A stretch of 64,000 nt of DNA from Candidatus Bathyarchaeota archaeon. GTDB lineage: Archaea; Thermoproteota; Bathyarchaeia; Bathyarchaeales; Bathycorpusculaceae. A program made the translations under genes and the position numbers. The stretch covers positions 1 to 64,000 of the forward strand of contig JARYLR010000004.1 in assembly GCA_029907545.1 (NCBI GenBank), written 5' to 3'. Shown one piece after another: positions 1-64,000 of this stretch (position 1 is its first letter; every line of letters starts with the position of its first letter). The notes below the pieces were generated by a model that did not search any database, was not told where the DNA came from, and saw only the letters and a program-made list of their open reading frames with translations.

Positions 1-2
1 TT

Positions 3-986
3 CCTGACACACCTCACTGGGTGTGCACAAAAAAGCGAGCGCAAGAAAGTCTACTAATCGGTTCGCTCAGAGACCTACGTGTACAATGGTACAAGGTGAA
101 GTCTAAAGACAAGGCTTTGCCTGCAGATCTGCGGAGCTGGTACAACATCATCCAAGGCGCTCTCAAAGTCATTCTAAACGCAAGCTACGGCGTCTTCGGA
201 GCAGAAAGCTTTGATCTTTACTGTCCCCCTGTAGCAGAAGGAACAGCCGCAGTGGCTCGGCACTCTTTGACTCAGATACTTAACAAGGCTAAGGCGATTG
301 GCATACAGGTGCTTTACGGCGACACGGACAGCCTCTTTCTCAAAAATCCATCTAAGCAGCAGATCGAAGAGCTAGCGCGCTGGACAGAGCACGAGTTGAA
401 AATGAGCTTAGACGTGGATAAGGTCTATCGCTACGCAGTTTTCAGCCAGCGAAAGAAGAACTATCTCGGCGTTCTGGAAGATGGAGCGGTCGACGTTAAA
501 GGCTTGACAGGCAAAAAGCGGCACATACCCGTTTTCATCAAGAAATCGTTTGACCGAATGAAGGAACGGTTGGCAAAAGTCAAGACGCCTCCGGATTTCG
601 AAAACGCCAAGAAGGACATAGCGGAAATCGTGCGCGACTGCTACATGAAGCTCAAGAGAAGAGAATGGGAAAGCATGAGTGACCTCGCATTCAACGTAGT
701 TCTAGGCGAAGAACTAGACCACTACACAAAGACCACGCCCCAACACGTCAAAGCAGCAAAAATGCTGAAAGCAAACGGCCTCGACCTCAAAGCAGGAGAC
801 CTAATCAGCTTCGTTAAAGTCACCAAAGAACCCCATGTGAAACCAGTTGAACTAGCAACAAAAAACGAGATCGACATTGAAAAATACGTTGCCTATCTGC
901 AGTCAACCTTCGATCAGGTTCTAGACGCGCTTGGCTTAGACTTCGAAGAAATCATAGGGCTAACAAAGCTAGAAAGATTCATGTAG
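3..986 (+). CDS. polB: Family B DNA polymerase, C-terminal part (5' end outside window)
   Basis: Replicative or repair DNA polymerase of family B. The reading frame is open to the left window edge, so the exonuclease domain and early palm are missing. The GTG at 21 is an internal codon, not a start. Visible are motif B of the fingers (KVILNASYG, window positions about 165-191), motif C with the metal-binding aspartates (YGDTDS, about 315-332) and the KKNY motif after the palm (about 451-462), followed by a thumb domain. The stop at 984-986 faces the convergent QueT gene with a 6 bp gap. Family assignment is firm; which archaeal PolB paralog (B1, B2 or B3) cannot be told from this part. Confidence 0.95.
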   Translation, partial: PDTPHWVCTKKRAQESLLIGSLRDLRVQWYKVKSKDKALPADLRSWYNIIQGALKVILNASYGVFGAESFDLYCPPVAEGTAAVARHSLTQILNKAKAIGIQVLYGDTDSLFLKNPSKQQIEELARWTEHELKMSLDVDKVYRYAVFSQRKKNYLGVLEDGAVDVKGLTGKKRHIPVFIKKSFDRMKERLAKVKTPPDFENAKKDIAEIVRDCYMKLKRREWESMSDLAFNVVLGEELDHYTKTTPQHVKAAKMLKANGLDLKAGDLISFVKVTKEPHVKPVELATKNEIDIEKYVAYLQSTFDQVLDALGLDFEEIIGLTKLERFM

Positions 987-992
987 ATTTGT

Positions 993-1547
993 CTAGTTGC
1001 TATCTGCTAGTGTTTTTAGTCCATGCGACTTCAAAGGCTCTATAACGTTTGGTCGGCTGAGTGCAAGCAGTAGGACATATCCAATTCCAGCAATTGCGAT
1101 TAGACTACTCATTGATATGCTTATAACCATGGCGACGACTGCTGGGAAAGCACTTAGAGCTTCTGGCGGCGGAAAATCGAAAAATATCGACAGATAACCG
1201 CCGACTATGATGCCTATTGGCAGGGCTCCTGCTACACAAGCCATGAATCTCCTCTTTCGCAAAAGCAATACTATTGTAGCTGCGATCAGATTGGCAATAG
1301 GTCCAAACGCAATGTCTACGACGCCAAGGAAATAGTAAGCGTTAGACAGGAAGCAGCCAAATGTTACACCTGCTATAACAGGCCAGCCTAAAAGAATAGT
1401 TAACGCAATCAAACAGTCAGCGACACGCAATTGGACAGGCCCGTATATCGTTGGGTTTCCAACGGTTAATGATTGAGCAACATTGATCACAACGTATAGA
1501 GCCGCGAAAACAGCAGATAGCGCAATATCTTTACTGCCAAAGTTCAC
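993..1547 (-). CDS. queT: QueT-type ECF transporter substrate-binding subunit (queuosine/archaeosine precursor uptake)
   Basis: Membrane S component of an energy-coupling-factor transporter of the QueT family, whose bacterial members import queuosine precursors such as preQ1. Five to six hydrophobic segments fill the 184 residues. The QueT signature GPVQLRVADCL lies at about 36-46, followed by a GVVDIAFGPIANL stretch at about 75-87. In an archaeon the likely use is salvage of a 7-deazaguanine for archaeosine (inference). The GTG start at 1547 is set by a strong Shine-Dalgarno AGGAGGTG seven bases upstream. No ECF ATPase or T component lies nearby, so a shared module elsewhere would be needed. 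A structured leader precedes it and is listed separately. Confidence 0.8.
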   Translation of the reverse strand: MNFGSKDIALSAVFAALYVVINVAQSLTVGNPTIYGPVQLRVADCLIALTILLGWPVIAGVTFGCFLSNAYYFLGVVDIAFGPIANLIAATIVLLLRKRRFMACVAGALPIGIIVGGYLSIFFDFPPPEALSAFPAVVAMVISISMSSLIAIAGIGYVLLLALSRPNVIEPLKSHGLKTLADSN

Positions 1548-1617
1548 TCTTTCACCTCCTACTCCGGGGTTTGTTTTGGCGGAACGGGTGGAGGCCCACT
1601 CACCCGCCTAACGGTTC
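1548..1617 (-). promoter_or_regulatory. Structured 5' leader of queT; candidate riboswitch
   Basis: Read on the minus strand. GGCGGGUG (1608-1601) can pair with CACCCGUU (1590-1583), an 8 bp stem with two G-U pairs and a 10-base loop holding UGGG (1598-1595). An A-rich linker (about 1578-1570) and a C-run (1569-1566) follow; the C-run can pair with the loop G-run as a 3-4 bp H-type pseudoknot. The Shine-Dalgarno GGAGG is at 1559-1555. A competing fold uses GGCGG/CCGCC (1608-1604 with 1582-1578) around an inner 6 bp stem. The CCUCC at 1594-1590 is complementary to the Shine-Dalgarno. Two exclusive folds plus an anti-SD fit translational control. The ligand is inferred only from the gene downstream. 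Confidence 0.45.
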
Positions 1618-1691
1618 TCTGCAGATGATTTTTTAGCTATTAAACTTTACTAAAATATTGTCTCATCAGTTTCTTCAGCAGGTAGCATAGG

Positions 1692-2174
1692 TTACTTTGC
1701 TGTCGCCGTGTTCTCGATGTCGGCTTGCACTGTAACGCCGTCGCTCGGTGAATTTGCCGTTTCTTCTTCCATTTGGATTCCCTGCTTTTGGGAAGACAAG
1801 AGATCATGTGGCGGCGGAGGAGCATCTAGAACGGCTGAAAGAAGATACATTGCGGTGAAGGCTTGCTGATATATCCTGTGGAGAACCTGTGGAACCTTTG
1901 TTTCAGGATCAACCTCCAGCATCTTCTTGACGTCTGCATCTTTGCCTGAGAGAGTGGCGGTTCCTGCAATGTCGATCTTTAAGATGTTAGGCTTCGTTGT
2001 CAGAAACAGGTTGAATCCGACAACAACTGTTTGGCTTTTATGTTCCTTTTCCTCCAGCTTGGCTTTCACGTCGAAATTTATGGTTTCACCTTGTCCCTTG
2101 ACGGCAAGCTTTACTCCTGCCAAATTGGTGATTTCGACGTTTACTGAAACGTTAGGAACATATAGCAATGGCAA
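1692..2174 (-). CDS. Conserved archaeal protein, possibly SecB-like fold
   Basis: Not securely recognised. The 160-residue soluble protein begins with several predicted beta strands (about 8-80, rich in alternating hydrophobics), then an alpha-helical stretch with VLHRIYQQAFTAMYLLSAVL (about 97-116) and a DAPPPPHDLL loop, and ends in an acidic, low-complexity tail. Strands, then a long helix, then a proline-rich turn is the order seen in the export chaperone SecB, so a SecB-like substrate-binding protein is one possibility; this is fold-level pattern matching only. The TTG start at 2174 is the first possible one after a TGA. A TATA-like CTTATAG at about 2199-2204 lies some 27 bp upstream, suggesting a leaderless transcript. 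Confidence 0.5.
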   Translation of the reverse strand: MPLLYVPNVSVNVEITNLAGVKLAVKGQGETINFDVKAKLEEKEHKSQTVVVGFNLFLTTKPNILKIDIAGTATLSGKDADVKKMLEVDPETKVPQVLHRIYQQAFTAMYLLSAVLDAPPPPHDLLSSQKQGIQMEEETANSPSDGVTVQADIENTATAK

Positions 2175-2298
2175 ATGTCAGAATCCTCGCACAGTCTATA
2201 AGAGATAGCTAGTGTTCTAACCTCCGCAGTTAAGCCTCGCTTCCGAGTTGTTTTTGCCTTTTGTGTGTAGCGCCACATCACACACAGAAGCCCAGTGT

Positions 2299-3183
2299 TC
2301 ACATAGCCATGCTTTGGATCCACAGCCCGAGGGCTGTTGAAGCCGCAATCAGAAGCGAAATGACAAGGACGACTTGCCGCTCGGTCAATGCTCGCTGATA
2401 CGTTACAAGGGTAACAAGGCTTCTGCGGTGGCTGGAAGTAAGCTTTTTTCCGTCAAAGGAGACGCTGGCTTTGGCCTTGAATAAGAAGTATGTAAGCAAG
2501 ATCAGAGAAGAATTGAACACGTATGGAAGAACCGAAACCGCCAAGCAGACTTTCAAGTTGGAGATTATGGCAAATGACGCAAGGGTTATTCCTATGGCAA
2601 AGGAGCCGGTGTTGCCTACAAAGATTTTGCCGCGGACATTAAAGAAAGCTAACACGAGCCATACTGCCAAAGGACCGCACAAGAGTATTGCATAAGGCCC
2701 GGATGTTGCGGCTAAGCCAGCTAGAATTATTGCGGGGCAGACTGTTTCCAGGCCGTTTAGTCCTCCAAGCTGGTTTACAACGTTCGTGACCACGGTTACA
2801 AGCAGCGGGATTATTATGAAATAGTACCCATACGTTGTGAAGTCAATCACCCCGATGAGTGGGAGGGTAACTGCTGTGCGTAGCTCAAGGCGCCATGCAA
2901 GGGAAATAAGTGGTATAGACGCGATCAGTGGGAGAAACGCCTTGTATCTCCATTTCAGGTCAATCCAGTCGTCCAGTAGGCCGAGAAAGCCGCCGAACAG
3001 TATGCAGACGGCCAGCATCAAAGATGGCGACACGTTGTTGGAAACATCGAAGATGCGAAAGAAGTGTTCAAAATAGTAGAGGAGAAACAGGTAGACAGTG
3101 CTTAGTAAGACGTAGAATATGCCTAGCCCGTTTGGGACTAGGGGCTGATTTGGCTTATGTTGGTCAGGAGCTTTAGGAAACAA
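2299..3183 (-). CDS. UDP-GlcNAc-1-phosphate--polyprenyl-phosphate transferase (Alg7/WecA/MraY family)
   Basis: Integral membrane glycosyl-1-phosphate transferase that loads the first sugar phosphate onto the dolichyl-phosphate carrier for N-glycosylation. Family motifs are present: LLDDWIDLKWRYK (about 69-81, metal-binding aspartates), NVVNQLGGLNGLE (about 134-146) and GKIFVGNTGS (about 185-194). About nine hydrophobic helices. The TTG start at 3183 follows a GAAGG Shine-Dalgarno, and a stop lies four codons upstream, so the protein starts directly at the DQHKPNQP loop. The first transmembrane helix usual in the family appears to be absent. It sits 12 bp behind aglB and is surely co-transcribed. 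The nucleotide sugar is inferred from family membership. Confidence 0.87.
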   Translation of the reverse strand: MFPKAPDQHKPNQPLVPNGLGIFYVLLSTVYLFLLYYFEHFFRIFDVSNNVSPSLMLAVCILFGGFLGLLDDWIDLKWRYKAFLPLIASIPLISLAWRLELRTAVTLPLIGVIDFTTYGYYFIIIPLLVTVVTNVVNQLGGLNGLETVCPAIILAGLAATSGPYAILLCGPLAVWLVLAFFNVRGKIFVGNTGSFAIGITLASFAIISNLKVCLAVSVLPYVFNSSLILLTYFLFKAKASVSFDGKKLTSSHRRSLVTLVTYQRALTERQVVLVISLLIAASTALGLWIQSMAM

Positions 3184-3195
3184 ATTCCTTCTACC

Positions 3196-5601
3196 CTATG
3201 AGTTTGGATAGTCATTGTAGTATGTTTGCCAATCGATCTTGTAGAGGCATATTAGCGGGATATAGCCGCCGTACTTGCTTATGTCACTGATGCTCAGGGT
3301 CAGTCCAGCGAAATAGGCTTGCTTGAAGTATTTAGGCTGGATGTTAGCGGAAGTTAAGCCGGCTGCCTGCCACTCGCTTTCCTCGCGGTCGGTCACACCG
3401 TTGCGTGTGCACCACTGGTATTTGCCCCACGCCATCAGCTTGTACACCGTCGTGCCCATCCCTTTCTCGTTCCATTTCCACTTGTTCTGTGTCGAGTTGT
3501 ACTGGCCGAAAGAGCTTTCGTTGCTCCATGAAGAAGCTTCGTCTATGATGTTTTCTTCCTTCACGAATCTTTCTTGAGCTTGTCCCGAGATCCTTGCCAT
3601 CCACATCCATTTTCCTTCGTCTCCGAAGCCTGCCCAGTCTACGTATGACACTGCGCCTGAGGAAGTTGCGTACACTCTGGCGGTCACGAAGACCAGAATG
3701 TAGGTTGCATTGTACCTCTTGAGCATCTTCATCGACGTGGTTTCATTAGCCATAAAGATGAAGCCGATGTTCTGAATCTGGTCGGTGTCTATGGTAGCGT
3801 TGTCTGCGAGACTTGTCACATTACCCATAACTGTCAACCAGTAGCCGTAGTCCCACCAGCTGCAGACGACTGTGCTTGACTGGAGATTGTTCTTTGTCCA
3901 TTCAAGCATGTCCAGCCATTCACGCACAGGCGCGTTAGGCACGACAGGGAGGCTGCTTGCAGTTATGGTGATCGGCGAATCAATTTGCCTATACACTTTA
4001 GGCATCGGAAACGCGAAGCTCGTTGTTAGAATTATGAAAATCATTATCACAGCAAGCCCGCTGAACTCCTTGCCGACATAGGCTTGAGCAAACTTTTTCT
4101 TAACAGCCAGTTTAGGCGGCTCTTTCAGCAAAGTGACAAACGGTTTCAGCAGCCCCACGGTTCCGACGGCTGCGACAAGCGCGAATGCCGGCGCCATTAA
4201 CACGATAAGCCGCACCATTGAGCTTGCAAAGTACAGGGATGTGATGCCGAGAATAACTAGGAAGAGGTTTTTGTCGTTGAGGTTTCTTATGGCGAAATAC
4301 AAGCCGGCGATGAAGAAGAGAATTGTGATGCCGAAGTCGTAGTATATCGTGCTCCAAGACGAGATTCGGTGCTCCGCAACAGACTCTATCAGCGGCGCCG
4401 CAGCACGTTCAAACGGGTTAATAACCGACATGAACTTTCCAGCGATGCTTTTGGCGTAGCCAAGCTGCCACAGCACCGTGAATCCGCCGATGAGTATAGC
4501 AAGAAAGACGGCGACGGAGGCTATTTTCCACTTGGTTGTTTCCACTGCGCGGAAGGTTTCGCTTAGGCATAGAAGGACAAAGATAATTGCTACCGGCAGT
4601 ATCGCAACCGTGGTAAGATAGGAAGCGCCTATTTTCGGGACGCTGATGGCTATGAATAAGCCAAGTCCAAATGTCAAGCTGTATGACAAAAACAGTCGCT
4701 GCGTATATCTCTTCATCAGGATAAGTAGGAACGTGAAAAGGGCGATCACGCCTATCGGGTAGTATGCCGCACCCCAACCGGCACAGAAATATCCTAAAAC
4801 CAACGCCGAACCTAACGAGTATTTCATGGCCGAACCCACAGGGCGCTCAACCTCTATAGAGCGTAAGAACAAGAGAATGAACAGCAGAAGCGAAAAGATC
4901 CCTATTATCTCGTCGTCAAACCACCCCAGCGAGGAACGCTGAATAAACGATGGACTCAGAGCCAAGAATAATGCGGCAAACAGCCCCACAGGCTTCCCGC
5001 CTACATCTTTACCTAGAAAGTAAGCGACAAGCGAGGCTAACATGCCGAGAAACGCCGGAAGAAGCGCAGCGAAATTCATCAAGCCGGGATCAATCCCAAG
5101 CGTAGTAAGCATGGAGTACAGTACGGCCGCCGTCATGGGCAAGCCTGGGAATGCGGCGGTGGCAACGTTTATTCCTCTAGGATACCATCTTTGTGTGTCG
5201 TTCCAAGGCGTAGGCCACGCCCACGAGATTAATCCGTTTTTTACGATGTAGTCTGTGAAGCGGAGCTGGAAGTATCCGTCGAACTCTGAGATGTGCATGC
5301 TTTCTGTCTGGATTTCCCAGCGCAGGGGGAATAGGCGTATTCCGAAGGCGATGAAAAGGATAAGCAGCAGTGTCGAGATCGTTATTAGCGAGTCATGGTC
5401 TGTTTTTATCCGAAGCTTTCTCAGACTTTTGAGACCATTTACAGCGTTCTCTTTGGTGAATACATTCTTGATTTTCACGTCAAGTCCATCTCTTTGATGC
5501 GGATTATTACTGAGATTAATGTGGTGTTTTATTTCCCTTGCGGTTAATATGGGTTTTTTAGGGTGCGGTTTTTCTTCGGAAACCATATTTTTCAGGGTCA
5601 T
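3196..5601 (-). CDS. aglB: Oligosaccharyltransferase catalytic subunit AglB/STT3
   Basis: Transfers the lipid-linked glycan to Asn in N-X-S/T sequons on the outer face of the membrane. With the ATG at 5601 (801 residues), a cytoplasmic tail of about 75 residues precedes some 11-13 transmembrane helices and a C-terminal globular domain. Catalytic features: first acidic motif EFDGYFQLR (about 106-114), GWFDDE (about 226-231), ESVAEH of external loop 5 (about 406-411) and WWDYG (about 582-586). The reading frame runs back to a TTG at 5634, and an ATG at 5586 is equally possible; no start has a clear Shine-Dalgarno. The 5' end overlaps gcvT by tens of bases, and the transferase that loads the carrier follows, forming a glycosylation operon. 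Confidence 0.95.
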   Translation of the reverse strand: MTLKNMVSEEKPHPKKPILTAREIKHHINLSNNPHQRDGLDVKIKNVFTKENAVNGLKSLRKLRIKTDHDSLITISTLLLILFIAFGIRLFPLRWEIQTESMHISEFDGYFQLRFTDYIVKNGLISWAWPTPWNDTQRWYPRGINVATAAFPGLPMTAAVLYSMLTTLGIDPGLMNFAALLPAFLGMLASLVAYFLGKDVGGKPVGLFAALFLALSPSFIQRSSLGWFDDEIIGIFSLLLFILLFLRSIEVERPVGSAMKYSLGSALVLGYFCAGWGAAYYPIGVIALFTFLLILMKRYTQRLFLSYSLTFGLGLFIAISVPKIGASYLTTVAILPVAIIFVLLCLSETFRAVETTKWKIASVAVFLAILIGGFTVLWQLGYAKSIAGKFMSVINPFERAAAPLIESVAEHRISSWSTIYYDFGITILFFIAGLYFAIRNLNDKNLFLVILGITSLYFASSMVRLIVLMAPAFALVAAVGTVGLLKPFVTLLKEPPKLAVKKKFAQAYVGKEFSGLAVIMIFIILTTSFAFPMPKVYRQIDSPITITASSLPVVPNAPVREWLDMLEWTKNNLQSSTVVCSWWDYGYWLTVMGNVTSLADNATIDTDQIQNIGFIFMANETTSMKMLKRYNATYILVFVTARVYATSSGAVSYVDWAGFGDEGKWMWMARISGQAQERFVKEENIIDEASSWSNESSFGQYNSTQNKWKWNEKGMGTTVYKLMAWGKYQWCTRNGVTDREESEWQAAGLTSANIQPKYFKQAYFAGLTLSISDISKYGGYIPLICLYKIDWQTYYNDYPNS

Positions 5602-6703
5602 AAAACGGCAAAGACACGATTGTGGCGTCTGCAAGTTTGTCGCGTATCTTCACCTTGACATGGCTTCCTTCCTGAGCAAGCGATGTAGGTACATAGCCCA
5701 TGCCTATGCCGCATCTAAGCAGAGGCGAGAATGTTCCACTTGTCAACTGCCCCACTTTCAAGCCTTTTTCATCATAAATCTCGAAGCCTGAGCGCGGAAT
5801 ACCTTCGCCAGCCATCTTTACCGCTACTCGCTTGCGTTTAAGTCCTTCAGCCTTTTGTGCTACAAGCGCGGTTTTTCCGATGAAATCTTCTTTCTGGAGT
5901 TTTGCTACAAAGCCAAGTCCCGCTTCAAGCGGAGTCGTGTTTTCATCGATGTCGTTTCCATAGAGGCATAGTCCCGCTTCAAGTCTCAATGTGTCTCTTG
6001 CCCCTAGACCGCAAGGCAGTATCCCGTAAGCTTTACCAGCTTCAAGAATAGCATTCCATAGCTTCACCGCTTTGTCCGGCTTTATCAATGGAGAGTCCCA
6101 GACAAATATTTCGAAGCCATCTTCGCCTGTGTATCCCGTTCTTGCCATGAAAACGTCTACATCTGCCAAACGAGAGGAACCGCATTTGAACCGTTCAATT
6201 TTGCCGAGGTCTGCGGTGGATATTGCTTGCAGCGTTTTCTCGGCTTTCGGACCCTGCACTGCAAACATTGCCACATCATCAGAGACGTCTTTAATCTCTA
6301 CGCCTAGGTTCTTTGAATTTCCGCTGATCCAGTCATAGTCCTTTTTCCGGTTGCTTGCGTTGAAAACAATCATGAACGTTTCAGGTTCCAGTCTGTAGAC
6401 CACAAAGTCGTCTATTATTCCGCCTTTTTCATTGCACATAACAGAGTACTGAGCGTTATTCGGAGCAAGCTTGGAAACGTCGTTAGTTATCACATAGTTC
6501 ACGAAGCGTTCGGCATCGGCTCCGGAGATTGTGACTCTTCCCATGTGGGAGATGTCAAAAACGCCAACATTGTCCCGCACAGCCAAGTGCTCCGCAATTA
6601 TGCCCTCATATAGCAGAGGCATCTCAAAACCGGCAAACATTGTCAGCTTAGCTGTTTTCTTGTGAATTTCATAGAGCTGTGTTTTTTTAGCCTGTGCCGT
6701 CAT
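5558..6703 (-). CDS. gcvT: Aminomethyltransferase (glycine cleavage T protein)
   Basis: T protein moves the aminomethyl carbon from H protein to tetrahydrofolate, giving methylene-THF and ammonia. The 381 residues are full length. Family stretches include AVRDNVGVFDISHMG near the start, the folate-site GGIIDDFVVYR (about 113-123) with its conserved Asp, ARTGYTGEDGFEIF in the middle and GLGARDTLRLEAGLCLYG. No gcvH or gcvP genes are in the window. The 3' end overlaps the aglB frame and the 5' side follows a zinc-ribbon gene after 26 bp, so it sits in a glycosylation operon rather than a glycine-cleavage operon. A relative with a different methyl or C1 role remains possible, but the sequence looks like true GcvT. 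Confidence 0.93.
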   Translation of the reverse strand: MTAQAKKTQLYEIHKKTAKLTMFAGFEMPLLYEGIIAEHLAVRDNVGVFDISHMGRVTISGADAERFVNYVITNDVSKLAPNNAQYSVMCNEKGGIIDDFVVYRLEPETFMIVFNASNRKKDYDWISGNSKNLGVEIKDVSDDVAMFAVQGPKAEKTLQAISTADLGKIERFKCGSSRLADVDVFMARTGYTGEDGFEIFVWDSPLIKPDKAVKLWNAILEAGKAYGILPCGLGARDTLRLEAGLCLYGNDIDENTTPLEAGLGFVAKLQKEDFIGKTALVAQKAEGLKRKRVAVKMAGEGIPRSGFEIYDEKGLKVGQLTSGTFSPLLRCGIGMGYVPTSLAQEGSHVKVKIRDKLADATIVSLPFYDPEKYGFRRKTAP

Positions 6704-6729
6704 CCCCCGTTCTCTCCTAAGCTAGCAGT

Positions 6730-6894
6730 CTATTCTACGGGTTTCACGTCCACGTCGAGAGGTATCAGCGAAAGTTTCTTGCCGCACTTCGGGCATTTAC
6801 CTTCAACCTCATGCATAATCTCGTCAGGGGGTCTCAGTTCAGGTCCCTCATACAAAACATGCCCACATCCTTGGCAGACACAACGTTGCGGCAC
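6730..6894 (-). CDS. Small zinc-ribbon protein (54 aa)
   Basis: A 54-residue frame with GTG start at 6894 and TAG at 6730. It has two CxxC knuckles, CQGCG (residues 8-12) and CPKCGKK (34-40), separated by 21 residues, the pattern of a rubredoxin-like zinc ribbon; the rest is charged. A GGAG sits nine bases before the GTG and an AT-rich ATAAATAT element lies at about 6933-6941 as a possible TATA box, so this is probably the first gene of the run into gcvT (26 bp gap) and aglB. No specific function can be assigned; tiny archaeal zinc ribbons often act as subunits or adaptors. Confidence 0.7.
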   Translation of the reverse strand: MPQRCVCQGCGHVLYEGPELRPPDEIMHEVEGKCPKCGKKLSLIPLDVDVKPVE

Positions 6895-7003
6895 ACTGTT
6901 ACACTCCGTTAACAGAGTTACATCGATTGGACATATTTATCGGTTGCGAACAAATGATGCTGCTGTCTCGATCTTTCGCTTCAGAAAACGGGTTTTCTAT
7001 ATT

Positions 7004-7621
7004 TTACTGTGCAAACTCTTTCCACATGTTATACACGAGCAAGCCAACATATCCTAAAGACGCGAATACAGTGAACCATTCAAGGATCGGCACAACATAA
7101 ACAAGCACGAAAACTAGGTTGATCGCAACTACCACCAGCCCGTAATAGGCGATGCGCTTATCAAATCTAGGGTTCGTTGACAAAGCGGCTCCTAGGAGTA
7201 GCAAGACAACAATGTTCAGCAGAAAAAACACGGCAGACCACAATCTGTGAAGTTCCCCGAAGTCTTCTGAAAACACCCCGATCATGATCAGCGAGAAAGC
7301 TGCAATAATGCCTATGAGCTGTGTTACAATCAAGAGGATTTTTTTCCATGCTTGATCCGTGTGCCACTTGTAGAGACCGATGAAGAAAGGAAACAGCGCA
7401 ACGCCCGTAAGCACGCAGCCAACGTTGAAGGCCATCGCCCCAGAAGGATTGTAGGTTGAGTTACCCAAGTCGCTCAGCCAGTTATCCGCCGGACTATAGT
7501 ACGAGGGATAAAGCGCCCACGAAGTAAAAGTGAAAAGGCAGAACAGAACAATCGCTGCAACACCTGCAATACAGCTGATTGGCCACCTTATTCCCGTCAT
7601 ATGCGCGCACAGTCTATGCAT
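7004..7621 (-). CDS. DUF998 family membrane protein
   Basis: A 205-residue integral membrane protein with six hydrophobic helices. The loop after helix 1, YYSPADNWLSDLGNSTYNP, is the hallmark of the DUF998 family, whose biochemical role is unknown. The first ATG is at 7621 with a second ATG seven codons on. A TTATAAAC element (about 7638-7645, minus strand) just upstream would give a leaderless or nearly leaderless message. It is separated from the gcvT run by 109 bp and diverges from topA, so it is probably transcribed alone. Confidence 0.8.
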   Translation of the reverse strand: MHRLCAHMTGIRWPISCIAGVAAIVLFCLFTFTSWALYPSYYSPADNWLSDLGNSTYNPSGAMAFNVGCVLTGVALFPFFIGLYKWHTDQAWKKILLIVTQLIGIIAAFSLIMIGVFSEDFGELHRLWSAVFFLLNIVVLLLLGAALSTNPRFDKRIAYYGLVVVAINLVFVLVYVVPILEWFTVFASLGYVGLLVYNMWKEFAQ

Positions 7622-7736
7622 ATTGCAGTCTCTAGTTTATAACATTATTCAGAATCAGACTAATAAAATGCCAAAAATAACTTTATTACCCACTAATATT
7701 CACCCACCTTAACCCACACCCAAAAACCAGCGACGG

Positions 7737-7745
7737 TATATATAA
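7737..7745 (+). promoter_or_regulatory. TATA box upstream of topA
   Basis: TATATATAA sits in an AT-rich stretch and is followed by GGGG. Transcription would begin near 7768, giving an untranslated leader of about 85 bases to the ATG at 7853 or 40 to the TTG at 7808. The remaining 7622-7852 gap holds nothing else recognisable. Confidence 0.6.
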
Positions 7746-7852
7746 GGGGTTTCAGTCTTCCCACGCATAACGTTCCTCTTCAACCAAGACTCGCCATTTC
7801 GCGCATTTTGACACAAAACTTTTCTCTTCGCAAAAACCTAAGTGCACTGAAC

Positions 7853-9934
7853 ATGAGCAGCTACTGCCTAGTCATCACCGAGAAACCTGATGCCGCACGC
7901 AGAATAGCCCTCGCTCTAGACACCAAAGGAAAACCCGAAACACACCATGAACGTCACGTGCCTTACTGGATCGCTTGGCGAAACAAGAAACTCGTAATAG
8001 TTCCCGCCATAGGACACCTTTACACCGTGGCTAAAGAACACGCAGGAAAAGATCCCTACCCGATTTTCACTTTCAGATGGGTGCCTAGACACATCGCTGA
8101 AAGGAAGGCAAAACACCTTGCGAGATGGATTGAAGTTATCGCAAAACTGGCAACGGAAGCTGACATGTTCGTGGATGCATGCGACTACGACATCGAAGGA
8201 AGCATCGTTGGATACATGATTCTGAAATACGCATGCAGAAACAAAGAGAACATCGCTATGCGAATGAAGTATTCAACACTAACAAACGAAGAGCTTGAAA
8301 AAGCATATTCAAGCCTCCTGCCCCAATTGGACTTCGCCATGGTCGAAGCAGGCCAAACCCGGCACGAGATCGACTGGCTCTACGGAATAAACCTCTCCAG
8401 AGCCCTAACTATAGCAGCAAAAAAAGCAAGCGGCAGATATGCAACACTCAGCACCGGAAGAGTGCAAGGGCCAACTCTAAAATTTGTTGCGTTAAGAGAA
8501 AAAGCAATCAAAAGTTTCGTGCCAACACCCTACTGGCTGGTCAAAGCGCAAATAGAAATCACCGGGTCTTTTTTTGATGCAGAATACGAGAAAAACCCAA
8601 TCAAGAGCAGGGAAGAAGCTGACACGGTTCTATCTGACTGTAAAGGAAGAGATGGAAAAGTAGAGGAAATAGAGTCAAAACGGCTCCACCAAAAGCCTCC
8701 CCCACCTTTCGACTTGGGATCGTTGCAGAGCGAAGCCTACAAGCTTTTCAAGTATACACCTAAACAGACAGCGGAAATAGCTCAACACCTTTACCTAGAC
8801 GCCTTAATCTCCTATCCACGAACAAGCAGCCAAAAACTTCCAAAAACAATAGGCTACAAGCAGATCCTAAAAAAACTTTGCGCACTTCCAAAATACAACA
8901 AAAAAGCGTTGGAGCTACTCGCTAAATCAGAATTGAAACCTCTAGAAGGCGTAAAACAGGATCCAGCTCATCCCGCGATATATCCAACTGGGCATCTGCC
9001 GGAAAAACCATTAAACACTATGGAAAAAAACCTGTGGGATCTTGTAATTCGAAGGTTCATGGCCGTCTTCGCCGAACCCACAACAATAGAGACATCAAAC
9101 GTCCACATCGCTATCGGTAAGCACATCTTCCATCTGAAAGGAAGCCAAGTCATAAAAAAAGGCTGGCTCCATTTCTACGAGCCTCACACAAGGTCAACCG
9201 AGACTGTCCTGCCTCCAATCAAAGAAGGCGAAATCCTCAAAGTTGAAAAACTGTTTAAAGAGGACAGATTCACAAATCCTCCCTCTCGCTATAACCCGCG
9301 TACTCTGCTTAAAAAGATGGAAGAACATGAAATCGGCACCAAAGCAACACGAGCAGAAATCATGCACACCCTCTACAAAAGAAAATACCTACAAGGCATG
9401 GAAATAGCCATAACCAATCTAGGCTTCGAAGTCCTCGACGTTCTGGAAAAACATTGCCCCAAAATAATCTCAGTAGAGTCAACCCGAGAGCTTGAGGAAA
9501 GAATAGGCAACATCCAGAATGGGAAGAAAGAAAGAGAAAAAACTCTGGAAGAAGCAATAAGCATGCTGCAAAAAGCAACATCCCAACTGAAAGCAAACGA
9601 GAAAACCATAGGCATCCAATTAAGCAAAGTCTTGGAAAAACCGAAACTGGCAGAAAGAATAATCGGCAAATGTCCAAGCTGCAAAACTGGAAAGCTCGTT
9701 ATACTCCGCTCCAGAAAGACAGGAAAACGCTTCATCGGCTGCACCAACTACTTCAAAGGCCTATGCAAAACATCATACCCTCTTCCTCAGCAAGGCTCTG
9801 TAAAACCGCTGGCAACGAACTGCAAGCTATGTGGATGGCCGTTGATTCATGTTCAGATGAAAGGGAGATATCAATGGAAGCTATGTTTTAATCCTAACTG
9901 TCCCAGAAAAAAGGAAAAGGCGAAGGCATTTTGA
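7853..9934 (+). CDS. topA: Type IA DNA topoisomerase (topoisomerase I/III type)
   Basis: Relaxes negatively supercoiled or decatenates DNA through a transient 5'-phosphotyrosine break. The TOPRIM domain is N-terminal with ACDYDIEG (about 109-116). The catalytic tyrosine lies in ALISYPRTSS (Tyr near 321). The C terminus carries two four-cysteine zinc modules, CPSCKTG...CTNYFKGLC and CKLCG...CFNPNC. The ATG at 7853 places the protein at 693 residues, beginning next to the conserved VITEKPDAAR strand; the frame extends to a TTG at 7808. No helicase domain is present, so it is not reverse gyrase. It overlaps the next gene by 4 bp (TTGA), indicating translational coupling. Confidence 0.95.
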   Translation: MSSYCLVITEKPDAARRIALALDTKGKPETHHERHVPYWIAWRNKKLVIVPAIGHLYTVAKEHAGKDPYPIFTFRWVPRHIAERKAKHLARWIEVIAKLATEADMFVDACDYDIEGSIVGYMILKYACRNKENIAMRMKYSTLTNEELEKAYSSLLPQLDFAMVEAGQTRHEIDWLYGINLSRALTIAAKKASGRYATLSTGRVQGPTLKFVALREKAIKSFVPTPYWLVKAQIEITGSFFDAEYEKNPIKSREEADTVLSDCKGRDGKVEEIESKRLHQKPPPPFDLGSLQSEAYKLFKYTPKQTAEIAQHLYLDALISYPRTSSQKLPKTIGYKQILKKLCALPKYNKKALELLAKSELKPLEGVKQDPAHPAIYPTGHLPEKPLNTMEKNLWDLVIRRFMAVFAEPTTIETSNVHIAIGKHIFHLKGSQVIKKGWLHFYEPHTRSTETVLPPIKEGEILKVEKLFKEDRFTNPPSRYNPRTLLKKMEEHEIGTKATRAEIMHTLYKRKYLQGMEIAITNLGFEVLDVLEKHCPKIISVESTRELEERIGNIQNGKKEREKTLEEAISMLQKATSQLKANEKTIGIQLSKVLEKPKLAERIIGKCPSCKTGKLVILRSRKTGKRFIGCTNYFKGLCKTSYPLPQQGSVKPLATNCKLCGWPLIHVQMKGRYQWKLCFNPNCPRKKEKAKAF

Positions 9935-10164
9935 AGTGCAAACTCTGCGATAGAGAAGCACACAGCAAGGGTTACTGCGATTTTCACGGCGAGGCATATG
10001 ATAACATCGTTGAGAAATATGCCTCTTGGAAAAAGGCGTTGTCCATCTCTTGGAAAGAGTATTTAAGGAAGATTGCAGAGAATCCTTTAACTGGTGAATG
10101 GGCTAAGCAAGTAGCCGAACATCTAATCAAAAGCGGAGAAGAACATCATGTCCAGAGCAATTAA
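9931..10164 (+). CDS. Small zinc-binding protein coupled to topA
   Basis: A 77-residue protein that starts at the TTG inside the TTGA shared with the topA stop. The N terminus has a CxxC-x9-CxxH zinc knuckle (CKLC at 3-6, CDFH at 16-19) followed by an amphipathic helical region. No function is recognised. Position suggests a role with topoisomerase, or simply operon economy. Its last 17 bases overlap the next gene, so the three genes topA, this one and the OSTC-like gene form a tight unit. Confidence 0.7.
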   Translation: MKCKLCDREAHSKGYCDFHGEAYDNIVEKYASWKKALSISWKEYLRKIAENPLTGEWAKQVAEHLIKSGEEHHVQSN

Positions 10165-10564
10165 GAAGAACGTATCCTCACTTTCATTCTCATTCAGCCG
10201 GCTTTACCGAAGAATCGCCACAGCAAAACCCTCAACTCTAATGCTTTCCGTAATAGTCCTTTCGTTCACCATTTTCCTATTTGGAGGCGGCTTATACGAC
10301 ATAATAATGAAACCTCTGCCAGCTGTCTACTACAGCGGCCGCTTCATCTTCCTCTATCCTCAGCTTTCGGAGCAATTCATAAGTGACAGCATAATCGCCA
10401 CAATACTCTACACCTTCGGCATCGCAGGGTTACTGCTGCTCTACCAAAGCACAAAATACGCGTACAAGCCACGGCAGGCATACATGACATTCATCGCAGG
10501 AATCATTCTAGTAATGTTAGCATACATCATCTTAGAATTAACCATCCAAATCAAGCTAAGCTAG
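10148..10564 (+). CDS. Oligosaccharyltransferase accessory subunit-like membrane protein (OSTC/Ost3-Ost6 type)
   Basis: A 138-residue protein with a basic cytoplasmic N terminus and three predicted transmembrane helices (about 34-53, 80-100, 113-133). The order of features matches the membrane part of eukaryotic OSTC/DC2 and Ost3/Ost6: helix 1 ending in GGGLYDIIMKP, a luminal loop ending SEQFISDSI, helix 2 ending near a short polar turn with a YxxxRQA, and helix 3 ending in a lysine. In eukaryotes these subunits dock STT3 to the translocon or to an oxidoreductase. No thioredoxin domain is present, so OSTC is the closer parallel. The aglB gene is 4.5 kb away on the other strand. Assignment rests on motif order and topology, not on an alignment score. 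Confidence 0.6.
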   Translation: MSRAIKKNVSSLSFSFSRLYRRIATAKPSTLMLSVIVLSFTIFLFGGGLYDIIMKPLPAVYYSGRFIFLYPQLSEQFISDSIIATILYTFGIAGLLLLYQSTKYAYKPRQAYMTFIAGIILVMLAYIILELTIQIKLS

Positions 10565-10569
10565 GAACG

Positions 10570-11070
10570 CTACCACGGATTGCTTTTCAACCTCAATTTA
10601 TATGCTACAAAATTGGTCAGCATGTGTATCGGTGGAGTGACAAGCAGCGCAACCAAAACAAGCTCCCATGACCACGTAGCTGAAAGAACAGGAAGCGAAA
10701 ACAAGATCGCTCCACCCACGAAGTCCACCTGATCAACCACGGGCAGCAATCCTCCTGGAGGAATCCCAAGCCTTCTTTTAACGAAAGCTCCAAACAAGTC
10801 GCCAAGCAGTGCGCCCAAAGACAACATCAACCCTGAGAGGACGTGATATCCGAAAAAGCTGCTTTCAGCAAGACCTATAAGGGTTCCAATGGCAAGCCCT
10901 GCGAAGAAGCCTCTGAACGTCTTATTTTTCCCGAAAACAGGTTTACCATCAATAAATTTTCTTCGCAAATCCAGAGGAAGACCTCCGCCTGCGATCACCG
11001 GCATGGCGTTTGCGCAGTATGCTGGAAACATCAGCTTGAATGACTCTAAGACTAGTTCAGCAACGCTCAT
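10570..11070 (-). CDS. carS: CDP-archaeol synthase
   Basis: Activates archaeal ether lipid: unsaturated archaetidic acid plus CTP gives CDP-archaeol. Membrane protein of the DUF46/CarS family with KNKTFRGF after helix 1-2, LGDLFGAFVKRRLGIPPGG in the middle and LPVVDQVDFVGGA with the conserved aspartates near the C terminus. I prefer the ATG at 11070 (166 residues), because family members start just before the PAYCANAMPV helix; the frame also offers an ATG at 11112 inside the end of radB. Lies 13 bp behind radB and ends five bases from the convergent OSTC-like gene. Confidence 0.92.
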   Translation of the reverse strand: MSVAELVLESFKLMFPAYCANAMPVIAGGGLPLDLRRKFIDGKPVFGKNKTFRGFFAGLAIGTLIGLAESSFFGYHVLSGLMLSLGALLGDLFGAFVKRRLGIPPGGLLPVVDQVDFVGGAILFSLPVLSATWSWELVLVALLVTPPIHMLTNFVAYKLRLKSNPW

Positions 11071-11083
11071 GTCAAGCAACCTA

Positions 11084-11797
11084 TCAAAGATTTGAACATG
11101 AAAATATCCCATTTTCCCGTATTCTCAGATAGTATGTTTGAGGCGGTATCTTTCTCAGGCTTTTTTCCAAGATGGCGTGAACTATCCCCGGCTTTTCGGT
11201 AGGCTTCATATTAATTATTGTCTCAGCCCAGAACTTGAGAACTCGCGTAGCCACGGGTTCTATGCTCGCAGTCGCCTGAACAAACGCTGTCCGCACCTGA
11301 CTTGTCAGCAAAACAGCAATTTGCTGGGTCTTTGCCGTCTGAGCGAGAACTGCTATTTGTCTATTCAGCTCGCGGTTGAGGTCAAAGGTCTTCGCCGGCG
11401 CTTCCGCGGTCTCTAACCGGTAAAGCGACGTTATTGTGTCAAACACCACAAGCCCAAAATTCTTCGAAGTGTACTCAACGAGCCTATCAATAATCGCTGT
11501 CTGCTCACGAAATCTAGTCGGCTTCATCAAGACTATAAGTTCACTTGCCTTTTCGAGTTCTTCGCCAGCAATCTGCGCTAGTCTCCTAGGATGAAAGGTG
11601 GCATCACAATCTGCAAACAGTGCCTTTAGACCCTGCCTAGTACAGTTCACTGCACACTGCATGGCCAACGTAGTTTTCCCTGTTTCAGGCTCTCCATAGA
11701 CTAGGCTGATGCTTCCGCGAGATATACCCCCCTCCAAAAGCTTATCAATTGAATCACAGCCTGTGGCAATTTTATTCTGCAATCTCATACACATCAA
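11084..11797 (-). CDS. radB: DNA repair and recombination protein RadB
   Basis: RecA/RadA-superfamily ATPase without the N-terminal DNA-binding domain, the definition of RadB; 237 residues is the usual size. Walker A is GEPETGKTT (about 35-43), Walker B is GLVVFDTIT (about 114-122) and a TSQVR loop follows. RadB modulates RadA recombinase in euryarchaea and related lineages. A short-form KaiC-type ATPase is the alternative, but lack of the second ATPase domain and the CDSIDKLLEGGI start favour RadB. Divergent from the RNase H-fold gene at 11863, with 65 bp between them for two promoters, and followed by carS. Confidence 0.85.
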   Translation of the reverse strand: MMCMRLQNKIATGCDSIDKLLEGGISRGSISLVYGEPETGKTTLAMQCAVNCTRQGLKALFADCDATFHPRRLAQIAGEELEKASELIVLMKPTRFREQTAIIDRLVEYTSKNFGLVVFDTITSLYRLETAEAPAKTFDLNRELNRQIAVLAQTAKTQQIAVLLTSQVRTAFVQATASIEPVATRVLKFWAETIINMKPTEKPGIVHAILEKSLRKIPPQTYYLRIRENGIFSCSNL

Positions 11798-11862
11798 CGA
11801 ATATAAACTGCAAAACTAATAATGTATTTCGCATATAAACATCTGGAAAAACAGGAAGACGC

Positions 11863-12516
11863 ATGAAAGCAAACATCGCGGTAGCAACAGTCTCAGGGAA
11901 AGCTTACTACCTCATAGTCAGCAAATTAAAAGAGAGAAACATATCTTTCTTAAGCCTAACACCTAGCGAACCTATACCCGTCGAAACGAAAGCAGTAATA
12001 ACCACGGAAAGAGAGAAACATCTAATAAACCATGAAAGAGTCTTGGTCTATAGAGATGGAGAGGAACCTGAAGCAGTGATCAACGAGGCACTACAGATAA
12101 TCCAAGGGAAAGAATTCTACGAAAAGATAGCTATAGGTATAGATCCAGGCGATGTCTTTGGACTGGCAGTTCTTGCAGATGGAAAAGTAATAGAAACTGC
12201 CAACTGTTTTAGCGTTAGAGAAACGTTGGGCAGGATCGAAAGGATCTTGCTAAGCCTTCAGGCAACTCCGACCGGGTTCACACTTGTGAAAGTAGGTGAC
12301 GGGGTTCCAAAGCGCAAAGAAGAGCTGCTGCAATCCTTAGACAAGCTACTTCCCTCCCACATCGTACTTGAAAGCGTGAGTGAAAAAGGAACCAACAGTT
12401 TCTTGGGCAAGACAAAACATAGAAGAGGGCTAAGAGATATTGCTTCAGCCATAAAAATAGCGGGAAGAAGCGGTCAAAAATACGTTAGGAGAAAAACACA
12501 TGGAGAAAACAGTTGA
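11863..12516 (+). CDS. RNase H-fold (RuvC-like) putative nuclease
   Basis: A 217-residue protein of two parts. Residues 1-85 resemble a small alpha/beta domain. From about 90 the IGIDPGDVFGLAVL strand carries the first catalytic-type Asp of the RuvC/RNase H fold; LESVSEKG (about 166-173) supplies a Glu and LRDIASAIKIA (about 188-198) a late Asp, matching a D-E-D metal site. The target is unknown. The start ATG has a GGAAG upstream. Its last 17 bases overlap the polynucleotide kinase gene, so nuclease and kinase are probably made together. Activity is inferred from spacing of acidic residues in predicted strands and helices. Confidence 0.6.
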   Translation: MKANIAVATVSGKAYYLIVSKLKERNISFLSLTPSEPIPVETKAVITTEREKHLINHERVLVYRDGEEPEAVINEALQIIQGKEFYEKIAIGIDPGDVFGLAVLADGKVIETANCFSVRETLGRIERILLSLQATPTGFTLVKVGDGVPKRKEELLQSLDKLLPSHIVLESVSEKGTNSFLGKTKHRRGLRDIASAIKIAGRSGQKYVRRKTHGENS

Positions 12517-13813
12517 AAAAGGAAAAACCTTACTGGTTGACGGCCCTGCATCCGTCACATTAACTTCAGGCAGCGCAGAAGTATTCGGCCTACCTGTAAA
12601 AACCGCTAGCAAAGTCATTATACGCGAAGGGAAGAGGCTGCCTTTCTCCGTTGAAGAGAAAGCAACTTTCGATGTCTCTCTAGGAGAAGGCGCTACAGTC
12701 GAGGAAATGGATGAAAACAGCATCCCGCCTTCTTGGGAAAAAGCCTACGAGGAACTTGTAAATCTTCAAGCAAGACCCGCGATCTCTCTAATCTTGGGAA
12801 CGGCTGATTCTGGAAAAACCAGCTTCGCCACCTATTTAACAAATAGGCTAATAAGGGAACAATGCAAAGTAGCATTGCTTGATGGAGATTTAGGCCAGTC
12901 TGACATAGGGCCTCCATGCACAGTAGCATACACCTTGCCAACGAAACCTACTACTGACTTGTTCAATTTAACAGCCAAGAACGCTTTCTTTGTAGGCATT
13001 ACTTCGCCCAGCTCCACGGTAGACAAGGTGATTGAAGGGCTAACTCTGCTTAAAGAGGAGGCTTTAAAAAGCAGCCCAGACTTTCTCGTCATAAACACTG
13101 ACGGCTGGATTGATGAAGAGGAGGCTGTTAGATACAAAAGCCGTGTAGTTGAAAGCCTGAATCCGCATATGGTCTTCTGCATCCAGCAAGGCGAGGAACT
13201 TGCACCTTTGATGAGCAAGCTTGAAAGGTTCAAGAGAACTTTCGTGGAATCTCCTAAAGCAGTAAGGCAAAGAACACATGAAAGACGCAGAAACCTGCGA
13301 GAACTAGGCTACATCAAGTACTTGAAGAATGCCAAGGTTCAATCGCTTCCTTTGAACTGGCTTAAAGTTGAGGAAGACGAATTATTCGGTCTCAGCAAGA
13401 AATACGAGAACAACCAGCGAGTTCTGAGGATAAACGCGTTATTAGGCATGAAGCCCCTGAACATTCTGGAATTACCCGACAAACTGCATGTAATTATTGG
13501 CAGAAACAGATGGATCAATTCGGAAAACATAAAAAAAGTTGAAGAATACACCAAGAAAAAGATGGTTATCATCCGAAAAGGCGAGGAAGAAGGTCTCCTC
13601 ACCGGATTATACAATGCTAACAAACATTTTCTAGGCATAGGCATCCTGAAGGAGATAGACTTCTTAAGAAAAACATTGAAAATTCTAACCCCAGTCTCTG
13701 GCGAAGTTGCCGGCGTAACACTTGGAAAACTGAAACTTGACAAGAACTTCAAGGAATTTCCAGTGTTTCCCGAAGATAATGACAGTTTCAAGACATTTAA
13801 GAAACTTTTTTGA
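12500..13813 (+). CDS. Polynucleotide 5'-hydroxyl kinase, Clp1/Grc3 family
   Basis: Phosphorylates 5'-OH ends of RNA (and often DNA) with ATP. The N-terminal beta domain (about 1-90) is followed by the kinase P-loop GTADSGKTS (about 99-107), LLDGDLGQSDIGPP (about 124-137, base and metal contact) and a C-terminal domain from about 290 with VSGEVAGVTLGKLKL near the end, typical for Clp1-type enzymes. Length of 437 fits. The ATG at 12500 has AGGAG eight bases upstream and overlaps the RNase H-fold gene. The 3' end overlaps the convergent xpd by 17 bp. A likely substrate is 5'-OH tRNA intron or exon ends left by splicing (inference). Confidence 0.9.
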   Translation: MEKTVEKGKTLLVDGPASVTLTSGSAEVFGLPVKTASKVIIREGKRLPFSVEEKATFDVSLGEGATVEEMDENSIPPSWEKAYEELVNLQARPAISLILGTADSGKTSFATYLTNRLIREQCKVALLDGDLGQSDIGPPCTVAYTLPTKPTTDLFNLTAKNAFFVGITSPSSTVDKVIEGLTLLKEEALKSSPDFLVINTDGWIDEEEAVRYKSRVVESLNPHMVFCIQQGEELAPLMSKLERFKRTFVESPKAVRQRTHERRRNLRELGYIKYLKNAKVQSLPLNWLKVEEDELFGLSKKYENNQRVLRINALLGMKPLNILELPDKLHVIIGRNRWINSENIKKVEEYTKKKMVIIRKGEEEGLLTGLYNANKHFLGIGILKEIDFLRKTLKILTPVSGEVAGVTLGKLKLDKNFKEFPVFPEDNDSFKTFKKLF

Positions 13814-15731
13814 AAAACCAGCTGAGCTCTCGGCTGATTGCGCCTTCTTCCTCGGGCACAATCTTTAGATGATCTCTAATCCATGCTGGAAGAAAACTTT
13901 TGCAGTAAGCGGCTGCAAAACGGTAATCCATAAGAATGATAGCTCCTTTGTCTGTCGGCGTTCTAATGGGTCGGCCTGCCGCTTGTGAAGCTTTCTTCAT
14001 CGCGGGAAGAACATATCCATATTCACGTCCATAGCCAGGGAACATTTTTTCAAAATAGTTGATCTGAGCTTTCACCCTCGGCGTCGGCTCTGCATAGGGC
14101 AAGCCAACAATGACTACTGAGTTCATTTGGTCGCCAGGAAAATCTACGCCTTCCGATGATCGTCCGCCTTGGGCTCCGAGAAGGACTGCGCCGTCTTTGT
14201 TAGCGCATTTTTTGAACGCAGCCACCATTTTCTCATTTTCTCTGGAGTTCATGTGTTTTCTTTCACGAAAGAGCTCTTTGTCTAATGTCTTTTCCAGTCC
14301 AGCGGCGACGAGGGATTCCAGCACCTCAAACGAAGCTGCGAATACGCCAGTGTTCTTCGGCGTGTTTTTGGTAACTTCGCATATTCTTTTTACCAGTTTG
14401 TTGTACATTTCCGGTGTTCTTTTTTCCATGGCGGTAGTTACCCCGCAGCATACAAGAGGTAAGATATGTTCTCGTGGGAACGGTGCGGGTACAACTTTCC
14501 TGATTGTGTCTTCTGGCAGCTGAGTCATTTTTCTGTAGGCTTCTAGCGGCTGAAGAGTTCCAGACATGACGACATTGCAGTAGGTTGAAGAGAATACTGG
14601 CGCCGTAATCTTTGCGGGGTCTAAAGCGGCGATTTCCAGTTTTGCCGTTTTGCCGCCTCTTCGGGAAATGTACCTGTTTAGTGTTCTGATGTAGGCGTCG
14701 TCATCTGTGGTCTCAAGCCATTTTTTGAGGAACTCGCTTAAACCGTGTATGTAGGATCGGGGATATTTGCCTTCAGAAAAGAGGCTTCGTTTTATGGCGT
14801 CGCCTTTGCTGTGTAAGACTTCACAGAATTTTTTGAAATCATTCTCGCCTGCTCTTTCTTGAATAAGATTTGAAATAAAGCTCTCAGACACCAACTGCTC
14901 TTTGGGGCCGTTCCCAGCCATTTTTTCTATTTCAACTTTAAGTGCATTTGCGAAGTCTTCTACCTCTCGGTGTCTGAACTTTCTTGCCTCATTTTCTGCT
15001 GGTCTAACTGTAAATAATGGTAACGTAGAGCTGGCGATGTCAACTGCAGTTTCAGGAAGATTGTGTGCTTCATCGATAATGAGAACTATTCTGTCAAGCG
15101 GTGTTTCCAAGTTTTTTAGGAATACGTTGCGTATCGTGGGGTCGAAAACATAAAGGTAGCTTAAAGCAACCACACTTACCTCAGAAAGCGCACCCTTCAC
15201 AAGTTCATATGAACAGAAGCCATATCTTCGGCAAATGCTCTGGATTTCAGAAGCTTTGTAGGGACGGAGAGCGACCTGTTCAAGAATCTCGAAGTATAGC
15301 TGCGACTTGTACTCAATGTTCTGATGTAGCGGGCATCTTTTTCTGGCTTTGAGTAGCTCGCAGATTTCCATGAATGTATGGAGGTCTGAAGAATAGGCCT
15401 TTGCCACGTGGTTAAGACACATTTCGCGTTTTCCGCGAACAGAGATCCCTGTGACTGGCTGTTTCTTGGAGATTTCCCCCAGTTCCTCGATGATGCGGTC
15501 GTGTTGGCGATGGGTTCGGGCGACAAATAACACTTTGAGCTTGTTCTCGACAACTTCGGGAAGGCATGCAGACAAGGCTGCGACAGTCTTGCCTAAACCG
15601 TTGCTTCCCTCAATGATCACGGATCGACATTCTTCGATAGCGCTGTGGATCGTGTTGATAAAGTCATCTTGAAATCGTCGCACTTCAGCGTAGGGAAAGT
15701 AGTCTGCAACCTCATGCGCCAGCTTGTTCAT
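13797..15731 (-). CDS. xpd: DNA repair helicase XPD/Rad3 family
   Basis: 5'-3' superfamily 2 DNA helicase with an iron-sulfur cluster; in archaea it unwinds damaged DNA. Walker A GSNGLGKT at 42-49 and DEAH at 220-223. Cysteines at 105, 124, 133, 167 and 173 lie between motifs Ia and II where the 4Fe-4S domain is placed, and four of them would be ligands. The C-terminal helicase half has QGGRSSEGVDFPG and QAAGRPIRTP (motif VI). 644 residues is slightly longer than the archaeal norm. The gene starts 7 bp behind nth, so base excision and helicase functions are co-expressed. Confidence 0.93.
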   Translation of the reverse strand: MNKLAHEVADYFPYAEVRRFQDDFINTIHSAIEECRSVIIEGSNGLGKTVAALSACLPEVVENKLKVLFVARTHRQHDRIIEELGEISKKQPVTGISVRGKREMCLNHVAKAYSSDLHTFMEICELLKARKRCPLHQNIEYKSQLYFEILEQVALRPYKASEIQSICRRYGFCSYELVKGALSEVSVVALSYLYVFDPTIRNVFLKNLETPLDRIVLIIDEAHNLPETAVDIASSTLPLFTVRPAENEARKFRHREVEDFANALKVEIEKMAGNGPKEQLVSESFISNLIQERAGENDFKKFCEVLHSKGDAIKRSLFSEGKYPRSYIHGLSEFLKKWLETTDDDAYIRTLNRYISRRGGKTAKLEIAALDPAKITAPVFSSTYCNVVMSGTLQPLEAYRKMTQLPEDTIRKVVPAPFPREHILPLVCCGVTTAMEKRTPEMYNKLVKRICEVTKNTPKNTGVFAASFEVLESLVAAGLEKTLDKELFRERKHMNSRENEKMVAAFKKCANKDGAVLLGAQGGRSSEGVDFPGDQMNSVVIVGLPYAEPTPRVKAQINYFEKMFPGYGREYGYVLPAMKKASQAAGRPIRTPTDKGAIILMDYRFAAAYCKSFLPAWIRDHLKIVPEEEGAISRELSWFFKKVS

Positions 15732-15738
15732 CGCGGTT

Positions 15739-16389
15739 TCACAACTTGTTTGAAGGGCATAGTGTATTTACTGGACACTGTCTGCATAAAGGGTTTCTAG
15801 CCTTGCAATATTTTCTTCCAAGCGAAATCAGCAGCAAATGAGTAGCCAACGAATCCTCAAACAGTCTCTGAAGCGCGGTGCGAACGCCCTCATAATCTGC
15901 TGTATGCTGCACTAGCCCAAGCCGCTTTGAAACCCTGTTGACATGAGTGTCAACGGGAATCGTGGGTTTTCCGTCGGCGAAAAGCAGGACAACGTCAGCT
16001 GTTTTCGATCCGACTCCCGGAAGTTTTTGAAGAGTTTGCCGTGCTTCTTCCAACGGCAACGAAAGAATCTGCTGCAAGCTGCCGCTGTGTTCTTCAAGAA
16101 TCGTTTTCGAAACTGCTTGGATTGTCTTGGCTTTCTTCCTGTACAGTCCAGCTGTTTTCAAGCATTCTTCAATTTGGCTTTCTGAGACATTCGCAAGCGT
16201 GTCGGGCGTTATTTTGAACATGTTCGAAAGTTTTTCGAAGGCTTTTTTGGAGTTTCTGCTCGCGGTGTTCTGTGAGATTATGGTTGCAATCAGTATTTCA
16301 AATGGATCCTTTCTAGAAAGAGTCTGCTTCGGAAGAACAAACGCCTCACGGAGCTTTCTCAAAATTAGCTTAGGTCTTTCGCTTGCCAT
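15739..16389 (-). CDS. nth: Endonuclease III (DNA glycosylase/AP lyase)
   Basis: Removes oxidised pyrimidines and cleaves AP sites. Helix-hairpin-helix LPGVGSKTADVV (about 125-136) contains the catalytic Lys; the catalytic Asp is in PVDTHVNR (about 145-152). The C terminus carries the 4Fe-4S pattern C-x6-C-x2-C-x5-C (CKARNPLCRQCPVNTLC, about 194-210). 216 residues is full length. First gene of the nth-xpd pair; its promoter lies in the 72 bp shared with the divergent chaperone-like gene. Confidence 0.95.
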   Translation of the reverse strand: MASERPKLILRKLREAFVLPKQTLSRKDPFEILIATIISQNTASRNSKKAFEKLSNMFKITPDTLANVSESQIEECLKTAGLYRKKAKTIQAVSKTILEEHSGSLQQILSLPLEEARQTLQKLPGVGSKTADVVLLFADGKPTIPVDTHVNRVSKRLGLVQHTADYEGVRTALQRLFEDSLATHLLLISLGRKYCKARNPLCRQCPVNTLCPSNKL

Positions 16390-16461
16390 TTGATGCTTCG
16401 CCTTTTGAAAATGATAAATAGTGAATGGCTTAAGCTATAAATAAACACAGGAGAAGCCAGC

Positions 16462-16833
16462 ATGGAAAGGGCACGAGTTATCAAGGACGAACTCATCGAG
16501 CAGAATATACGTTTTCTAGCAGTATATATCGAAGCCAAGAATTCTTGCTTGACTTTGCTTAGTGAACGCGAAGACAAGCTTGGAACGCTTGCCATCGCCG
16601 TGCCTAAACTCAAGGACACGTTTGCGCCGCCAACTTCATCAATACTCTTAGGCGACAAAAATGCCGTAACAGCAAGAATATTTGCCGAGTATCTAGCCTC
16701 AAAGAAAGAGAAAATAGCCTTGGTTTCCGTCTACCTAGAAACCGTCAGCGAAACACAAGCTCAAACATTTTTCAGAAAGCTAATTGAGAAAATCACACGC
16801 TCCGAACCGGAAAAGGAGGGAGCGCTCACGTGA
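16462..16833 (+). CDS. Proteasome-assembly-chaperone-like protein (PAC3/PAC4 type)
   Basis: A 123-residue soluble protein. The strand-loop LGTLAIAVPK, then PPTSSILLGDKNAV, a helix and the strand KIALVSVYL followed by a C-terminal helix (about 41-113) match the small chaperone fold of PSMG3/PSMG4, where a SSxLxG loop precedes the helix. In eukaryotes these proteins help assemble the 20S alpha ring. This is fold-level recognition and moderate at best. The ATG has AGGAG eight bases upstream, an ATGATAAATAG at about 16411-16421 may be the TATA element, and the stop overlaps the UbiD-family start by 4 bp. Confidence 0.5.
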   Translation: MERARVIKDELIEQNIRFLAVYIEAKNSCLTLLSEREDKLGTLAIAVPKLKDTFAPPTSSILLGDKNAVTARIFAEYLASKKEKIALVSVYLETVSETQAQTFFRKLIEKITRSEPEKEGALT

Positions 16834-18173
16834 GTTTAAGAGTATTTCTCAAAAGCATGGAAAGGCAGGGAAAAGTCAGACATGTGAAAGCTGAGGTATC
16901 CACAGAATTCGAAGCCTCTTACATTATGAAAAGCTTTGACAATCAAGACTGCATCCTTCTCTTTGACAAGATCAGAGGATACGAGACGAAGATTGTTGCC
17001 AATGTCTGTGGAAGTCGCAGTAACCTCTGCCAAGCCCTTGGCACGACTAAGGAACGACTTTATGAGAAATTGTTTGAAGCGTGGCGTCTGCCGCGAAAAA
17101 CAAAAACAACCACAGAAGGCTCTGTGAAAGAAGTTATCGAGAAACCTGACTTGAAGAAGATCCCTGTCCTAAGGCATTTCGAGAAGGATGCAGGTTCGTA
17201 CCTAACATCCGCGATAGTACACGCTAAAAGCAATGACGGAAAGGCTGAAAACGTGTCTGTTCATAGGCTTCTGGTTCTTGACAAGAATCATTTGGCAATT
17301 CGCCTTGTTCCACGGCATTTGTTCCAACTGTGGAAAATGGCTAAGGACAGAGGTGTGGATCTAGATGTATCGATCTCTATCGGTGTTCATCCCGCAGTGC
17401 TTCTTGCAGCGTCTTCCCCTATTCCCTTTGGAGTATGTGAATTTGACGTCGCCAACGCCTTGATGGGCAACACTCTCCGCCTAGTTGAATGTGAACATGT
17501 AAATGCTTGTGCGCCGGCTGAAGCTGAACTGGTTCTAGAAGGTAAAATATCAGTCACAAAAGAGGTTGATGAAGGCCCGTTCGTGGACATAACTGGCACC
17601 TATGACATCTGCAGGAAGCAGCCTGTAGTCGAAGTTGTAGGGATGATGCATCGCCGAGATTACATGTATCAAGCGCTTCTGCCCTCGGGTTCTGAGCATA
17701 GGCTTCTTATGGGTTTGCCTCATGAGGCGCTGATCTGGGAATCTGTCTCGAAGGTTGTGCCCAAAGTGCATGCTGTGAACCTTTCTGCTGGCGGTAGCGG
17801 ATGGCTTCACGCGGTCATCTCCATTGATAAGCAGGTTGATGGAGACGGAAAGAACGCATTACTTGCTGCTTTTGCAGCGCACCCAAGCTTGAAACACGCC
17901 GTTGTCGTGGATTCAGATATCGACATATTCAACGCTTCTGACATAGAGTGGGCTATTGCCACCCGTTTCCAAGCAAGCAAAGATCTAATCATAATAAACA
18001 ATGTTAGGGGCTCGACGCTGGATTCTTCAGCTGATCAGGAAACAGGACTGACCGCGAAGGTGGGTGTAGATGCCACGAGACCCTTTGCCAAACCTAGAGA
18101 AAAGTTTGAGAAAGCAGCATTTCCTGTGTGCAAGCGCGCAGAAGACATCGTCCAGAAGATGTTTGATGTGTGA
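16830..18173 (+). CDS. UbiD-family prenylated-FMN decarboxylase
   Basis: Non-oxidative decarboxylase using prenylated FMN. Landmarks: VSVHRLLVLDKNHLAIRLV (about 139-157), SIGVHPAVLLAASSPIPFG (about 187-205), the acidic EVDEGPFVDITGTYD active-site loop (about 244-258) and GGSGWLHAVISIDKQ (about 322-336). In many archaea a UbiD paralog is trans-anhydromevalonate-5-phosphate decarboxylase of the modified mevalonate pathway; given lipid synthesis needs this is the most likely role, but paralogs act on aromatic acids. Starts at a GTG within the stop of the previous gene, AGGAGG ten bases upstream. No UbiX prenyltransferase in the window. Confidence 0.85.
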   Translation: MSLRVFLKSMERQGKVRHVKAEVSTEFEASYIMKSFDNQDCILLFDKIRGYETKIVANVCGSRSNLCQALGTTKERLYEKLFEAWRLPRKTKTTTEGSVKEVIEKPDLKKIPVLRHFEKDAGSYLTSAIVHAKSNDGKAENVSVHRLLVLDKNHLAIRLVPRHLFQLWKMAKDRGVDLDVSISIGVHPAVLLAASSPIPFGVCEFDVANALMGNTLRLVECEHVNACAPAEAELVLEGKISVTKEVDEGPFVDITGTYDICRKQPVVEVVGMMHRRDYMYQALLPSGSEHRLLMGLPHEALIWESVSKVVPKVHAVNLSAGGSGWLHAVISIDKQVDGDGKNALLAAFAAHPSLKHAVVVDSDIDIFNASDIEWAIATRFQASKDLIIINNVRGSTLDSSADQETGLTAKVGVDATRPFAKPREKFEKAAFPVCKRAEDIVQKMFDV

Positions 18174-18229
18174 AGAAAAGCGCATGCACACCAATTATTA
18201 TATAAGGCGTCTGTTCCTCATAGGAAGAA

Positions 18230-18730
18230 GTGGGAATTTTGTTGGCAACGAAGAAAGAAGAAAAAAGCAGCATGTCGCTGAAAGTTGAGGACGTAATGAT
18301 TAAGGAAGTGGTCACCATAGATGAAGGTGCCACGGTGAAAGAAGCAGCTGAGGTTATGAACAAATTCGAAATCGGCTGCTTAATCACAGTGAAGAAGGGC
18401 AAAGCCGTGGGTATAATCACCGAGAGAGATCTTCTAAAGCGTGTTGTTGCCGAAGGCAGAGAAGCGAAAAAAACTAAAGTAAAGGACATAATGACAAGTC
18501 CACTGGTTGTTGTCGAACCAAGCACCGAGCTGGAAGAGGCGGTTCGGTTGATGTTTCAGATGAAGATCAAAAAACTTCCAGTGGTTGATGGAAAACGTCT
18601 TGCGGGATTGGTTACGTTAACTGACATAGCTCGTTTCCAGCCTCAAATAATAGCCATCCTCAAACAGCTTGCGGTGAAGCAGGCAACGCCGAAGAGCATG
18701 AAAAAAGTCGTCGACTACTACGTCGTGTAA
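18230..18730 (+). CDS. Tandem CBS-domain protein
   Basis: Two CBS motifs fill the 166 residues: VEDVMIKEVVTIDEGATVKEA...GIITERDLLKR (about 19-72) and VKDIMTSPLVVVEPSTELEE...GLVTLTDIAR (about 84-143). Such stand-alone pairs bind adenine nucleotides or SAM and regulate partner enzymes; no partner is fused here. Possible starts are GTG 18230, TTG 18239/18242 and ATG 18272; the TATA-like TTATTATATAAG at about 18195-18206 favours the first. Monocistronic, between ubiD-like and sua5 genes. Confidence 0.9.
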   Translation: MGILLATKKEEKSSMSLKVEDVMIKEVVTIDEGATVKEAAEVMNKFEIGCLITVKKGKAVGIITERDLLKRVVAEGREAKKTKVKDIMTSPLVVVEPSTELEEAVRLMFQMKIKKLPVVDGKRLAGLVTLTDIARFQPQIIAILKQLAVKQATPKSMKKVVDYYVV

Positions 18731-18803
18731 CAAGCCATTAAACAGTTGCCCATGCATTTTTTGAGGAAGCTTAAATGTGTAGATCTGACTTTACTCAGTG
18801 TAG

Positions 18804-19871
18804 ATGAAAAAAACTATACTGCTCAAAGTTAACCCACGAAAGCCCGAAATGGACGAAATCCACGTAGCGGCAGCCTTAATCAAAAGTGGCGGGCTAGTTG
18901 CATTTCCCACAGAAACAGTCTACGGTCTCGGTGCAGACGCACTAAACCCAAAGGCAGTCCGCGCACTTTTTGCAGCGAAAAAACGTCCTCCTGATAACCC
19001 GCCCATAGTGCACATAAGCAACGCCAAAGACGTCCACAAAATGGCAAAGGGTATTCCCTGTGATGCTGAGAAGCTTATGAAGGCATTCTGGCCTGGTCCT
19101 TTAACATTGATATTTAAACGATCCCCGATTGTTCCAGATGAAACTGTATGCGGTTTAAGCACGATAGCTATTCGAATGCCACGTCATAATGTTGCGTTAG
19201 CCTTGATCAAAGAGAGCGGTTGCCCTATTGCGGCGCCAAGTGCCAACCTTGCCGGGAAGCCTAGCCCTACATCGGCGAAACACGTCATGGAAGATTTGGA
19301 AGGAAGAATCGACGCTGTCTTAGATGGCGGTCCCACACGTATCGGCGTAGAATCCACCGTTTTAGATCTAACTGTTGATCCACCAGAAGTTCTGCGTCCA
19401 GGAGGCACATCTTTGGAGAAGCTAAAAACAGTCATGAAACAAGTGGTGCTTAATCCCGTGGTAACCGCGGAAGAGCCAGTGCCGCTTAAGCAAGTGCGCT
19501 CTCCTGGTCTGAAACATAAGCATTATGCGCCTAAGGCGGATTTAATTGTTGTTGAAGGAGACTTAGAAGCGGTTGCTAAAAAGATCATAGAGTTAACACG
19601 TCATTACATAGGTAGCGGCAGAAAGGTGGGGATTTTGGCTACTGACGAGGCTGCTGGGCGATATGCGGTATGCAATGTGAAATCCATGGGTAGCAGAAGC
19701 AATTCGGCAACTGCTGCGCGGAATCTGTTTAGGCTTCTGAGAGAGTTTGACTCTGAAGTCGTCGACATAATTCTTGCAGAAGGGGTTCCCACAAAAGGCT
19801 TGGGATTAGCTGTTATGAATCGGCTTCGCAAAGCATCAGGATACACTATTATCAAGACGGATAACGGTTAG
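18804..19871 (+). CDS. sua5: Threonylcarbamoyl-AMP synthase Sua5
   Basis: Makes threonylcarbamoyl-AMP from threonine, bicarbonate and ATP, the first step of t6A37 in ANN-reading tRNAs. The YrdC catalytic domain occupies about 1-205, with FPTETVYGLGADAL, KKRPPDNPPIVH and APSANLAGKPSPTSAKHV motifs; a linker RSPGLKHKHYAPKA (about 236-249) leads into the C-terminal Sua5 domain (about 250-355). Full two-domain Sua5, not the short TsaC. A CTTAAAT element at about 18769-18775 is a probable TATA. The KEOPS subunit Cgi121 and the t6A methylase TrmO are also in the window. Confidence 0.96.
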   Translation: MKKTILLKVNPRKPEMDEIHVAAALIKSGGLVAFPTETVYGLGADALNPKAVRALFAAKKRPPDNPPIVHISNAKDVHKMAKGIPCDAEKLMKAFWPGPLTLIFKRSPIVPDETVCGLSTIAIRMPRHNVALALIKESGCPIAAPSANLAGKPSPTSAKHVMEDLEGRIDAVLDGGPTRIGVESTVLDLTVDPPEVLRPGGTSLEKLKTVMKQVVLNPVVTAEEPVPLKQVRSPGLKHKHYAPKADLIVVEGDLEAVAKKIIELTRHYIGSGRKVGILATDEAAGRYAVCNVKSMGSRSNSATAARNLFRLLREFDSEVVDIILAEGVPTKGLGLAVMNRLRKASGYTIIKTDNG

Positions 19872-19949
19872 AAACGTTTATATTGCAATTCTCTGGCTAA
19901 AAGATTCCGAAGTCTAGTTAGAAGGAGAAACGTCGGAGGAAGATTATAA

Positions 19950-21614
19950 ATGGCTGAAACATCTCAAGGAGCAGTTCCAGTACTCGTTTTGAAAGAAGGA
20001 ACTGGAAGAACTACAGGAAAAGAAGCTCAGAAAAACAACATCATGGCTGCGAAAATCATTGCTGAAACAGTGAAATCCTCGCTGGGTCCACTTGGCATGG
20101 ATAAGATGCTTGTCAGCAGCATCGGCGATGTCACGATAACAAATGACGGCGCAACCATAATGAAAGAACTAGATGTGCAGCACCCCGCTGCGAAGATGCT
20201 TGTTGAAGTCGCCAAAGCACAGGACAATGAAGTAGGCGACGGCACAACAACTGCCGTGGTGTTGGCAGGAGAACTGCTTGTTAAGGCAGAGACCCTGCTT
20301 AATCAGGGAATACATCCAACAATAATCATTGAAGGATACAAAAAGGCAAGTGAAAAAGCATTAGAAGTTCTCGGCAAGCTTGCGATCCCTGTTAGCGCGG
20401 ATGATGAAAAGAGACTTATCGATGTTGCCCTTGTCTCCCTGGAAACTAAGGGCGTCACAACTGCGAGAGATCATTTTGCGAAGCTAGCTGTGAAAGCAGT
20501 CAAGCAGGTGGCTGAAGAAACTTCTGGAAAGGTTAAGGCTGACATCGACCTTATCAAGGTGCTTAAGAAACATGGAAAGGGCTTAGATGAGACAGAGCTT
20601 GTCAGAGGCATGGTGATTGACAAGGAAGTAGCGAGTTCTCAGATGCCCAAAATAGTCGAGAACGCCAAGATAGCCCTTCTCAGCGCCAAGCTTGAGATCG
20701 AGAAAACCGAGTTTGACGCCAAGATCAACATCGAAAGCCCAGAGCAGATGAAGCTTTTCTTGGATGAGGAGGAACGCATGCTCAGAGAGATGGTTGACCA
20801 GATCGTCAAGAGCGGCGCTAATGTTGTATTGAACGAGAAAGGCATCGACGATATGGCTTTGCATTTTCTGGCGAAGGCTAACATATTGGCTGTCAAAAGC
20901 ACAAGCAGCGGTGACATGGAGAAACTGGCTAAGGCTACAGGCGGCGAAATCGTGGCAAACCTCAAGGATTTAAAGCCTGAAATGCTTGGAAAGGCAAAGA
21001 CTGTTGAAGAAGTCAAGGTCGGCAACGACAAGCTTGTCTACATACGGGAATGCAAGAATCCCAAAGCAGTAACCATAGTGATCCGAGGCGGAGCAGAACA
21101 TCTTATTGACGAGGCAGAAAGATCATTGCATGACGCTCTTTGCGTTGTCAGAAATACCATTGAAGACGGCAAAATCGTCGCCGGCGGAGGCGCTCCAGAA
21201 GCGGAGATCGCTAGGCAGCTTAGAGAATTCGCTACCAAGGTCGGTGGACGCGAACAACTTGCCATAGAGGCTTTCGCAGAAGCAGTTGAAGAGATCCCGC
21301 TGACTCTAGCAGAGAACGCGGGTTTAGATCCAATCGACATTATGGTTGCATTACGAGCCAAACATGAAGAAGCTGCAACACCTTACTACGGCATCGACGT
21401 GTTTTCAGGAAAAATCAGAGACATGCTTGAAATGAAAATAGTGGAGCCGCTGCGAGTAAAACAGCAGGTCATAAAATCCGCAACCGAAGCCGCAAACATG
21501 ATAGTAAAGATAGATGACTTGATTGCTGCTAAAGGTGGCGGAAAAGGACCGCCGATGCCGCCTGGCGGAGGACCGCATGGTATGGGTGGCATGGGTGGAA
21601 TGCCTCCTTACTAA
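19950..21614 (+). CDS. thsA: Thermosome subunit (group II chaperonin), GGM-tailed paralog
   Basis: ATP-driven protein-folding chamber in the cytoplasm. The N-terminal [39 protein letters not shown] and [15 protein letters not shown] (P-loop-like ATP motif) and the C-terminal [10 protein letters not shown] and LDPIDIMV stretches are canonical. The tail ends in a Gly/Met-rich repeat (GGMGGMPPY) that in group II chaperonins projects into the cavity. 554 residues. Start ATG has GAGGAAG ten bases upstream; a GTTTATATTG near 19876-19885 is the TATA candidate. A second paralog lies at 41262. Confidence 0.97.
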
Positions 21615-21615
21615 A

Positions 21616-21633
21616 AAGCTCTTTTTTTTTCTT
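21616..21633 (+). terminator. Oligo-T terminator after thermosome gene
   Basis: Immediately after the stop, AAAAAGCTC is followed by a run of nine T residues (21622-21630), the typical archaeal intrinsic termination signal; the flanking A5/T9 is weakly self-complementary. Confidence 0.65.
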
Positions 21634-21760
21634 GATCTTTGAATGTTACATTCACGTTTTAGCGGTTAATACCGAGTTTACTCTGGGTTTGTGATTGCCG
21701 TCGAGTCCTCGGAAGTCTTATTTGATCATCGAGTCTATTTATAGGGGGGTTTGAATCGCT

Positions 21761-23155
21761 GTGTCGCTTGAGGTTGAAAAGTTTGAGGGTCTGATTGCCG
21801 AGGCAATGTTACGGGATCACGTGCCAGGACTGAGTCTGGCTATTATTAAGGATGGGAAAGTTGTTTATGCTAGGGGTTTCGGATCCAGAAACTTGAAAGC
21901 GGGTCTCAAAGCAACGCCGGACACTCTTTATGGAGTCGGCTCTTGTACGAAGTCCTTTACAGCCTTGGCTTTGATGCAGCTCCATGAACAGGGAAAACTA
22001 GACGTAAATGACCCTGTGCGGAAATATCTGCCAGAGTTCAAAATCGGAAAAGAAGATAACCCTATCACGATTCATCATCTCTTGAGCCATTCTTCCGGCA
22101 TTCCCGATCTAGGCACAGCAGACCTTGAAATTAACAGATTTCTCGAAATTGAGGAGAAATGGGTACCCCTTGCCAGTTTTGACGACGTGATGACGTTTAT
22201 TAACGGTGCCGTAAACGAGATTGCTGCTGAACCTGGCAAGCGTTTCTTCTACCTTAATGAAGGCTATACTCTTTTAGGATGGATAATCGAAAGAGCCAGT
22301 AACATGCGTTATGAAGACTATGTTAGGGAGAACATCTTGAAGCCTCTCAAGATGAATAGGTCGGGTTTTCCATGTGAGAAAATAGAGAAGGATGTGGATG
22401 TTGCCACGTCCTATCTTGTGCAAAGAAAAGAAGATGCTTTTGCAGCGATGCCTTCCACTCTTCCTCTGGATAGGCTGGAGTTCGCTGCTGGTGGGCTCTT
22501 AAGCTCTGTTATGGAGTTGGCGAACTATCTGACTGCCTACATCAATGAAGGCGTTTTCGAGGATTCCCAGATTTTGGGCTCTGCTTTGCTCAAAGAAATG
22601 TGTAAGCCTCATGTTGACGTTGGCTATTCCACTTTTCTTGGAAAGCGATACTACGGGTACGGATGGCGTAGTGACGAAGACTTTTTCGGACATCGCTGCA
22701 TAGGGCACAGCGGCTCCACTTTGGTTTCAAACGCTGATTTACGTTTTCTACCCGACTTGAAACTAGGCGTCGCAGTTGCAAGTAACAATGGCGCCGCTGA
22801 ATCAGTGTATATGATTGCTCCAGTTGTGCTGGCGTTGCTGATAGGTAAAGACCCTCTGAAAGAGATACCTGTATTTGAAATTGAGAAAAAGATGAGCATT
22901 CTTGTAGGTGAATACGAGTCTTACAAAGGAATTGCGAAAATTTCGGTTGCAAGCAAAGGCGGAATACTCTTTGTAGAATCAAAGGAGAAGCTGGTTGAAC
23001 AGTGCTTTGCGCTGATCCCTGAAAGCGACAAGCTTGAGAACCTGCGATTCTATATCCTCGCAGGCGGGACAAGGATGCCTGTAGAGTTTACGATAGATAG
23101 CTCTGGAAAGGTGGATTTGTTTATCGAAAGAAATAGGTTCCACAAAATAAAATGA
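21761..23155 (+). CDS. Class C beta-lactamase-type serine hydrolase
   Basis: Penicillin-binding-protein/beta-lactamase superfamily hydrolase. The nucleophile motif SxxK is SCTKSF (about 66-71), the second motif YLN is in FFYLNEGYTLLG (about 162-173), and the third box is HSG in RCIGHSGSTL (about 315-324). An about 110-residue C-terminal beta domain follows the catalytic domain. No signal peptide is visible, so it is probably cytoplasmic. Archaeal members are mostly esterases or D-aminopeptidases, not resistance enzymes. GTG start; TATTTATAG at about 21735-21743 is a plausible TATA. Confidence 0.88.
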   Translation: MSLEVEKFEGLIAEAMLRDHVPGLSLAIIKDGKVVYARGFGSRNLKAGLKATPDTLYGVGSCTKSFTALALMQLHEQGKLDVNDPVRKYLPEFKIGKEDNPITIHHLLSHSSGIPDLGTADLEINRFLEIEEKWVPLASFDDVMTFINGAVNEIAAEPGKRFFYLNEGYTLLGWIIERASNMRYEDYVRENILKPLKMNRSGFPCEKIEKDVDVATSYLVQRKEDAFAAMPSTLPLDRLEFAAGGLLSSVMELANYLTAYINEGVFEDSQILGSALLKEMCKPHVDVGYSTFLGKRYYGYGWRSDEDFFGHRCIGHSGSTLVSNADLRFLPDLKLGVAVASNNGAAESVYMIAPVVLALLIGKDPLKEIPVFEIEKKMSILVGEYESYKGIAKISVASKGGILFVESKEKLVEQCFALIPESDKLENLRFYILAGGTRMPVEFTIDSSGKVDLFIERNRFHKIK

Positions 23156-23188
23156 ATAAGTCTCTCTTCCATATGTTTACTACAGGAA

Positions 23189-24844
23189 CTATTTCAGCAT
23201 TGGCATCTTGACGCCTTTTTCTCGAGCCACAATTTGCGCTTTCTCGTATCCAGCATCCGCATGCCTCACAATTGCGGTTCCCGGGTCAGTTGTTAACACC
23301 GTCTCAATTCGCTTTTCTGCTTCTTCTGTGCCGTCAGCTACCAGACACATGCCTGCGTGAATGCTGTAGCCGATTCCTACGCCGCCTCCGTGATGCACGC
23401 TGACCCACGTAGCCCCGCCAACCGCATTGATAAGCGCGTTAAGGATTGGCCAATCGGCGATAGCGTCGCTTCCATCTTTCATGTCTTCTGTTTCACGGTT
23501 AGGCGACGCCACGCTTCCTCCATCAAGATGGTCGCGTCCAATCCATACAGGTCCACTAAGCTCTTTTGAGCGAACCATTTGGTTAATGATTTTTCCGAAT
23601 TTTGCGCGTTCTCCATAGCCAAGCCAGCAAACTCTTGCCGGTAGCCCTTGGAACTTCACGTGTTCTTTTGCCTTGCGTATCCACCTGCATAGACCTTCGT
23701 CATAGGCAAATTCTCTAAGAACAACATCATCAAGCTTGTAGATGTCTTCATTGCTGCCGACAAGCGAAGCCCAGCGGAATGGTCCTTTACCCTCACAAAA
23801 CAGCGGTCTAACATAAGCCTGCACAAAACCCGGATAGGCGAAAGCGTCCTTAAAGCCAGCGTCGTAGGCTTGCTGCCGAAGATTGTTGCCGTAGTCAAAT
23901 ACCACGGCGCCTTTCCGCATCATGCCTACCATGGCTTCAACGTGCTTGCACATGCTGTTCATTGCTTGGCACACATACTCCTTTGGATCACGCTCTCTGA
24001 GGGCGTCTGCTTCACTCTTGCTGAAACCTGCTGGATAATAGCCATTCAGTGGGTCATGGGCGCTTGTCTGATCAGTCACCACATCTGGGATGACTCCTCG
24101 TCCTAGCAACTCAGGATACACGTCTGCAGCGTTACCCAACAACCCGACGCTTAGAGAAACCTTCCGCTGCTTCGCATCAAGAACCATTCTAACCGCTTCA
24201 TCCAGTCGGTCAGTCCAATCATCCAAGTACCCATGCTTCAATCTACGTTCGATCGCCCACTCGTTGATCTCAACAACTAAGGCAATGCCGTCATTCATTG
24301 TGACTGCTAAAGGCTGTGCTCCTCCCATCTCGCCTAAGCCGGCTGTTAAAACAAGTCTGCCCTTCAATGAGCCGCCAAAATGCTGTCGAGCAACTGCCGC
24401 CAACGTCTCATAGGTTCCCTGCAGTATGCCCTGTGTTCCGATGAATGCCCAACTGCCAGCAGTCATCTGCCCGTACATTGTTAAGCCTTTCTGTTCCAGT
24501 TCTAGAAAGTAGTCCCAGTTCGCCCATTTTGGCACAATCATGGCGTTAACAATCAACGCTCTAGGCGCCAACTCGTGCGTTTTGAACACAGCTATCGGCT
24601 TACCGCTTTGAACCAACATTGTTTCGTCAGCTTCAAGATTCACCACCGTCTCCACAATCTTGTCAAAGCATTCCCAGTTGCGTGCAGCTTTACCTGTTCC
24701 ACCATAGACTATAAGGTGTTCCGGATCTTTCGCCACTTCCGGATCCAGAACATGGCAAAGCATGCGCAGAATTCCTTCGATCTGCCAGTTTCTGCAATGT
24801 AGCTTAGAACCAGTTAAACACTTGACGGGTCTTTCTATCCTCAT
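23189..24844 (-). CDS. hutU: Urocanate hydratase
   Basis: Second step of histidine degradation: urocanate to imidazolonepropionate using tightly bound NAD+. Diagnostic stretches: [14 protein letters not shown] (about 46-59), [32 protein letters not shown] (dinucleotide site, about 168-179), [16 protein letters not shown] and [16 protein letters not shown] near the C terminus. The ATG at 24844 (551 residues) matches the normal N terminus; the frame extends to an ATG at 24877. Not in one run with hutI: a plus-strand membrane gene lies between. hutH (histidine ammonia-lyase) is not in the window. Confidence 0.97.
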
Positions 24845-24955
24845 TCCACGCCACCAGAACCTCAGAAGCACAACCATGCTAAAATTCTTTGCTTATCCAC
24901 TATTCTTTTAAACAACAGCTCAACCTATTGTAACGTCAAAAAGGGAGAATAAAAC

Positions 24956-25198
24956 ATGAAAGGAGTACTAGTATTTTTAGCAGTGTTTCTTGCCACCTTC
25001 GCTGCTTCAATAGCCTATCCAGCCATGCCTCCGGGAAGACAGATTTATGACGCCCTTAATGTTCCTGAAACCGATTACCCTGTGCTCGGCATTCCTGCAA
25101 CCGTTTTGATAATAGCAGTTTTCAACGCCGTAATCTATGGAATAATTGCATGGTTAGTCTTCACGGTTGCTGAAAAAGCACGGAAACCAAAGCTGTAG
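24956..25198 (+). CDS. Small two-helix membrane protein in the hut region
   Basis: An 80-residue protein with a hydrophobic N-terminal segment (about 3-22, signal peptide or anchor), an extracellular-type loop with PPGRQIYDALNVPETDYPVLG, and a second helix (about 44-66) ending in a basic tail. GGGAGAA lies nine bases upstream of the ATG, so it is probably translated. No family recognised. It sits on the strand opposite to hutU and hutI, three bases from the hutI stop. Confidence 0.65.
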   Translation: MKGVLVFLAVFLATFAASIAYPAMPPGRQIYDALNVPETDYPVLGIPATVLIIAVFNAVIYGIIAWLVFTVAEKARKPKL

Positions 25199-25201
25199 TT
25201 T

Positions 25202-26524
25202 TTACTCAACTCTTCTGAGAACCATTGGTTCGCCACGTTTTTCTTCTTTGTCAACAACTATCCTACCGTTCTTGATAACCTTATCCACTAGGTTAGCTCC
25301 AAACCGGTAGCCCAGGTTCTTGTGATTAGGGACGTCTAGAATGAGTATATCTGCCTTCTTGCCAATTTCCAAGCTGCCTACTTCTGGCGCCCTATTTATC
25401 GCGTGTGCAGCATTAATAGTGGTTGCGGTTATCGCTTCAGCGGGTGTTAACCGCATGAAGTTGCAGGCAAAGCCTATGACTAGTTGCATGTTTTCAATCC
25501 AGCAGCTTGGGTTGAAGTCAGAGCCCAGAGCTATAGGCACGCCGAGGTCAATGATTCTTCTCGCGTCTGCAAACTTGTTGTTCATCAAGCTGAAAGCAGC
25601 AGCAGGAAGGAGGACTGCGATCACATTTTTCTTAGCCATGGCTCGTAGCCCCTCATCGCAGGAAAAGAGGAGATGATCCGCCGAAACCGCTTCTACATCA
25701 GCAGCAAGTTCTGCGCCTCCTAACATGCTTAGCTCGTCTGCATGAACTTTCGGTTTTAAGCCGAAGCTTTTTCCCGCGATAAGTATACGTCTGCTTTGTT
25801 CCAAGTTGAAGACGCCTTTCTCGCAGAAAACGTCGCAAAACTCTGCCAAACCTTTCTCAGCCACTTTCGGGAGCATCTCATCGGTAACAAGGTCAACGTA
25901 ACCCTGTGTGTTCCCTTTAAACTCGGGTGGAACCGCGTGAGCACCCATAAACGTTGGAACAACGTCAACGGAGTGAAGCTGGTTCAGACGTTTCATTACC
26001 TCCAGAATCTTAAGTTCATCTCGCGTTATCAATCCATAGCCGCTTTTTGCTTCCACAGTTGTTGTTCCATGCTCCAGCATAGCATCAAGTCTTTCTAAGC
26101 CAACATCCGCAAGTCTGTCGATGCTGGCTTTCCGGGTTTCGCGAACAGTCTTCAAAATGCCGCCTCCTGCATTGAGAATCTCCAGATAGTATGCGCCTTC
26201 GATACGCATCTGGAATTCGTCTTCTCTTGAGCCCGCAAAGATTAGATGTGTGTGCGCGTCAACGAAGCCTGGAAGAATGGTTTTGCCGTCGGCGCTGACT
26301 ACGTTTTCTGCTCTGATGTTGTGTCTTACTTCAGCGCTCTTACCTACAGCCACTATTTTTCCGTCTTTTACAGCGATGCCGCCATCGCGGATTATGCCTA
26401 GTTCCTGCATCTGCTTGCCTGCACGAGGCTTTTGGCTGCCTCCGTCGAGAGTAATAAGCTCATCTGCATTAACGATTAGCAGATCAGCTTTTTCCTTTGC
26501 CTTAACTCTGGAGGCTTTACTCAA
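25202..26524 (-). CDS. hutI: Imidazolonepropionase
   Basis: Hydrolyses imidazolone-5-propionate to N-formimino-glutamate, third step of histidine catabolism. Amidohydrolase-superfamily metal motif DAHTHLIFAG (about 89-98), then VEAKSGYGL (about 157-165), HADELS (about 261-266), and GSDFNPS (about 345-351) with the last metal Asp. 440 residues is slightly longer than usual because of an N-terminal basic extension. TTG start overlaps the ftcD stop by 8 bp, so the two are translationally coupled. Confidence 0.96.
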   Translation of the reverse strand: MSKASRVKAKEKADLLIVNADELITLDGGSQKPRAGKQMQELGIIRDGGIAVKDGKIVAVGKSAEVRHNIRAENVVSADGKTILPGFVDAHTHLIFAGSREDEFQMRIEGAYYLEILNAGGGILKTVRETRKASIDRLADVGLERLDAMLEHGTTTVEAKSGYGLITRDELKILEVMKRLNQLHSVDVVPTFMGAHAVPPEFKGNTQGYVDLVTDEMLPKVAEKGLAEFCDVFCEKGVFNLEQSRRILIAGKSFGLKPKVHADELSMLGGAELAADVEAVSADHLLFSCDEGLRAMAKKNVIAVLLPAAAFSLMNNKFADARRIIDLGVPIALGSDFNPSCWIENMQLVIGFACNFMRLTPAEAITATTINAAHAINRAPEVGSLEIGKKADILILDVPNHKNLGYRFGANLVDKVIKNGRIVVDKEEKRGEPMVLRRVE

Positions 26525-27443
26525 AGGAATCGCCCTTCTCCAAAGCGTTGCTTATAGCTATTTCTAAGATGCGGTCTTCAGTTAAATTATCTATCTTCAG
26601 GTAGTAGTCAGCTACGTCGATCAGAGCTTTCAGCGGAGCCATGCCGCAGAACTCTGAACCCACAATGGGCACGTTGTAACGTGCGCATTCAATTTTGATA
26701 ACTTCAAAAACTCGGTAAAGAGGAGTTTTCTCAAAATCATGAATGCTCATCCCTATCTGCGTGATGTTTTTCTCTGGGACAACTGCAGCCATAGCCTTCA
26801 CGTTCGTAAACCCTCCTTTACCTGAGTGCAACGCCTTCGCAATCTTTTTTGCAGCTGACAGATCCGCTGTGCCTAGGTTAACGTTAAAACCCACCATGAT
26901 CTTGCGTGCGCCAGCGATTGTGGCCCCGGACTTTGCGATAAACTTGGCCTGACCAAAGTCTGGCTTGCGTTCAGGCTTAGCAATCATCGTCGCTAGCTTT
27001 TCGTATTCACCTTCACGGATCCAGTCCAAATCTCGTCGCGTAGGGTCTGGCTGAGCTGCCCCATAAAGGTAAACTGGCACACCAGTTTTTTCTGCCAGCT
27101 CTTTGCCGAATTTTCGGGCAAGCTGAGCGCAGTCGTCGAGCGTGACTTTTTTTATTGGTACAAAAGGTACAACGTCGACGGCGCCCAAGCGTGGGTGCTG
27201 CCCCTTATGTTTACGCATGTCAATAAGTTCTACTGCCTTTAAGGACATGTTCAAGGCGGCGTTGAGTGCGGATTCTTTGTTGCCTATTATCGAGACTACA
27301 AGTCTGTTGTAGTAGCTGTCGAAGGTGTAGTCAAGTAAATGTGCGTTTTTGATTTTTTTGAGCTGGTTAAGGATTGCTTCAACTGTTTTTGGATCTGAGG
27401 TGCTAAAATTTGGAATGCATTCAACTATTTCCGTCATCTCCAT
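26517..27443 (-). CDS. ftcD: Glutamate formimidoyltransferase (FtcD N-terminal type)
   Basis: Transfers the formimino group of formiminoglutamate to tetrahydrofolate, closing the histidine pathway. Family signatures: VECIPNFSTSDPK at the start, YNRLVVSIIG, HKGQHPRLGAVDVVPFVP (about 80-97) with the catalytic His, and GFNVNLGTAD (about 186-195). The 308-residue protein holds only the transferase; the cyclodeaminase domain found in animals is absent and not encoded nearby. Upstream of and overlapping hutI. A second ATG six bases on is possible; AGGGGC precedes the first. Confidence 0.95.
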   Translation of the reverse strand: MEMTEIVECIPNFSTSDPKTVEAILNQLKKIKNAHLLDYTFDSYYNRLVVSIIGNKESALNAALNMSLKAVELIDMRKHKGQHPRLGAVDVVPFVPIKKVTLDDCAQLARKFGKELAEKTGVPVYLYGAAQPDPTRRDLDWIREGEYEKLATMIAKPERKPDFGQAKFIAKSGATIAGARKIMVGFNVNLGTADLSAAKKIAKALHSGKGGFTNVKAMAAVVPEKNITQIGMSIHDFEKTPLYRVFEVIKIECARYNVPIVGSEFCGMAPLKALIDVADYYLKIDNLTEDRILEIAISNALEKGDSFE

Positions 27444-27529
27444 GCCCCTATGCCTTTATGAAAAGGACACTTAGTAGATAAGTAGATTTCGGGGAAAAGA
27501 AGGGAAGAAAAGGAGGAAGAGTTTCTAAT

Positions 27530-28411
27530 CTACTGAGATGACGCCGCGGGCTTTGCTGTTTTCTTCATAGAGTAGATTATGATACCTATGCCGATGAATA
27601 CCCAGCCCAGTCCAAACAGTAGGTAGCCCCATCCAGCCATGCTTATTGCGCCTACGCTGCTGTTTAAGATGTCTTTAAAGGCTTTCTCAAATCCTGAAAT
27701 CGAATCAGTTTCATTGGCCACTGCGTCTTGATAGAAGCCCAAGGAATCATCATATGCGGCGGCTGCATCGCCGAAATTGCCTTTCAAGTATTCATTGTCA
27801 CCAAAGCTTTTCGCACCGGCTGCCATTATTGACAACTCTCTTGCCTTAGCAGTTATAAAGTAATAGTATCCACTGTATTTTGCAATCTCCTTCTTTGTCT
27901 CTACGCATGCTGTCTGCGTGCTGGATAATACTGCAAAGTCGCTGCCATCTACATAGCTGTTGGAGTTTAGCTGCCTCTTGGGGCCGGTGGTGGAGTTGAC
28001 GTCTTCAATGAATATTCTAAAAGTATGTTTCACCACGTTAGACGCGGTTGTTAGGTCTGGAACAGTGAAGGATAGCGTGAATACATGAGACATGCCAGGC
28101 GCTATTGGGAAAGGCGCATCGGTGCTGACTTCGGTTGAGGAGTAGTTGATTCCCCAGTCAAAGCGTATTTTGATGCCTGAAATGTTCATTTGCTTTGGTA
28201 GATGATTGTAAATGTTGATTTTCAACACCGCTGTTTTTCCTGTTTCATAGCCGGCGGACACGTATCCCAGAAAGCTGTCTGTTTCACTTTTGAGCACGCA
28301 GTCTCCAACCCAGTTGTATGATGTTGCCGTCGCGCGGACTGGTACTGCTGTCGCGGTCAAAGCCAAAGTTATCATTGCTGAAAGCAACAGTATTACGTCT
28401 ATTTTTCTCAT
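27530..28411 (-). CDS. Secreted, membrane-anchored surface protein
   Basis: N-terminal signal peptide (about 1-28), then an immunoglobulin-like beta domain resembling CARDB/DUF11 modules (about 35-150: alternating strands, PIAPGMSHVFTLSFTVPD), an alpha-helical stretch (about 165-245) with AKSFGDNEYLKGNFGDAAAAY that looks TPR-like, and a C-terminal transmembrane helix (about 260-281) with a KKTAK cytoplasmic tail. Several N-x-S/T sequons lie outside, so it is a likely AglB substrate. Function unknown. Divergent from the phosphoribosyltransferase gene; an ATTTATAGA at about 28460-28468 serves as its TATA candidate. Confidence 0.75.
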   Translation of the reverse strand: MRKIDVILLLSAMITLALTATAVPVRATATSYNWVGDCVLKSETDSFLGYVSAGYETGKTAVLKINIYNHLPKQMNISGIKIRFDWGINYSSTEVSTDAPFPIAPGMSHVFTLSFTVPDLTTASNVVKHTFRIFIEDVNSTTGPKRQLNSNSYVDGSDFAVLSSTQTACVETKKEIAKYSGYYYFITAKARELSIMAAGAKSFGDNEYLKGNFGDAAAAYDDSLGFYQDAVANETDSISGFEKAFKDILNSSVGAISMAGWGYLLFGLGWVFIGIGIIIYSMKKTAKPAASSQ

Positions 28412-28534
28412 TTTTAATACACCTAGTAGCTGATTTATGTCCTACAGTTTTTAACATTTTCTATAAATCATGTTTGCGCCTTTAAACCTTAATAGTCATT
28501 TCCGCAAAAGCTATCTGTCTGTCAGAATCTGGGT

Positions 28535-29137
28535 TTGATCTATTTGAGACAGGAGTTTGAAGTTCCCCAATGGGATCAGATATACACTATGCTCCTTAAT
28601 CTAGCTGCAAAGATAAGAAAGAGCAGATTCAAACCAGACATAATTGTCGGAGTTTCCAGAGGAGGGTGGCCACCAGCTCGTGTGCTGTCCGATTTGCTCA
28701 GCAACCCCAACCTCGCGAACGTGCGCGCCGAGTTCTATCTAGGTGTGGCAGAAACTAAAGGTGAGCCAACATTGACACAGCGTGTTTCCGTGGATGTTGT
28801 TGGCAAGAACGTGCTTATCGTTGACGAGGTTGCGGACACTGGCAAGAGCTTGAAGCTTGTTAAAGAGCACATCATCGAAAGAGGCGCAAAAGAAGTCAAG
28901 GTTGCAACAGTGTACTACAAGCCATGGAGCATCATCAAGCCGGACTTCTACGAAAAGGAAACAAGTTTATGGATCGTTTTTCCATGGGAAATCAAAGAAA
29001 CGGTCAAGAAAATTGTTAAGAAATGTAGGCGAGACGGAAGAAGCATCGAAAGTGGAGTAGAGGGGCTTGTGAAATCTGGCATGTCGCCCAGTCTTGTCAG
29101 CCGATTTCTTAGGGAGATTTCTGAGGAAGAGAAATGA
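28535..29137 (+). CDS. Purine-type phosphoribosyltransferase (Gpt/Hpt-like)
   Basis: PRPP-dependent phosphoribosyltransferase, probably purine salvage. The PRPP loop is VLIVDEVADTGKSL (about 93-106), and PDIIVGVSRGGWPPARVLSDLL (upstream, about 34-54) is the type I PRT pyrophosphate-loop region. The C-terminal 50 residues are extra and helical. Substrate base is not determinable. The start is a TTG with weak ribosome-binding signal. The stop overlaps the ATG of cgi121 by 4 bp. Confidence 0.87.
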   Translation: MIYLRQEFEVPQWDQIYTMLLNLAAKIRKSRFKPDIIVGVSRGGWPPARVLSDLLSNPNLANVRAEFYLGVAETKGEPTLTQRVSVDVVGKNVLIVDEVADTGKSLKLVKEHIIERGAKEVKVATVYYKPWSIIKPDFYEKETSLWIVFPWEIKETVKKIVKKCRRDGRSIESGVEGLVKSGMSPSLVSRFLREISEEEK

Positions 29138-29703
29138 TCATTAGACACATCGACGAGTTCGACAAGTATGTCGGCATAACCGGCTTTAAAGGCGTCAAAA
29201 TCGGCTTGTTAAGCGATTTTTTTGCAAAAATTTGCAGAAAAACGCCCGCAAATGTGGGGATTCAATTTTTTGATGCGAAGCTGATAGCCAGTTGGGAGCA
29301 TATTTACTTCGCCATCTTTAACGCTTTAGCAGCATTCGAGAAACAGACAAACATATCAAGAAGTTTGCCGATGGAAGCGATGCTTTATGCTTCGGCTCAG
29401 CATCAGATAGCAAAGGCAACCAAGCTCTTAGGAATAACTAGAAGCTCCTCTCAAACAGCGGTTTTACTGGTTGGAGAGAAGCTAAGCGATGTTAAGCTGG
29501 CTTTTTCAGTCGTTTCTAAGCATGTTCACGCTGAAGAGGATGAAAGCGTTCTGGAACTCTCAGATGAGAAAGCAGCTTTAATCAAAAGAGCCTTTGCAGT
29601 TTCGCAGCAGGAGATTGATACAGTTTCAGAAAGAAATGATCAGAACAGAGCTTTAGCCGATTTGGTTATCGAGCGAATGGCGCTTCTCGCAACTAAAAGA
29701 TAG
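29134..29703 (+). CDS. cgi121: KEOPS complex subunit Cgi121
   Basis: Cgi121/TPRKB recruits tRNA to the KEOPS machine that installs t6A37 together with Sua5. The signature strand-helix is GIQFFDAKLIASWEHIYFA (about 43-61), followed by SLPMEAMLYASAQHQIAKATKLLG (about 77-100), the conserved mid-region of the family. 189 residues is normal. Overlaps the phosphoribosyltransferase gene by 4 bp. Bud32, Kae1 and Pcc1 are not in the window. Confidence 0.87.
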   Translation: MIIRHIDEFDKYVGITGFKGVKIGLLSDFFAKICRKTPANVGIQFFDAKLIASWEHIYFAIFNALAAFEKQTNISRSLPMEAMLYASAQHQIAKATKLLGITRSSSQTAVLLVGEKLSDVKLAFSVVSKHVHAEEDESVLELSDEKAALIKRAFAVSQQEIDTVSERNDQNRALADLVIERMALLATKR

Positions 29704-29704
29704 T

Positions 29705-30235
29705 TTAAAGAATTTTCTCTTTCTGAACAGATATAATGTCACAAGGCTCAATAACCGATAATCCGGTTAAACTGCCTACAATCTCGATTAACACAATCTT
29801 TTCTGGGTTGTTCAAGTCAACTTTCCTCTTTATGCCTGCGGCAACTGTCTCGATAAGTTCTCTTGAGTGCAATGTCGTGAAGCGTTTCTCAACTGTTATC
29901 CTAAACGTTTCTTTCTCTCCAATTTTTGAACTTAACTTTGCGACTGCTTCTCGGATCTCCTCTATTTCGGTGCGAACAACACTTTCAATAGGGATTATTC
30001 TGAGTGCATAGCGAAACTCGTAGGGTCGTTCCTCTAGGATTATGCGGAGCTTTTTGATGGCATCTAAAGGGTGGAGAGCGGTTTTTGCAGCAATCAAGCC
30101 TGAAACACCGGTTTGGTTTACAGCGGAGTCTTTGTCTCCAATTTCTTCCAGCAAGAAGCGTATTTCGGCGCATGCAGCGTTCTCGAATCCCCGCGCAGTT
30201 GAGACAAGAAGATTGAAGTCACGCATCTTACCCAC
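29705..30235 (-). CDS. THUMP-domain protein (Tan1-like)
   Basis: A single THUMP RNA-binding domain in 176 residues, beginning FNLLVSTARGFENAACAEIRFLLEEIG and ending PEKIVLIEIVGSLTGLSVI, with an IIPIESVVRTEIEEI helix in between. No methyltransferase or sulfurtransferase domain is attached, as in Tan1, the tRNA-binding adaptor for ac4C12 acetylation. Convergent with cgi121, one base apart, so two tRNA-modification functions meet here. Confidence 0.85.
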   Translation of the reverse strand: MGKMRDFNLLVSTARGFENAACAEIRFLLEEIGDKDSAVNQTGVSGLIAAKTALHPLDAIKKLRIILEERPYEFRYALRIIPIESVVRTEIEEIREAVAKLSSKIGEKETFRITVEKRFTTLHSRELIETVAAGIKRKVDLNNPEKIVLIEIVGSLTGLSVIEPCDIISVQKEKIL

Positions 30236-30475
30236 ATTCTTCGCGTGTGAACTATAAATAATCGGTGTTTTTAAGAATTGGCTCTAGGCGTTTTATCGAT
30301 CAAGGGTCAGTTCGACTTGGCTTTCTCACAGCCTCAAAGGCTCTTAGCCGTCGCCTCACATCATCCCAGATTTACTATTTATGCGCATGGATTTATCCGT
30401 TTTGACTTTTTCTTCAGCATAAGCTTAAATCTCTCTCATCAAGTTTCACTTTTCTGGCGTTATAAGGTGAAACGC

Positions 30476-31447
30476 GTGCCTCTAGCAGCAAGTAGACCTG
30501 TCATCGTTGTCCACGGTGGTGCTGGAACATGGCAGCCTGAGAGAAGCCAGCCGGGGATTGAGGGCGTTAAAAGAGCGGCAAAAAGAGGTTTCGGGATTCT
30601 GGAGAAAGATGGAACGGCGTTGGACAGCGTCATGGAGGCGGTGATGGTTATGGAAGATGATGGTGCCTTCAACGCTGGCTACGGTTCAAGCTTGAACATA
30701 GATAAAGCTGCGGAGATGGACGCGTCCATTATGGATGGAAAAACGCTGAAAGCCGGTGCAGTGGCGCTTCTAAGAGATGTGAAAAACCCGGTTCGCTTAG
30801 CAAGAATAGTAATGGACGAAACTGACCATGTCTTTATCGCAGGTGAGGGAGCAGAAAAGCTTGCTAAGCTTTTCAACATGGAGCGGATGAACCCAGTCAC
30901 TGAGCTTAGGCTGCAATATTATGAGCAGCAGAAGAAAGTTTTGCTTGAGGGTAAATCAACTCTTCCGAAGCTTGTTGATCTCGTTAAGAAACATCCAGAA
31001 CTGTTTCCAGATATGGATACTGTTGGCGCGGTTGCCTTAGACAAAAACGGAAATGTGGCAGCTGCGACTTCAACTGGAGGATATGCTCTGAAGTTTGCGG
31101 GCAGGATCGGCGACTCACCGTTGGTTGGATGTGGAACGTATGCAGACAACGAGTCTGGAGCTTGCTCAGCGACGGGCGTTGGTGAGATTGCAATAAGGCT
31201 TGTATTGGCGAAAGCTGTCTGTGATCGTATGGAGGCTGGCTTGTCGGCACAGAAGGCGGTGAACTACGCTATTGGGCTTGTTAATCGGAAAATAAATGAT
31301 TCCTACAGGTCGATGGGATTGATAGCGGTTGACATGTATGGGCGAATTGGAGCTGCTCATAACTCGCCTAACATGTGCTGGGCGTACCTTACCCCAAAAA
31401 CTAGGGAGCCGATAGCTTCTCTTACAGCGGAAATTGTGAAAGATTAG
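30476..31447 (+). CDS. Isoaspartyl peptidase / L-asparaginase (plant type, Ntn hydrolase)
   Basis: Autocleaving Thr hydrolase acting on isoaspartyl dipeptides and asparagine. VVHGGAG (about 11-17) near the N terminus, GYGSSLN (about 68-74), and the autocleavage site DMDTVGAVA with the nucleophile Thr at about 182, then GCGTYA and TGVGE of the substrate site. I choose the GTG at 30476 because AGGTG stands six bases upstream; the frame runs back to 30278 through sequence with no homology, and a TTAAAT near 30424-30429 is the likely TATA. 323 residues fit the family. The 30236-30475 gap otherwise looks empty. Confidence 0.93.
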   Translation: MPLAASRPVIVVHGGAGTWQPERSQPGIEGVKRAAKRGFGILEKDGTALDSVMEAVMVMEDDGAFNAGYGSSLNIDKAAEMDASIMDGKTLKAGAVALLRDVKNPVRLARIVMDETDHVFIAGEGAEKLAKLFNMERMNPVTELRLQYYEQQKKVLLEGKSTLPKLVDLVKKHPELFPDMDTVGAVALDKNGNVAAATSTGGYALKFAGRIGDSPLVGCGTYADNESGACSATGVGEIAIRLVLAKAVCDRMEAGLSAQKAVNYAIGLVNRKINDSYRSMGLIAVDMYGRIGAAHNSPNMCWAYLTPKTREPIASLTAEIVKD

Positions 31448-31571
31448 GATTCTGTGAATGTTCTGAGGGCTGCTTGGCGCGGCTTTTTTCGACAAGTGAC
31501 GAACGATAATGCTTAAAGCGTTGCCTAATGCGTTGACTATGCACACACGGATACTAGAGGAGGTGAAAAAG

Positions 31572-31646
31572 GTGTTCGATGAAGACGAGGAATGGGAAGA
31601 AGATGAGGAATGGGAAGAGGAGGATTTTGAGGAAGAAGAATGGTAA
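31572..31646 (+). CDS. Very acidic microprotein (24 aa)
   Basis: Frame of 24 codons after GTG at 31572, ending TAA at 31646. Fourteen residues are Glu and four are Asp, with Trp or Phe at regular intervals (D-E-E-W-E-E-D-E-E-W type repeats). A perfect GAGGAGGTG Shine-Dalgarno lies six bases before the GTG, one of the best in the window, and a TTAAAG element at about 31514-31519 is a possible TATA. Longer in-frame starts exist (ATG 31539, GTG 31563) but lie on or upstream of the Shine-Dalgarno. Function unknown; a nucleic-acid mimic or chaperone-like tail is conceivable. Confidence 0.5.
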   Translation: MFDEDEEWEEDEEWEEEDFEEEEW

Positions 31647-31767
31647 AATCCCTCTAATTGCCCAGTTTTATCGATTTCTTTTTGTTACATTATTTTGGTC
31701 GTTTACGCTTTTTTGGGGTTCATATTTATAACCTTCTGCAGTGACCATTCATTAGCGTGGCTGGACG

Positions 31768-33555
31768 ATGACCCGTGTCGCTGTCATAGATGCTGACAAG
31801 TGCAAACCCAAGCATTGCAATAGCCTATGTCACCGATTTTGCCCCATTGTCCGAAGCCGCATAGAAGCCATACGCTTCGAGGCAGACAAAGCAATAATCG
31901 TGGAGTCTCTGTGCTCCGGATGCGGAATCTGTGTTAAAAAATGCCCATTCAACGCAATATCAATCGTAAATCTTCCAGACGAACTGGAAAAAGACTGCAG
32001 CCACAGATTTGGACCTAACACTTTCAAGCTTTTCAGACTGCCAACACCATCACCTAGCACAGTGTTAGGGCTGCTAGGTCAGAATGGTATAGGCAAAACG
32101 ACTACGCTGAAGATGCTTTCAGGAGAAATTCAACCTAATCTCGGAGATTACGAGAATCCCCCTGAATGGGATCAGATCATACAGCACTATAGGGGTTCGA
32201 TGCTTCAAGACTATTTTCAGAAGATAAGTGAAGAAAAACTTAAAGTCTCACACAAGCCGCAGTATGTCGATAAGATTCCAAAGGCTGTTTCTGGAGAAGT
32301 TGGAGAGCTACTTGAAAAAGTCAATGAAAGAGATAAACTAAACGAAATTGCCAATCGGCTTGAACTTAGACAGTTCTGGGATCGCCCTCTCGACGTGTTA
32401 AGTGGAGGAGAACTGCAGCGTGTAGCCGTCGCCGCCGCAATCTGTCGTGAAGCAGATGTCTATCTGTTCGATGAGCCTTCCAGCTACTTGGACGTGAAGC
32501 AAAGGCTTGAGGTTGCCAAGACAATAAGAAGTTTAAAAGATGCCCAGAAAACAATTGTTATCGCTGAACACGACCTGGCTATAATCGACTATTTGTCTGA
32601 TCAAATCTGCCTTTTCTATGGAGAGCCAGGCGTTTACGGAGTGGTTTCTAATGTTCATGGTGTTAGAACGGGTATTAACATTTATTTGCAGGGATACATT
32701 CCGGATGAAAACGTTCGCTTCAGAAAAGAGGCAGTGGTATTTCACGAAAAGCCTCATACAAAAAGCTCTGACGCTGGTGAAACATTGCTGGCGTGGGAGC
32801 AAATTGAAAAAACATACAAGGGCTTCAAACTTGTTGCGCATGCTGGGGAGATAAAGAGAGGAAAAGTCGTTGGGATTCTTGGCGCAAACGGCATCGGCAA
32901 GACGACGTTCGTCAAAATCCTCGCCGGCATCGAGGAGACGGATAATAGAAGAAAATTTGACGAGTTAAAAGTAAGCTACAAGCCGCAGTATATTTCAGCC
33001 GAATACGAAGGCACCGTTCGCGGGCTTCTTATGAGCGTCGCCAAAGAAGGCTTCTCCTCCAGCTGGTATCGAACCGAAATCATCCAGCCTCTTAAGATGG
33101 AACCGCTTATGGATAGAAACGTCACCGAACTTAGCGGAGGTGAACTGCAAAAAGTCGCCATCGCCGCATGCCTTTCACGGCAAGCAGAGATCTTCCTGCT
33201 CGATGAACCAAGCGCCTATCTAGACGTCGAAGAACGCTTAAGCATGGCTAAGGTCATTCGCAGAGTCGTTGAAAGCCGCAACGTCACGGCATTTGTCGTC
33301 GAGCATGATGTGGTCGCCCAAGACTTCATAGCTGACTACCTAATGGTTTTCGCAGGCAAACCCGGAGAAGCTGGCGTGGCCAATCCACCTACCACTCTGA
33401 GAAAAGGCATGAACATGTTTCTGAAGGAGATGGGCGTAACTTTCCGAAGAGACCCTGTGACAAGAAGACCTAGAGTTAATAAGGAAGGCTCAAAACTGGA
33501 CAAGTTTCAAAAGCAGATCGGCGAATACTACTATGTTCGAACGCTACGAAAGTAG
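31768..33555 (+). CDS. abce1: ABCE1/Rli1 ribosome-recycling ATPase
   Basis: Splits ribosomes into subunits after termination. N-terminal two 4Fe-4S clusters: CKPKHCNSLCHRFCP and CSGCGICVKKCP (about 12-60). Two ABC domains follow with Walker A GQNGIGKTT (about 108-116) and GANGIGKTT (about 372-380), and ABC signatures LSGGELQRVA and LSGGELQKVA. 595 residues, full length. TATTTATAACC at about 31723-31733 is the TATA candidate. Start of a run ABCE1-cdd-top6B-top6A. Confidence 0.98.
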   Translation: MTRVAVIDADKCKPKHCNSLCHRFCPIVRSRIEAIRFEADKAIIVESLCSGCGICVKKCPFNAISIVNLPDELEKDCSHRFGPNTFKLFRLPTPSPSTVLGLLGQNGIGKTTTLKMLSGEIQPNLGDYENPPEWDQIIQHYRGSMLQDYFQKISEEKLKVSHKPQYVDKIPKAVSGEVGELLEKVNERDKLNEIANRLELRQFWDRPLDVLSGGELQRVAVAAAICREADVYLFDEPSSYLDVKQRLEVAKTIRSLKDAQKTIVIAEHDLAIIDYLSDQICLFYGEPGVYGVVSNVHGVRTGINIYLQGYIPDENVRFRKEAVVFHEKPHTKSSDAGETLLAWEQIEKTYKGFKLVAHAGEIKRGKVVGILGANGIGKTTFVKILAGIEETDNRRKFDELKVSYKPQYISAEYEGTVRGLLMSVAKEGFSSSWYRTEIIQPLKMEPLMDRNVTELSGGELQKVAIAACLSRQAEIFLLDEPSAYLDVEERLSMAKVIRRVVESRNVTAFVVEHDVVAQDFIADYLMVFAGKPGEAGVANPPTTLRKGMNMFLKEMGVTFRRDPVTRRPRVNKEGSKLDKFQKQIGEYYYVRTLRK

Positions 33556-33573
33556 TGTAGGCGTTGCATCGAT

Positions 33574-33996
33574 ATGATTGAGCTTGATGAATGCGAAAAT
33601 AGGCTTTTGCAAGCCGCTTTGAAGGCCATGGGATCTGCTTATGTGCTGTGGGGAATCAAGGTTGGTGCGGCCGTGGTTGCAGAAGACGGTTGCGTATATG
33701 AGGGTTGCAATGTGGAAAGCTGGGTTTCTGGGCTGGGGACATGCGCTGAACGTTGCGCCATTAATCATGCAGTTTTGCATGGCAATAGATGTATCAAAGA
33801 AATAGCTGTAGTGATGGATGCAAAAAACGATGCCGAACCTCGTCCATGCGGTGCCTGCTTACAATATATTTACGATTTTGCTCAAAGCGCAAGGCTGAAA
33901 ATTGTTATGGCGAAAGCTGAGAAAGGCAAGATCCTGCTTGAGAAAGTTCGCATTAAGACCATTGAAGAGCTACTGCCTCTTGCCTACAGAAAATGA
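33574..33996 (+). CDS. cdd: Cytidine deaminase
   Basis: Zn-dependent deamination of cytidine or deoxycytidine for pyrimidine salvage. The zinc site is CAERCA (about 54-59, catalytic Glu) and PCGACLQ (about 90-96). VGAAVVAEDGCVYEGCNVE precedes it, as in homotetrameric CDAs; 140 residues is the usual size. Follows ABCE1 by 18 bp. Confidence 0.93.
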   Translation: MIELDECENRLLQAALKAMGSAYVLWGIKVGAAVVAEDGCVYEGCNVESWVSGLGTCAERCAINHAVLHGNRCIKEIAVVMDAKNDAEPRPCGACLQYIYDFAQSARLKIVMAKAEKGKILLEKVRIKTIEELLPLAYRK

Positions 33997-34079
33997 ACTT
34001 TTCTCTCAGAAAAGCGTAGTTAAATTAAAGAATAAGCAGAACATACCTAACTCATTCGAAATGGTTGGTGAAGGCGCAG

Positions 34080-35606
34080 GTGGCTCAGACAACATTTGAA
34101 GAAATCAGTGCTGCTGACTTCTTCTATAGGAACAGGGATATAGCGGGATTTACAAATCCGTCTAGAGCCATCTTTGCGGCGATACGGGAGCTTGTTGAAA
34201 ACTCTTTGGATGCAGCAGAGAGCCTCAAGATTCCTCCAGATGTTTATGTTCGGCTATCGTATGAAGGGGAAGCCAGCGCGGAAACCCAGATCTACAAGTT
34301 GCGTGTCGAAGACAATGGCATGGGGATCCAGCCGAGGCACATTCCCTCTGCTTTTGGACAAATTCTTTTTGGCTCAAAATACAAGTTGAAACAGCAGAGA
34401 GGAACGTTCGGCCTAGGCGGAAAAATGGCAATCTTGTATGGGCAGATTACCACACATCAGGCTGCCACCATAACTTCCAGCACTGGGCTAGCGAAAATCT
34501 ACATGTACAAGCTTATGATTGACATCCAGAGAAACCGTCCCATCATTTTGGATCGGAAAGTGCTTATAAACAGGGAGCAGTGGCGCGGAACCGTGGTAGA
34601 GTTCAGCTTGGAAGGCGACTATTTCCGAGCTATGCCTAGGCTTTTGGAGTATTTTAAGCAGACAGCCATGGTTAATCCTTATGCGAACTTGACTTTTGTT
34701 GATCCTAAAGGAAGGCTTTACAAGTTTACCCGTGTTACCAAGGAGATGCCTGAGCCTCCTAAGGAGACTAAGCCGCATCCTTACGGTGTTGACGTAGAGC
34801 TTCTTCAGCGTTTGATTCAGCTTACTTCTTGTAAGAATCTGCTTGAGTTTCTGCGTGTCCACTTTCACCGTGTCGGCGACATAACTGCACGGAAGTTTCT
34901 GGAATTCAGCAACCTCAGCCCTTCTAAGAATCCTAAGAGGCTTTCGCACGAGGAAATTGTTAGGCTGATGCATAATCTTAAAAAGTTTAAGGATTTTCTG
35001 CCGCCGGATGCAAGCTGTCTTTCTCCATTAGGCGAAGAGCTTCTTAAAGCCGGCATAGTGAAAGAGCTGAGACCAGAGTTCGTAGCAGTTCACCAGCGTA
35101 AGCCAGCGACCTATGCTGGGCACCCGTTCGTAGTTGAAACGGGGATCGCTTATGGTGGAGAGGTTCCAAGGAGAGGAAGCTTCATACTTTACCGCTTTGC
35201 GAACAGGATTCCGCTTCTCTACGATGAGGCCAGCGATGTTTCGATGCGTGTGATAACGGCTATGAATTGGCGAAGATACAAGGTTATGCCTGACATGCCT
35301 ATCTCTATAGTTGTGCACATTTGTAGTACGAAGGTGCCTTACAAGACGGTTGGAAAGGAGTTTATTGCTGATAGACCTGAAGTTCGGAAGGAAATCGCCA
35401 ATGGTCTTCGGGAGGTTGCGCGGCAGATTCAGCATTTCCTGTCTAGAAGGGAGCATGTTGACCGCGAGAGGAAACGTCTCGGGGTTTTCAGCAAGTATCT
35501 TCCGAAAATAGCTCAGTTTTCAGCTCAGCTTGCCGGCAAAGAGAAGCCACCTGACATTGAGAAGCTTTTGAAGAGTGTGAGGCAGTTTGGAGAAGAAGAA
35601 GCATAA
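34080..35606 (+). CDS. top6B: DNA topoisomerase VI subunit B
   Basis: GHKL ATPase subunit of the type IIB topoisomerase. ATP motifs: ELVENSLDAAE (about 37-47), DNGMGIQ (about 76-82) and GTFGLGGKMAILYGQ (about 107-121). The H2TH insert and transducer domain follow. Preferred start is the GTG at 34080 (508 residues), with the ATTFEEISAADFF N terminus usual for the family; TTG 34065 and GTG 34068 also lie in frame. Overlaps the A subunit gene by 20 bp. Confidence 0.97.
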   Translation: MAQTTFEEISAADFFYRNRDIAGFTNPSRAIFAAIRELVENSLDAAESLKIPPDVYVRLSYEGEASAETQIYKLRVEDNGMGIQPRHIPSAFGQILFGSKYKLKQQRGTFGLGGKMAILYGQITTHQAATITSSTGLAKIYMYKLMIDIQRNRPIILDRKVLINREQWRGTVVEFSLEGDYFRAMPRLLEYFKQTAMVNPYANLTFVDPKGRLYKFTRVTKEMPEPPKETKPHPYGVDVELLQRLIQLTSCKNLLEFLRVHFHRVGDITARKFLEFSNLSPSKNPKRLSHEEIVRLMHNLKKFKDFLPPDASCLSPLGEELLKAGIVKELRPEFVAVHQRKPATYAGHPFVVETGIAYGGEVPRRGSFILYRFANRIPLLYDEASDVSMRVITAMNWRRYKVMPDMPISIVVHICSTKVPYKTVGKEFIADRPEVRKEIANGLREVARQIQHFLSRREHVDRERKRLGVFSKYLPKIAQFSAQLAGKEKPPDIEKLLKSVRQFGEEEA

Positions 35607-36681
35607 AGGAAGCGTAGTAGAGAGGAAAAAGGAAGTCCTAAGCAGCTTGGAGAATCTGGGGCTTAGCATATACGAACAAATTGATGGTGGGCAGTTTCCA
35701 TCGATAACGATGCCTAGCCGCTCTACCGAGAACATTAACTACGATCCTCAGCTCAGACAGTTCATTCTAGGCGACAGACGAGTTAAGAGAAGCGCGCGCA
35801 ACATCCGGCACCTGAAGCCCTTTGCCCAGCTTGTTTGGGCAGCGCTTTTTTCTAACGAGCTTTCCTCTCAACGGAAGACATCAACTCTCAGAGATGTGTA
35901 CTACTCGGCGCAAGCCTATGAGATGACTTTCAAAGATCAGCAGGAATCGAACAACATAATCACCGATCTTGAAACTGTTCTTGGATTTTCCCGCGAAGAC
36001 TTTAACATTTTTCCTGAAGAGCGTTCTGCTGTTTTCGGTGACTTGACGATTGAGTATACTGTGCCTGGCTATGAGGGGAAGACGATGGATTTGACTTCTC
36101 ATCCTGACGGCGTGATGATTGGTCCTGCTTTGACTTCGGCTGAGTTTGTTAAGACGAAGGCTGATAAGGTCATCGCCATAGAGAAAGGCGGCTTGTTCAC
36201 CCGATTTATCGAGGAGAACGTGCACAGAAAGTTTAATGCCTTGCTCGTATTGACGGCTGGTCAAGCTCCACGCGCGACGAGGCATTTTATCAGGAGGCTG
36301 AATGAGGAGCTCAAGCTTCCTGTCTACGTGTTCACTGATGGGGATCCTTGGGGCATGCATATTGCTATGGTGATAATTTCGGGTTCAGCTAATGCCGCAC
36401 ATCTGAGAGAGTTGAATACGCCTGACGCGAAGTGGAGTGGAGTTTGGGCGACAGACATAGTGAACTATAAGCTGCCAACCGATCCCTTGGATGAGATTGA
36501 CATGAAAAGGCTGCTTGAGTTGCAGAAAGACCCAAGATATAAGGAGGATCCGCTGTGGCATAGAGAAATCAAGACTTTCATGAAGATCAAGAGGAAGGCG
36601 GAGCAAGAGGCGTTCAGCAGATACGGGCTAACGTATATTGTGGATGAATATTTGCCTGCCAAGCTGGAGGAAACGCGGTGA
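35587..36681 (+). CDS. top6A: DNA topoisomerase VI subunit A (Spo11 homolog)
   Basis: DNA-cleaving subunit. The catalytic tyrosine is in LRDVYYSAQ (Tyr105/106), within the winged-helix domain; the TOPRIM domain has DKVIAIEKGG (Glu) and FTDGDPWGMHIA (Asp-x-Asp, about 248-259). 364 residues. The TTG start lies inside the end of top6B, so production of the two subunits is coupled at 1:1. Confidence 0.97.
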   Translation: MEKKKHKGSVVERKKEVLSSLENLGLSIYEQIDGGQFPSITMPSRSTENINYDPQLRQFILGDRRVKRSARNIRHLKPFAQLVWAALFSNELSSQRKTSTLRDVYYSAQAYEMTFKDQQESNNIITDLETVLGFSREDFNIFPEERSAVFGDLTIEYTVPGYEGKTMDLTSHPDGVMIGPALTSAEFVKTKADKVIAIEKGGLFTRFIEENVHRKFNALLVLTAGQAPRATRHFIRRLNEELKLPVYVFTDGDPWGMHIAMVIISGSANAAHLRELNTPDAKWSGVWATDIVNYKLPTDPLDEIDMKRLLELQKDPRYKEDPLWHREIKTFMKIKRKAEQEAFSRYGLTYIVDEYLPAKLEETR

Positions 36682-36744
36682 ACTGGGGAAAGTTTGAAAT
36701 AATCGTGTGTTTCCCTATGTAGAAAGCAACTGAATGCGGATGGA

Positions 36745-36948
36745 TTGGGTTTGAGTGAAGAAGGAAGCATCGGAGCGTCGATGGTTGAAAAATTCTTCGG
36801 CTTAATTCTCCTTATCACAGGAGCAATAGCCATGTACTATACACTGACAAGTGCAACTGTTCTAAAAATCTTCACAGGGTTCTTCGGGGTTCTCAGCCTA
36901 ATCCTTATCATTCTCGGGTTATTCTTAATTATCGCAAAGACCGAGTAA
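36745..36948 (+). CDS. Small two-helix membrane protein
   Basis: 67 residues with two hydrophobic helices (about 16-35 and 41-64) and a short acidic-basic end. TTG start; a second TTG at 36751 has GGATTGGG just upstream. No family recognised. Follows top6A by 63 bp. Confidence 0.55.
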   Translation: MGLSEEGSIGASMVEKFFGLILLITGAIAMYYTLTSATVLKIFTGFFGVLSLILIILGLFLIIAKTE

Positions 36949-37042
36949 TGCCGGTTGATCCCTTTTCAACGAATTGCATGGTTTGCCATCTTGGACTAGC
37001 CAGGTTGCCTACAGAACAAGTCTAAGCTGTGTTGATAGGTGC

Positions 37043-37360
37043 TTATTCCCTTCTTTCGACAACGATCGTGCAGTTCGTAACAAGCGCCGCTATGACACCT
37101 AAAGCTGCCAGCCAAGGAGCAACAACAACGCCGATAACGCCAACCGTTACTGGAATTTCAAGCAGAACCTTGCCTTTCTCGTCTTTCACGATAATTCGGG
37201 TCACGTTGCCTTCGTGGATAAGCTCTTTGACTTTTTCAGCAAGGTTCTCAGCGGAGATCGAGAACTCTTCTCTAGTAATCTTCGAGGCACGTGCACCGCA
37301 AACATAGCAGAATTCATCTTCTTCCTTCAGTTTGGCTCCGCATTTCGCACAGTAAATCAC
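37043..37360 (-). CDS. Zinc-ribbon plus DUF4342 membrane protein
   Basis: Begins with a zinc ribbon IYCAKCGAKL...FCYVCGA (about 2-22), then a DUF4342-type domain, ENLAEKVKELIHEGNVTRIIVKDEKGK followed by LLEIPVTVG and a hydrophobic segment (about 72-95). The GTG at 37360 has AAGGTG upstream and places the first residue next to the ribbon; the open frame extends to 37444 without support. Convergent with the small membrane gene and divergent from infB. Function unknown. Confidence 0.75.
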   Translation of the reverse strand: MIYCAKCGAKLKEEDEFCYVCGARASKITREEFSISAENLAEKVKELIHEGNVTRIIVKDEKGKVLLEIPVTVGVIGVVVAPWLAALGVIAALVTNCTIVVERRE

Positions 37361-37513
37361 GCTTCTTTCACCTTCTGGAACAAAGTTTGGATGCTGATAA
37401 AAAACCTTATGAGTCTCCGGCTTAGTGCTTATTAGGGTAATCATTATTAGTTTTGGAGTACGCTATTATCGGCTAGCTTATAGCCAACCGTTTCCTAGGA
37501 AGGATGCGTTGAA

Positions 37514-39295
37514 ATGCCTATTCGTCAACCTATCGTCTGTGTTCTCGGACACGTCGACACGGGTAAGACTTCGCTTTTGGACAGGATTCGCAAGACAAGC
37601 GTCCAAGCCCGTGAAGTCGGAGGAATAACCCAGCATATCGGGGCAAGCTTCTTTCCTGTTGAAACGCTCAAGCAGCTGTGCGGTTCTTTGCTTGCAAGAT
37701 TCAAGAGCGAAGTCGAGATTCCCGGCTTGCTGATTGTTGATACTCCTGGCCATGAGGTTTTTACTAATCTGCGAAAGAGAGGAGGAAGTGTGGCTGACAT
37801 AGCCATTCTCGTCATCGACGTTATGCATGGCTTTGAGGCTCAGACTTACGAGTCTCTGGACATACTTAGATCTCGCAGAACCCCTTTTCTGGTAGCTGCG
37901 AATAAGATCGATCGTGTTAATGGGTGGAAGCCATGTCCAGGCGAGATGTTTCTTGAGGCTTATCGTCGGCAGGACGCTTTTGTCAGGGAAGACTTGGATA
38001 ACCGGCTTTATGAGATGATGGGGGTGTTCTCGCGTATCGGGCGTAACGCGGACCGGTTTGACAAAGTGACTGATTTCACAAAGACCGTTGCCATTGTGCC
38101 GACAAGCGCGAAGACAGGGGAAGGCGTGATGGAGCTTCTTGCTGTTCTTGTCGGCTTGACGCAGCAGCACCTTAAGAAGCATTTACAAGCGTCTAAAGGT
38201 CCGGCGAAGGGCACTGTGCTAGAGGTCAAGGAAGAGTCTGGTTTGGGCTTGACTCTTAACACCATTGTCTATGACGGTGTGCTGCGTAAGGATGACTTGA
38301 TTGTTGTCGGTGGGAAGGAAAAGCCTGTTGTTACTCGGATCAGGGCGATTTTGGTTCCTAAGCCTTTGGATGAGATTAGAGATCCGCGTGACAGGTTTTC
38401 TGCCGTGGAAGCTGTTTCCGCTGCTGCGGGAGTGAAGATTGTTGCTCCCGATCTGGAGGGTGCGTTGTCTGGTGCACCGTTGTATGCAGTAGGCAAGGGT
38501 GAAAGCGCAAAGCACTATGAGCAGCTGGTGTCCGAGGAAATTGACCGGATCAGGATCGCCACCGATACTGATGGTGTTGTGGTGAAGGCTGACACCTTGG
38601 GTTCCTTGGAGGCTATGGCTGATATTCTCAGAAAGCAGGATGTTCCAATTAGACTGGCTGACATCGGCGACGTTTCCAAAAGGGATGTTGTTGAGGCCGC
38701 AGTAGTGAAGGAGCATGAACCGATTTATGGCGCTGTGCTTGCTTTCGGTGTTAGAGTTCTGCCCGATGCCGAGGAGGAAGCCAGAGTTAAAGGTGTGCAG
38801 ATCTTTCTTGATAAAGTGATTTACCACGTGATTGACAATTATGTTTCGTGGTCTAAGGGGTTGCGTGAAGCTGAGCTTGGCAGAAGCTTTGACGCGCTTA
38901 CAAAACCAGCGAAGATCATAGTGCTTTCAGGCTACATCTTCCGCAGAGCTAAGCCCGCGATTTTTGGAATTGAGGTTCTTGCTGGAAGGCTTAAGCCTAA
39001 AAGCGTGCTTATGCGAGCCGAGGACAGCGATGAAATCGGCGATGTGCAGCAGATTCAGGACAAAGGCAAAGCCATAGCTGAGGCTACAAAGGGCATGCAG
39101 GTCGCGGTTTCAATGGACAAACCCGTTGTGGGGAGGCATGTTTTTGAGAAAGACCTACTGTACGTGAAGGTGCCAGAGCCTCATGCCAAAGCTTTGCTGT
39201 CAACGTTTATAGACCGGTTAACAGAAGATGAGCGAGAAGCGTTGAACGAGTTTGTTGAGCTTATGAGAAAGAAGTCTCCATTCTGGGCTGCATAG
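37514..39295 (+). CDS. infB: Translation initiation factor aIF5B (IF2 family)
   Basis: GTPase that joins ribosomal subunits and positions initiator tRNA. G1 GHVDTGKTSLLD (12-23), switch-I GGITQHIGAS (about 37-46), G3 DTPGHE (about 76-81) and G4 NKID (about 130-133). Domain II beta barrel, domain III and the C-terminal domain IV follow; no eukaryotic-type N-terminal extension. AGGAAGGATG precedes the ATG. Confidence 0.97.
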   Translation: MPIRQPIVCVLGHVDTGKTSLLDRIRKTSVQAREVGGITQHIGASFFPVETLKQLCGSLLARFKSEVEIPGLLIVDTPGHEVFTNLRKRGGSVADIAILVIDVMHGFEAQTYESLDILRSRRTPFLVAANKIDRVNGWKPCPGEMFLEAYRRQDAFVREDLDNRLYEMMGVFSRIGRNADRFDKVTDFTKTVAIVPTSAKTGEGVMELLAVLVGLTQQHLKKHLQASKGPAKGTVLEVKEESGLGLTLNTIVYDGVLRKDDLIVVGGKEKPVVTRIRAILVPKPLDEIRDPRDRFSAVEAVSAAAGVKIVAPDLEGALSGAPLYAVGKGESAKHYEQLVSEEIDRIRIATDTDGVVVKADTLGSLEAMADILRKQDVPIRLADIGDVSKRDVVEAAVVKEHEPIYGAVLAFGVRVLPDAEEEARVKGVQIFLDKVIYHVIDNYVSWSKGLREAELGRSFDALTKPAKIIVLSGYIFRRAKPAIFGIEVLAGRLKPKSVLMRAEDSDEIGDVQQIQDKGKAIAEATKGMQVAVSMDKPVVGRHVFEKDLLYVKVPEPHAKALLSTFIDRLTEDEREALNEFVELMRKKSPFWAA

Positions 39296-39336
39296 ACGCT
39301 TGATATCTAGGTTTGAAGCATGCGAAACTACTAGCC

Positions 39337-39347
39337 CCTATATATAA
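39337..39347 (+). promoter_or_regulatory. Orphan TATA-like element between convergent genes
   Basis: CCCCTATATATAAG lies between the infB stop and the opposite-strand stop of the next gene. No gene starts downstream on the plus strand, so if used it would make RNA antisense to the 3' end of the OCD-type gene. Confidence 0.4.
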
Positions 39348-39360
39348 GAGCGTCTTGCCT

Positions 39361-40341
39361 TTAAAGCTGCAGTGTGTTTCCGGCGTGGGTCTTTTTGGCT
39401 TTTTCGTAGATAATCTTGGCTGTTGCTATGTCTTCTATGGCTATACCTAGGTTCATTGACATGATGCGTTCTTCTTCATGTTCGCGACCGGCTTTTTTGC
39501 CAGCGACTACTTCGCTTAGTTCGGCATAAATTCTTGGCGCATTTGCCAAATATCTTTGCATCTTGTAGTATTCAAACTGTTTTCTGTCATCTGTGCAGAA
39601 CTTGTCCATGGAGTGCATAGCTTCCGGCTTCCAGTAGGAATCAAAGTCCAGTGCGCATGCGAAGCCGCCGTTTTTGAACCATGAAGCCTCGATCACGGGA
39701 TGCGGAGTTATCAGTATTGGACCGGCTGAAGCAACGATGTCGCAGTCCTCCACTGTTTGTCTGGGCGACTCTGCAGGAGCCACGTGAACTCCGTGTTTTG
39801 CAGTCATCTCTTTAACATATCTACCCAAGTTCTCTTTGTTCACATCATAGGCTCTAAGCTCTTTTAGGCTGCGGCATATCGCCAGCAAGGCTTCAAGGTT
39901 GCTTCTTCCCTGAGCACCGCAACCGAGAATTTCCAGTTTTTCAGCATCTCTATTCGCAAGACACTTGGCGGCCACCGCGGTGGCTGCGCCTGTTCGTTTG
40001 GCGGTTACCCAAGTGCAATCCATGACACAGATGGGAAACCCTGTCTCAGTATCGTTTAGCACGATCAAGCCGGAAACGTAGGGCAATCCACGTTTTGGGT
40101 TCTCTGGAAACCCGCTTACCCACTTCATTCCTGCAGAATTGGTTTCTTTTAGAAAAGCGGGCATGGCATGGATAAACGCGTCCTTCCTGGGGTGAATGCC
40201 CGGCTTAGGCGGCATTTCAACTTTTCCAGCGGCTTTCTCGCGGAAAGCGTTTTCCACTGCTTTGATGATTTCCTCAATCGAAATGTTTAGCTTTTCTACG
40301 TCTGTTCTGGAAAGATAGAGGATTTCTTCAGAGAGATTCAT
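39361..40341 (-). CDS. Ornithine cyclodeaminase / mu-crystallin family dehydrogenase
   Basis: NAD(P)-dependent enzyme family that includes ornithine cyclodeaminase, archaeal alanine dehydrogenase and ketimine reductases. Substrate-side SAGMKWVSGFPENP (about 69-82) with the conserved Lys, VTAKRTGAATAVAAKCLA (about 112-129), and the Rossmann loop LGCGAQGRSNLEAL (about 137-150). 326 residues. Ornithine or alanine use cannot be separated here. Single gene. Confidence 0.88.
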   Translation of the reverse strand: MNLSEEILYLSRTDVEKLNISIEEIIKAVENAFREKAAGKVEMPPKPGIHPRKDAFIHAMPAFLKETNSAGMKWVSGFPENPKRGLPYVSGLIVLNDTETGFPICVMDCTWVTAKRTGAATAVAAKCLANRDAEKLEILGCGAQGRSNLEALLAICRSLKELRAYDVNKENLGRYVKEMTAKHGVHVAPAESPRQTVEDCDIVASAGPILITPHPVIEASWFKNGGFACALDFDSYWKPEAMHSMDKFCTDDRKQFEYYKMQRYLANAPRIYAELSEVVAGKKAGREHEEERIMSMNLGIAIEDIATAKIIYEKAKKTHAGNTLQL

Positions 40342-40398
40342 AGGTGTATCACGTGTAGACGTTATAACAAAGAAGGGGCTGCATGTTTGATTTTTGTT

Positions 40399-40767
40399 TT
40401 ATCCTGATATTGCGCCGCCTATTAATCCGCCGATAGCCGAGATTATGGCTCCTATAAAGTTTATGAAAAGTGCCACGATTAAGCCAATTACTGCGCCTAG
40501 CAATCCTCCTAGAAAGGCGCCGAATACTCCTGCTAGCAGTCCTCCCGCAGACGCCCCGGCAATAACTGCTATGACAACGAGAACGATTCCGCCGGCTATT
40601 CCTGCTAGGAACCCTGCGATCGCGCCTCTGCCTGCTCCTCCCGCAATAAGACCGGCAACGATTCCGCCGATGAAGTGGCCGATCCAGGGGAGCCGCCATC
40701 CGAGAATCGTAGCCACTACAAAGCCCACGAACGCTCCAAGCCAAAGGCTACCCAACTTAAACACCAC
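40399..40767 (-). CDS. Gly/Ala-rich membrane protein (DUF5518-like)
   Basis: 122 residues almost wholly hydrophobic with many GxxxG steps, four helices. The composition and HFIGGIVAGLIAGGAGRGAIAGFLAG pattern resemble DUF5518-type archaeal proteins; the role is unknown. A shadow frame of similar length runs alongside and is not used. Confidence 0.65.
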   Translation of the reverse strand: MVFKLGSLWLGAFVGFVVATILGWRLPWIGHFIGGIVAGLIAGGAGRGAIAGFLAGIAGGIVLVVIAVIAGASAGGLLAGVFGAFLGGLLGAVIGLIVALFINFIGAIISAIGGLIGGAISG

Positions 40768-40819
40768 TTTCTATTAGATTCATGAAAAATAAAAGATTTG
40801 CCTAAATCGCTCCTTGCGG

Positions 40820-41113
40820 TCAGCCACCGCCTACAGGCGGAATTATCGCCAAAACGTCTCCATCGCTGAGCCTTGTGTCTAGCCCGTTAAGCGTTGAGGC
40901 GCTTCTTCCGTTTACTAGGAACTGCAAAAAACCCTTGACCGCACCAGTCTTATGCTCGTAGACGTATTCGACGAATTCTTTTCCGTAGCGTCTAGCTAGG
41001 CGTTTGAGGACATAGTCTATGGTTACTGGTTTGTCCTCTTTGAAGCTTAATTTTTCTTCGCGTTTGCCCGTAATCTCTCTTAGGTTTGTGAAGAACCGCA
41101 CTGAAACCTGCAT
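40820..41113 (-). CDS. MoaD/ThiS-family ubiquitin-like sulfur carrier (or SAMP)
   Basis: 97-residue beta-grasp protein with a C-terminal GGG after IPPVGGG, the adenylation and thiocarboxylation tail. Could serve molybdopterin synthase or act as a SAMP-type protein modifier; no moaE or E1 is near. Start ATG at 41113 has GGAGG eight bases upstream. Confidence 0.9.
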   Translation of the reverse strand: MQVSVRFFTNLREITGKREEKLSFKEDKPVTIDYVLKRLARRYGKEFVEYVYEHKTGAVKGFLQFLVNGRSASTLNGLDTRLSDGDVLAIIPPVGGG

Positions 41114-41261
41114 GGCACAGTCCTCCAGTTGACACATTGTGTTGAAAGATTTAAACCGTTATGTGACGCGAGTCGGTTTCAAAACTTGGCAGTGAAAGGT
41201 TTATATTTTACCTATTTTCAGCTTATTCAGAAAAGTTATCAGTAGAATGGAGGAGTTTGTA

Positions 41262-42911
41262 ATGGCGTATTTGACGACAACAGCCTCAGGGCAGCCGGTT
41301 CTTATCCTCAAAGAGGGGACAACACGCAACCGCGGAAAAGAAGCTCAGAGAAACAACATAATGGCGGCGCGGGTAATCGGCGAAGTTCTAAGAACAACGC
41401 TGGGACCTAGAGGCATGGACAAGATGCTTATCGACAGCCTTGGCGACATCACCATAACCAACGATGGAGCCGCAATACTGGATGAAATAGAAGTAGAGCA
41501 TCCAGCAGCCAAGATGATGGTTGAAATCGCAAAAACACAAGACGACATGGTTGGCGACGGAACAACCACCGCAGTAGTCCTCTCAGGCGAGTTGCTGAAG
41601 AAGGCTGAAGAGCTTCTTGACCAGAACATTCACCCAACAATAATCGTAAGCGGCTATCGCAAAGCGGCACAGAAGGCTATAGAAGCCATAAACAAGGTTT
41701 CAATACCCGTAAACATAGATGACCGTTCAACACTGAAAAAAGTGGCACTCACATCGATGGCAAGCAAAGCTGTAGGCACCGCAAGAGAACACCTAGCAGA
41801 CATCGCCATAGACGCCGTAAAACAGATCGTGGAAACCCGCGGAGACAGAACAGTCGCAGACATAGACAACATCCAGCTAATAAAGAAAACAGGCAAAAGC
41901 CTCCTCGAATCGCAGCTTATCAAAGGCGTAATCATCGACAAAGAGACTGTCCACCCGGGAATGCCGAAGAAAGTTGAAAACGCGAAAATCGCTTTGCTTG
42001 ACTGTCCTTTGGAGATTGAGAAAACAGAGATAAGCGCTGAAATACGCATCCGCGATCCAGAGCAGATGAAAGCGTTTTTAGATCAAGAGACAAAGATGCT
42101 GAAGGAAATGGTGGATAAGATAAAGGCGTCAGGTGCAAATGTCGTTTTCTGCCAGAAAGGCATTGATGACATGGCTCAGCACTTCCTTGCAAAAGAAGGA
42201 ATAATGGCTGCACGAAGGGCCAAGCAGTCGGACATGGAAAAGCTTGCAAGAGCAACAGGGGGAAGAATAGTCACTGACCTCGGTGACTTGACTTCTCAAG
42301 ACTTGGGCACAGCGGGGCTCGTTGAAGAGCGAAAAGTGGGCGAAGATAAAATGATCTTTGTTGAGAAATGCAAAGATCCGCACTCGGTTGCCATTCTCCT
42401 ACGTGCTGGTCTTGAGAGAATGGTTGATGAAGCAGAAAGGGCGATGACTGACGCGCTGTCCGTGGTTTCAGACGTGCTGGAAACTAACAAGATCGTTTCC
42501 GGCGGAGGCTCAGTTGAAGTTGAAATCTCCAAAGAACTCCGTAGCTACGCAACCAAAGTCGGCGGAAGAGAGCAGCTTGCAATCGAAGCCTTTGCAAACG
42601 CCGTGGAAATAATACCGAAGACGCTTGCTGAAAACGCTGGGCTAGAGCCAATTGACATACTTGTAGACCTGAAATCTGCTCACGAGAAGCCGGAAAAACA
42701 GCATGCAGGTGTCAACGTATTTACTGGGCGAGTTGTAAACATGCTTGACAACGGCGTAGTCGAACCGCTCGTAGTTAAGGAGCAAGCGATCAAGTCTGCT
42801 GCAGAGTCAGCCTCAATGATACTGCGCATAGACGACGTCATAGCAGCCACAAAGCCAAAAGAAGAGAAAGGAAAGACGCCGCCAAGCGAATCTGAAGGCG
42901 AAGAATACTAG
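41262..42911 (+). CDS. thsB: Thermosome subunit (group II chaperonin), acidic-tailed paralog
   Basis: Second chaperonin subunit, 549 residues. Same landmarks as the first: [36 protein letters not shown] and [10 protein letters not shown]. Its tail is charged (ends SESEGEEY) rather than Gly/Met-rich. The ATG at 41262 has GGAGG nine bases upstream; the earlier ATG at 41247 overlaps the Shine-Dalgarno. Heteromeric rings with the 19950 gene are likely. Confidence 0.97.
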
Positions 42912-42944
42912 CCCTACCCAATTTTTCTCCAATAATTTTCTATA

Positions 42945-44609
42945 CTATTTTTCTGCGGCTTTCTGTCTTTTTTGTGCAATCGCTACAAACACAGTAACCA
43001 GCAAAAATGCTGTAGTCAGCAAAACCGTTAAGGACTCGGGGATCACCATGTACTGGTAAGTGTACCCCATCCCGCTGGTAGTGATGCTGTTGCCTGCATT
43101 GTCCTCAGCCTGAATCGCATACGTGACGTGAGTTCCCTCTGGAAACGGGGAAATAGTGCTGTTGTAAACGCTTCCCTCAAGACATGTCATCGCCATAGCA
43201 TGCCACACTCCATCCCCAGTAGTGTAGTTAAGAATGACCTGCTTAACTCCGCTTTGCCCATCAGTGACGCTTGCATAGACCTTGACTATGTCGGTTGGCT
43301 GGACGTTGCTGTTGTCTGGTTCCTGATATACGTACTCAATGTTTGGTGGCGTAGTGTCTTCCTCAACAACTGTTGCCAAAATAGTTATCGTGTGGGTGGA
43401 TTGCGGATAAGAGAAGTATATCCACCGGTGCGTTCCATTATCATAAAGCATGTCATTCAAATAAATCACAGGCGTGGTGCCATCGTTAATCTTGACTATG
43501 TAAGGCGGAGATAAGGCGCCTTTGGGAATGCTTACTCTGCAGAATCCCGCTGTCTGGGACGGCTTCATGTTTGAGACCTGAAACCTTATCGTTCCATTCC
43601 ACTCGAAGCACGAGAAATTCGTGACCGTGGAGTTTGAAATGACATAAGAATAGAAGCCGTAGGGTGTCCTAAAGCTCGAGAACAATCCCATAAGCGGATA
43701 ATAGTCTCTATTATAATCAGATATCTCGTATGGATTCTCGCCTATTCCATCGCTACCTGTCTCATTTTGATAGTGCCCCCAATATCTGTCCGTGCCATTA
43801 TAGTCGCTGAAGTAGTTTCCTTCGGAGGGGCTGCCTTTGTTCCAGAAGCTTGCTGCTCCTGCACCTGCGGCATTAATGCTGTTATCAACAAAATTGTTGT
43901 GAGATAGAACGTTGTATGGAGAAAACTGAACCGTTATTCCATACTGATTGTTTTTAAGCGTGTTCATGGAGATCGTGTTCAGCGGCGCGGTGTCCAGCCA
44001 GATTCCATGTTGGTTGCTTGTGATGTTGTTTGCTCTGATGGTGTTAGAAGAAGAAAGAAGATTCAGCATTACTCCTTGAGCGGTATTTGCGCATATCGTG
44101 TTGTCGCTGATGTAGTTGTAAGAGGCGCTGGAAAGCTGTATACCAATCTCGCTGCCCGTTATCTTGTTGCTGACTATGATGTTGTTTGACGAGGAATAAA
44201 CATAAAGCGCCTGCACAGTGTTATCTGTAAATGTTACGCCGGTCACAGTGTTGTATGCTGACCGGTTCATCCAAATCCCTGATGAAAAACCTTCAATGTT
44301 CGCGTTTTTGATCGTGACGTTGCTTCTCCATGACAAGTCCACCCCTTTCGCCTTGCCGTTGCCTCTGAAAGTATAGCCGGAACCGTCTATAGTGATATTG
44401 TCTCTTTCCACAATAATCGAATCGTTCACGTCATCGATAAGCAAGTACGTCTTGTCGCCTATTCTGGTTATTGGAGCTGTGTCTGGATCTATGGTTCCAT
44501 CAGCCCTTATGTACACAGTTCCATCAGCCCTAACCACGCTGACTCTGCAAGCATAAGCCATCGTGAAGACAAGAATCACCAGTGCAGCCAATGCTAGATG
44601 TTCTTTCAT
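42945..44609 (-). CDS. Secreted beta-helix surface protein (NosD/PbH1 type) with C-terminal anchor
   Basis: Signal peptide (about 1-28), then a right-handed parallel beta-helix of about eight coils (about 70-300) in which N-x-I/V-x-x-N turns recur, a NYFSDYNGTDRYWG end cap typical of NosD-like proteins, an Ig-like domain with DTTPPNIEYVY (about 415-510), and a C-terminal VIPESLTVLL helix with basic tail. Dense N-x-S/T sequons make it a likely glycoprotein. A GTTTATATAG element (about 44668-44677, minus strand) is its TATA. Confidence 0.85.
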   Translation of the reverse strand: MKEHLALAALVILVFTMAYACRVSVVRADGTVYIRADGTIDPDTAPITRIGDKTYLLIDDVNDSIIVERDNITIDGSGYTFRGNGKAKGVDLSWRSNVTIKNANIEGFSSGIWMNRSAYNTVTGVTFTDNTVQALYVYSSSNNIIVSNKITGSEIGIQLSSASYNYISDNTICANTAQGVMLNLLSSSNTIRANNITSNQHGIWLDTAPLNTISMNTLKNNQYGITVQFSPYNVLSHNNFVDNSINAAGAGAASFWNKGSPSEGNYFSDYNGTDRYWGHYQNETGSDGIGENPYEISDYNRDYYPLMGLFSSFRTPYGFYSYVISNSTVTNFSCFEWNGTIRFQVSNMKPSQTAGFCRVSIPKGALSPPYIVKINDGTTPVIYLNDMLYDNGTHRWIYFSYPQSTHTITILATVVEEDTTPPNIEYVYQEPDNSNVQPTDIVKVYASVTDGQSGVKQVILNYTTGDGVWHAMAMTCLEGSVYNSTISPFPEGTHVTYAIQAEDNAGNSITTSGMGYTYQYMVIPESLTVLLTTAFLLVTVFVAIAQKRQKAAEK

Positions 44610-44771
44610 ACTGAAACCATTAGAAATATTCTAAAAGCGATTCTTATCCTTTCTGGAGGATACCTCTATATAAACCCTACGTACACTACATCAACGTTCC
44701 CGTCGGAAATAATGGTCTGCTGCAGAGGAAACGCATTTAGACTAGCAAACAACAATACTAGCCAACCCAAG

Positions 44772-44869
44772 GCTCCGGTAGTATAGTCCGGTCAAGTATA
44801 GTGGCCTCTCGACGCAGCAGGTGCAAAGGGAGAAAGTCACGGACCCGGGTTCAAATCCCGGCCGGAGCA
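44772..44869 (+). tRNA. tRNA-Glu(CTC) with a 23-nt intron
   Basis: Acceptor GCTCCGG (44772-44778) pairs with CCGGAGC (44862-44868); discriminator A at 44869, CCA not encoded. D-arm 44781-44800, anticodon stem GTGGC/GTCAC, loop CTCTCGA with anticodon CTC at 44808-44810. The intron spans 44812-44834 (ACGCAG...GGAGAA), after base 37. CTCT of the loop can pair with GGGAG in the intron, giving a bulge-helix-bulge. T-arm CCGGG-TTCAAAT-CCCGG. Two tRNAs in the window are far apart and independently transcribed. Confidence 0.92.
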
Positions 44870-44974
44870 TTATTTGGATTTTCTCTGTCTTTCTTTTTTG
44901 GCATTTCATTTTGCAAAGATGAAAAGCGATCTCGTAATTGTAGTGAATAATCTTATCCGATTGTTAGACGGAAG

Positions 44975-45262
44975 TCATCGCCGCAGTCGATAGATTATGT
45001 ACAGAATGATTAATACGACCACGATGATTGTGCCTACTGCCTTTTCAGGGTTGGAACTGACGCTTCTCCGTTTGTCTATTTCTTTGGCGAGTATCCATGT
45101 TTTCTTGAATAACCACATGCCTATAAGCAGAAGCGCTATTCCAGTAAGAATCCAAAGAATGCCAAAATCCATAACAGTGCCTGCAAAGATCAGAAGGCAA
45201 CCAATAACTATCAAACCAGCTACCAAAACTGCTGTTGGCATAATTATAAGATAAAATATCAT
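44975..45262 (-). CDS. Small membrane protein, three helices
   Basis: 95 residues from the ATG at 45262: three hydrophobic helices (about 2-25, 31-50, 72-91) separated by a KKTWILAKEIDKRR basic loop and a RLRR tail. The open frame extends to 45328 without a supporting signal. Unknown function; between tRNA-Glu and the asparagine synthetase-like gene. Confidence 0.55.
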   Translation of the reverse strand: MIFYLIIMPTAVLVAGLIVIGCLLIFAGTVMDFGILWILTGIALLLIGMWLFKKTWILAKEIDKRRSVSSNPEKAVGTIIVVVLIILYIIYRLRR

Positions 45263-45384
45263 GCCACCATCATCTGAACCTAGAAATAACCTCGGCGTGA
45301 TGCTGGCCTCCCTTATGTGCTTCCACACCTAATCTTCACACTCAAAGTGTACTAAGATTTTTTTTAAAACATTCTGTTGTTTCC

Positions 45385-46383
45385 TTATAGGTCGTAGACT
45401 ATTCCAGGCACTCTGGGAAACAGCTGTGTTTCTCCAAGGTGCTTGGCTCCTGTGATCCAGCTTGTCAGTCTTTCTATGCCGATGCCGGCGCCAGCTGACG
45501 GCTTAAGCTTTTTCTCTTTTGCAAGCTTCAACAGTAGTTTGAATCTCTCTTGCCTTACGTTGTCTCTTTGCATTTTTTTGACTAGCTTGCTGTATTCCCA
45601 TTCTCTCTTGCCTCCTGAAAGAACCTCGCCGTACATGGGCAGTAGCAGATCATAGTTATCCCATCTGCCGTCTTCGTCTTCAAAGTCGTAGAACTCGCGA
45701 GGTATGTTGGTCACCCACATTGCATCGCGTGTTTCCCACAGAAGCCGTGTTTCCCATGCTTCCCCGTATTCGCGTTCAAGCTCTCTCTTGTCACAAACTC
45801 TAAACGGAGGGCAAAGAGATGTGAGACCGTCGTCTCTGCCGAGATACGCAAGCTCCTTCCTTAGATGGGTCTTCATGTTGGCTACTAAGCCTGAAAGAAC
45901 GTTTTCGACAAGGCTTCTGACATCTTTTGACGAGGCTTCACGGGATTCGAAATCCAGTTGAGTAAACTCGTAGGCGTGCACTCCGCTTGCTGCTCTCTCC
46001 CTCTTTTCAATTCTCACATTAGGCGAGAGAACAAACAGTCTAGGCTGAACCAAGGAGCAGGCAACCATCTTATGCACTATCATGCTCTGCGTCGTTCTCA
46101 CAGTGTTTCCATAGATCTCGACTTCGACGCGCTCTTCTATAGAGGCGCCTGGATCCGGCCAAAGAGGATCCGTTGTCTTGGAGAACACTACAGGTAGTAG
46201 CCACTCAAATCCATGGTTAATTAACTCGTTTGTAAGATATTTCAGCGTGAAAGTCATTATTTTGCAGATATGTCTCTTTCTTTCCAGTTCGCCTTCACGT
46301 AGCTGTTCCAGAGGTTTCGGCGTTTCGATTTGCCGATTTTCCTTGATAGATAAGCTTTTCTGCACGGTCTTGGCTATGCTCAC
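45385..46383 (-). CDS. AsnRS-like asparagine synthetase A (archaeal type)
   Basis: Class II aminoacyl-tRNA synthetase catalytic core (332 residues) lacking the anticodon-binding domain. Motif 2-like FVLSPNVRIEKRERAASGVHAYEFTQLD is cut here into about 117-144, and motif 3 is GAGIGIERLTSWI (about 298-310). In Pyrococcus such a protein converts Asp and ammonia to Asn. It is divergent from an Lrp/AsnC regulator, as E. coli asnA is from asnC. Asparagine synthesis is a family-level inference. Confidence 0.85.
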   Translation of the reverse strand: MSIAKTVQKSLSIKENRQIETPKPLEQLREGELERKRHICKIMTFTLKYLTNELINHGFEWLLPVVFSKTTDPLWPDPGASIEERVEVEIYGNTVRTTQSMIVHKMVACSLVQPRLFVLSPNVRIEKRERAASGVHAYEFTQLDFESREASSKDVRSLVENVLSGLVANMKTHLRKELAYLGRDDGLTSLCPPFRVCDKRELEREYGEAWETRLLWETRDAMWVTNIPREFYDFEDEDGRWDNYDLLLPMYGEVLSGGKREWEYSKLVKKMQRDNVRQERFKLLLKLAKEKKLKPSAGAGIGIERLTSWITGAKHLGETQLFPRVPGIVYDL

Positions 46384-46433
46384 GATGTCGCCTCAGATGC
46401 GTTCTCTTTAGTCAACTTCGAGTCGTTGGTTAT

Positions 46434-46464
46434 AAATTTTTTACAAATAAACTGGTAAAATTTT
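46434..46464. promoter_or_regulatory. Inverted repeat in asparagine-synthetase/Lrp divergent region
   Basis: AAATTTTTTAC (46434-46444) and GTAAAATTTT (46455-46464) form arms around a 10-base spacer, overlapping the TATA (AAAATTTATAACC, about 46428-46440) of the asparagine synthetase gene. Position and symmetry suit an Lrp/AsnC operator. Confidence 0.5.
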
Positions 46465-46509
46465 CGGAAAAGCAACTTTTTTAAGCTTGAAATATGTAAT
46501 ATTTGCAGC

Positions 46510-47025
46510 ATGGAGCTGAAACTTGACGATAAAGACCTAGCCATCTTGAAAGTGGTGCAGAAGAACGCGAAGCTAGGCGCCAGAGAGATCGCGGGAATTG
46601 TCCACGCGCCGATAACAACGGTCTTCGCTAAGATAAAACGGATGGAAAAACTGGGGATTATAAAAGAGTATAGGGCTGTTCTAGATTCAAACCTTCTTAA
46701 TGCTCAAACAACTGCTTTCATTCTAGCCTCAGTAACGTACAGAATGAAAGACGACGAGGTTTTGCTCTCTCAAAGAGAAATAGCAAGAAAGATAGCCAGC
46801 TTTTTAGAGGTTCAAGAAGTCCACATTATTGCTGGAGACTGGGATCTTCTGATAAAGGTTAAAGGCGAAAACGTAGATGCAGTAGGGAGGTTCATAATCG
46901 ACAAACTGAGACTTATCAAGGGTATAGAGAAGACTCTTACCTGCATGGTTTTCGAAACCTGCAAAGAAACCTCAGAGATACCCATTGCCGTATTGAAAAT
47001 GCTTAACAACCAGACGCAGAAGTGA
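46510..47025 (+). CDS. Lrp/AsnC family transcriptional regulator
   Basis: N-terminal winged HTH (about 4-60, DLAILKVVQKNAKLGAREIAGIVHAP) and a C-terminal RAM ligand domain (about 66-160; AGDWDLLIKVKGEN). 171 residues. Divergent from the AsnRS-like gene; ATG about 25 bp behind GAAATATGTAAT so likely leaderless. Probably controls its neighbour and itself (inference). Confidence 0.92.
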   Translation: MELKLDDKDLAILKVVQKNAKLGAREIAGIVHAPITTVFAKIKRMEKLGIIKEYRAVLDSNLLNAQTTAFILASVTYRMKDDEVLLSQREIARKIASFLEVQEVHIIAGDWDLLIKVKGENVDAVGRFIIDKLRLIKGIEKTLTCMVFETCKETSEIPIAVLKMLNNQTQK

Positions 47026-47194
47026 TTAAGCGGCTGCAATCCCAAGAGACGCGCTGGTGACTGAGCTGATCTGCCCTTTGCAGTCTTCTGTTTGGAGTAG
47101 TTATTATGCTCCAGCAGCAGCCTAGAGAATCTGCATCACTGTGTCCGGAAAACTTTAATTCAAAGAGCAGTTCCTTATCGCTAAGGCGAACTTC

Positions 47195-48229
47195 ATGGCA
47201 AGACTTGCCGAACTAAAGCTAGCTATGGGAGGCTCAATTTTCCTAGTCGCCTTCATATTTGCCCTCTTTCTGACAGCCATAATGCTCATTGTCCAGCTTG
47301 ACCTCATCTACGCCGTGATCCTCACAGTCCTTTTCATACTATTCCAGTACCTCATAGGACCAGCGATCGTAAGCATGTCAACGCGGCTGCAGTACCTCAA
47401 ACCAGGCGAGAATCCATTGCTAGAATCAACCGTAAAAGAGTTGGCAGACAAAAGCAGTATTCCTGTGCCACGACTTGCAACGGTTCCAGACAACACGCCA
47501 AATGCTTTTGTTTTTGGCAGAACGGCGCGTAGCGCCACTTTGGCTTTGCATGAAGGGCTTCTGCGGAACCTGAATAAGGATGAAGTTAGGGGCGTGATCG
47601 GCCATGAGCTTGGGCATATTAAGCATAAGGATTACATTGTTATGACGGTGCTTTCGGCGTTGCCGTTGCTGGCGTATATTATTGCGCGGGGTACGTGGCA
47701 GGTAGCGGCTGTGTCAGTTGGATCTAGGCGTAAAGATGAAGGAAGCATGAAAGCAGCCTTATTCGCCGTCGGCGCGATCTCATATCTAGTATACATAATC
47801 TCTCTGTTATGCGTTATGCGGCTGAGCAGGCTACGCGAGCACTATGCTGATGCGTACTCGGCTTATGTGACAGGTTCACCGCGAAACTTGGAAAGTGCGT
47901 TAACAAAGATTACGTGGGGTTTGTCGCTCTCTCCTAAGCCGCCTTCTGGGGCAAGAATGTTCTATATCGGTGACCCAGCAGTGGCAAAACAGGAGATTCA
48001 GAAGGTGATCGGTAAGAAAGAAGAGTACGACCTTGACAGGGATGGGGTTTTGGATGAGAGAGAGCTGGAGCTTGCTATGGAGAATGAAGCCAAATCTGCT
48101 TGGAAAACTATCAACACGTGGTTTTCGACGCATCCGCCAACTTTCAGGCGCATATTGCTGTTGAAAGAAATCGAAAACGAAATGCAGACTGGGCAATATG
48201 GAACTGACCGCGTTTACAAGCATGTTTAG
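47195..48229 (+). CDS. htpX: HtpX-family membrane zinc metalloprotease (M48)
   Basis: Membrane quality-control protease. Two N-terminal helices (about 14-54), the zinc motif HELGH (137-141) and two further helices (about 150-210), with the third ligand Glu in LREHYADAYSA. 344 residues. A calcium-like DLDRDGVLDERE insert lies at about 281-292. CTTTAATTC near 47153-47161 is the TATA candidate; monocistronic. Confidence 0.93.
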   Translation: MARLAELKLAMGGSIFLVAFIFALFLTAIMLIVQLDLIYAVILTVLFILFQYLIGPAIVSMSTRLQYLKPGENPLLESTVKELADKSSIPVPRLATVPDNTPNAFVFGRTARSATLALHEGLLRNLNKDEVRGVIGHELGHIKHKDYIVMTVLSALPLLAYIIARGTWQVAAVSVGSRRKDEGSMKAALFAVGAISYLVYIISLLCVMRLSRLREHYADAYSAYVTGSPRNLESALTKITWGLSLSPKPPSGARMFYIGDPAVAKQEIQKVIGKKEEYDLDRDGVLDERELELAMENEAKSAWKTINTWFSTHPPTFRRILLLKEIENEMQTGQYGTDRVYKHV

Positions 48230-48271
48230 CAAAGTAAATCTACTACTTCAAGCAAGAAAAGGCATGAGGCT

Positions 48272-48976
48272 ATGCTAGTGAAGGTCAAGCTTCTGCGATA
48301 TACAGACGATGCCGAGCTTCTATGCGGCGCAGCGGCGCTGACATCAACCAGAAGCGGAACTCCATCAGAACTTCTTAGGAAACTCGATCCGGAAACCGCC
48401 AGACAAATCATCAGAAGAGTAACAGGCTACGGGCATGGCTCAGTGGTCGAGCACGCGTCCTTCACATTTAGTATTGAAGGTGTGTCAAGAGCCATGACAC
48501 ATCAGCTTGTTAGGCACCGTATTGCCTCTTACACCCAGCAAAGCCAGAGGTACGTTGCATACGATACGTTGGAAAGCTACGTGACGCCTCCAAGCATCGA
48601 AAAAGATGGCGAAGCAAAGAAACTATATGGCCAAGCGCTAGAAAGCATTTCCCGGGTTTATGAGGCTCTTTTGAAGTTGAAGATTCCGAAAGAGGATGCA
48701 CGTTTCATTCTTCCAAACGCCGCCAAAACCAACATCATTGTGACAATGAACGCTCGTGAACTGAGGCACTTCTTTAATCTGAGATGTTGCGCACGCGCCC
48801 AATGGGAAATGCGAGAAGTTGCCACCGAGATGCTCAAACAAGCAAAGAAGGTGGCTCAAGCCCTTTTCGAAAATGCGGGACCTACATGCGTAGAGTTAGG
48901 CTACTGCGCTGAGGGAAAAATGAAGCCTGATGAATGTAACCTTGAAGAGATAAAGCAGCGATTCAAGAAACTGTAA
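48272..48976 (+). CDS. thyX: FAD-dependent thymidylate synthase ThyX
   Basis: Makes dTMP from dUMP using methylene-THF and FAD. ThyX signature RHRIASYTQQSQRY at 81-94 with Arg-His-Arg and the nucleotide-binding Ser. GYGHGSVVEHASF precedes it. 234 residues. Upstream of a CofE-like gene (18 bp). Confidence 0.96.
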   Translation: MLVKVKLLRYTDDAELLCGAAALTSTRSGTPSELLRKLDPETARQIIRRVTGYGHGSVVEHASFTFSIEGVSRAMTHQLVRHRIASYTQQSQRYVAYDTLESYVTPPSIEKDGEAKKLYGQALESISRVYEALLKLKIPKEDARFILPNAAKTNIIVTMNARELRHFFNLRCCARAQWEMREVATEMLKQAKKVAQALFENAGPTCVELGYCAEGKMKPDECNLEEIKQRFKKL

Positions 48977-48994
48977 AACATTGTTGCGGTCTGA

Positions 48995-49837
48995 ATGGTC
49001 AAAAATAGAGCTTTGGCGATTGTTACAGGGTATTGGAAGCCTAGCACAGATTTCTTGCAGGAAATCGTTAGCAACATCAGGGGAAAAGTCGTTGACGGCG
49101 ACTTTGTGGTAGTTTCTGAGAAGGCAATTTCAGTAGCCATGAATAATATTGTTGACGAAAGCAAGGTTAAACCTGGTTTAAGTGCAAAATTCATTGCCGG
49201 AGTCTGGGTTCCTATAGTCTGGGGGCGCTTCCTTGGCGTACTTTGCCGTTTTCACTGGAAACTGCTGCATAGACTTCGCCACTACCCCTTCAACGTAGGT
49301 AGTCGTCACAAGCAAGTCACGTTGCAGTATGCTGGTCTGCCTCAGTCTCTGATGTTTGGTTCAGAAGGAGGCATAGACGGCAGTAACCTTGCGTATTCTT
49401 ATGTAAGCCTTCCGTTGAGAAACGCAGACAAAGTTGCCGAGGTCATACGTCGGCATGTAATGTCAAAAATCGGAAAGAAAGTGTATGTGATGATAGCTGA
49501 TACTGATAAAACCTATTCCTTCAGGAACTTTCATTTTACTCCGCGTCCCTGCCCAGTCTCCGGCATTCATTCGTGTGGTAGTGTTTTTTCCTTCATAGTT
49601 GGGAGGATGCTGAGGCTTAAGCGAAGAGCAACGCCGATTGGAGTTGCCGGCCGCAGACTTTCTGCAGAAGAAGCTTTGGAGATTGCTGATTTTTCGAATC
49701 GTGTGAGAGGCTTCGGGTCTGGAAGGACTGTTTGGGATATGGCGGAGCGGTTTAAGGTGGGCTTGGCTGATGTAAGCTGGGAGATGCTTGAGACGGCAAA
49801 ACATAAACCTATAGTGATTGTAAGAAGGAAACGGTGA
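48995..49837 (+). CDS. F420-0:gamma-glutamyl ligase-like protein (CofE family)
   Basis: 280 residues of the CofE/FbiB type, which adds glutamate to coenzyme F420. Conserved pieces: VVDGDFVVVSEKAIS (about 32-46), GGIDGSNLAYSYVSLP (about 127-142) and VMIADTDKTYSF (about 167-178). The family's glutamate substrate loop differs from classic CofE, and the first part of the protein between about 63 and 115 is unlike it, so a specialised paralog is possible. Ends 9 bp before the acyl-CoA synthetase gene. Confidence 0.75.
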   Translation: MVKNRALAIVTGYWKPSTDFLQEIVSNIRGKVVDGDFVVVSEKAISVAMNNIVDESKVKPGLSAKFIAGVWVPIVWGRFLGVLCRFHWKLLHRLRHYPFNVGSRHKQVTLQYAGLPQSLMFGSEGGIDGSNLAYSYVSLPLRNADKVAEVIRRHVMSKIGKKVYVMIADTDKTYSFRNFHFTPRPCPVSGIHSCGSVFSFIVGRMLRLKRRATPIGVAGRRLSAEEALEIADFSNRVRGFGSGRTVWDMAERFKVGLADVSWEMLETAKHKPIVIVRRKR

Positions 49838-49846
49838 AAAAACCGG

Positions 49847-51358
49847 ATGGACTCTGCAATCAGGCAGCTGCACGCTTTCTTCGATCCGCATTCCGTTGCC
49901 ATCGTAGGCGCAACAAAGAAGATAAACAAGGCAGGACACGTGATCTTCAAAAACTTTGTGGAGAACAAGAGAAGAGGAGTTTTCAAAGGTAACGTGTTCG
50001 CCGTCAACTCGAATGAGAAATCGATTTTTGAAATACCCAGCTATCCTTCACTGAAGGATATTCCCGCTAAAGTTGAGTTAGCCGTCATAGTGGTGCCCGC
50101 AAACGTCGTTCCACACGTCATGAACGACGCGGCAGCAAAGAAAGTCAAAGACGTAGTCATAATCAGCTCAGGTTTCGGCGAAATAGGAAACCACGAGCTG
50201 GAAAGGCAAGTGGTCTTTATCGCCAAAAAAGCTGGAATTCGTCTTCTCGGTCCCAACTGCCTCGGGGTTTATGACACGAGAACAGGGGTTGACATGCTTT
50301 TCCTTCCAGAAACAAAAATACTAACAACCGGAGACGAGGTTGTTGCCACTCCGCGCCCGATCCCAGGAGACATAGCCATCGTCACGCAGAGCGGAGCTTT
50401 CGGCGTTTCCGCTCTTGATTATCTGACTGGGCGGCAGATAGGCATCAGCAAGTTCGTTAGTTTCGGCAACAAAAGCGACGTAAGCGAAACTGAGATGTTA
50501 GGTTACTTGCTACATGACGAAGACACAAGAGTTATCTTGCTTTACGTTGAAGACATAAAGTCGGGCAGAGAGTTTCTGAAAACTGCAGCCCAAGTTACTA
50601 TGAAAAAGCCCATAGTGGCACTGAAAGCAGGGAGAACAGAGGCGGGAGCAAGAGCAGCAGCTTCGCACACTGGCGCCATTGCCGGTCAAGATAAGATTTA
50701 CGATACTGTGTTTGAGCAGACAGGTATCATAAGGGCAAGAGACATGGAGGAATTCTTTGACGCTGGCAAGGCTTTTGCGATGCAGCCTCCAGCCGCTGGC
50801 AATAGTGTCGGTATAATCACTGACGCTGGCGGTCCGGGGATTCTGGCTGTTGACGAATGCGAGCTGAAGGGGTTGGCGGTGAAGCGTTTCTCTGACCAGA
50901 CGATTAGAAGATTTGAGAAGATGAAAGAAGAGGGCAAGATACCTAAGTTTGCAACAAACCTTAACCCCGTAGATATCACAGGTTCAGGGACATCCGAAAT
51001 GTTTGAGCTTGCAACCGAAGTTCTCTGCAAGGATCCTGAGATCTGCGGCATTATAATGCTTGGCTTGCACCACACTCCAGCCCTTCAGGAAGACTACATT
51101 GACCGTGTGGCGCGAGTTGCCAGCAAGTACGACAAGCCTATTGTCGCGTGCGATATTGGGGAGACGGAGATGGCGCTGCATACGCGTTCTAGATTTGACA
51201 GGCTAGGCATACCTGCATACTCTTCGCCTGAGGACGCTGCCAGAGCCATGAGCGCGCTGGTCAAGTATGGGCGGTATCTGCAGAGAACTGGCTGTTTTGC
51301 AGGGTACATGCAGAAGTTTGCGGAAAACAAGCGTAAGCAAGCACCTTTCAGGAAGTAA
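49847..51358 (+). CDS. acdA: ADP-forming acyl-CoA synthetase alpha subunit
   Basis: Conserves energy by converting acyl-CoA, ADP and phosphate to acid, CoA and ATP. CoA-binding Rossmann domain near the N terminus (SVAIVGATKKINKAG), VTQSGAFG (about 178-185) and the phosphohistidine site AASHTGAIAG (about 259-268). 503 residues correspond to the alpha subunit; the ATP-grasp beta subunit is not in the window. 3' overlap of 11 bp with the convergent ribK. Confidence 0.93.
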   Translation: MDSAIRQLHAFFDPHSVAIVGATKKINKAGHVIFKNFVENKRRGVFKGNVFAVNSNEKSIFEIPSYPSLKDIPAKVELAVIVVPANVVPHVMNDAAAKKVKDVVIISSGFGEIGNHELERQVVFIAKKAGIRLLGPNCLGVYDTRTGVDMLFLPETKILTTGDEVVATPRPIPGDIAIVTQSGAFGVSALDYLTGRQIGISKFVSFGNKSDVSETEMLGYLLHDEDTRVILLYVEDIKSGREFLKTAAQVTMKKPIVALKAGRTEAGARAAASHTGAIAGQDKIYDTVFEQTGIIRARDMEEFFDAGKAFAMQPPAAGNSVGIITDAGGPGILAVDECELKGLAVKRFSDQTIRRFEKMKEEGKIPKFATNLNPVDITGSGTSEMFELATEVLCKDPEICGIIMLGLHHTPALQEDYIDRVARVASKYDKPIVACDIGETEMALHTRSRFDRLGIPAYSSPEDAARAMSALVKYGRYLQRTGCFAGYMQKFAENKRKQAPFRK

Positions 51359-51737
51359 CCTTAACTTCTAATGTGTCTCCGTCTTTTAGAGAGAGTTTTT
51401 CTCGAAGATTTACTGGTGCGATGATTTCCAGCATGTCGCTTGGGTATGAGGCAATTTCTGGAACTATTATGGCGCATTTCACAGTGCCAACACGGGCTTT
51501 GAGGCACTTTGCGCGGCAGTAGCCTTCAGAAGGCTGTATGCAACTCGGATTATGTTCTTCCAGCAGCTTCCGCGTTATGTTCTCTTCCGGGATTTTCAGG
51601 TTTAGCGTGCCTGAGAAAGGCGTGAAGCCGACTTTGCTGGCTATCTGGCTTCTCACCCAAGCAAGTTCTAGAAAGCGTGCTGCCTCGCTTTTTCCAGAGA
51701 AAACTTTGCCTTTGATGATGAATGTTTTCTTTGTCAA
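51348..51737 (-). CDS. ribK: CTP-dependent riboflavin kinase
   Basis: Archaeal RibK (DUF120) makes FMN with CTP. KGKVFSGKSEAARFLELAWV and GFTPFSGTLNLKIP are the nucleotide and substrate loops. TTG at 51737 (129 residues) has AAGGA six bases upstream; the frame runs to 51824. No N-terminal HTH domain, unlike some RibR-type fusions. Confidence 0.9.
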   Translation of the reverse strand: MTKKTFIIKGKVFSGKSEAARFLELAWVRSQIASKVGFTPFSGTLNLKIPEENITRKLLEEHNPSCIQPSEGYCRAKCLKARVGTVKCAIIVPEIASYPSDMLEIIAPVNLREKLSLKDGDTLEVKVTS

Positions 51738-51834
51738 CTTGCTTCCTTCGGCGCTGGCGCCAATTTTTCGTCTGAATTGAATGTGTAGTTTTCTGCATTC
51801 TGTATGGGCGTGGAGATTAAGCAAGAAGCTTGTC

Positions 51835-52203
51835 TTACTTTTCCTTTTTCAGCCATGTGGTTACGGCGCTGAACACGCGGTTCGAGGACATGTCTATTAC
51901 TGGAACTATTATTTTCTCTCGGGTTTCGATTACTGGCTGATATTTCGGCATGTGCGCGTAGCCGACAAAGGTCCAGTACACGCGTCTCTGTTCGATCAGT
52001 GCTTTTGCCACGGCGCTTGTCGATGGCGGAAGAGGGAAGTAGAGGAAAACTATGCCTTCTGCCCAGTAGAGCCCAGCGGTTTTGCCGCCGGCAATTATTG
52101 AGGCGAATCTTGCTATATCGTCTGCTGTGGGGAAGAAGTCTTTTTCCATGATGATTATTTCTTTGAATGGTTCATGTTTGACTGCGACTTCATTTTCGCT
52201 CAT
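51835..52203 (-). CDS. Conserved hypothetical protein, alpha/beta
   Basis: 122 residues from the ATG at 52203 (frame open to 52278). No recognised motif: a hydrophobic strand-rich core (SIIAGGKTAGLYWAEGIVFLYFPLP is cut into positions about 33-60) and a strand KIIVPVIDMS near the C terminus. Follows ribK's start by 98 bp on the same strand. Function unknown. Confidence 0.55.
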   Translation of the reverse strand: MSENEVAVKHEPFKEIIIMEKDFFPTADDIARFASIIAGGKTAGLYWAEGIVFLYFPLPPSTSAVAKALIEQRRVYWTFVGYAHMPKYQPVIETREKIIVPVIDMSSNRVFSAVTTWLKKEK

Positions 52204-52332
52204 GATAATTATCTCTCGGCTATGTTTCTGTGCCTTTACACTTTTTAACCTTGTCGTTGATTGAAAATCCGAAGACACTGCTTTTTATACCTACATTTGT
52301 GTGCATGTTCCTGAATCAGCAACGGTCTGCTC

Positions 52333-53517
52333 ATGCCTTTTTTTGATTATCAAACTCGACTGCGTAGGGGTCTAGCAAAAGTTAAAGAGCAGACTGTTGC
52401 TAATGGCATAGCACATTATCGAAGAAAAGGAGAACTCAAGTTGTCAAGGATACATGTTGCTCTTGTAGGTGTAGGCAACAGCGCTTCCGCGCTGGTTCAA
52501 GGCGTGCACTACTATAAAGACGCGAAGGAAGACGAAAGCGTGCCAGGTCTTATGCACGTGAATTTCGGCGGCTACCATGTGAGAGACGTAGAGTTTGTCG
52601 CGGCTTTTGAGGTGAATAGAAACAAGATTGGGAAGGACTTGTCTGAAGCAATCTTCACTAAGCCAAACAACTGTGCAAAGTTCGCGGACGTGCCGCGCTT
52701 AGGAGTGAAGGTTGCTTCTGCTCCAATTTTAGATGGTGTAGCTTCTCACATGAGAAAAGTGTTCGACGTTTATGATGGTAGTGCAACAAAGGCTGATGTG
52801 GTGAAGGTTCTGAAAGAATCCAAGGCAGAGATTCTGGTGAACTATCTTCCCGTTGGCAGCCATGACGCCGCTAGGTTCTATGCAGAGTGCGCTTTGGATG
52901 CGGGCTGCGCTTTCGTTAACTGTATGCCCGAGTTTATTGCGTCTGACGCGGCGTGGGCTGGACGGTTTGAGCAGAAAGGCTTGCCTATTGCTGGAGATGA
53001 CATTAAAAGCCAGCTTGGCGCCACGATACTGCATAGGAATATGGCTAGGCTCTGTGTTGACCGTGGGATAATCATTGATGAGACGTATCAGCTTAATTTG
53101 GGAGGAGACACGGATTTCCTGAACATGACGGTTGAGGAGAGGCTGAAAACCAAGAGAATCAGCAAGACCGAAGCCGTAACCAGCCTAGTGCCCTATGATC
53201 TGCCTACGCGCATCGGGCCAAGCGACTACGTGCCTTTTTTGGGGAATAAGAAGATCTGTTATCTGTGGCTGAAGGGCAGAAAGTTCGGAGACAGACCTTT
53301 AACGTTGTCGGTGAAGCTGGAAGTTGAAGATTCCCCGAACAGCGCTGGTGTGGTGATTGACATCATTCGAGCGGTTAAACTTGCGTTGGACAGAAAGATT
53401 GCTGGGCAGTTGCTGAGTATCTCATCTTACGCGTTTAAGCATCCTCCGATTCAGGTGTCTGACTCCGTGGCAAAACAGTCTGTAGAAGAGTTCATACAGG
53501 GAAAAAGATGCAGATAG
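52333..53517 (+). CDS. Myo-inositol-1-phosphate synthase
   Basis: Converts glucose-6-phosphate to inositol-1-phosphate for archaeal phosphoinositol lipids or compatible solutes. NAD loop LVGVGNSASALVQG (about 44-57), VNYLPVGS and GGDTDFLNM downstream, all family landmarks. ATG 52333 gives 394 residues with about 36 extra N-terminal residues; a TTG at about 52441 is the homologous start. TTTTATAC (about 52283-52290) is a TATA candidate for the first. Confidence 0.93.
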   Translation: MPFFDYQTRLRRGLAKVKEQTVANGIAHYRRKGELKLSRIHVALVGVGNSASALVQGVHYYKDAKEDESVPGLMHVNFGGYHVRDVEFVAAFEVNRNKIGKDLSEAIFTKPNNCAKFADVPRLGVKVASAPILDGVASHMRKVFDVYDGSATKADVVKVLKESKAEILVNYLPVGSHDAARFYAECALDAGCAFVNCMPEFIASDAAWAGRFEQKGLPIAGDDIKSQLGATILHRNMARLCVDRGIIIDETYQLNLGGDTDFLNMTVEERLKTKRISKTEAVTSLVPYDLPTRIGPSDYVPFLGNKKICYLWLKGRKFGDRPLTLSVKLEVEDSPNSAGVVIDIIRAVKLALDRKIAGQLLSISSYAFKHPPIQVSDSVAKQSVEEFIQGKRCR

Positions 53518-53622
53518 CGCTGTTCTGTGCGTGATGCGTTTCAATACTAGAAGGACTACTTGTCAACATAGACTTAGACAGGGGTCAAATGCGGACAAAA
53601 GGTTCTTCGCAGTAACTAACCC

Positions 53623-53634
53623 CCTATATATAGG
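53623..53634. promoter_or_regulatory. Palindromic TATA element between convergent genes
   Basis: CCTATATATAGG, self-complementary over 12 bases, lies between convergent stops of the inositol-phosphate synthase and the response regulator. No reading frame is supported; it resembles a promoter and could act in either direction. Confidence 0.4.
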
Positions 53635-53743
53635 TCAACAGAGGTTTGGCTCCATTCTTCTGTGGTGCATGGCCTGTGTGGAACTTAATTTTGTCTCAAA
53701 GCTTAAAATCAAATTGGAATATGGAAACTTGAAAAAGAGAGTT

Positions 53744-54211
53744 TTATTTTCTTATTTTGCAGGTCGCTATTTCTTTCTGTTCCAGCAGGCGTGTTTCAAG
53801 GAATTCCGCGATCTTTTGTTCATTGTAGTGTTTTTCTTCTTCTTGGATTTCCAAGTGCACTCTAATGGTTTCAAGCAGTTCTTCAATTTTCACAGGCTTG
53901 ATTAGGTATGCGTCAGCACTCTTGTTTACGGCTTCTACAGCGTTTCGCAGCGAAGGGAAGCCTGTTACGATGATCTTCACCATCCTCGGGGTCGTATCTC
54001 TCATTTTATCTAGAAGCTCGGTTCCCTCCATGTCTGGCAGTTTGATGTCTATCAAAGCTAGATTGTAGAATCTTGCGTCTGTTTTCTCTATGGCTTCTCT
54101 GCCGTCCTCGGCGGTGTCCACTTTGTAGCCGTTTTCTTCAAGTATCGTTGAAATGGTTTTTCTTATGCTTTCATCGTCGTCGACAACAAGGATTCGGGTA
54201 CGTTCACCCAT
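53744..54211 (-). CDS. Response regulator, receiver domain plus short tail
   Basis: CheY-like receiver: acidic pocket D11-D12, phosphoacceptor D55, Thr83 and K105, then about 30 residues of helical tail; no DNA-binding domain. Strong AGGAGGTG before the ATG at 54211. Starts 49 bp before the end of the kinase gene. Confidence 0.95.
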   Translation of the reverse strand: MGERTRILVVDDDESIRKTISTILEENGYKVDTAEDGREAIEKTDARFYNLALIDIKLPDMEGTELLDKMRDTTPRMVKIIVTGFPSLRNAVEAVNKSADAYLIKPVKIEELLETIRVHLEIQEEEKHYNEQKIAEFLETRLLEQKEIATCKIRK

Positions 54212-57200
54212 ATGTTTTCACCTCCTTCCAGACGTGGTTTGATGGGAACGGTTACGGAGAATGCAGTTCCCTTACCGATTTTGCTGTTTACCGAGATCTT
54301 ACCTTTGTGTGCCTCTGCAATGCGTTTACATATAGCCAAACCCAACCCCATCCCCTTTGCCTTAGTAGTGAACAGTGGCGACCAGATTCTCTTTAAGACT
54401 TCCTGTGTCATGCCCATGCCAGTATCAGCAAAGCGGAATTCAACATTGCTTGACACCTGTCTGCTGCTTATCGTGAGCACTCCGCCTTTAGGCATTGCTT
54501 CCACAGCATTTTTGATCAAGTTGATGAACAGCCTCTTCATTTTCTCAAAGTCAACAATAATCTTTGGGCTGGTGCTGGTTTGATTTCTAACTTCAATGTT
54601 CGCGGGAATCTCTATTGCTAGAGCTTCTTTAACCAGTGCATAAGGATTGGTTTCAGTGCATTCAAGTCGCATCTCACGAGAATAATCCAAAAGATCATTC
54701 ACTATTGTGTTTGAATATTCTACGTTCTTTTCGATTATTTCAAGCATCTCCCACGTTTTGCTGCTACTTCTTTGGTTTTGCTTGGTCTTCAAGTAATAGG
54801 CGGCTGCTGCAATTCCTGTCAATGGATTCCGCAAGTCGTGTCCAACCATTGCTGCCACTTCCCCGATAGCTGCCAGTCTTTCGGATTTCAGAAGCTGCTG
54901 TTCCATCCGTTTGCGCTCGGTAATGTCACTGGTTATTGCTACGAAGCCGATAGGTCTGCCTGAATCGTCTCGAACCACGCTTGCGGAAAGCTCTGCCGGA
55001 AATTCGCGTCCATCTTTCGTGACAAAGGTGTATTCACGGTCTCTTACATAGCCTTCTTCAAGGGTTTTCTTTATTCCCTCAAAAGCTCTTTCGTGGTCTT
55101 TCTTGGCTATTAACTCGAAGGCGCTTTTGCCGATCAATTCAGCCTTTGAGGAGAATCCGTGCAGTTTTAGCGTGTGTTCGTTGCATTCAGTGATGATTCC
55201 ATTTAGGTCTGTTGCGGTAATGGCGTTCGGGGTTGCTGTGATAATGCTTCTGAGCTTTTCTTCATTTCTCTTCAAATCTACGGTTCGCTCTTTCACTTTT
55301 TCCTCAAGGCATGTGGCATACTCGTTTAGCTGTTTTTTGGCTTTGTTCAGTTGCTGAAATAGTTGAGCGTTCTCGATCGCAACTGCAGCCTGATGAATAA
55401 ACAGCTCCAGCGGAGCCAGCGACTCCCTAGTCGGCTTTTTTCCATCCACTGGGTCATCTATGCTCAAAATCCCCACAATGCGTCCATCAGCCAGCCTAAG
55501 CGGCGCGTAGAGCAAGTCTTGCGGATCCCAGTCAATCATCTCTTCCTTAGAAAGATTACTGGGAACAGTGCCTTCGGAGAATCTCTTCCTCACGAGGGGA
55601 TCGCTCCACGGAAGATAATAGAACTCTCCTATTCTGAACCGTTCATACTCTGGACCAAACCGCTCGCGCCACACCTGCCCAGGGGGTCTGTTATCCCACA
55701 GAAAGGCTCTTTCCTCTTTTGTCAGACCAGCCGTTACCAAGTCATCTGGGCTTGATAACTCCATTTTTGAATCTCGGACAGATATGACAACTCGGCGCCA
55801 GCCTAGTTCTTTAATGGCTTTTGCGATTCTGTTGAGGCGCTTGTGCAGATCCATCGTGTAAATCACGTCGGCCGAGCTCTTCATCAGCAGCATCAGTTGG
55901 CTGGAGCGTTTTTCAATTTCCTTACGCTTTTCTAAGTTACCTATCGCTGTTGCAATATGGGAAGCCAAGATCTGAAGTAACGTAATGTCCTTTTCATTGA
56001 AGGCGTTCAGCTTCTTGCTTTCAACGTCCAGTACGCCAAAAAGCTTTTCTTCAGTGTTGATTGGAACAGCGAGCTCGGAACGGGCATCTGGTATGCCTTC
56101 AATGTAGTCTTTGTCTCTTGTCACGTCTGGAACCAGCACAGGCTTACGCGTGTTTGCAGCCTTGACAGTTATGCCTCTATTGCTTGAAAGTGGCAGGTTA
56201 TTCGGTGCATGAGGTTTGCCGCGTCGAGCAACAGGGCGGAGACTGTTTTTCACGACTTTCAAGAAGACAACACTATCCACTTCAAGCGTTTTTTCCAGAG
56301 CATCTAAAGTCAGCTCGTAGATTTGTTGAAGGGTTTTTGCTGCGTTCAGTCGTCCTACGTAGTAGTTCAGCACAGAGAGTCTTTCTTCCAACCGCTTTCT
56401 TTCAGTGATATCAGTGAGCGTGCCTTCATAGTATAGGATGTTTCCTTGCTCGTCACGCACGGCATGCGAATTTTCCAGAACAATTATTGGCTGTCCATCT
56501 TTCCGTTTTAGAAAAAGTTCAATGTTGCGTGCTTTATCTTGTTTTTCAAGCCGATGCATCCAACGCTTTCTGTCTTCTGGGTTCATATACATGTCGCGTG
56601 AGATGTTGGCTGCTTGGAGTTCTTCTAACGTGGAATAGCCAAACATCTCTATCAGTGCGGGGTTGGCTGTGATTATTTTGCCTTCTGGAGAGCTTTGGTA
56701 TATGCCGTCTGGCACATTTTCAAATAGGGTGCGGAACCTGATTTCAGAGAATTTTACCGCTTCTTCTGTTTTCTTTCTTTCTGTGATGTCTCGAACTATT
56801 CCGAATTCCCCGATAATTTTGCTGTTTTTTATATAAGGCGTGCTTGTAAACTCGCCGACCAAGTATTTTCCTGACTTGGAGCGTACACGCAGCTCGTAAG
56901 AGGGTGGCTGTTTTCCATTCAGAGCCATGTAAAATGTTTCTGTTGCAAGTGGCAAGTCATCAGGATGGATAAGCCGATCAAAGGGTTTGCCAATCCATCT
57001 AGCAGATGGCCACCCTGTGATCTTTTCAAATGCAGGATTCAGCGAAGTGATCTTGCCGTTTCGTGAAATAGTGTAAATGACTTCAGGCGCGTTTTCAACA
57101 AGGTTCCTGTAACATTCCTCACTTTCACAAAGTGTTTCTTTCAGTAACTTGTCCTTTGTGATATCTCTTACGATGCCTAGAGCTCCTACTATTTTCCCTT

Positions 57201-57549
57201 GGTTTATACAAGGGGTAAGCACAATTTCAACGTTTATGCGCTTTTCGTTCTTTGCCGTAAACTCCAACTCACATCCTGTCTGCTTTCCCTTCAAGACATC
57301 CCAGAGACTCCGAGGGATTTTCGACAAGATTTTCTGAGGGACGGCGTTCCCAATTTTTCTTCCGACGCACTCTTTTCTTTTTAGGTTAAGCAGCGTCTCG
57401 ACTTTACGGTTTATTTCTATTACTTCCCCTTTGCTGTCAAGGAGAATTATGCCCTCGCCTGTCTTTGCGAATAAGCACTTGAAGACTTTGGAAGTGAAAA
57501 TGGGAAAAAGAGGAGGTGTTATCATTTTTCGATTGCTGGCTCTTCGCAT
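54163..57549 (-). CDS. Multi-PAS/GAF sensor histidine kinase
   Basis: 1128 residues with no transmembrane helix, so cytoplasmic. Rough order: PAS (25-130), PAS (145-260), PAS (268-390), GAF (400-540), GAF-like (555-735), coiled coil, PAS (775-890), HisKA with MVGHDLRNPLTGIA (about 905), HATPase with INLIKNAVEAM, DTGMGM and KGMGLGLAI. Strong GGAGG before the ATG. Signals to the adjacent receiver-only protein. Confidence 0.95.
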   Translation of the reverse strand: MRRASNRKMITPPLFPIFTSKVFKCLFAKTGEGIILLDSKGEVIEINRKVETLLNLKRKECVGRKIGNAVPQKILSKIPRSLWDVLKGKQTGCELEFTAKNEKRINVEIVLTPCINQGKIVGALGIVRDITKDKLLKETLCESEECYRNLVENAPEVIYTISRNGKITSLNPAFEKITGWPSARWIGKPFDRLIHPDDLPLATETFYMALNGKQPPSYELRVRSKSGKYLVGEFTSTPYIKNSKIIGEFGIVRDITERKKTEEAVKFSEIRFRTLFENVPDGIYQSSPEGKIITANPALIEMFGYSTLEELQAANISRDMYMNPEDRKRWMHRLEKQDKARNIELFLKRKDGQPIIVLENSHAVRDEQGNILYYEGTLTDITERKRLEERLSVLNYYVGRLNAAKTLQQIYELTLDALEKTLEVDSVVFLKVVKNSLRPVARRGKPHAPNNLPLSSNRGITVKAANTRKPVLVPDVTRDKDYIEGIPDARSELAVPINTEEKLFGVLDVESKKLNAFNEKDITLLQILASHIATAIGNLEKRKEIEKRSSQLMLLMKSSADVIYTMDLHKRLNRIAKAIKELGWRRVVISVRDSKMELSSPDDLVTAGLTKEERAFLWDNRPPGQVWRERFGPEYERFRIGEFYYLPWSDPLVRKRFSEGTVPSNLSKEEMIDWDPQDLLYAPLRLADGRIVGILSIDDPVDGKKPTRESLAPLELFIHQAAVAIENAQLFQQLNKAKKQLNEYATCLEEKVKERTVDLKRNEEKLRSIITATPNAITATDLNGIITECNEHTLKLHGFSSKAELIGKSAFELIAKKDHERAFEGIKKTLEEGYVRDREYTFVTKDGREFPAELSASVVRDDSGRPIGFVAITSDITERKRMEQQLLKSERLAAIGEVAAMVGHDLRNPLTGIAAAAYYLKTKQNQRSSSKTWEMLEIIEKNVEYSNTIVNDLLDYSREMRLECTETNPYALVKEALAIEIPANIEVRNQTSTSPKIIVDFEKMKRLFINLIKNAVEAMPKGGVLTISSRQVSSNVEFRFADTGMGMTQEVLKRIWSPLFTTKAKGMGLGLAICKRIAEAHKGKISVNSKIGKGTAFSVTVPIKPRLEGGENIWVNVPESLLSTTMKA

Positions 57550-57902
57550 TGAGCCACCTCCAGTTGCACGTTGCTCTCTTCTTTGTTGTCTTGAAGGCTC
57601 TTCTTAAGAGTAGCTACATATTCTTCAAGAGAAAGATTGTTGGAAGCTTGCCACTTAATGTCTTGTTCAGCTTTTGCATGCAGTCTTTGTATTATCAGTG
57701 TATGTAGGTAGTTGGCGCCTACCCCAAAGATATTTCCTATTGCATGCTTGAAAGCTTCAATTTTGCTTGGGATTTCCTCTTTCTTAATGTTAAAATTCTT
57801 ATCCAGATAGAAGTATATTGCCTGTTTTGAGGATTCTCCTAGTGAGGAAAGACCTTCGTCTATTGCTTCTAGAACAATTTCCTCAAACGGCTGTTTCGGC
57901 AA
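57522..57902 (-). CDS. Small conserved archaeal signalling-associated protein (possible NitrOD5-like)
   Basis: 126-residue helical protein starting with PFEEIVLEAIDEGLSSLGES and AIYFYLDKNF; I recall similar stand-alone proteins (named NitrOD5 in thaumarchaeal work) beside histidine kinases, but this is memory of a pattern, not a match. TTG start with GAGGA seven bases upstream. Overlaps the kinase gene by 28 bp, so first gene of a three-gene operon. Confidence 0.55.
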   Translation of the reverse strand: MPKQPFEEIVLEAIDEGLSSLGESSKQAIYFYLDKNFNIKKEEIPSKIEAFKHAIGNIFGVGANYLHTLIIQRLHAKAEQDIKWQASNNLSLEEYVATLKKSLQDNKEESNVQLEVAQCEEPAIEK

Positions 57903-57960
57903 TAGGGGTTCCTCGAAATATAATGTGATTTTTCGGTTTTGTGTTCATCTGGGCGTGGAA

Positions 57961-57968
57961 TGTATAAA
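57961..57968 (-). promoter_or_regulatory. TATA element of the two-component operon
   Basis: TTTATACA on the minus strand, about 55 bp before the TTG at 57902, in the 131 bp gap behind trmO. Confidence 0.5.
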
Positions 57969-58033
57969 TCGGTTATGAACATCTAATTTAGATTCTGAAT
58001 TGAAATCAGCAAGCGGCTATACCGCTTTTTGCT

Positions 58034-58465
58034 TTATGCCAAAACACCATGCCTTGTCCATTGCGGGGCGTGGGCGTTGGCTACTGAATCAATGTGTGGA
58101 ACGTATGGTTTAATGTCAACTATAGGCGAGCCTTCTAGCGCGTCAAGTCTCCTTACTCTGAGAAGGCATTCTTTTTTTTCGAGCAATTCTACAACAGACA
58201 GACCTACCGGATTTGGGCGGCTTGGGCTTCGGCAAGCAAAGACTCCAGTTTTCACTTTAGCCTTGTGTCTGCGGGGGAAGACTTGAAGTGTTTTTCTGTC
58301 TTTCTCGTTGTCGCAAAGGTGCATCCAGTAAAGAATGATTATGTGAGAGTACTCTTCTATGCCCTTTAACCCCTTACAGTAGTCTGGATGGATTTCGATG
58401 TGTGTTTCTTCTTCCGTGGTTTTTCTCACTGTGCCGATGAAGTGCAGTTTACTGTTCAGGCTCAT
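58034..58465 (-). CDS. trmO: tRNA m6t6A37 N6-methyltransferase TrmO
   Basis: UPF0066/TsaA-type enzyme that methylates t6A37 of some tRNA-Thr using SAM. GVFACRSPSRPNPVGLSVV and DALEGSPIVDIKPYVPHID are the family signatures. 143 residues is the short archaeal form without a C-terminal extension. ATG start. Confidence 0.9.
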   Translation of the reverse strand: MSLNSKLHFIGTVRKTTEEETHIEIHPDYCKGLKGIEEYSHIIILYWMHLCDNEKDRKTLQVFPRRHKAKVKTGVFACRSPSRPNPVGLSVVELLEKKECLLRVRRLDALEGSPIVDIKPYVPHIDSVANAHAPQWTRHGVLA

Positions 58466-58669
58466 TTTCTTACCCTTGGCTTAGACTTTTTAAAGTGCTA
58501 GTTGATAAAACTTGTTTGTCTGCGGCTCCAGATATTTTGATTTAGGAAAAGAATGTGTGGAAGATTTTGCTGGAGAGAAAAGTGAATGTGAATTGGCGAT
58601 ACAGCTTTCCGATTCATAAGTCTTTAATGGTTTTTAGCGCAAGTTGTTTGATTGCAGGGTGAAATCGTC

Positions 58670-58894
58670 TTGAACGAGCAAATGCTTCAAGCTTGCAAAG
58701 AGTTGGTTGACGACGCCAAAATGGGATGCGCCGACCTTGTTTTTAAGGAAGTATGCCTTGAAATCCTATCCAGAGCACGAAACGTTTTAACCGAAAAACA
58801 GTTCAGGAAGCTAGTTGCCTACACTGCTGAAAGAATGAAGGAAAAAATCCCCTTTGAGCTACAGCAAGAGCTTATGGCGCGGGGCAAAGTCTAG
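58670..58894 (+). CDS. Conserved hypothetical helical protein
   Basis: 74 residues from the TTG at 58670, chosen because GGTGA lies six bases upstream (frame open to 58652). Predominantly alpha-helical with Cys near the start; no family recognised. Convergent with the adenosine-specific kinase gene. Confidence 0.5.
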   Translation: MNEQMLQACKELVDDAKMGCADLVFKEVCLEILSRARNVLTEKQFRKLVAYTAERMKEKIPFELQQELMARGKV

Positions 58895-58993
58895 AAGCAG
58901 GCTCGATGTACACTTATCCCCAAGCAGAAGCTGAAACAGGCAAAATGCGGCGGTTTCGCCCTGCCGCGTTATTCTACAGCTACGTCACGATGT

Positions 58994-59482
58994 CTAGGCA
59001 AGCTTGTAGCCTATTTTACGCAGAAATTCTTTTCTGGCGAGAATGTCTTCTTCGTTTTCTATTCCTTTACTTTTCGATCCGTCTATGACGCCGACGACGC
59101 CTCTGCCCTGCTCAGTTTCAGCGACAACTACTTGAAGAGGATTTGCAGTAGCCGCGTAGATCACGCATGTTTCTGGAACATGTTTAATTTTGTCAAGGAC
59201 GTTTATAGGGTAAGCGTTTTTCATGAAAACGATGAAGCTGTGACCGCATGAGAGTTCGAAAGCCTTCTCTGCTGCTAGCTGTCGAAGTCTCTCATCATTT
59301 CCCTCATGCCTAACTAGGCATGGTCCTGAGCTTTCGCAGAAGCCTATGCCAAACTTCACATTTGGAACCGCGTTCACTAGCGCCTCGTATAGGTCTTCAA
59401 CTGTCTTGATGAAGTGTGCAGTTCCGAGGATCACGTTGCAGTCTTGGGGCACTTCGATTTTGACGGTTTTGAACTCAAGCAT
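58994..59482 (-). CDS. Adenosine-specific kinase family protein
   Basis: Member of the archaeal/bacterial Ado-specific kinase family (PF04008 type): N-terminal [19 protein letters not shown] and [26 protein letters not shown] near the C terminus. A structure-level annotation with limited biochemistry. 162 residues. Single gene between convergent small gene and MFS gene. Confidence 0.85.
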
Positions 59483-59526
59483 AAAATAGTCTGTGGCGGG
59501 AACTTGCTCTTAAGATTTAAGACTTT

Positions 59527-60792
59527 TCAGCGTTTTGCAACTTTTGTTGCAAACAAAGCCGTGCCGACGGCAACGATGATTGAGGAAGCGTAGAAGGTGT
59601 TGATGTATGCTATGTTCGTAGGGAGCCCGAGAATCTGTGTTTGGAGATCTGCAAGCGGTCCTCCTACAAGAAGTCCTGAAGGACCCCAGCTTAGGGCCAT
59701 CACCGTGTTGTATCTGCTAAACAGTCTCCCTCTTTTGTCTTCGGGGATTATGTCTCCTGCAAGGGCGAAGCCCACCGTCTGCACTGTCCAGAATGACACG
59801 CCATTTAGACCGTAGACTGCAGCAATGAAGAAGAAATCTGTGGATAGGCTGTAGCCTAGGGGCGTGAGAATGGCTAAGACCAAGCCTACTAACAAAGTCT
59901 TTTCTTTCCCTATTTTGTCCGCAATCCATCCGCATGTTAGGCTTGTCAGCATTCCTCCAAGTGTCCATGCGGTAAGTATAAGGCCCATTTCTGCTTCGCT
60001 TTTGCTTAGTCCTGTTGGGAGCTGGAGGAAAAGGAGAAAGACTTGGCTTATGCATGTGGCGCCTATCACTACTATGATGAGGGATGCTAGGAACCACTTG
60101 TATTTTTTAGAGCTGTAACTTGCAGAAACGTCATAGTCCTTGTTTGTTAAGGATTCACTTTTTGTTGTTGCATTCTTCTTTTTGATTAGTCTTGAGGCGG
60201 CTGTCATTATTATTGCGCTTGTGATGAGCATGGCTATTACTATGTAGAATATTGTTCCTTCACGGAAACCTTGTCCGCCATTGTAGAGAAAACTGGCGAA
60301 GTTGATGCCGATCATTCTTCCCAGCGAGGCTATGAAGTTGAGGGTTCCAACGATGCCTCCGCGGTTTCTGCTCGTGGTCACGTCTGTCAGCAGCGCCGCC
60401 CATCCAACATCAGACATAGACCAGAAAAACTCTAGAAGTGAGAGCCCGAGAATCAGCGACAAGCCAGCTGCAAAGTCTGCCTGTCCGTTCAGCAGTGTCT
60501 TATGAATAAGGTAGACGATGAAGTAGAAGGCTGCTGCTACGGCTTCTCCTGCGATGACTAGTTCTGCTCTGAGTCTGTGCTTGTCTGAGATTTTGCCCCA
60601 TATTAGATTCTGTCCTAAAGCAGAAGCCACCATGTTCATTGTGCCCAGCAGGGTCGTATAGGTAACAGTCTTCATTAACATGAAAAGGTAGTTGATCATG
60701 AAAGTGTAGAATACGCCTCTTCTAACGAACGACAGAAACTGGAATAGCCCAAGATTCAGAAACACTGTTTTTCTGGCTGGCTGCTGAGACAC
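59527..60792 (-). CDS. MFS transporter
   Basis: Twelve hydrophobic helices in 421 residues with a KKKNATTKSESLTNK central loop (about 200-215). Motif A-like WGKISDKHRLRAE between helices 2 and 3 and GWIADKIGKEKTL in the second half. Substrate unknown. Start ATG. Confidence 0.88.
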   Translation of the reverse strand: MSQQPARKTVFLNLGLFQFLSFVRRGVFYTFMINYLFMLMKTVTYTTLLGTMNMVASALGQNLIWGKISDKHRLRAELVIAGEAVAAAFYFIVYLIHKTLLNGQADFAAGLSLILGLSLLEFFWSMSDVGWAALLTDVTTSRNRGGIVGTLNFIASLGRMIGINFASFLYNGGQGFREGTIFYIVIAMLITSAIIMTAASRLIKKKNATTKSESLTNKDYDVSASYSSKKYKWFLASLIIVVIGATCISQVFLLFLQLPTGLSKSEAEMGLILTAWTLGGMLTSLTCGWIADKIGKEKTLLVGLVLAILTPLGYSLSTDFFFIAAVYGLNGVSFWTVQTVGFALAGDIIPEDKRGRLFSRYNTVMALSWGPSGLLVGGPLADLQTQILGLPTNIAYINTFYASSIIVAVGTALFATKVAKR

Positions 60793-60850
60793 TCCTTCTT
60801 CCTACCCTGTTTCAGTGTTGCCGAAGTCTATGCAGATGTCGCGGCGGCTT

Positions 60851-61243
60851 CTAAAGAGTTTTTGCCGCTTTCTTTTTGATCAAAAGCCAGTTTTTGTCTC
60901 CCTTAAACTTTATCAACGCGTAATCTCCTTGAAGCTTTGTGCCGTGGAGTGTGAATTCGATTTTTTCGCTGTTTCTAGACCTCAGCGTGTATGTGCCTTT
61001 ATCCCAGATTTCTACCTTTCCGGCGCCATATTCGCCTTTCGGTATTGTTCCCTCAAAACTTGCATACTCGAGTTCATGATCTTCCACCTGTACGGCGAGT
61101 CTTTTTACGCCTGCCTCTTTGGGCGGCTCTTTTGGTACTGCCCAGCTTTTTAGTACGCCGTCCATTTCAAGTCTGAAGTCGTAGTGCAGGTGGGTTGCGT
61201 AATGCTTTTGAATGACAAAGATTGCGGTGGCTTGGTGGGACAT
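60851..61243 (-). CDS. Stand-alone LigD-type 3'-phosphoesterase domain
   Basis: 130 residues from the ATG at 61243 (frame to 61294). FVIQKHYATHLHYDFRLEMDG with catalytic His and Asp and GVLKSWAVPKEP, then EGTIPKGEYGAGKVEIWDKG: the phosphoesterase module of bacterial LigD, which trims 3' ribonucleotide/phosphate ends. No ligase or Ku nearby. Archaeal stand-alone versions act in end repair. Confidence 0.9.
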   Translation of the reverse strand: MSHQATAIFVIQKHYATHLHYDFRLEMDGVLKSWAVPKEPPKEAGVKRLAVQVEDHELEYASFEGTIPKGEYGAGKVEIWDKGTYTLRSRNSEKIEFTLHGTKLQGDYALIKFKGDKNWLLIKKKAAKTL

Positions 61244-61382
61244 GAATTTCACTGTCTTGACTAGTGTGTTATCTAGTAAAAACCTTGTGACCAAAAAGTT
61301 TCTCTAGAAGGCATGCACAGACATTTTGTCTAAGCAGTCAAGATGCCACTATCTTGGCTAGGCTTATAGCCTCGTGATTCTG

Positions 61383-61934
61383 TTACTCAGCTTCTTTCTT
61401 GCGAGCCTGCTTTTCCGTGATTCTTTCGCTTCTTAGGATGTATCCTGCTAGAGCATTGAAACTTAGAGGCAGAAATTGATCTTTATCGGTTAGATCTATG
61501 ACGAAGCTTTTGACTTCGCCGGTTTTCACCAACGTCTGGTTTTTCACGAACCTTATGAAGCTGCTGTATGTTGGGTAGTCTTCGTGCAGCGAGATAATCA
61601 CTCTATCAGCTTCGCATCCCATGCCGCTCATTCCAAGGATGACGGAAGAGCTTTCCCTGTTCATCACTTCACGGACATCACTTCTTGCCTTTTCAAGTTC
61701 TTCACGGGTCAAATGCTCTCTCAATTTTGCAAAGGTAATAGCCATTATCTCAAACCCGATTTCCGCGAAGTCAGGCAGCATTGTGTACTCCTTTACGTAG
61801 CCTTTTGTCTCCAGCTTTTTCAAAGTTCGGCTGACCGTGGGCTGAGAAACCCCAAGAGCCTTTGCTAGCTTGCGGTCGCTTCTTCTGCTGTTTTTCATCA
61901 GTTCACAAAGCAGTCTTAACTCAGTTTTGTTCAA
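61383..61934 (-). CDS. Lrp/AsnC-type winged-helix regulator
   Basis: N-terminal HTH (about 2-55, KLAKALGVSQPTVSRTLKKLE), then a long divergent C-terminal domain without a clear RAM motif. TTG start; CCTTTTTAACC upstream is a TATA candidate. Target unknown. Confidence 0.8.
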   Translation of the reverse strand: MNKTELRLLCELMKNSRRSDRKLAKALGVSQPTVSRTLKKLETKGYVKEYTMLPDFAEIGFEIMAITFAKLREHLTREELEKARSDVREVMNRESSSVILGMSGMGCEADRVIISLHEDYPTYSSFIRFVKNQTLVKTGEVKSFVIDLTDKDQFLPLSFNALAGYILRSERITEKQARKKEAE

Positions 61935-62074
61935 CGCTGTTTCCCAGCAAGTGTTGCTCAGATTGGGTTAAAAAGGATTCCATTATTTCCAATCGGGCTC
62001 AAGCTAACCTACGCAGAGGAAGGTGAGCATTTATCCGAAAAGCCTTAAATCTGCCTCTGAAGACCAAAAAGTGA

Positions 62075-62149
62075 GGGCTGGTAGTTCAGTCTGGTATGAA
62101 TGCCTGACTTGCACTCAGGAGGCCGGGGGTTCAAATCCCCCCCAGTCCA
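62075..62149 (+). tRNA. tRNA-Ala(TGC)
   Basis: Acceptor GGGCTGG/CCAGTCC with one G-U pair, D-stem GTTC/GAAT, anticodon stem CCTGA/TCAGG, loop CTTGCAC with anticodon TGC, T-arm GGGGG-TTCAAAT-CCCCC, discriminator A. No intron, no encoded CCA. CCTTAAAT (62043-62050) is a TATA-like element about 27 bp upstream. Confidence 0.95.
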
Positions 62150-62202
62150 CTAAACATATAGCCAACGAACGGTGAAAGTTGTTTGGAAAAGTTGGTTAGA
62201 AG

Positions 62203-63027
62203 ATGAGCAGGTTTGCTTCGACTGTTTTTCTCGTAAGCTGTTTACTTATCATTTCTAGCGTTGCCCATGCGCTGGTGGTAAACGGTGGGCTTCAAGCGTT
62301 GTTCTCTTCAGATATTCCAACGATAGATGGGCAGTGGACGACGGCAAACGAGTGGACAGATGCAAGTGAAACAAGGCTTGAGAACACCGTTAACATGACA
62401 GGCTATCTTAGGGTAAAGCACAACTTCACCTGTATCTTCATTCTTCTTGACTTCGCAACAGATTACACGAGATCCACCTATGATATTGGGGGCGTATGCT
62501 TCGACAGACTTGACAACGGAGGGGTTCTTCCGCAGAGTGATGATTATCTTTTTGGCATCCAAGCTGGGCAAACGCCGGCTCAAGTTGACGTTTTTCAGGG
62601 AACTGGAACAGGGCAGTATCCGAGAGATGCATGGGCAAGGGTTTCTCTGGTTGATGTCGAAGGAAAGGCGAACTATTCCCATGTGAACGATCCCTACGAG
62701 GGAAGCATAGATCACCGGATATACGAGTTCCAAATTCCATGCAAGTACTTGGGCGCCGCAGAAGACTATGGGTTCTATGTTTTTGCCTGCGACTACCATA
62801 GCAACTCGATGCTTGAATGGCCCTTGGGTGCCGGCGGTAACTGGACGAGGATGCAGCCTCTTTTCAATGTTCCGCCTTCACCGCAAAACTGGGGAGCAGT
62901 AACAGACAACTTTATACCGGAATTTCCCTTGAACACTTTTGCGTTGCTTATAGTCCTCGCTTTCTCTGCTGTAATGTTAATTGGTGAGGAAAAGCTCAGG
63001 CTCTCGCTAAGGGCACATGCCAGGTAG
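62203..63027 (+). CDS. Secreted surface protein with IPEFP C-terminal sorting-type anchor
   Basis: Signal peptide (about 1-24), a DIPTIDGQWTTANEW carbohydrate-binding/DOMON-like opening (about 37-51), a beta-rich body with GGVCFDRLDNGGVLPQSDD, and a C-terminal FIPEFPLNTFALLIVLAF helix with basic tail. Function unknown; sugar or surface binding is plausible. Overlaps the convergent MFS gene by 32 bp. Confidence 0.8.
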   Translation: MSRFASTVFLVSCLLIISSVAHALVVNGGLQALFSSDIPTIDGQWTTANEWTDASETRLENTVNMTGYLRVKHNFTCIFILLDFATDYTRSTYDIGGVCFDRLDNGGVLPQSDDYLFGIQAGQTPAQVDVFQGTGTGQYPRDAWARVSLVDVEGKANYSHVNDPYEGSIDHRIYEFQIPCKYLGAAEDYGFYVFACDYHSNSMLEWPLGAGGNWTRMQPLFNVPPSPQNWGAVTDNFIPEFPLNTFALLIVLAFSAVMLIGEEKLRLSLRAHAR

Positions 63028-64000
63028 TTTCCCCGTCCCTAAGTTTTGTCAAGGCGAAAAGGATCAGGAAAGGCATCGCGGCAAGAGATAAGGCGAAAAC
63101 GTGGTAGGGGCTTATTGAGTAGAGGTAGCCTCCCACGTATGATGCGATGAAAGCTGCAGCTAAGCTTAGGGTCTGGGGGATAGATACCCATAGGCCTCGT
63201 CTGTTCTCTGGGGCGGCTGTTCCTATGAACGCGTTTACAATGGCGCCAGTTACCCATGATCCGCCTAAGAGGAACGCAAAAGTCATCAACAACGGGATTT
63301 CCCAAATCCAAGCCAGCGGTGCCATCGCTAGCGTGTAGCACAGTAGGCAAAGTGCTATGGCACGGGATTTTTTTCCTCTGTCTCCCAAATATCCGATCAA
63401 AATGCCTAGCACGGTTATTCCTGCGTAATGGAATGATCCGAAGACTCCTATGTGGAATTCGCTGAGCTTGATTTCTTCGGATAGAAATGTTTGGACGAAG
63501 GGTCTGGCGATGCTTATAAAGAAGCTTGCGACCATGAAGAAGACTGCCCAAAGCAGCATCACGCGCTGCAATTGTCCTTTGTGATTTAAGGGGTTAGTTG
63601 GCTTGTTGTTGTTCGGCTCTTTTTTAGGCGGATGCTGGCTGCTTAGAAAGAAGAAGACGGCTGTTGCAACAGCGATCAGGATAGTGGAGATGTGAAATAC
63701 GGTGCGCATGCCGATAATTGTTGCCAGATATCCGCCGACTGCAGGCGCAAACACGTAGCTGAGCGAGTAGCTTGACCATACAAGGGTAATAGCAGAAGCC
63801 AATCGCCTCTTATCATTTATCGAAGTGATGATGTAGGCGTTTGCCGCGGGCACGCCGATCATCGATATTCCCGAGCAAACTGCTCCCGGGATCAGCTGCG
63901 TCCATTCGGTTGCAAGGGAATACAGAAGTGGCGAGAGGATCCACGGTGTCCAAGCGATGATGAGTATCTTCTTTCTGTCGAACTGGTCTGCTAACAAGCC
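62996..64000 (-). CDS. MFS transporter, N terminus outside window
   Basis: Ten helices seen; the frame is open to the right window edge. It opens with GLLADQFDRKK, the helix 2-3 motif A, so only helices 1-2 are missing. Repeat of motif A as GYLGDRGKKSRAI in the second half. Distinct from the MFS gene at 59527. Substrate unknown. Confidence 0.88.
   Translation of the reverse strand, partial: GLLADQFDRKKILIIAWTPWILSPLLYSLATEWTQLIPGAVCSGISMIGVPAANAYIITSINDKRRLASAITLVWSSYSLSYVFAPAVGGYLATIIGMRTVFHISTILIAVATAVFFFLSSQHPPKKEPNNNKPTNPLNHKGQLQRVMLLWAVFFMVASFFISIARPFVQTFLSEEIKLSEFHIGVFGSFHYAGITVLGILIGYLGDRGKKSRAIALCLLCYTLAMAPLAWIWEIPLLMTFAFLLGGSWVTGAIVNAFIGTAAPENRRGLWVSIPQTLSLAAAFIASYVGGYLYSISPYHVFALSLAAMPFLILFALTKLRDGETTWHVPLARA

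Follow-up and report, generated by a model that had tools for sequence, protein, structure and literature searches.

To our knowledge, very few riboswitches have been recognised in archaea, and those of which we are aware, for fluoride and TPP, also exist in bacteria; archaeal cases of TPP riboswitches exist. The crcB/fluoride and TPP riboswitches also lie in archaeal mRNA leaders, as does the element described here, but their folds, ligands, and genes are unrelated to it. The preQ1-I riboswitch is about 33 nt long, compared with about 59 nt for the archaeal element. Like the element, preQ1-I (RF00522) is an H-type pseudoknot with a P1 of ~5 bp and an A-rich tail immediately after it, and its targets, queCDEF operons and queT, are like those of the archaeal element. 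In types I and II of this class, UC or AC immediately precedes the 3' strand of P1 (PMC11625349). PreQ1-II (COG4708/queT motif, RF01054) resembles the element in lying upstream of queT, in its translational control (proposed for the element), in size, and in a hairpin loop that pairs with the Shine-Dalgarno sequence in a pseudoknot. It is known from Bacillota only, holds the whole Shine-Dalgarno sequence in helix P3, and has a P4 hairpin in its third loop (HLout fold) that is absent from the archaeal element (PMC11625349). PreQ1-III (RF02680) likewise occupies queT leaders with a possible anti-SD/SD pseudoknot; it is ~100 nt long with five helices and comes mostly from Ruminococcaceae and metagenomes (PMC11625349). 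The open-licence literature describes these three preQ1 classes, and we found no archaeal preQ1 or preQ0 riboswitch in it, which does not prove that none exists.

The window, meaning the whole 64-kb stretch of Candidatus Bathyarchaeota DNA that was analysed, contains a queT gene whose leader reads, on the minus strand and 5' to 3' from position 1616, AACCGUUAGGCGGGUGAGUGGGCCUCCACCCGUUCCGCCAAAACAAACCCCGGAGUAGGAGGUGAAAGAGUG. Features of the gene and its leader are as follows.

1638–1644, minus strand: TATA-like box TTTAATA (sequence and consensus position across loci)
1553–1611, minus strand: whole conserved RNA element, ~59 nt (covariance model R1, 76 bits)
1604–1608, minus strand: P1 5' strand, GGCGG (P1 covariation)
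1595–1603, minus strand: loop L1, GUGAGUGGG (conserved first four bases)
1588–1594, minus strand: S2 5' strand, CCUCCAC, anti-Shine-Dalgarno (S2 covariation and strand-swap permutation)
1583–1587, minus strand: loop L2, CCGUU (conservation in distinct cores)
1578–1582, minus strand: P1 3' strand, CCGCC (P1 covariation)
1564–1577, minus strand: loop L3, A-rich linker then AAACCCCGG (aligned copies)
1555–1562, minus strand: S2 3' strand, GU(A)GGAGG, which takes in the Shine-Dalgarno GGAGG at 1559–1555 (S2 covariation and permutation)
993–1547, minus strand: queT, ECF transporter substrate-binding (S) component, 184 aa, GTG start at 1547 (Pfam PF06177, E = 4e-23)

By covariance model R1 the element is single-copy in the host genome (76 bits, E = 8e-18), and by chance the core pattern would be expected nowhere in the window. 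A search of Rfam 15 with the window leader returned only a chance match at E = 7.8, and RF01054, RF00522, and RF02680 had no match at E ≤ 10 to the window leader or to 14 loci with divergent copies. Folded as a single sequence, the leader is no better than its shuffles (z = 0.03), so the sequence by itself proves nothing and the case is made by conservation. Elsewhere in the window, a minus-strand cluster at 23189–27443 resembles histidine breakdown genes by sequence impression (urocanase, imidazolonepropionase, glutamate formiminotransferase), and a tRNA match at 44772–44869 is longer than usual at 98 bases and possibly contains an intron.

Pseudoknot and conserved loops

The element is almost certainly a structured cis-regulatory RNA. 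Sequence comparison establishes the element itself and the pairing of P1 and S2, two helices that together make up a conserved H-type pseudoknot, an RNA structure well supported by compensatory change. P1 (GGCGG/CCGCC) is paired in 97.6% of cells across 41 distinct sequences, and 16 cells are changed on both sides compared with 3.3 in shuffles, none of 500 shuffles reaching 16. At least three families carry C-G instead of G-C at the fifth pair of this stem, and the outermost pair is variously GC, AU, GU, CG, or UA. S2, formed by CCUCC with the Shine-Dalgarno GGAGG and a flanking pair, is paired in 89.8% of cells, with 18 double-changed cells compared with 6.7 in shuffles (0/500); each strand was anchored separately to its own consensus, so this count is not tilted towards pairing. 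For P1 and S2 jointly, 93.3% of cells are paired and 34 are double-changed compared with 10.2 in shuffles (0/500), counts that overstate the independent events because the sequences are related. The covariation score of the two helices is 0.233, and sliding the partners brings it to no more than 0.072. When S2 3' strands were swapped among 92 copies, the total duplex energy of the true pairing was matched in 0 of 20,000 permutations. Partner variants of S2 include UUUCCGAC/GUCGGAAA (L218), GCUCCGU/ACGGAGC (L220), UUCUCCU/GGGAGAA (L228), and CCUCCCCAC/GUG(u)GGGAGG (L217).

The initial annotation had read the leader as an 8-bp hairpin with a G-run in its loop, an A-rich linker, a C-run able to pair with that loop, and a CCUCC complementary to GGAGG. 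All of these pieces are present on the minus strand: the hairpin GGCGGGUG/CACCCGUU (1608–1601 with 1590–1583, including two G.U pairs), GGG in the hairpin loop, the linker at 1577–1570, the C-run at 1569–1566, and GGAGG at 1559–1555. The covariation test that it proposed for related queT leaders is strongly positive for P1 and S2, and its CCUCC (1594–1590) does pair with GGAGG, in the conserved S2. The hairpin was discarded as the conserved structure, the conserved stem being 1608–1604 with 1582–1578; only 36 of 58 cores retain all of its central 6 bp, it breaks at the C-G flip of P1 pair 5, and it had no double changes in the first alignment. Pairing of the C-run with the loop is not kept either, and GGG is missing in several copies (e.g., L213 and L220).

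Near-invariant unpaired segments (GUGA, CCGUU, and AAAnCCC, usually extended by GG) accompany the two helices. Every one of the 58 distinct cores opens L1 with GUGA, GUGG, GUAG, or GUAA. L2 reads CCGUU in 55 of them and CCGAU in the other 3, and in L3 an AAA is followed by a single base (a pyrimidine or A), then by CCC, and usually by GG. In two copies (L222 and L273), the change of CCGUU to CCGAU in L2 goes with a change of CCC to CAC in L3, a hint from the alignment of a tertiary contact between these loops. Invariant loops are as expected of an aptamer; a simple stem needs none. GUGG in L1 can also form a small hairpin, P2, with CCAC. All of P2 is present in 43 of the 58 distinct cores, the most divergent cores having lost it, and P2 is likely an alternative partner of the same CCUCCAC strand that forms S2. 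Three divergent copies (L219, L220, and L227), in which AAACCCCAAAA replaces AAACCCCGG, P2 is absent, and S2 is near-perfect, are perhaps a subtype.

Distribution and associated genes

QueT was searched for in 60 related genomes and the leaders were read. Directly before most related queT genes is a block of the form GGCGGGTGAGTGG(n)CCTCC(n)ACCCGTTCCGCC, a short A-rich linker, AAACCCCGG, and then GTAGGAGGTG. With covariance model R1, 188 of the 257 genomes searched from the host's class and 80 of the 398 drawn from its phylum proved to carry the element, usually as a single copy. Among the matches listed from a pattern scan of public genomes, the named carriers are Candidatus Bathyarchaeota, Candidatus Methanomethylicota WYZ-LMO10, and Nitrososphaerota MAGs, and in the bacterial matches the remainder of the element is missing; hits of the pattern in bacteria and in viral contigs reach 26.4 bits at most. 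In 148 genomes from the phylum of Halosimplex there were only three weak hits, none with que genes beside it, and these were rejected as chance. The same holds for L221 (23.7 bits, no QueT), one of the 100 copies whose following genes were read. A few QueT-bearing relatives (e.g., G027 and G050) have no detected copy, so the element is not obligatory.

Position, distribution, and gene association are likewise established by comparing copies. The sequence TTWAWA occurs 50 to 15 nt upstream of the element at 39 of 91 distinct loci; a control interval contains it at 7 of 91. Matches to the stricter form TTTAWA are most frequent about 30 nt upstream. The place of this TATA-like box predicts, by consensus and not from a mapped 5' end, a start at about 1612–1618, just 5' of the element, which would make the element the very 5' end of the message. 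A start downstream of 1583, which the initial annotation had held incompatible with its proposal, is thus not what the box ~30 nt upstream predicts.

A QueT-like open reading frame follows the element in 95 of the 100 copies read. In one of these (L071), queC is the first gene and queT lies 663 nt further on. In two Nitrososphaerota loci (L040 and L089) queE follows instead, in one of them then queC (PF06508, 1e-34); the QueE calls are best matches to QueE models that fall below the strict NCBIfam cut-offs. At L222 the element precedes a membrane protein without a Pfam match and then queC, and at L230 it precedes a membrane protein without a Pfam match. The genome of L040 (G580) has three copies (L269, L272, and L273), which precede queE-folE (folE encodes GTP cyclohydrolase I, PF01227, 8e-35), queE-queC, and queT-queC. 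True QueC (E < 1e-40) occurs in 12 relatives, and in 11 of these its gene is found downstream of an element copy and in the same orientation. These arrangements, in which the element also precedes queE, queC, queE-folE, and queT-queC, support the 7-deazaguanine connection of the initial annotation. Both queE and both queC genes of G580 are under element copies. The first genes at L222 (G535) and L230 (G074) encode proteins of ~240 aa, without Pfam or NCBIfam matches, in the usual place of queT; they resemble each other, have a common EQVT.NI motif, and may be an unrecognised family of 7-deazaguanine carriers.

No true QueC is encoded in the host genome, so the organism probably relies on import. 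The genome also has no TGT/ArcTGT hit (PF01702), a domain found in 56 of 61 relatives, which counts against the riboswitch reading; two other relatives without a Pfam TGT hit have fragments at contig ends, and the gene missing from the host is therefore probably an assembly gap. In archaea, preQ0 is the base inserted by ArcTGT (PMC5485725, PMC11298593). Judging from gene content, we lean towards preQ0 as the main ligand: it is the common product of folE, queE, and queC, and it is favoured over preQ1, which is not expected to be made because QueF was found in none of the 61 relatives by a search that was positive in eight control bacteria. Of the original label, a queuosine or archaeosine precursor, the 7-deazaguanine part is supported, and a queuosine precursor proper is less likely than preQ0. 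The same riboswitch might instead respond to preQ1, queuine, the archaeosine base, or guanine. Bacterial QueT proteins are known or predicted to carry preQ1 (PMC5372724, PMC11625349), and salvaging archaea might import other 7-deazaguanines, but the missing QueF and the convergence of the co-regulated folE, queE, and queC on preQ0 make another ligand unlikely.

Proposed switching and alternatives

The element is quite probably a translational riboswitch of a new class for a 7-deazaguanine, judging from its conservation, structure, and genes. In the mechanism we infer, which covers ligand binding, ligand identity, and the direction of switching, the transcript would begin just upstream of the element. 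With ligand scarce, CCUCCAC would pair locally with GUGG (P2), or the loop would stay open; the Shine-Dalgarno sequence would be free, and the importer, or in other genomes the preQ0-making enzymes, would be translated. Abundant ligand would bind a pocket of L1 (GUGA), L2 (CCGUU), and L3 (AAAnCCC) beside P1 and lock the pseudoknot, pairing CCUCCAC with GU(a)GGAGG, so that the Shine-Dalgarno sequence is hidden and translation stops (OFF). By analogy with preQ1-II riboswitches, the ligand would stabilise the pseudoknot and so turn translation off. Nearest-neighbour energies, from a model without tertiary contacts that is unable to score the pseudoknot, favour P1 with P2 (-14.4 kcal/mol) over S2 alone (-6.2), so the OFF state would need help from ligand or tertiary contacts. 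As expected of a switch, the modelled energies fit a default state of ON, with ligand required to turn it OFF.

The pseudoknot could also be the binding site of a translation-repressing protein, such as a preQ0-responsive RNA-binding protein or ArcTGT itself, for which structure, conservation, and gene association would look alike. We know of no protein of this kind. No common regulator gene lies beside the element in the loci read, and known preQ1 riboswitches share its build, a compact pseudoknot with invariant loop bases over the Shine-Dalgarno sequence (PMC11625349), making this reading rather improbable. A leader whose structure determines how much is translated or how stable the RNA is, or responds to temperature, with no specific signal would also place the Shine-Dalgarno sequence within a helix, and the GC-rich stems are stable; it is nevertheless very improbable, given that unpaired GUGA, CCGUU, and AAAnCCC are kept beyond the class level and that the element accompanies genes of the preQ0 pathway instead of thermal or general ones. 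A leader peptide (GUG AGU GGG CCU CCA ...), suggested by GUG and an open short frame in the window copy, was rejected because loop lengths give every possible remainder on division by three, stops are scattered, and no frame is kept across copies, and it is as hard to credit as a DNA operator, since compensatory pair changes and a place downstream of the predicted start favour RNA.

Comparison with known riboswitch classes

The riboswitch reading would make this a widespread archaeal class and mean that translational riboswitches evolved independently in archaea. It would also identify a control point for the supply of archaeosine precursor, and the leader would let archaeal QueT, QueE, and some uncharacterised membrane proteins be annotated. 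Among the features expected of a riboswitch that can be judged from sequence, a conserved structured leader with covariation is present, and the genes attached to it belong to one pathway (queT, queE, queC, and folE). Compared with preQ1-I, the bases directly 5' of the P1 3' strand are UU in 55 and AU in 3 of 58 cores, and not UC or AC. Compared with preQ1-III, the element is short (~59 nt) and has two conserved helices. Its covarying S2 corresponds to the anti-SD/SD helix P3 that closes the preQ1-II pseudoknot. Unlike preQ1-II, it has a 5-nt CCGUU between S2 and P1 and AAAnCCC(GG) in L3, and in place of an HLout fold with P4, L3 is a short A-rich stretch and CCCGG with no conserved hairpin. 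With no model match, no P4, the CCGUU insert, different loops, and a host in another domain of life, the element is by these tests not a member of preQ1-II. The bases before the P1 3' strand set it apart from preQ1-I, and its size and helix number from preQ1-III. On balance, we would regard it as a fourth class of 7-deazaguanine riboswitch and the first mainly for preQ0, confined to Thermoproteota, acting on translation from the 5' end of the mRNA, and governing both salvage (queT) and synthesis of the archaeosine precursor (folE, queE, and queC).
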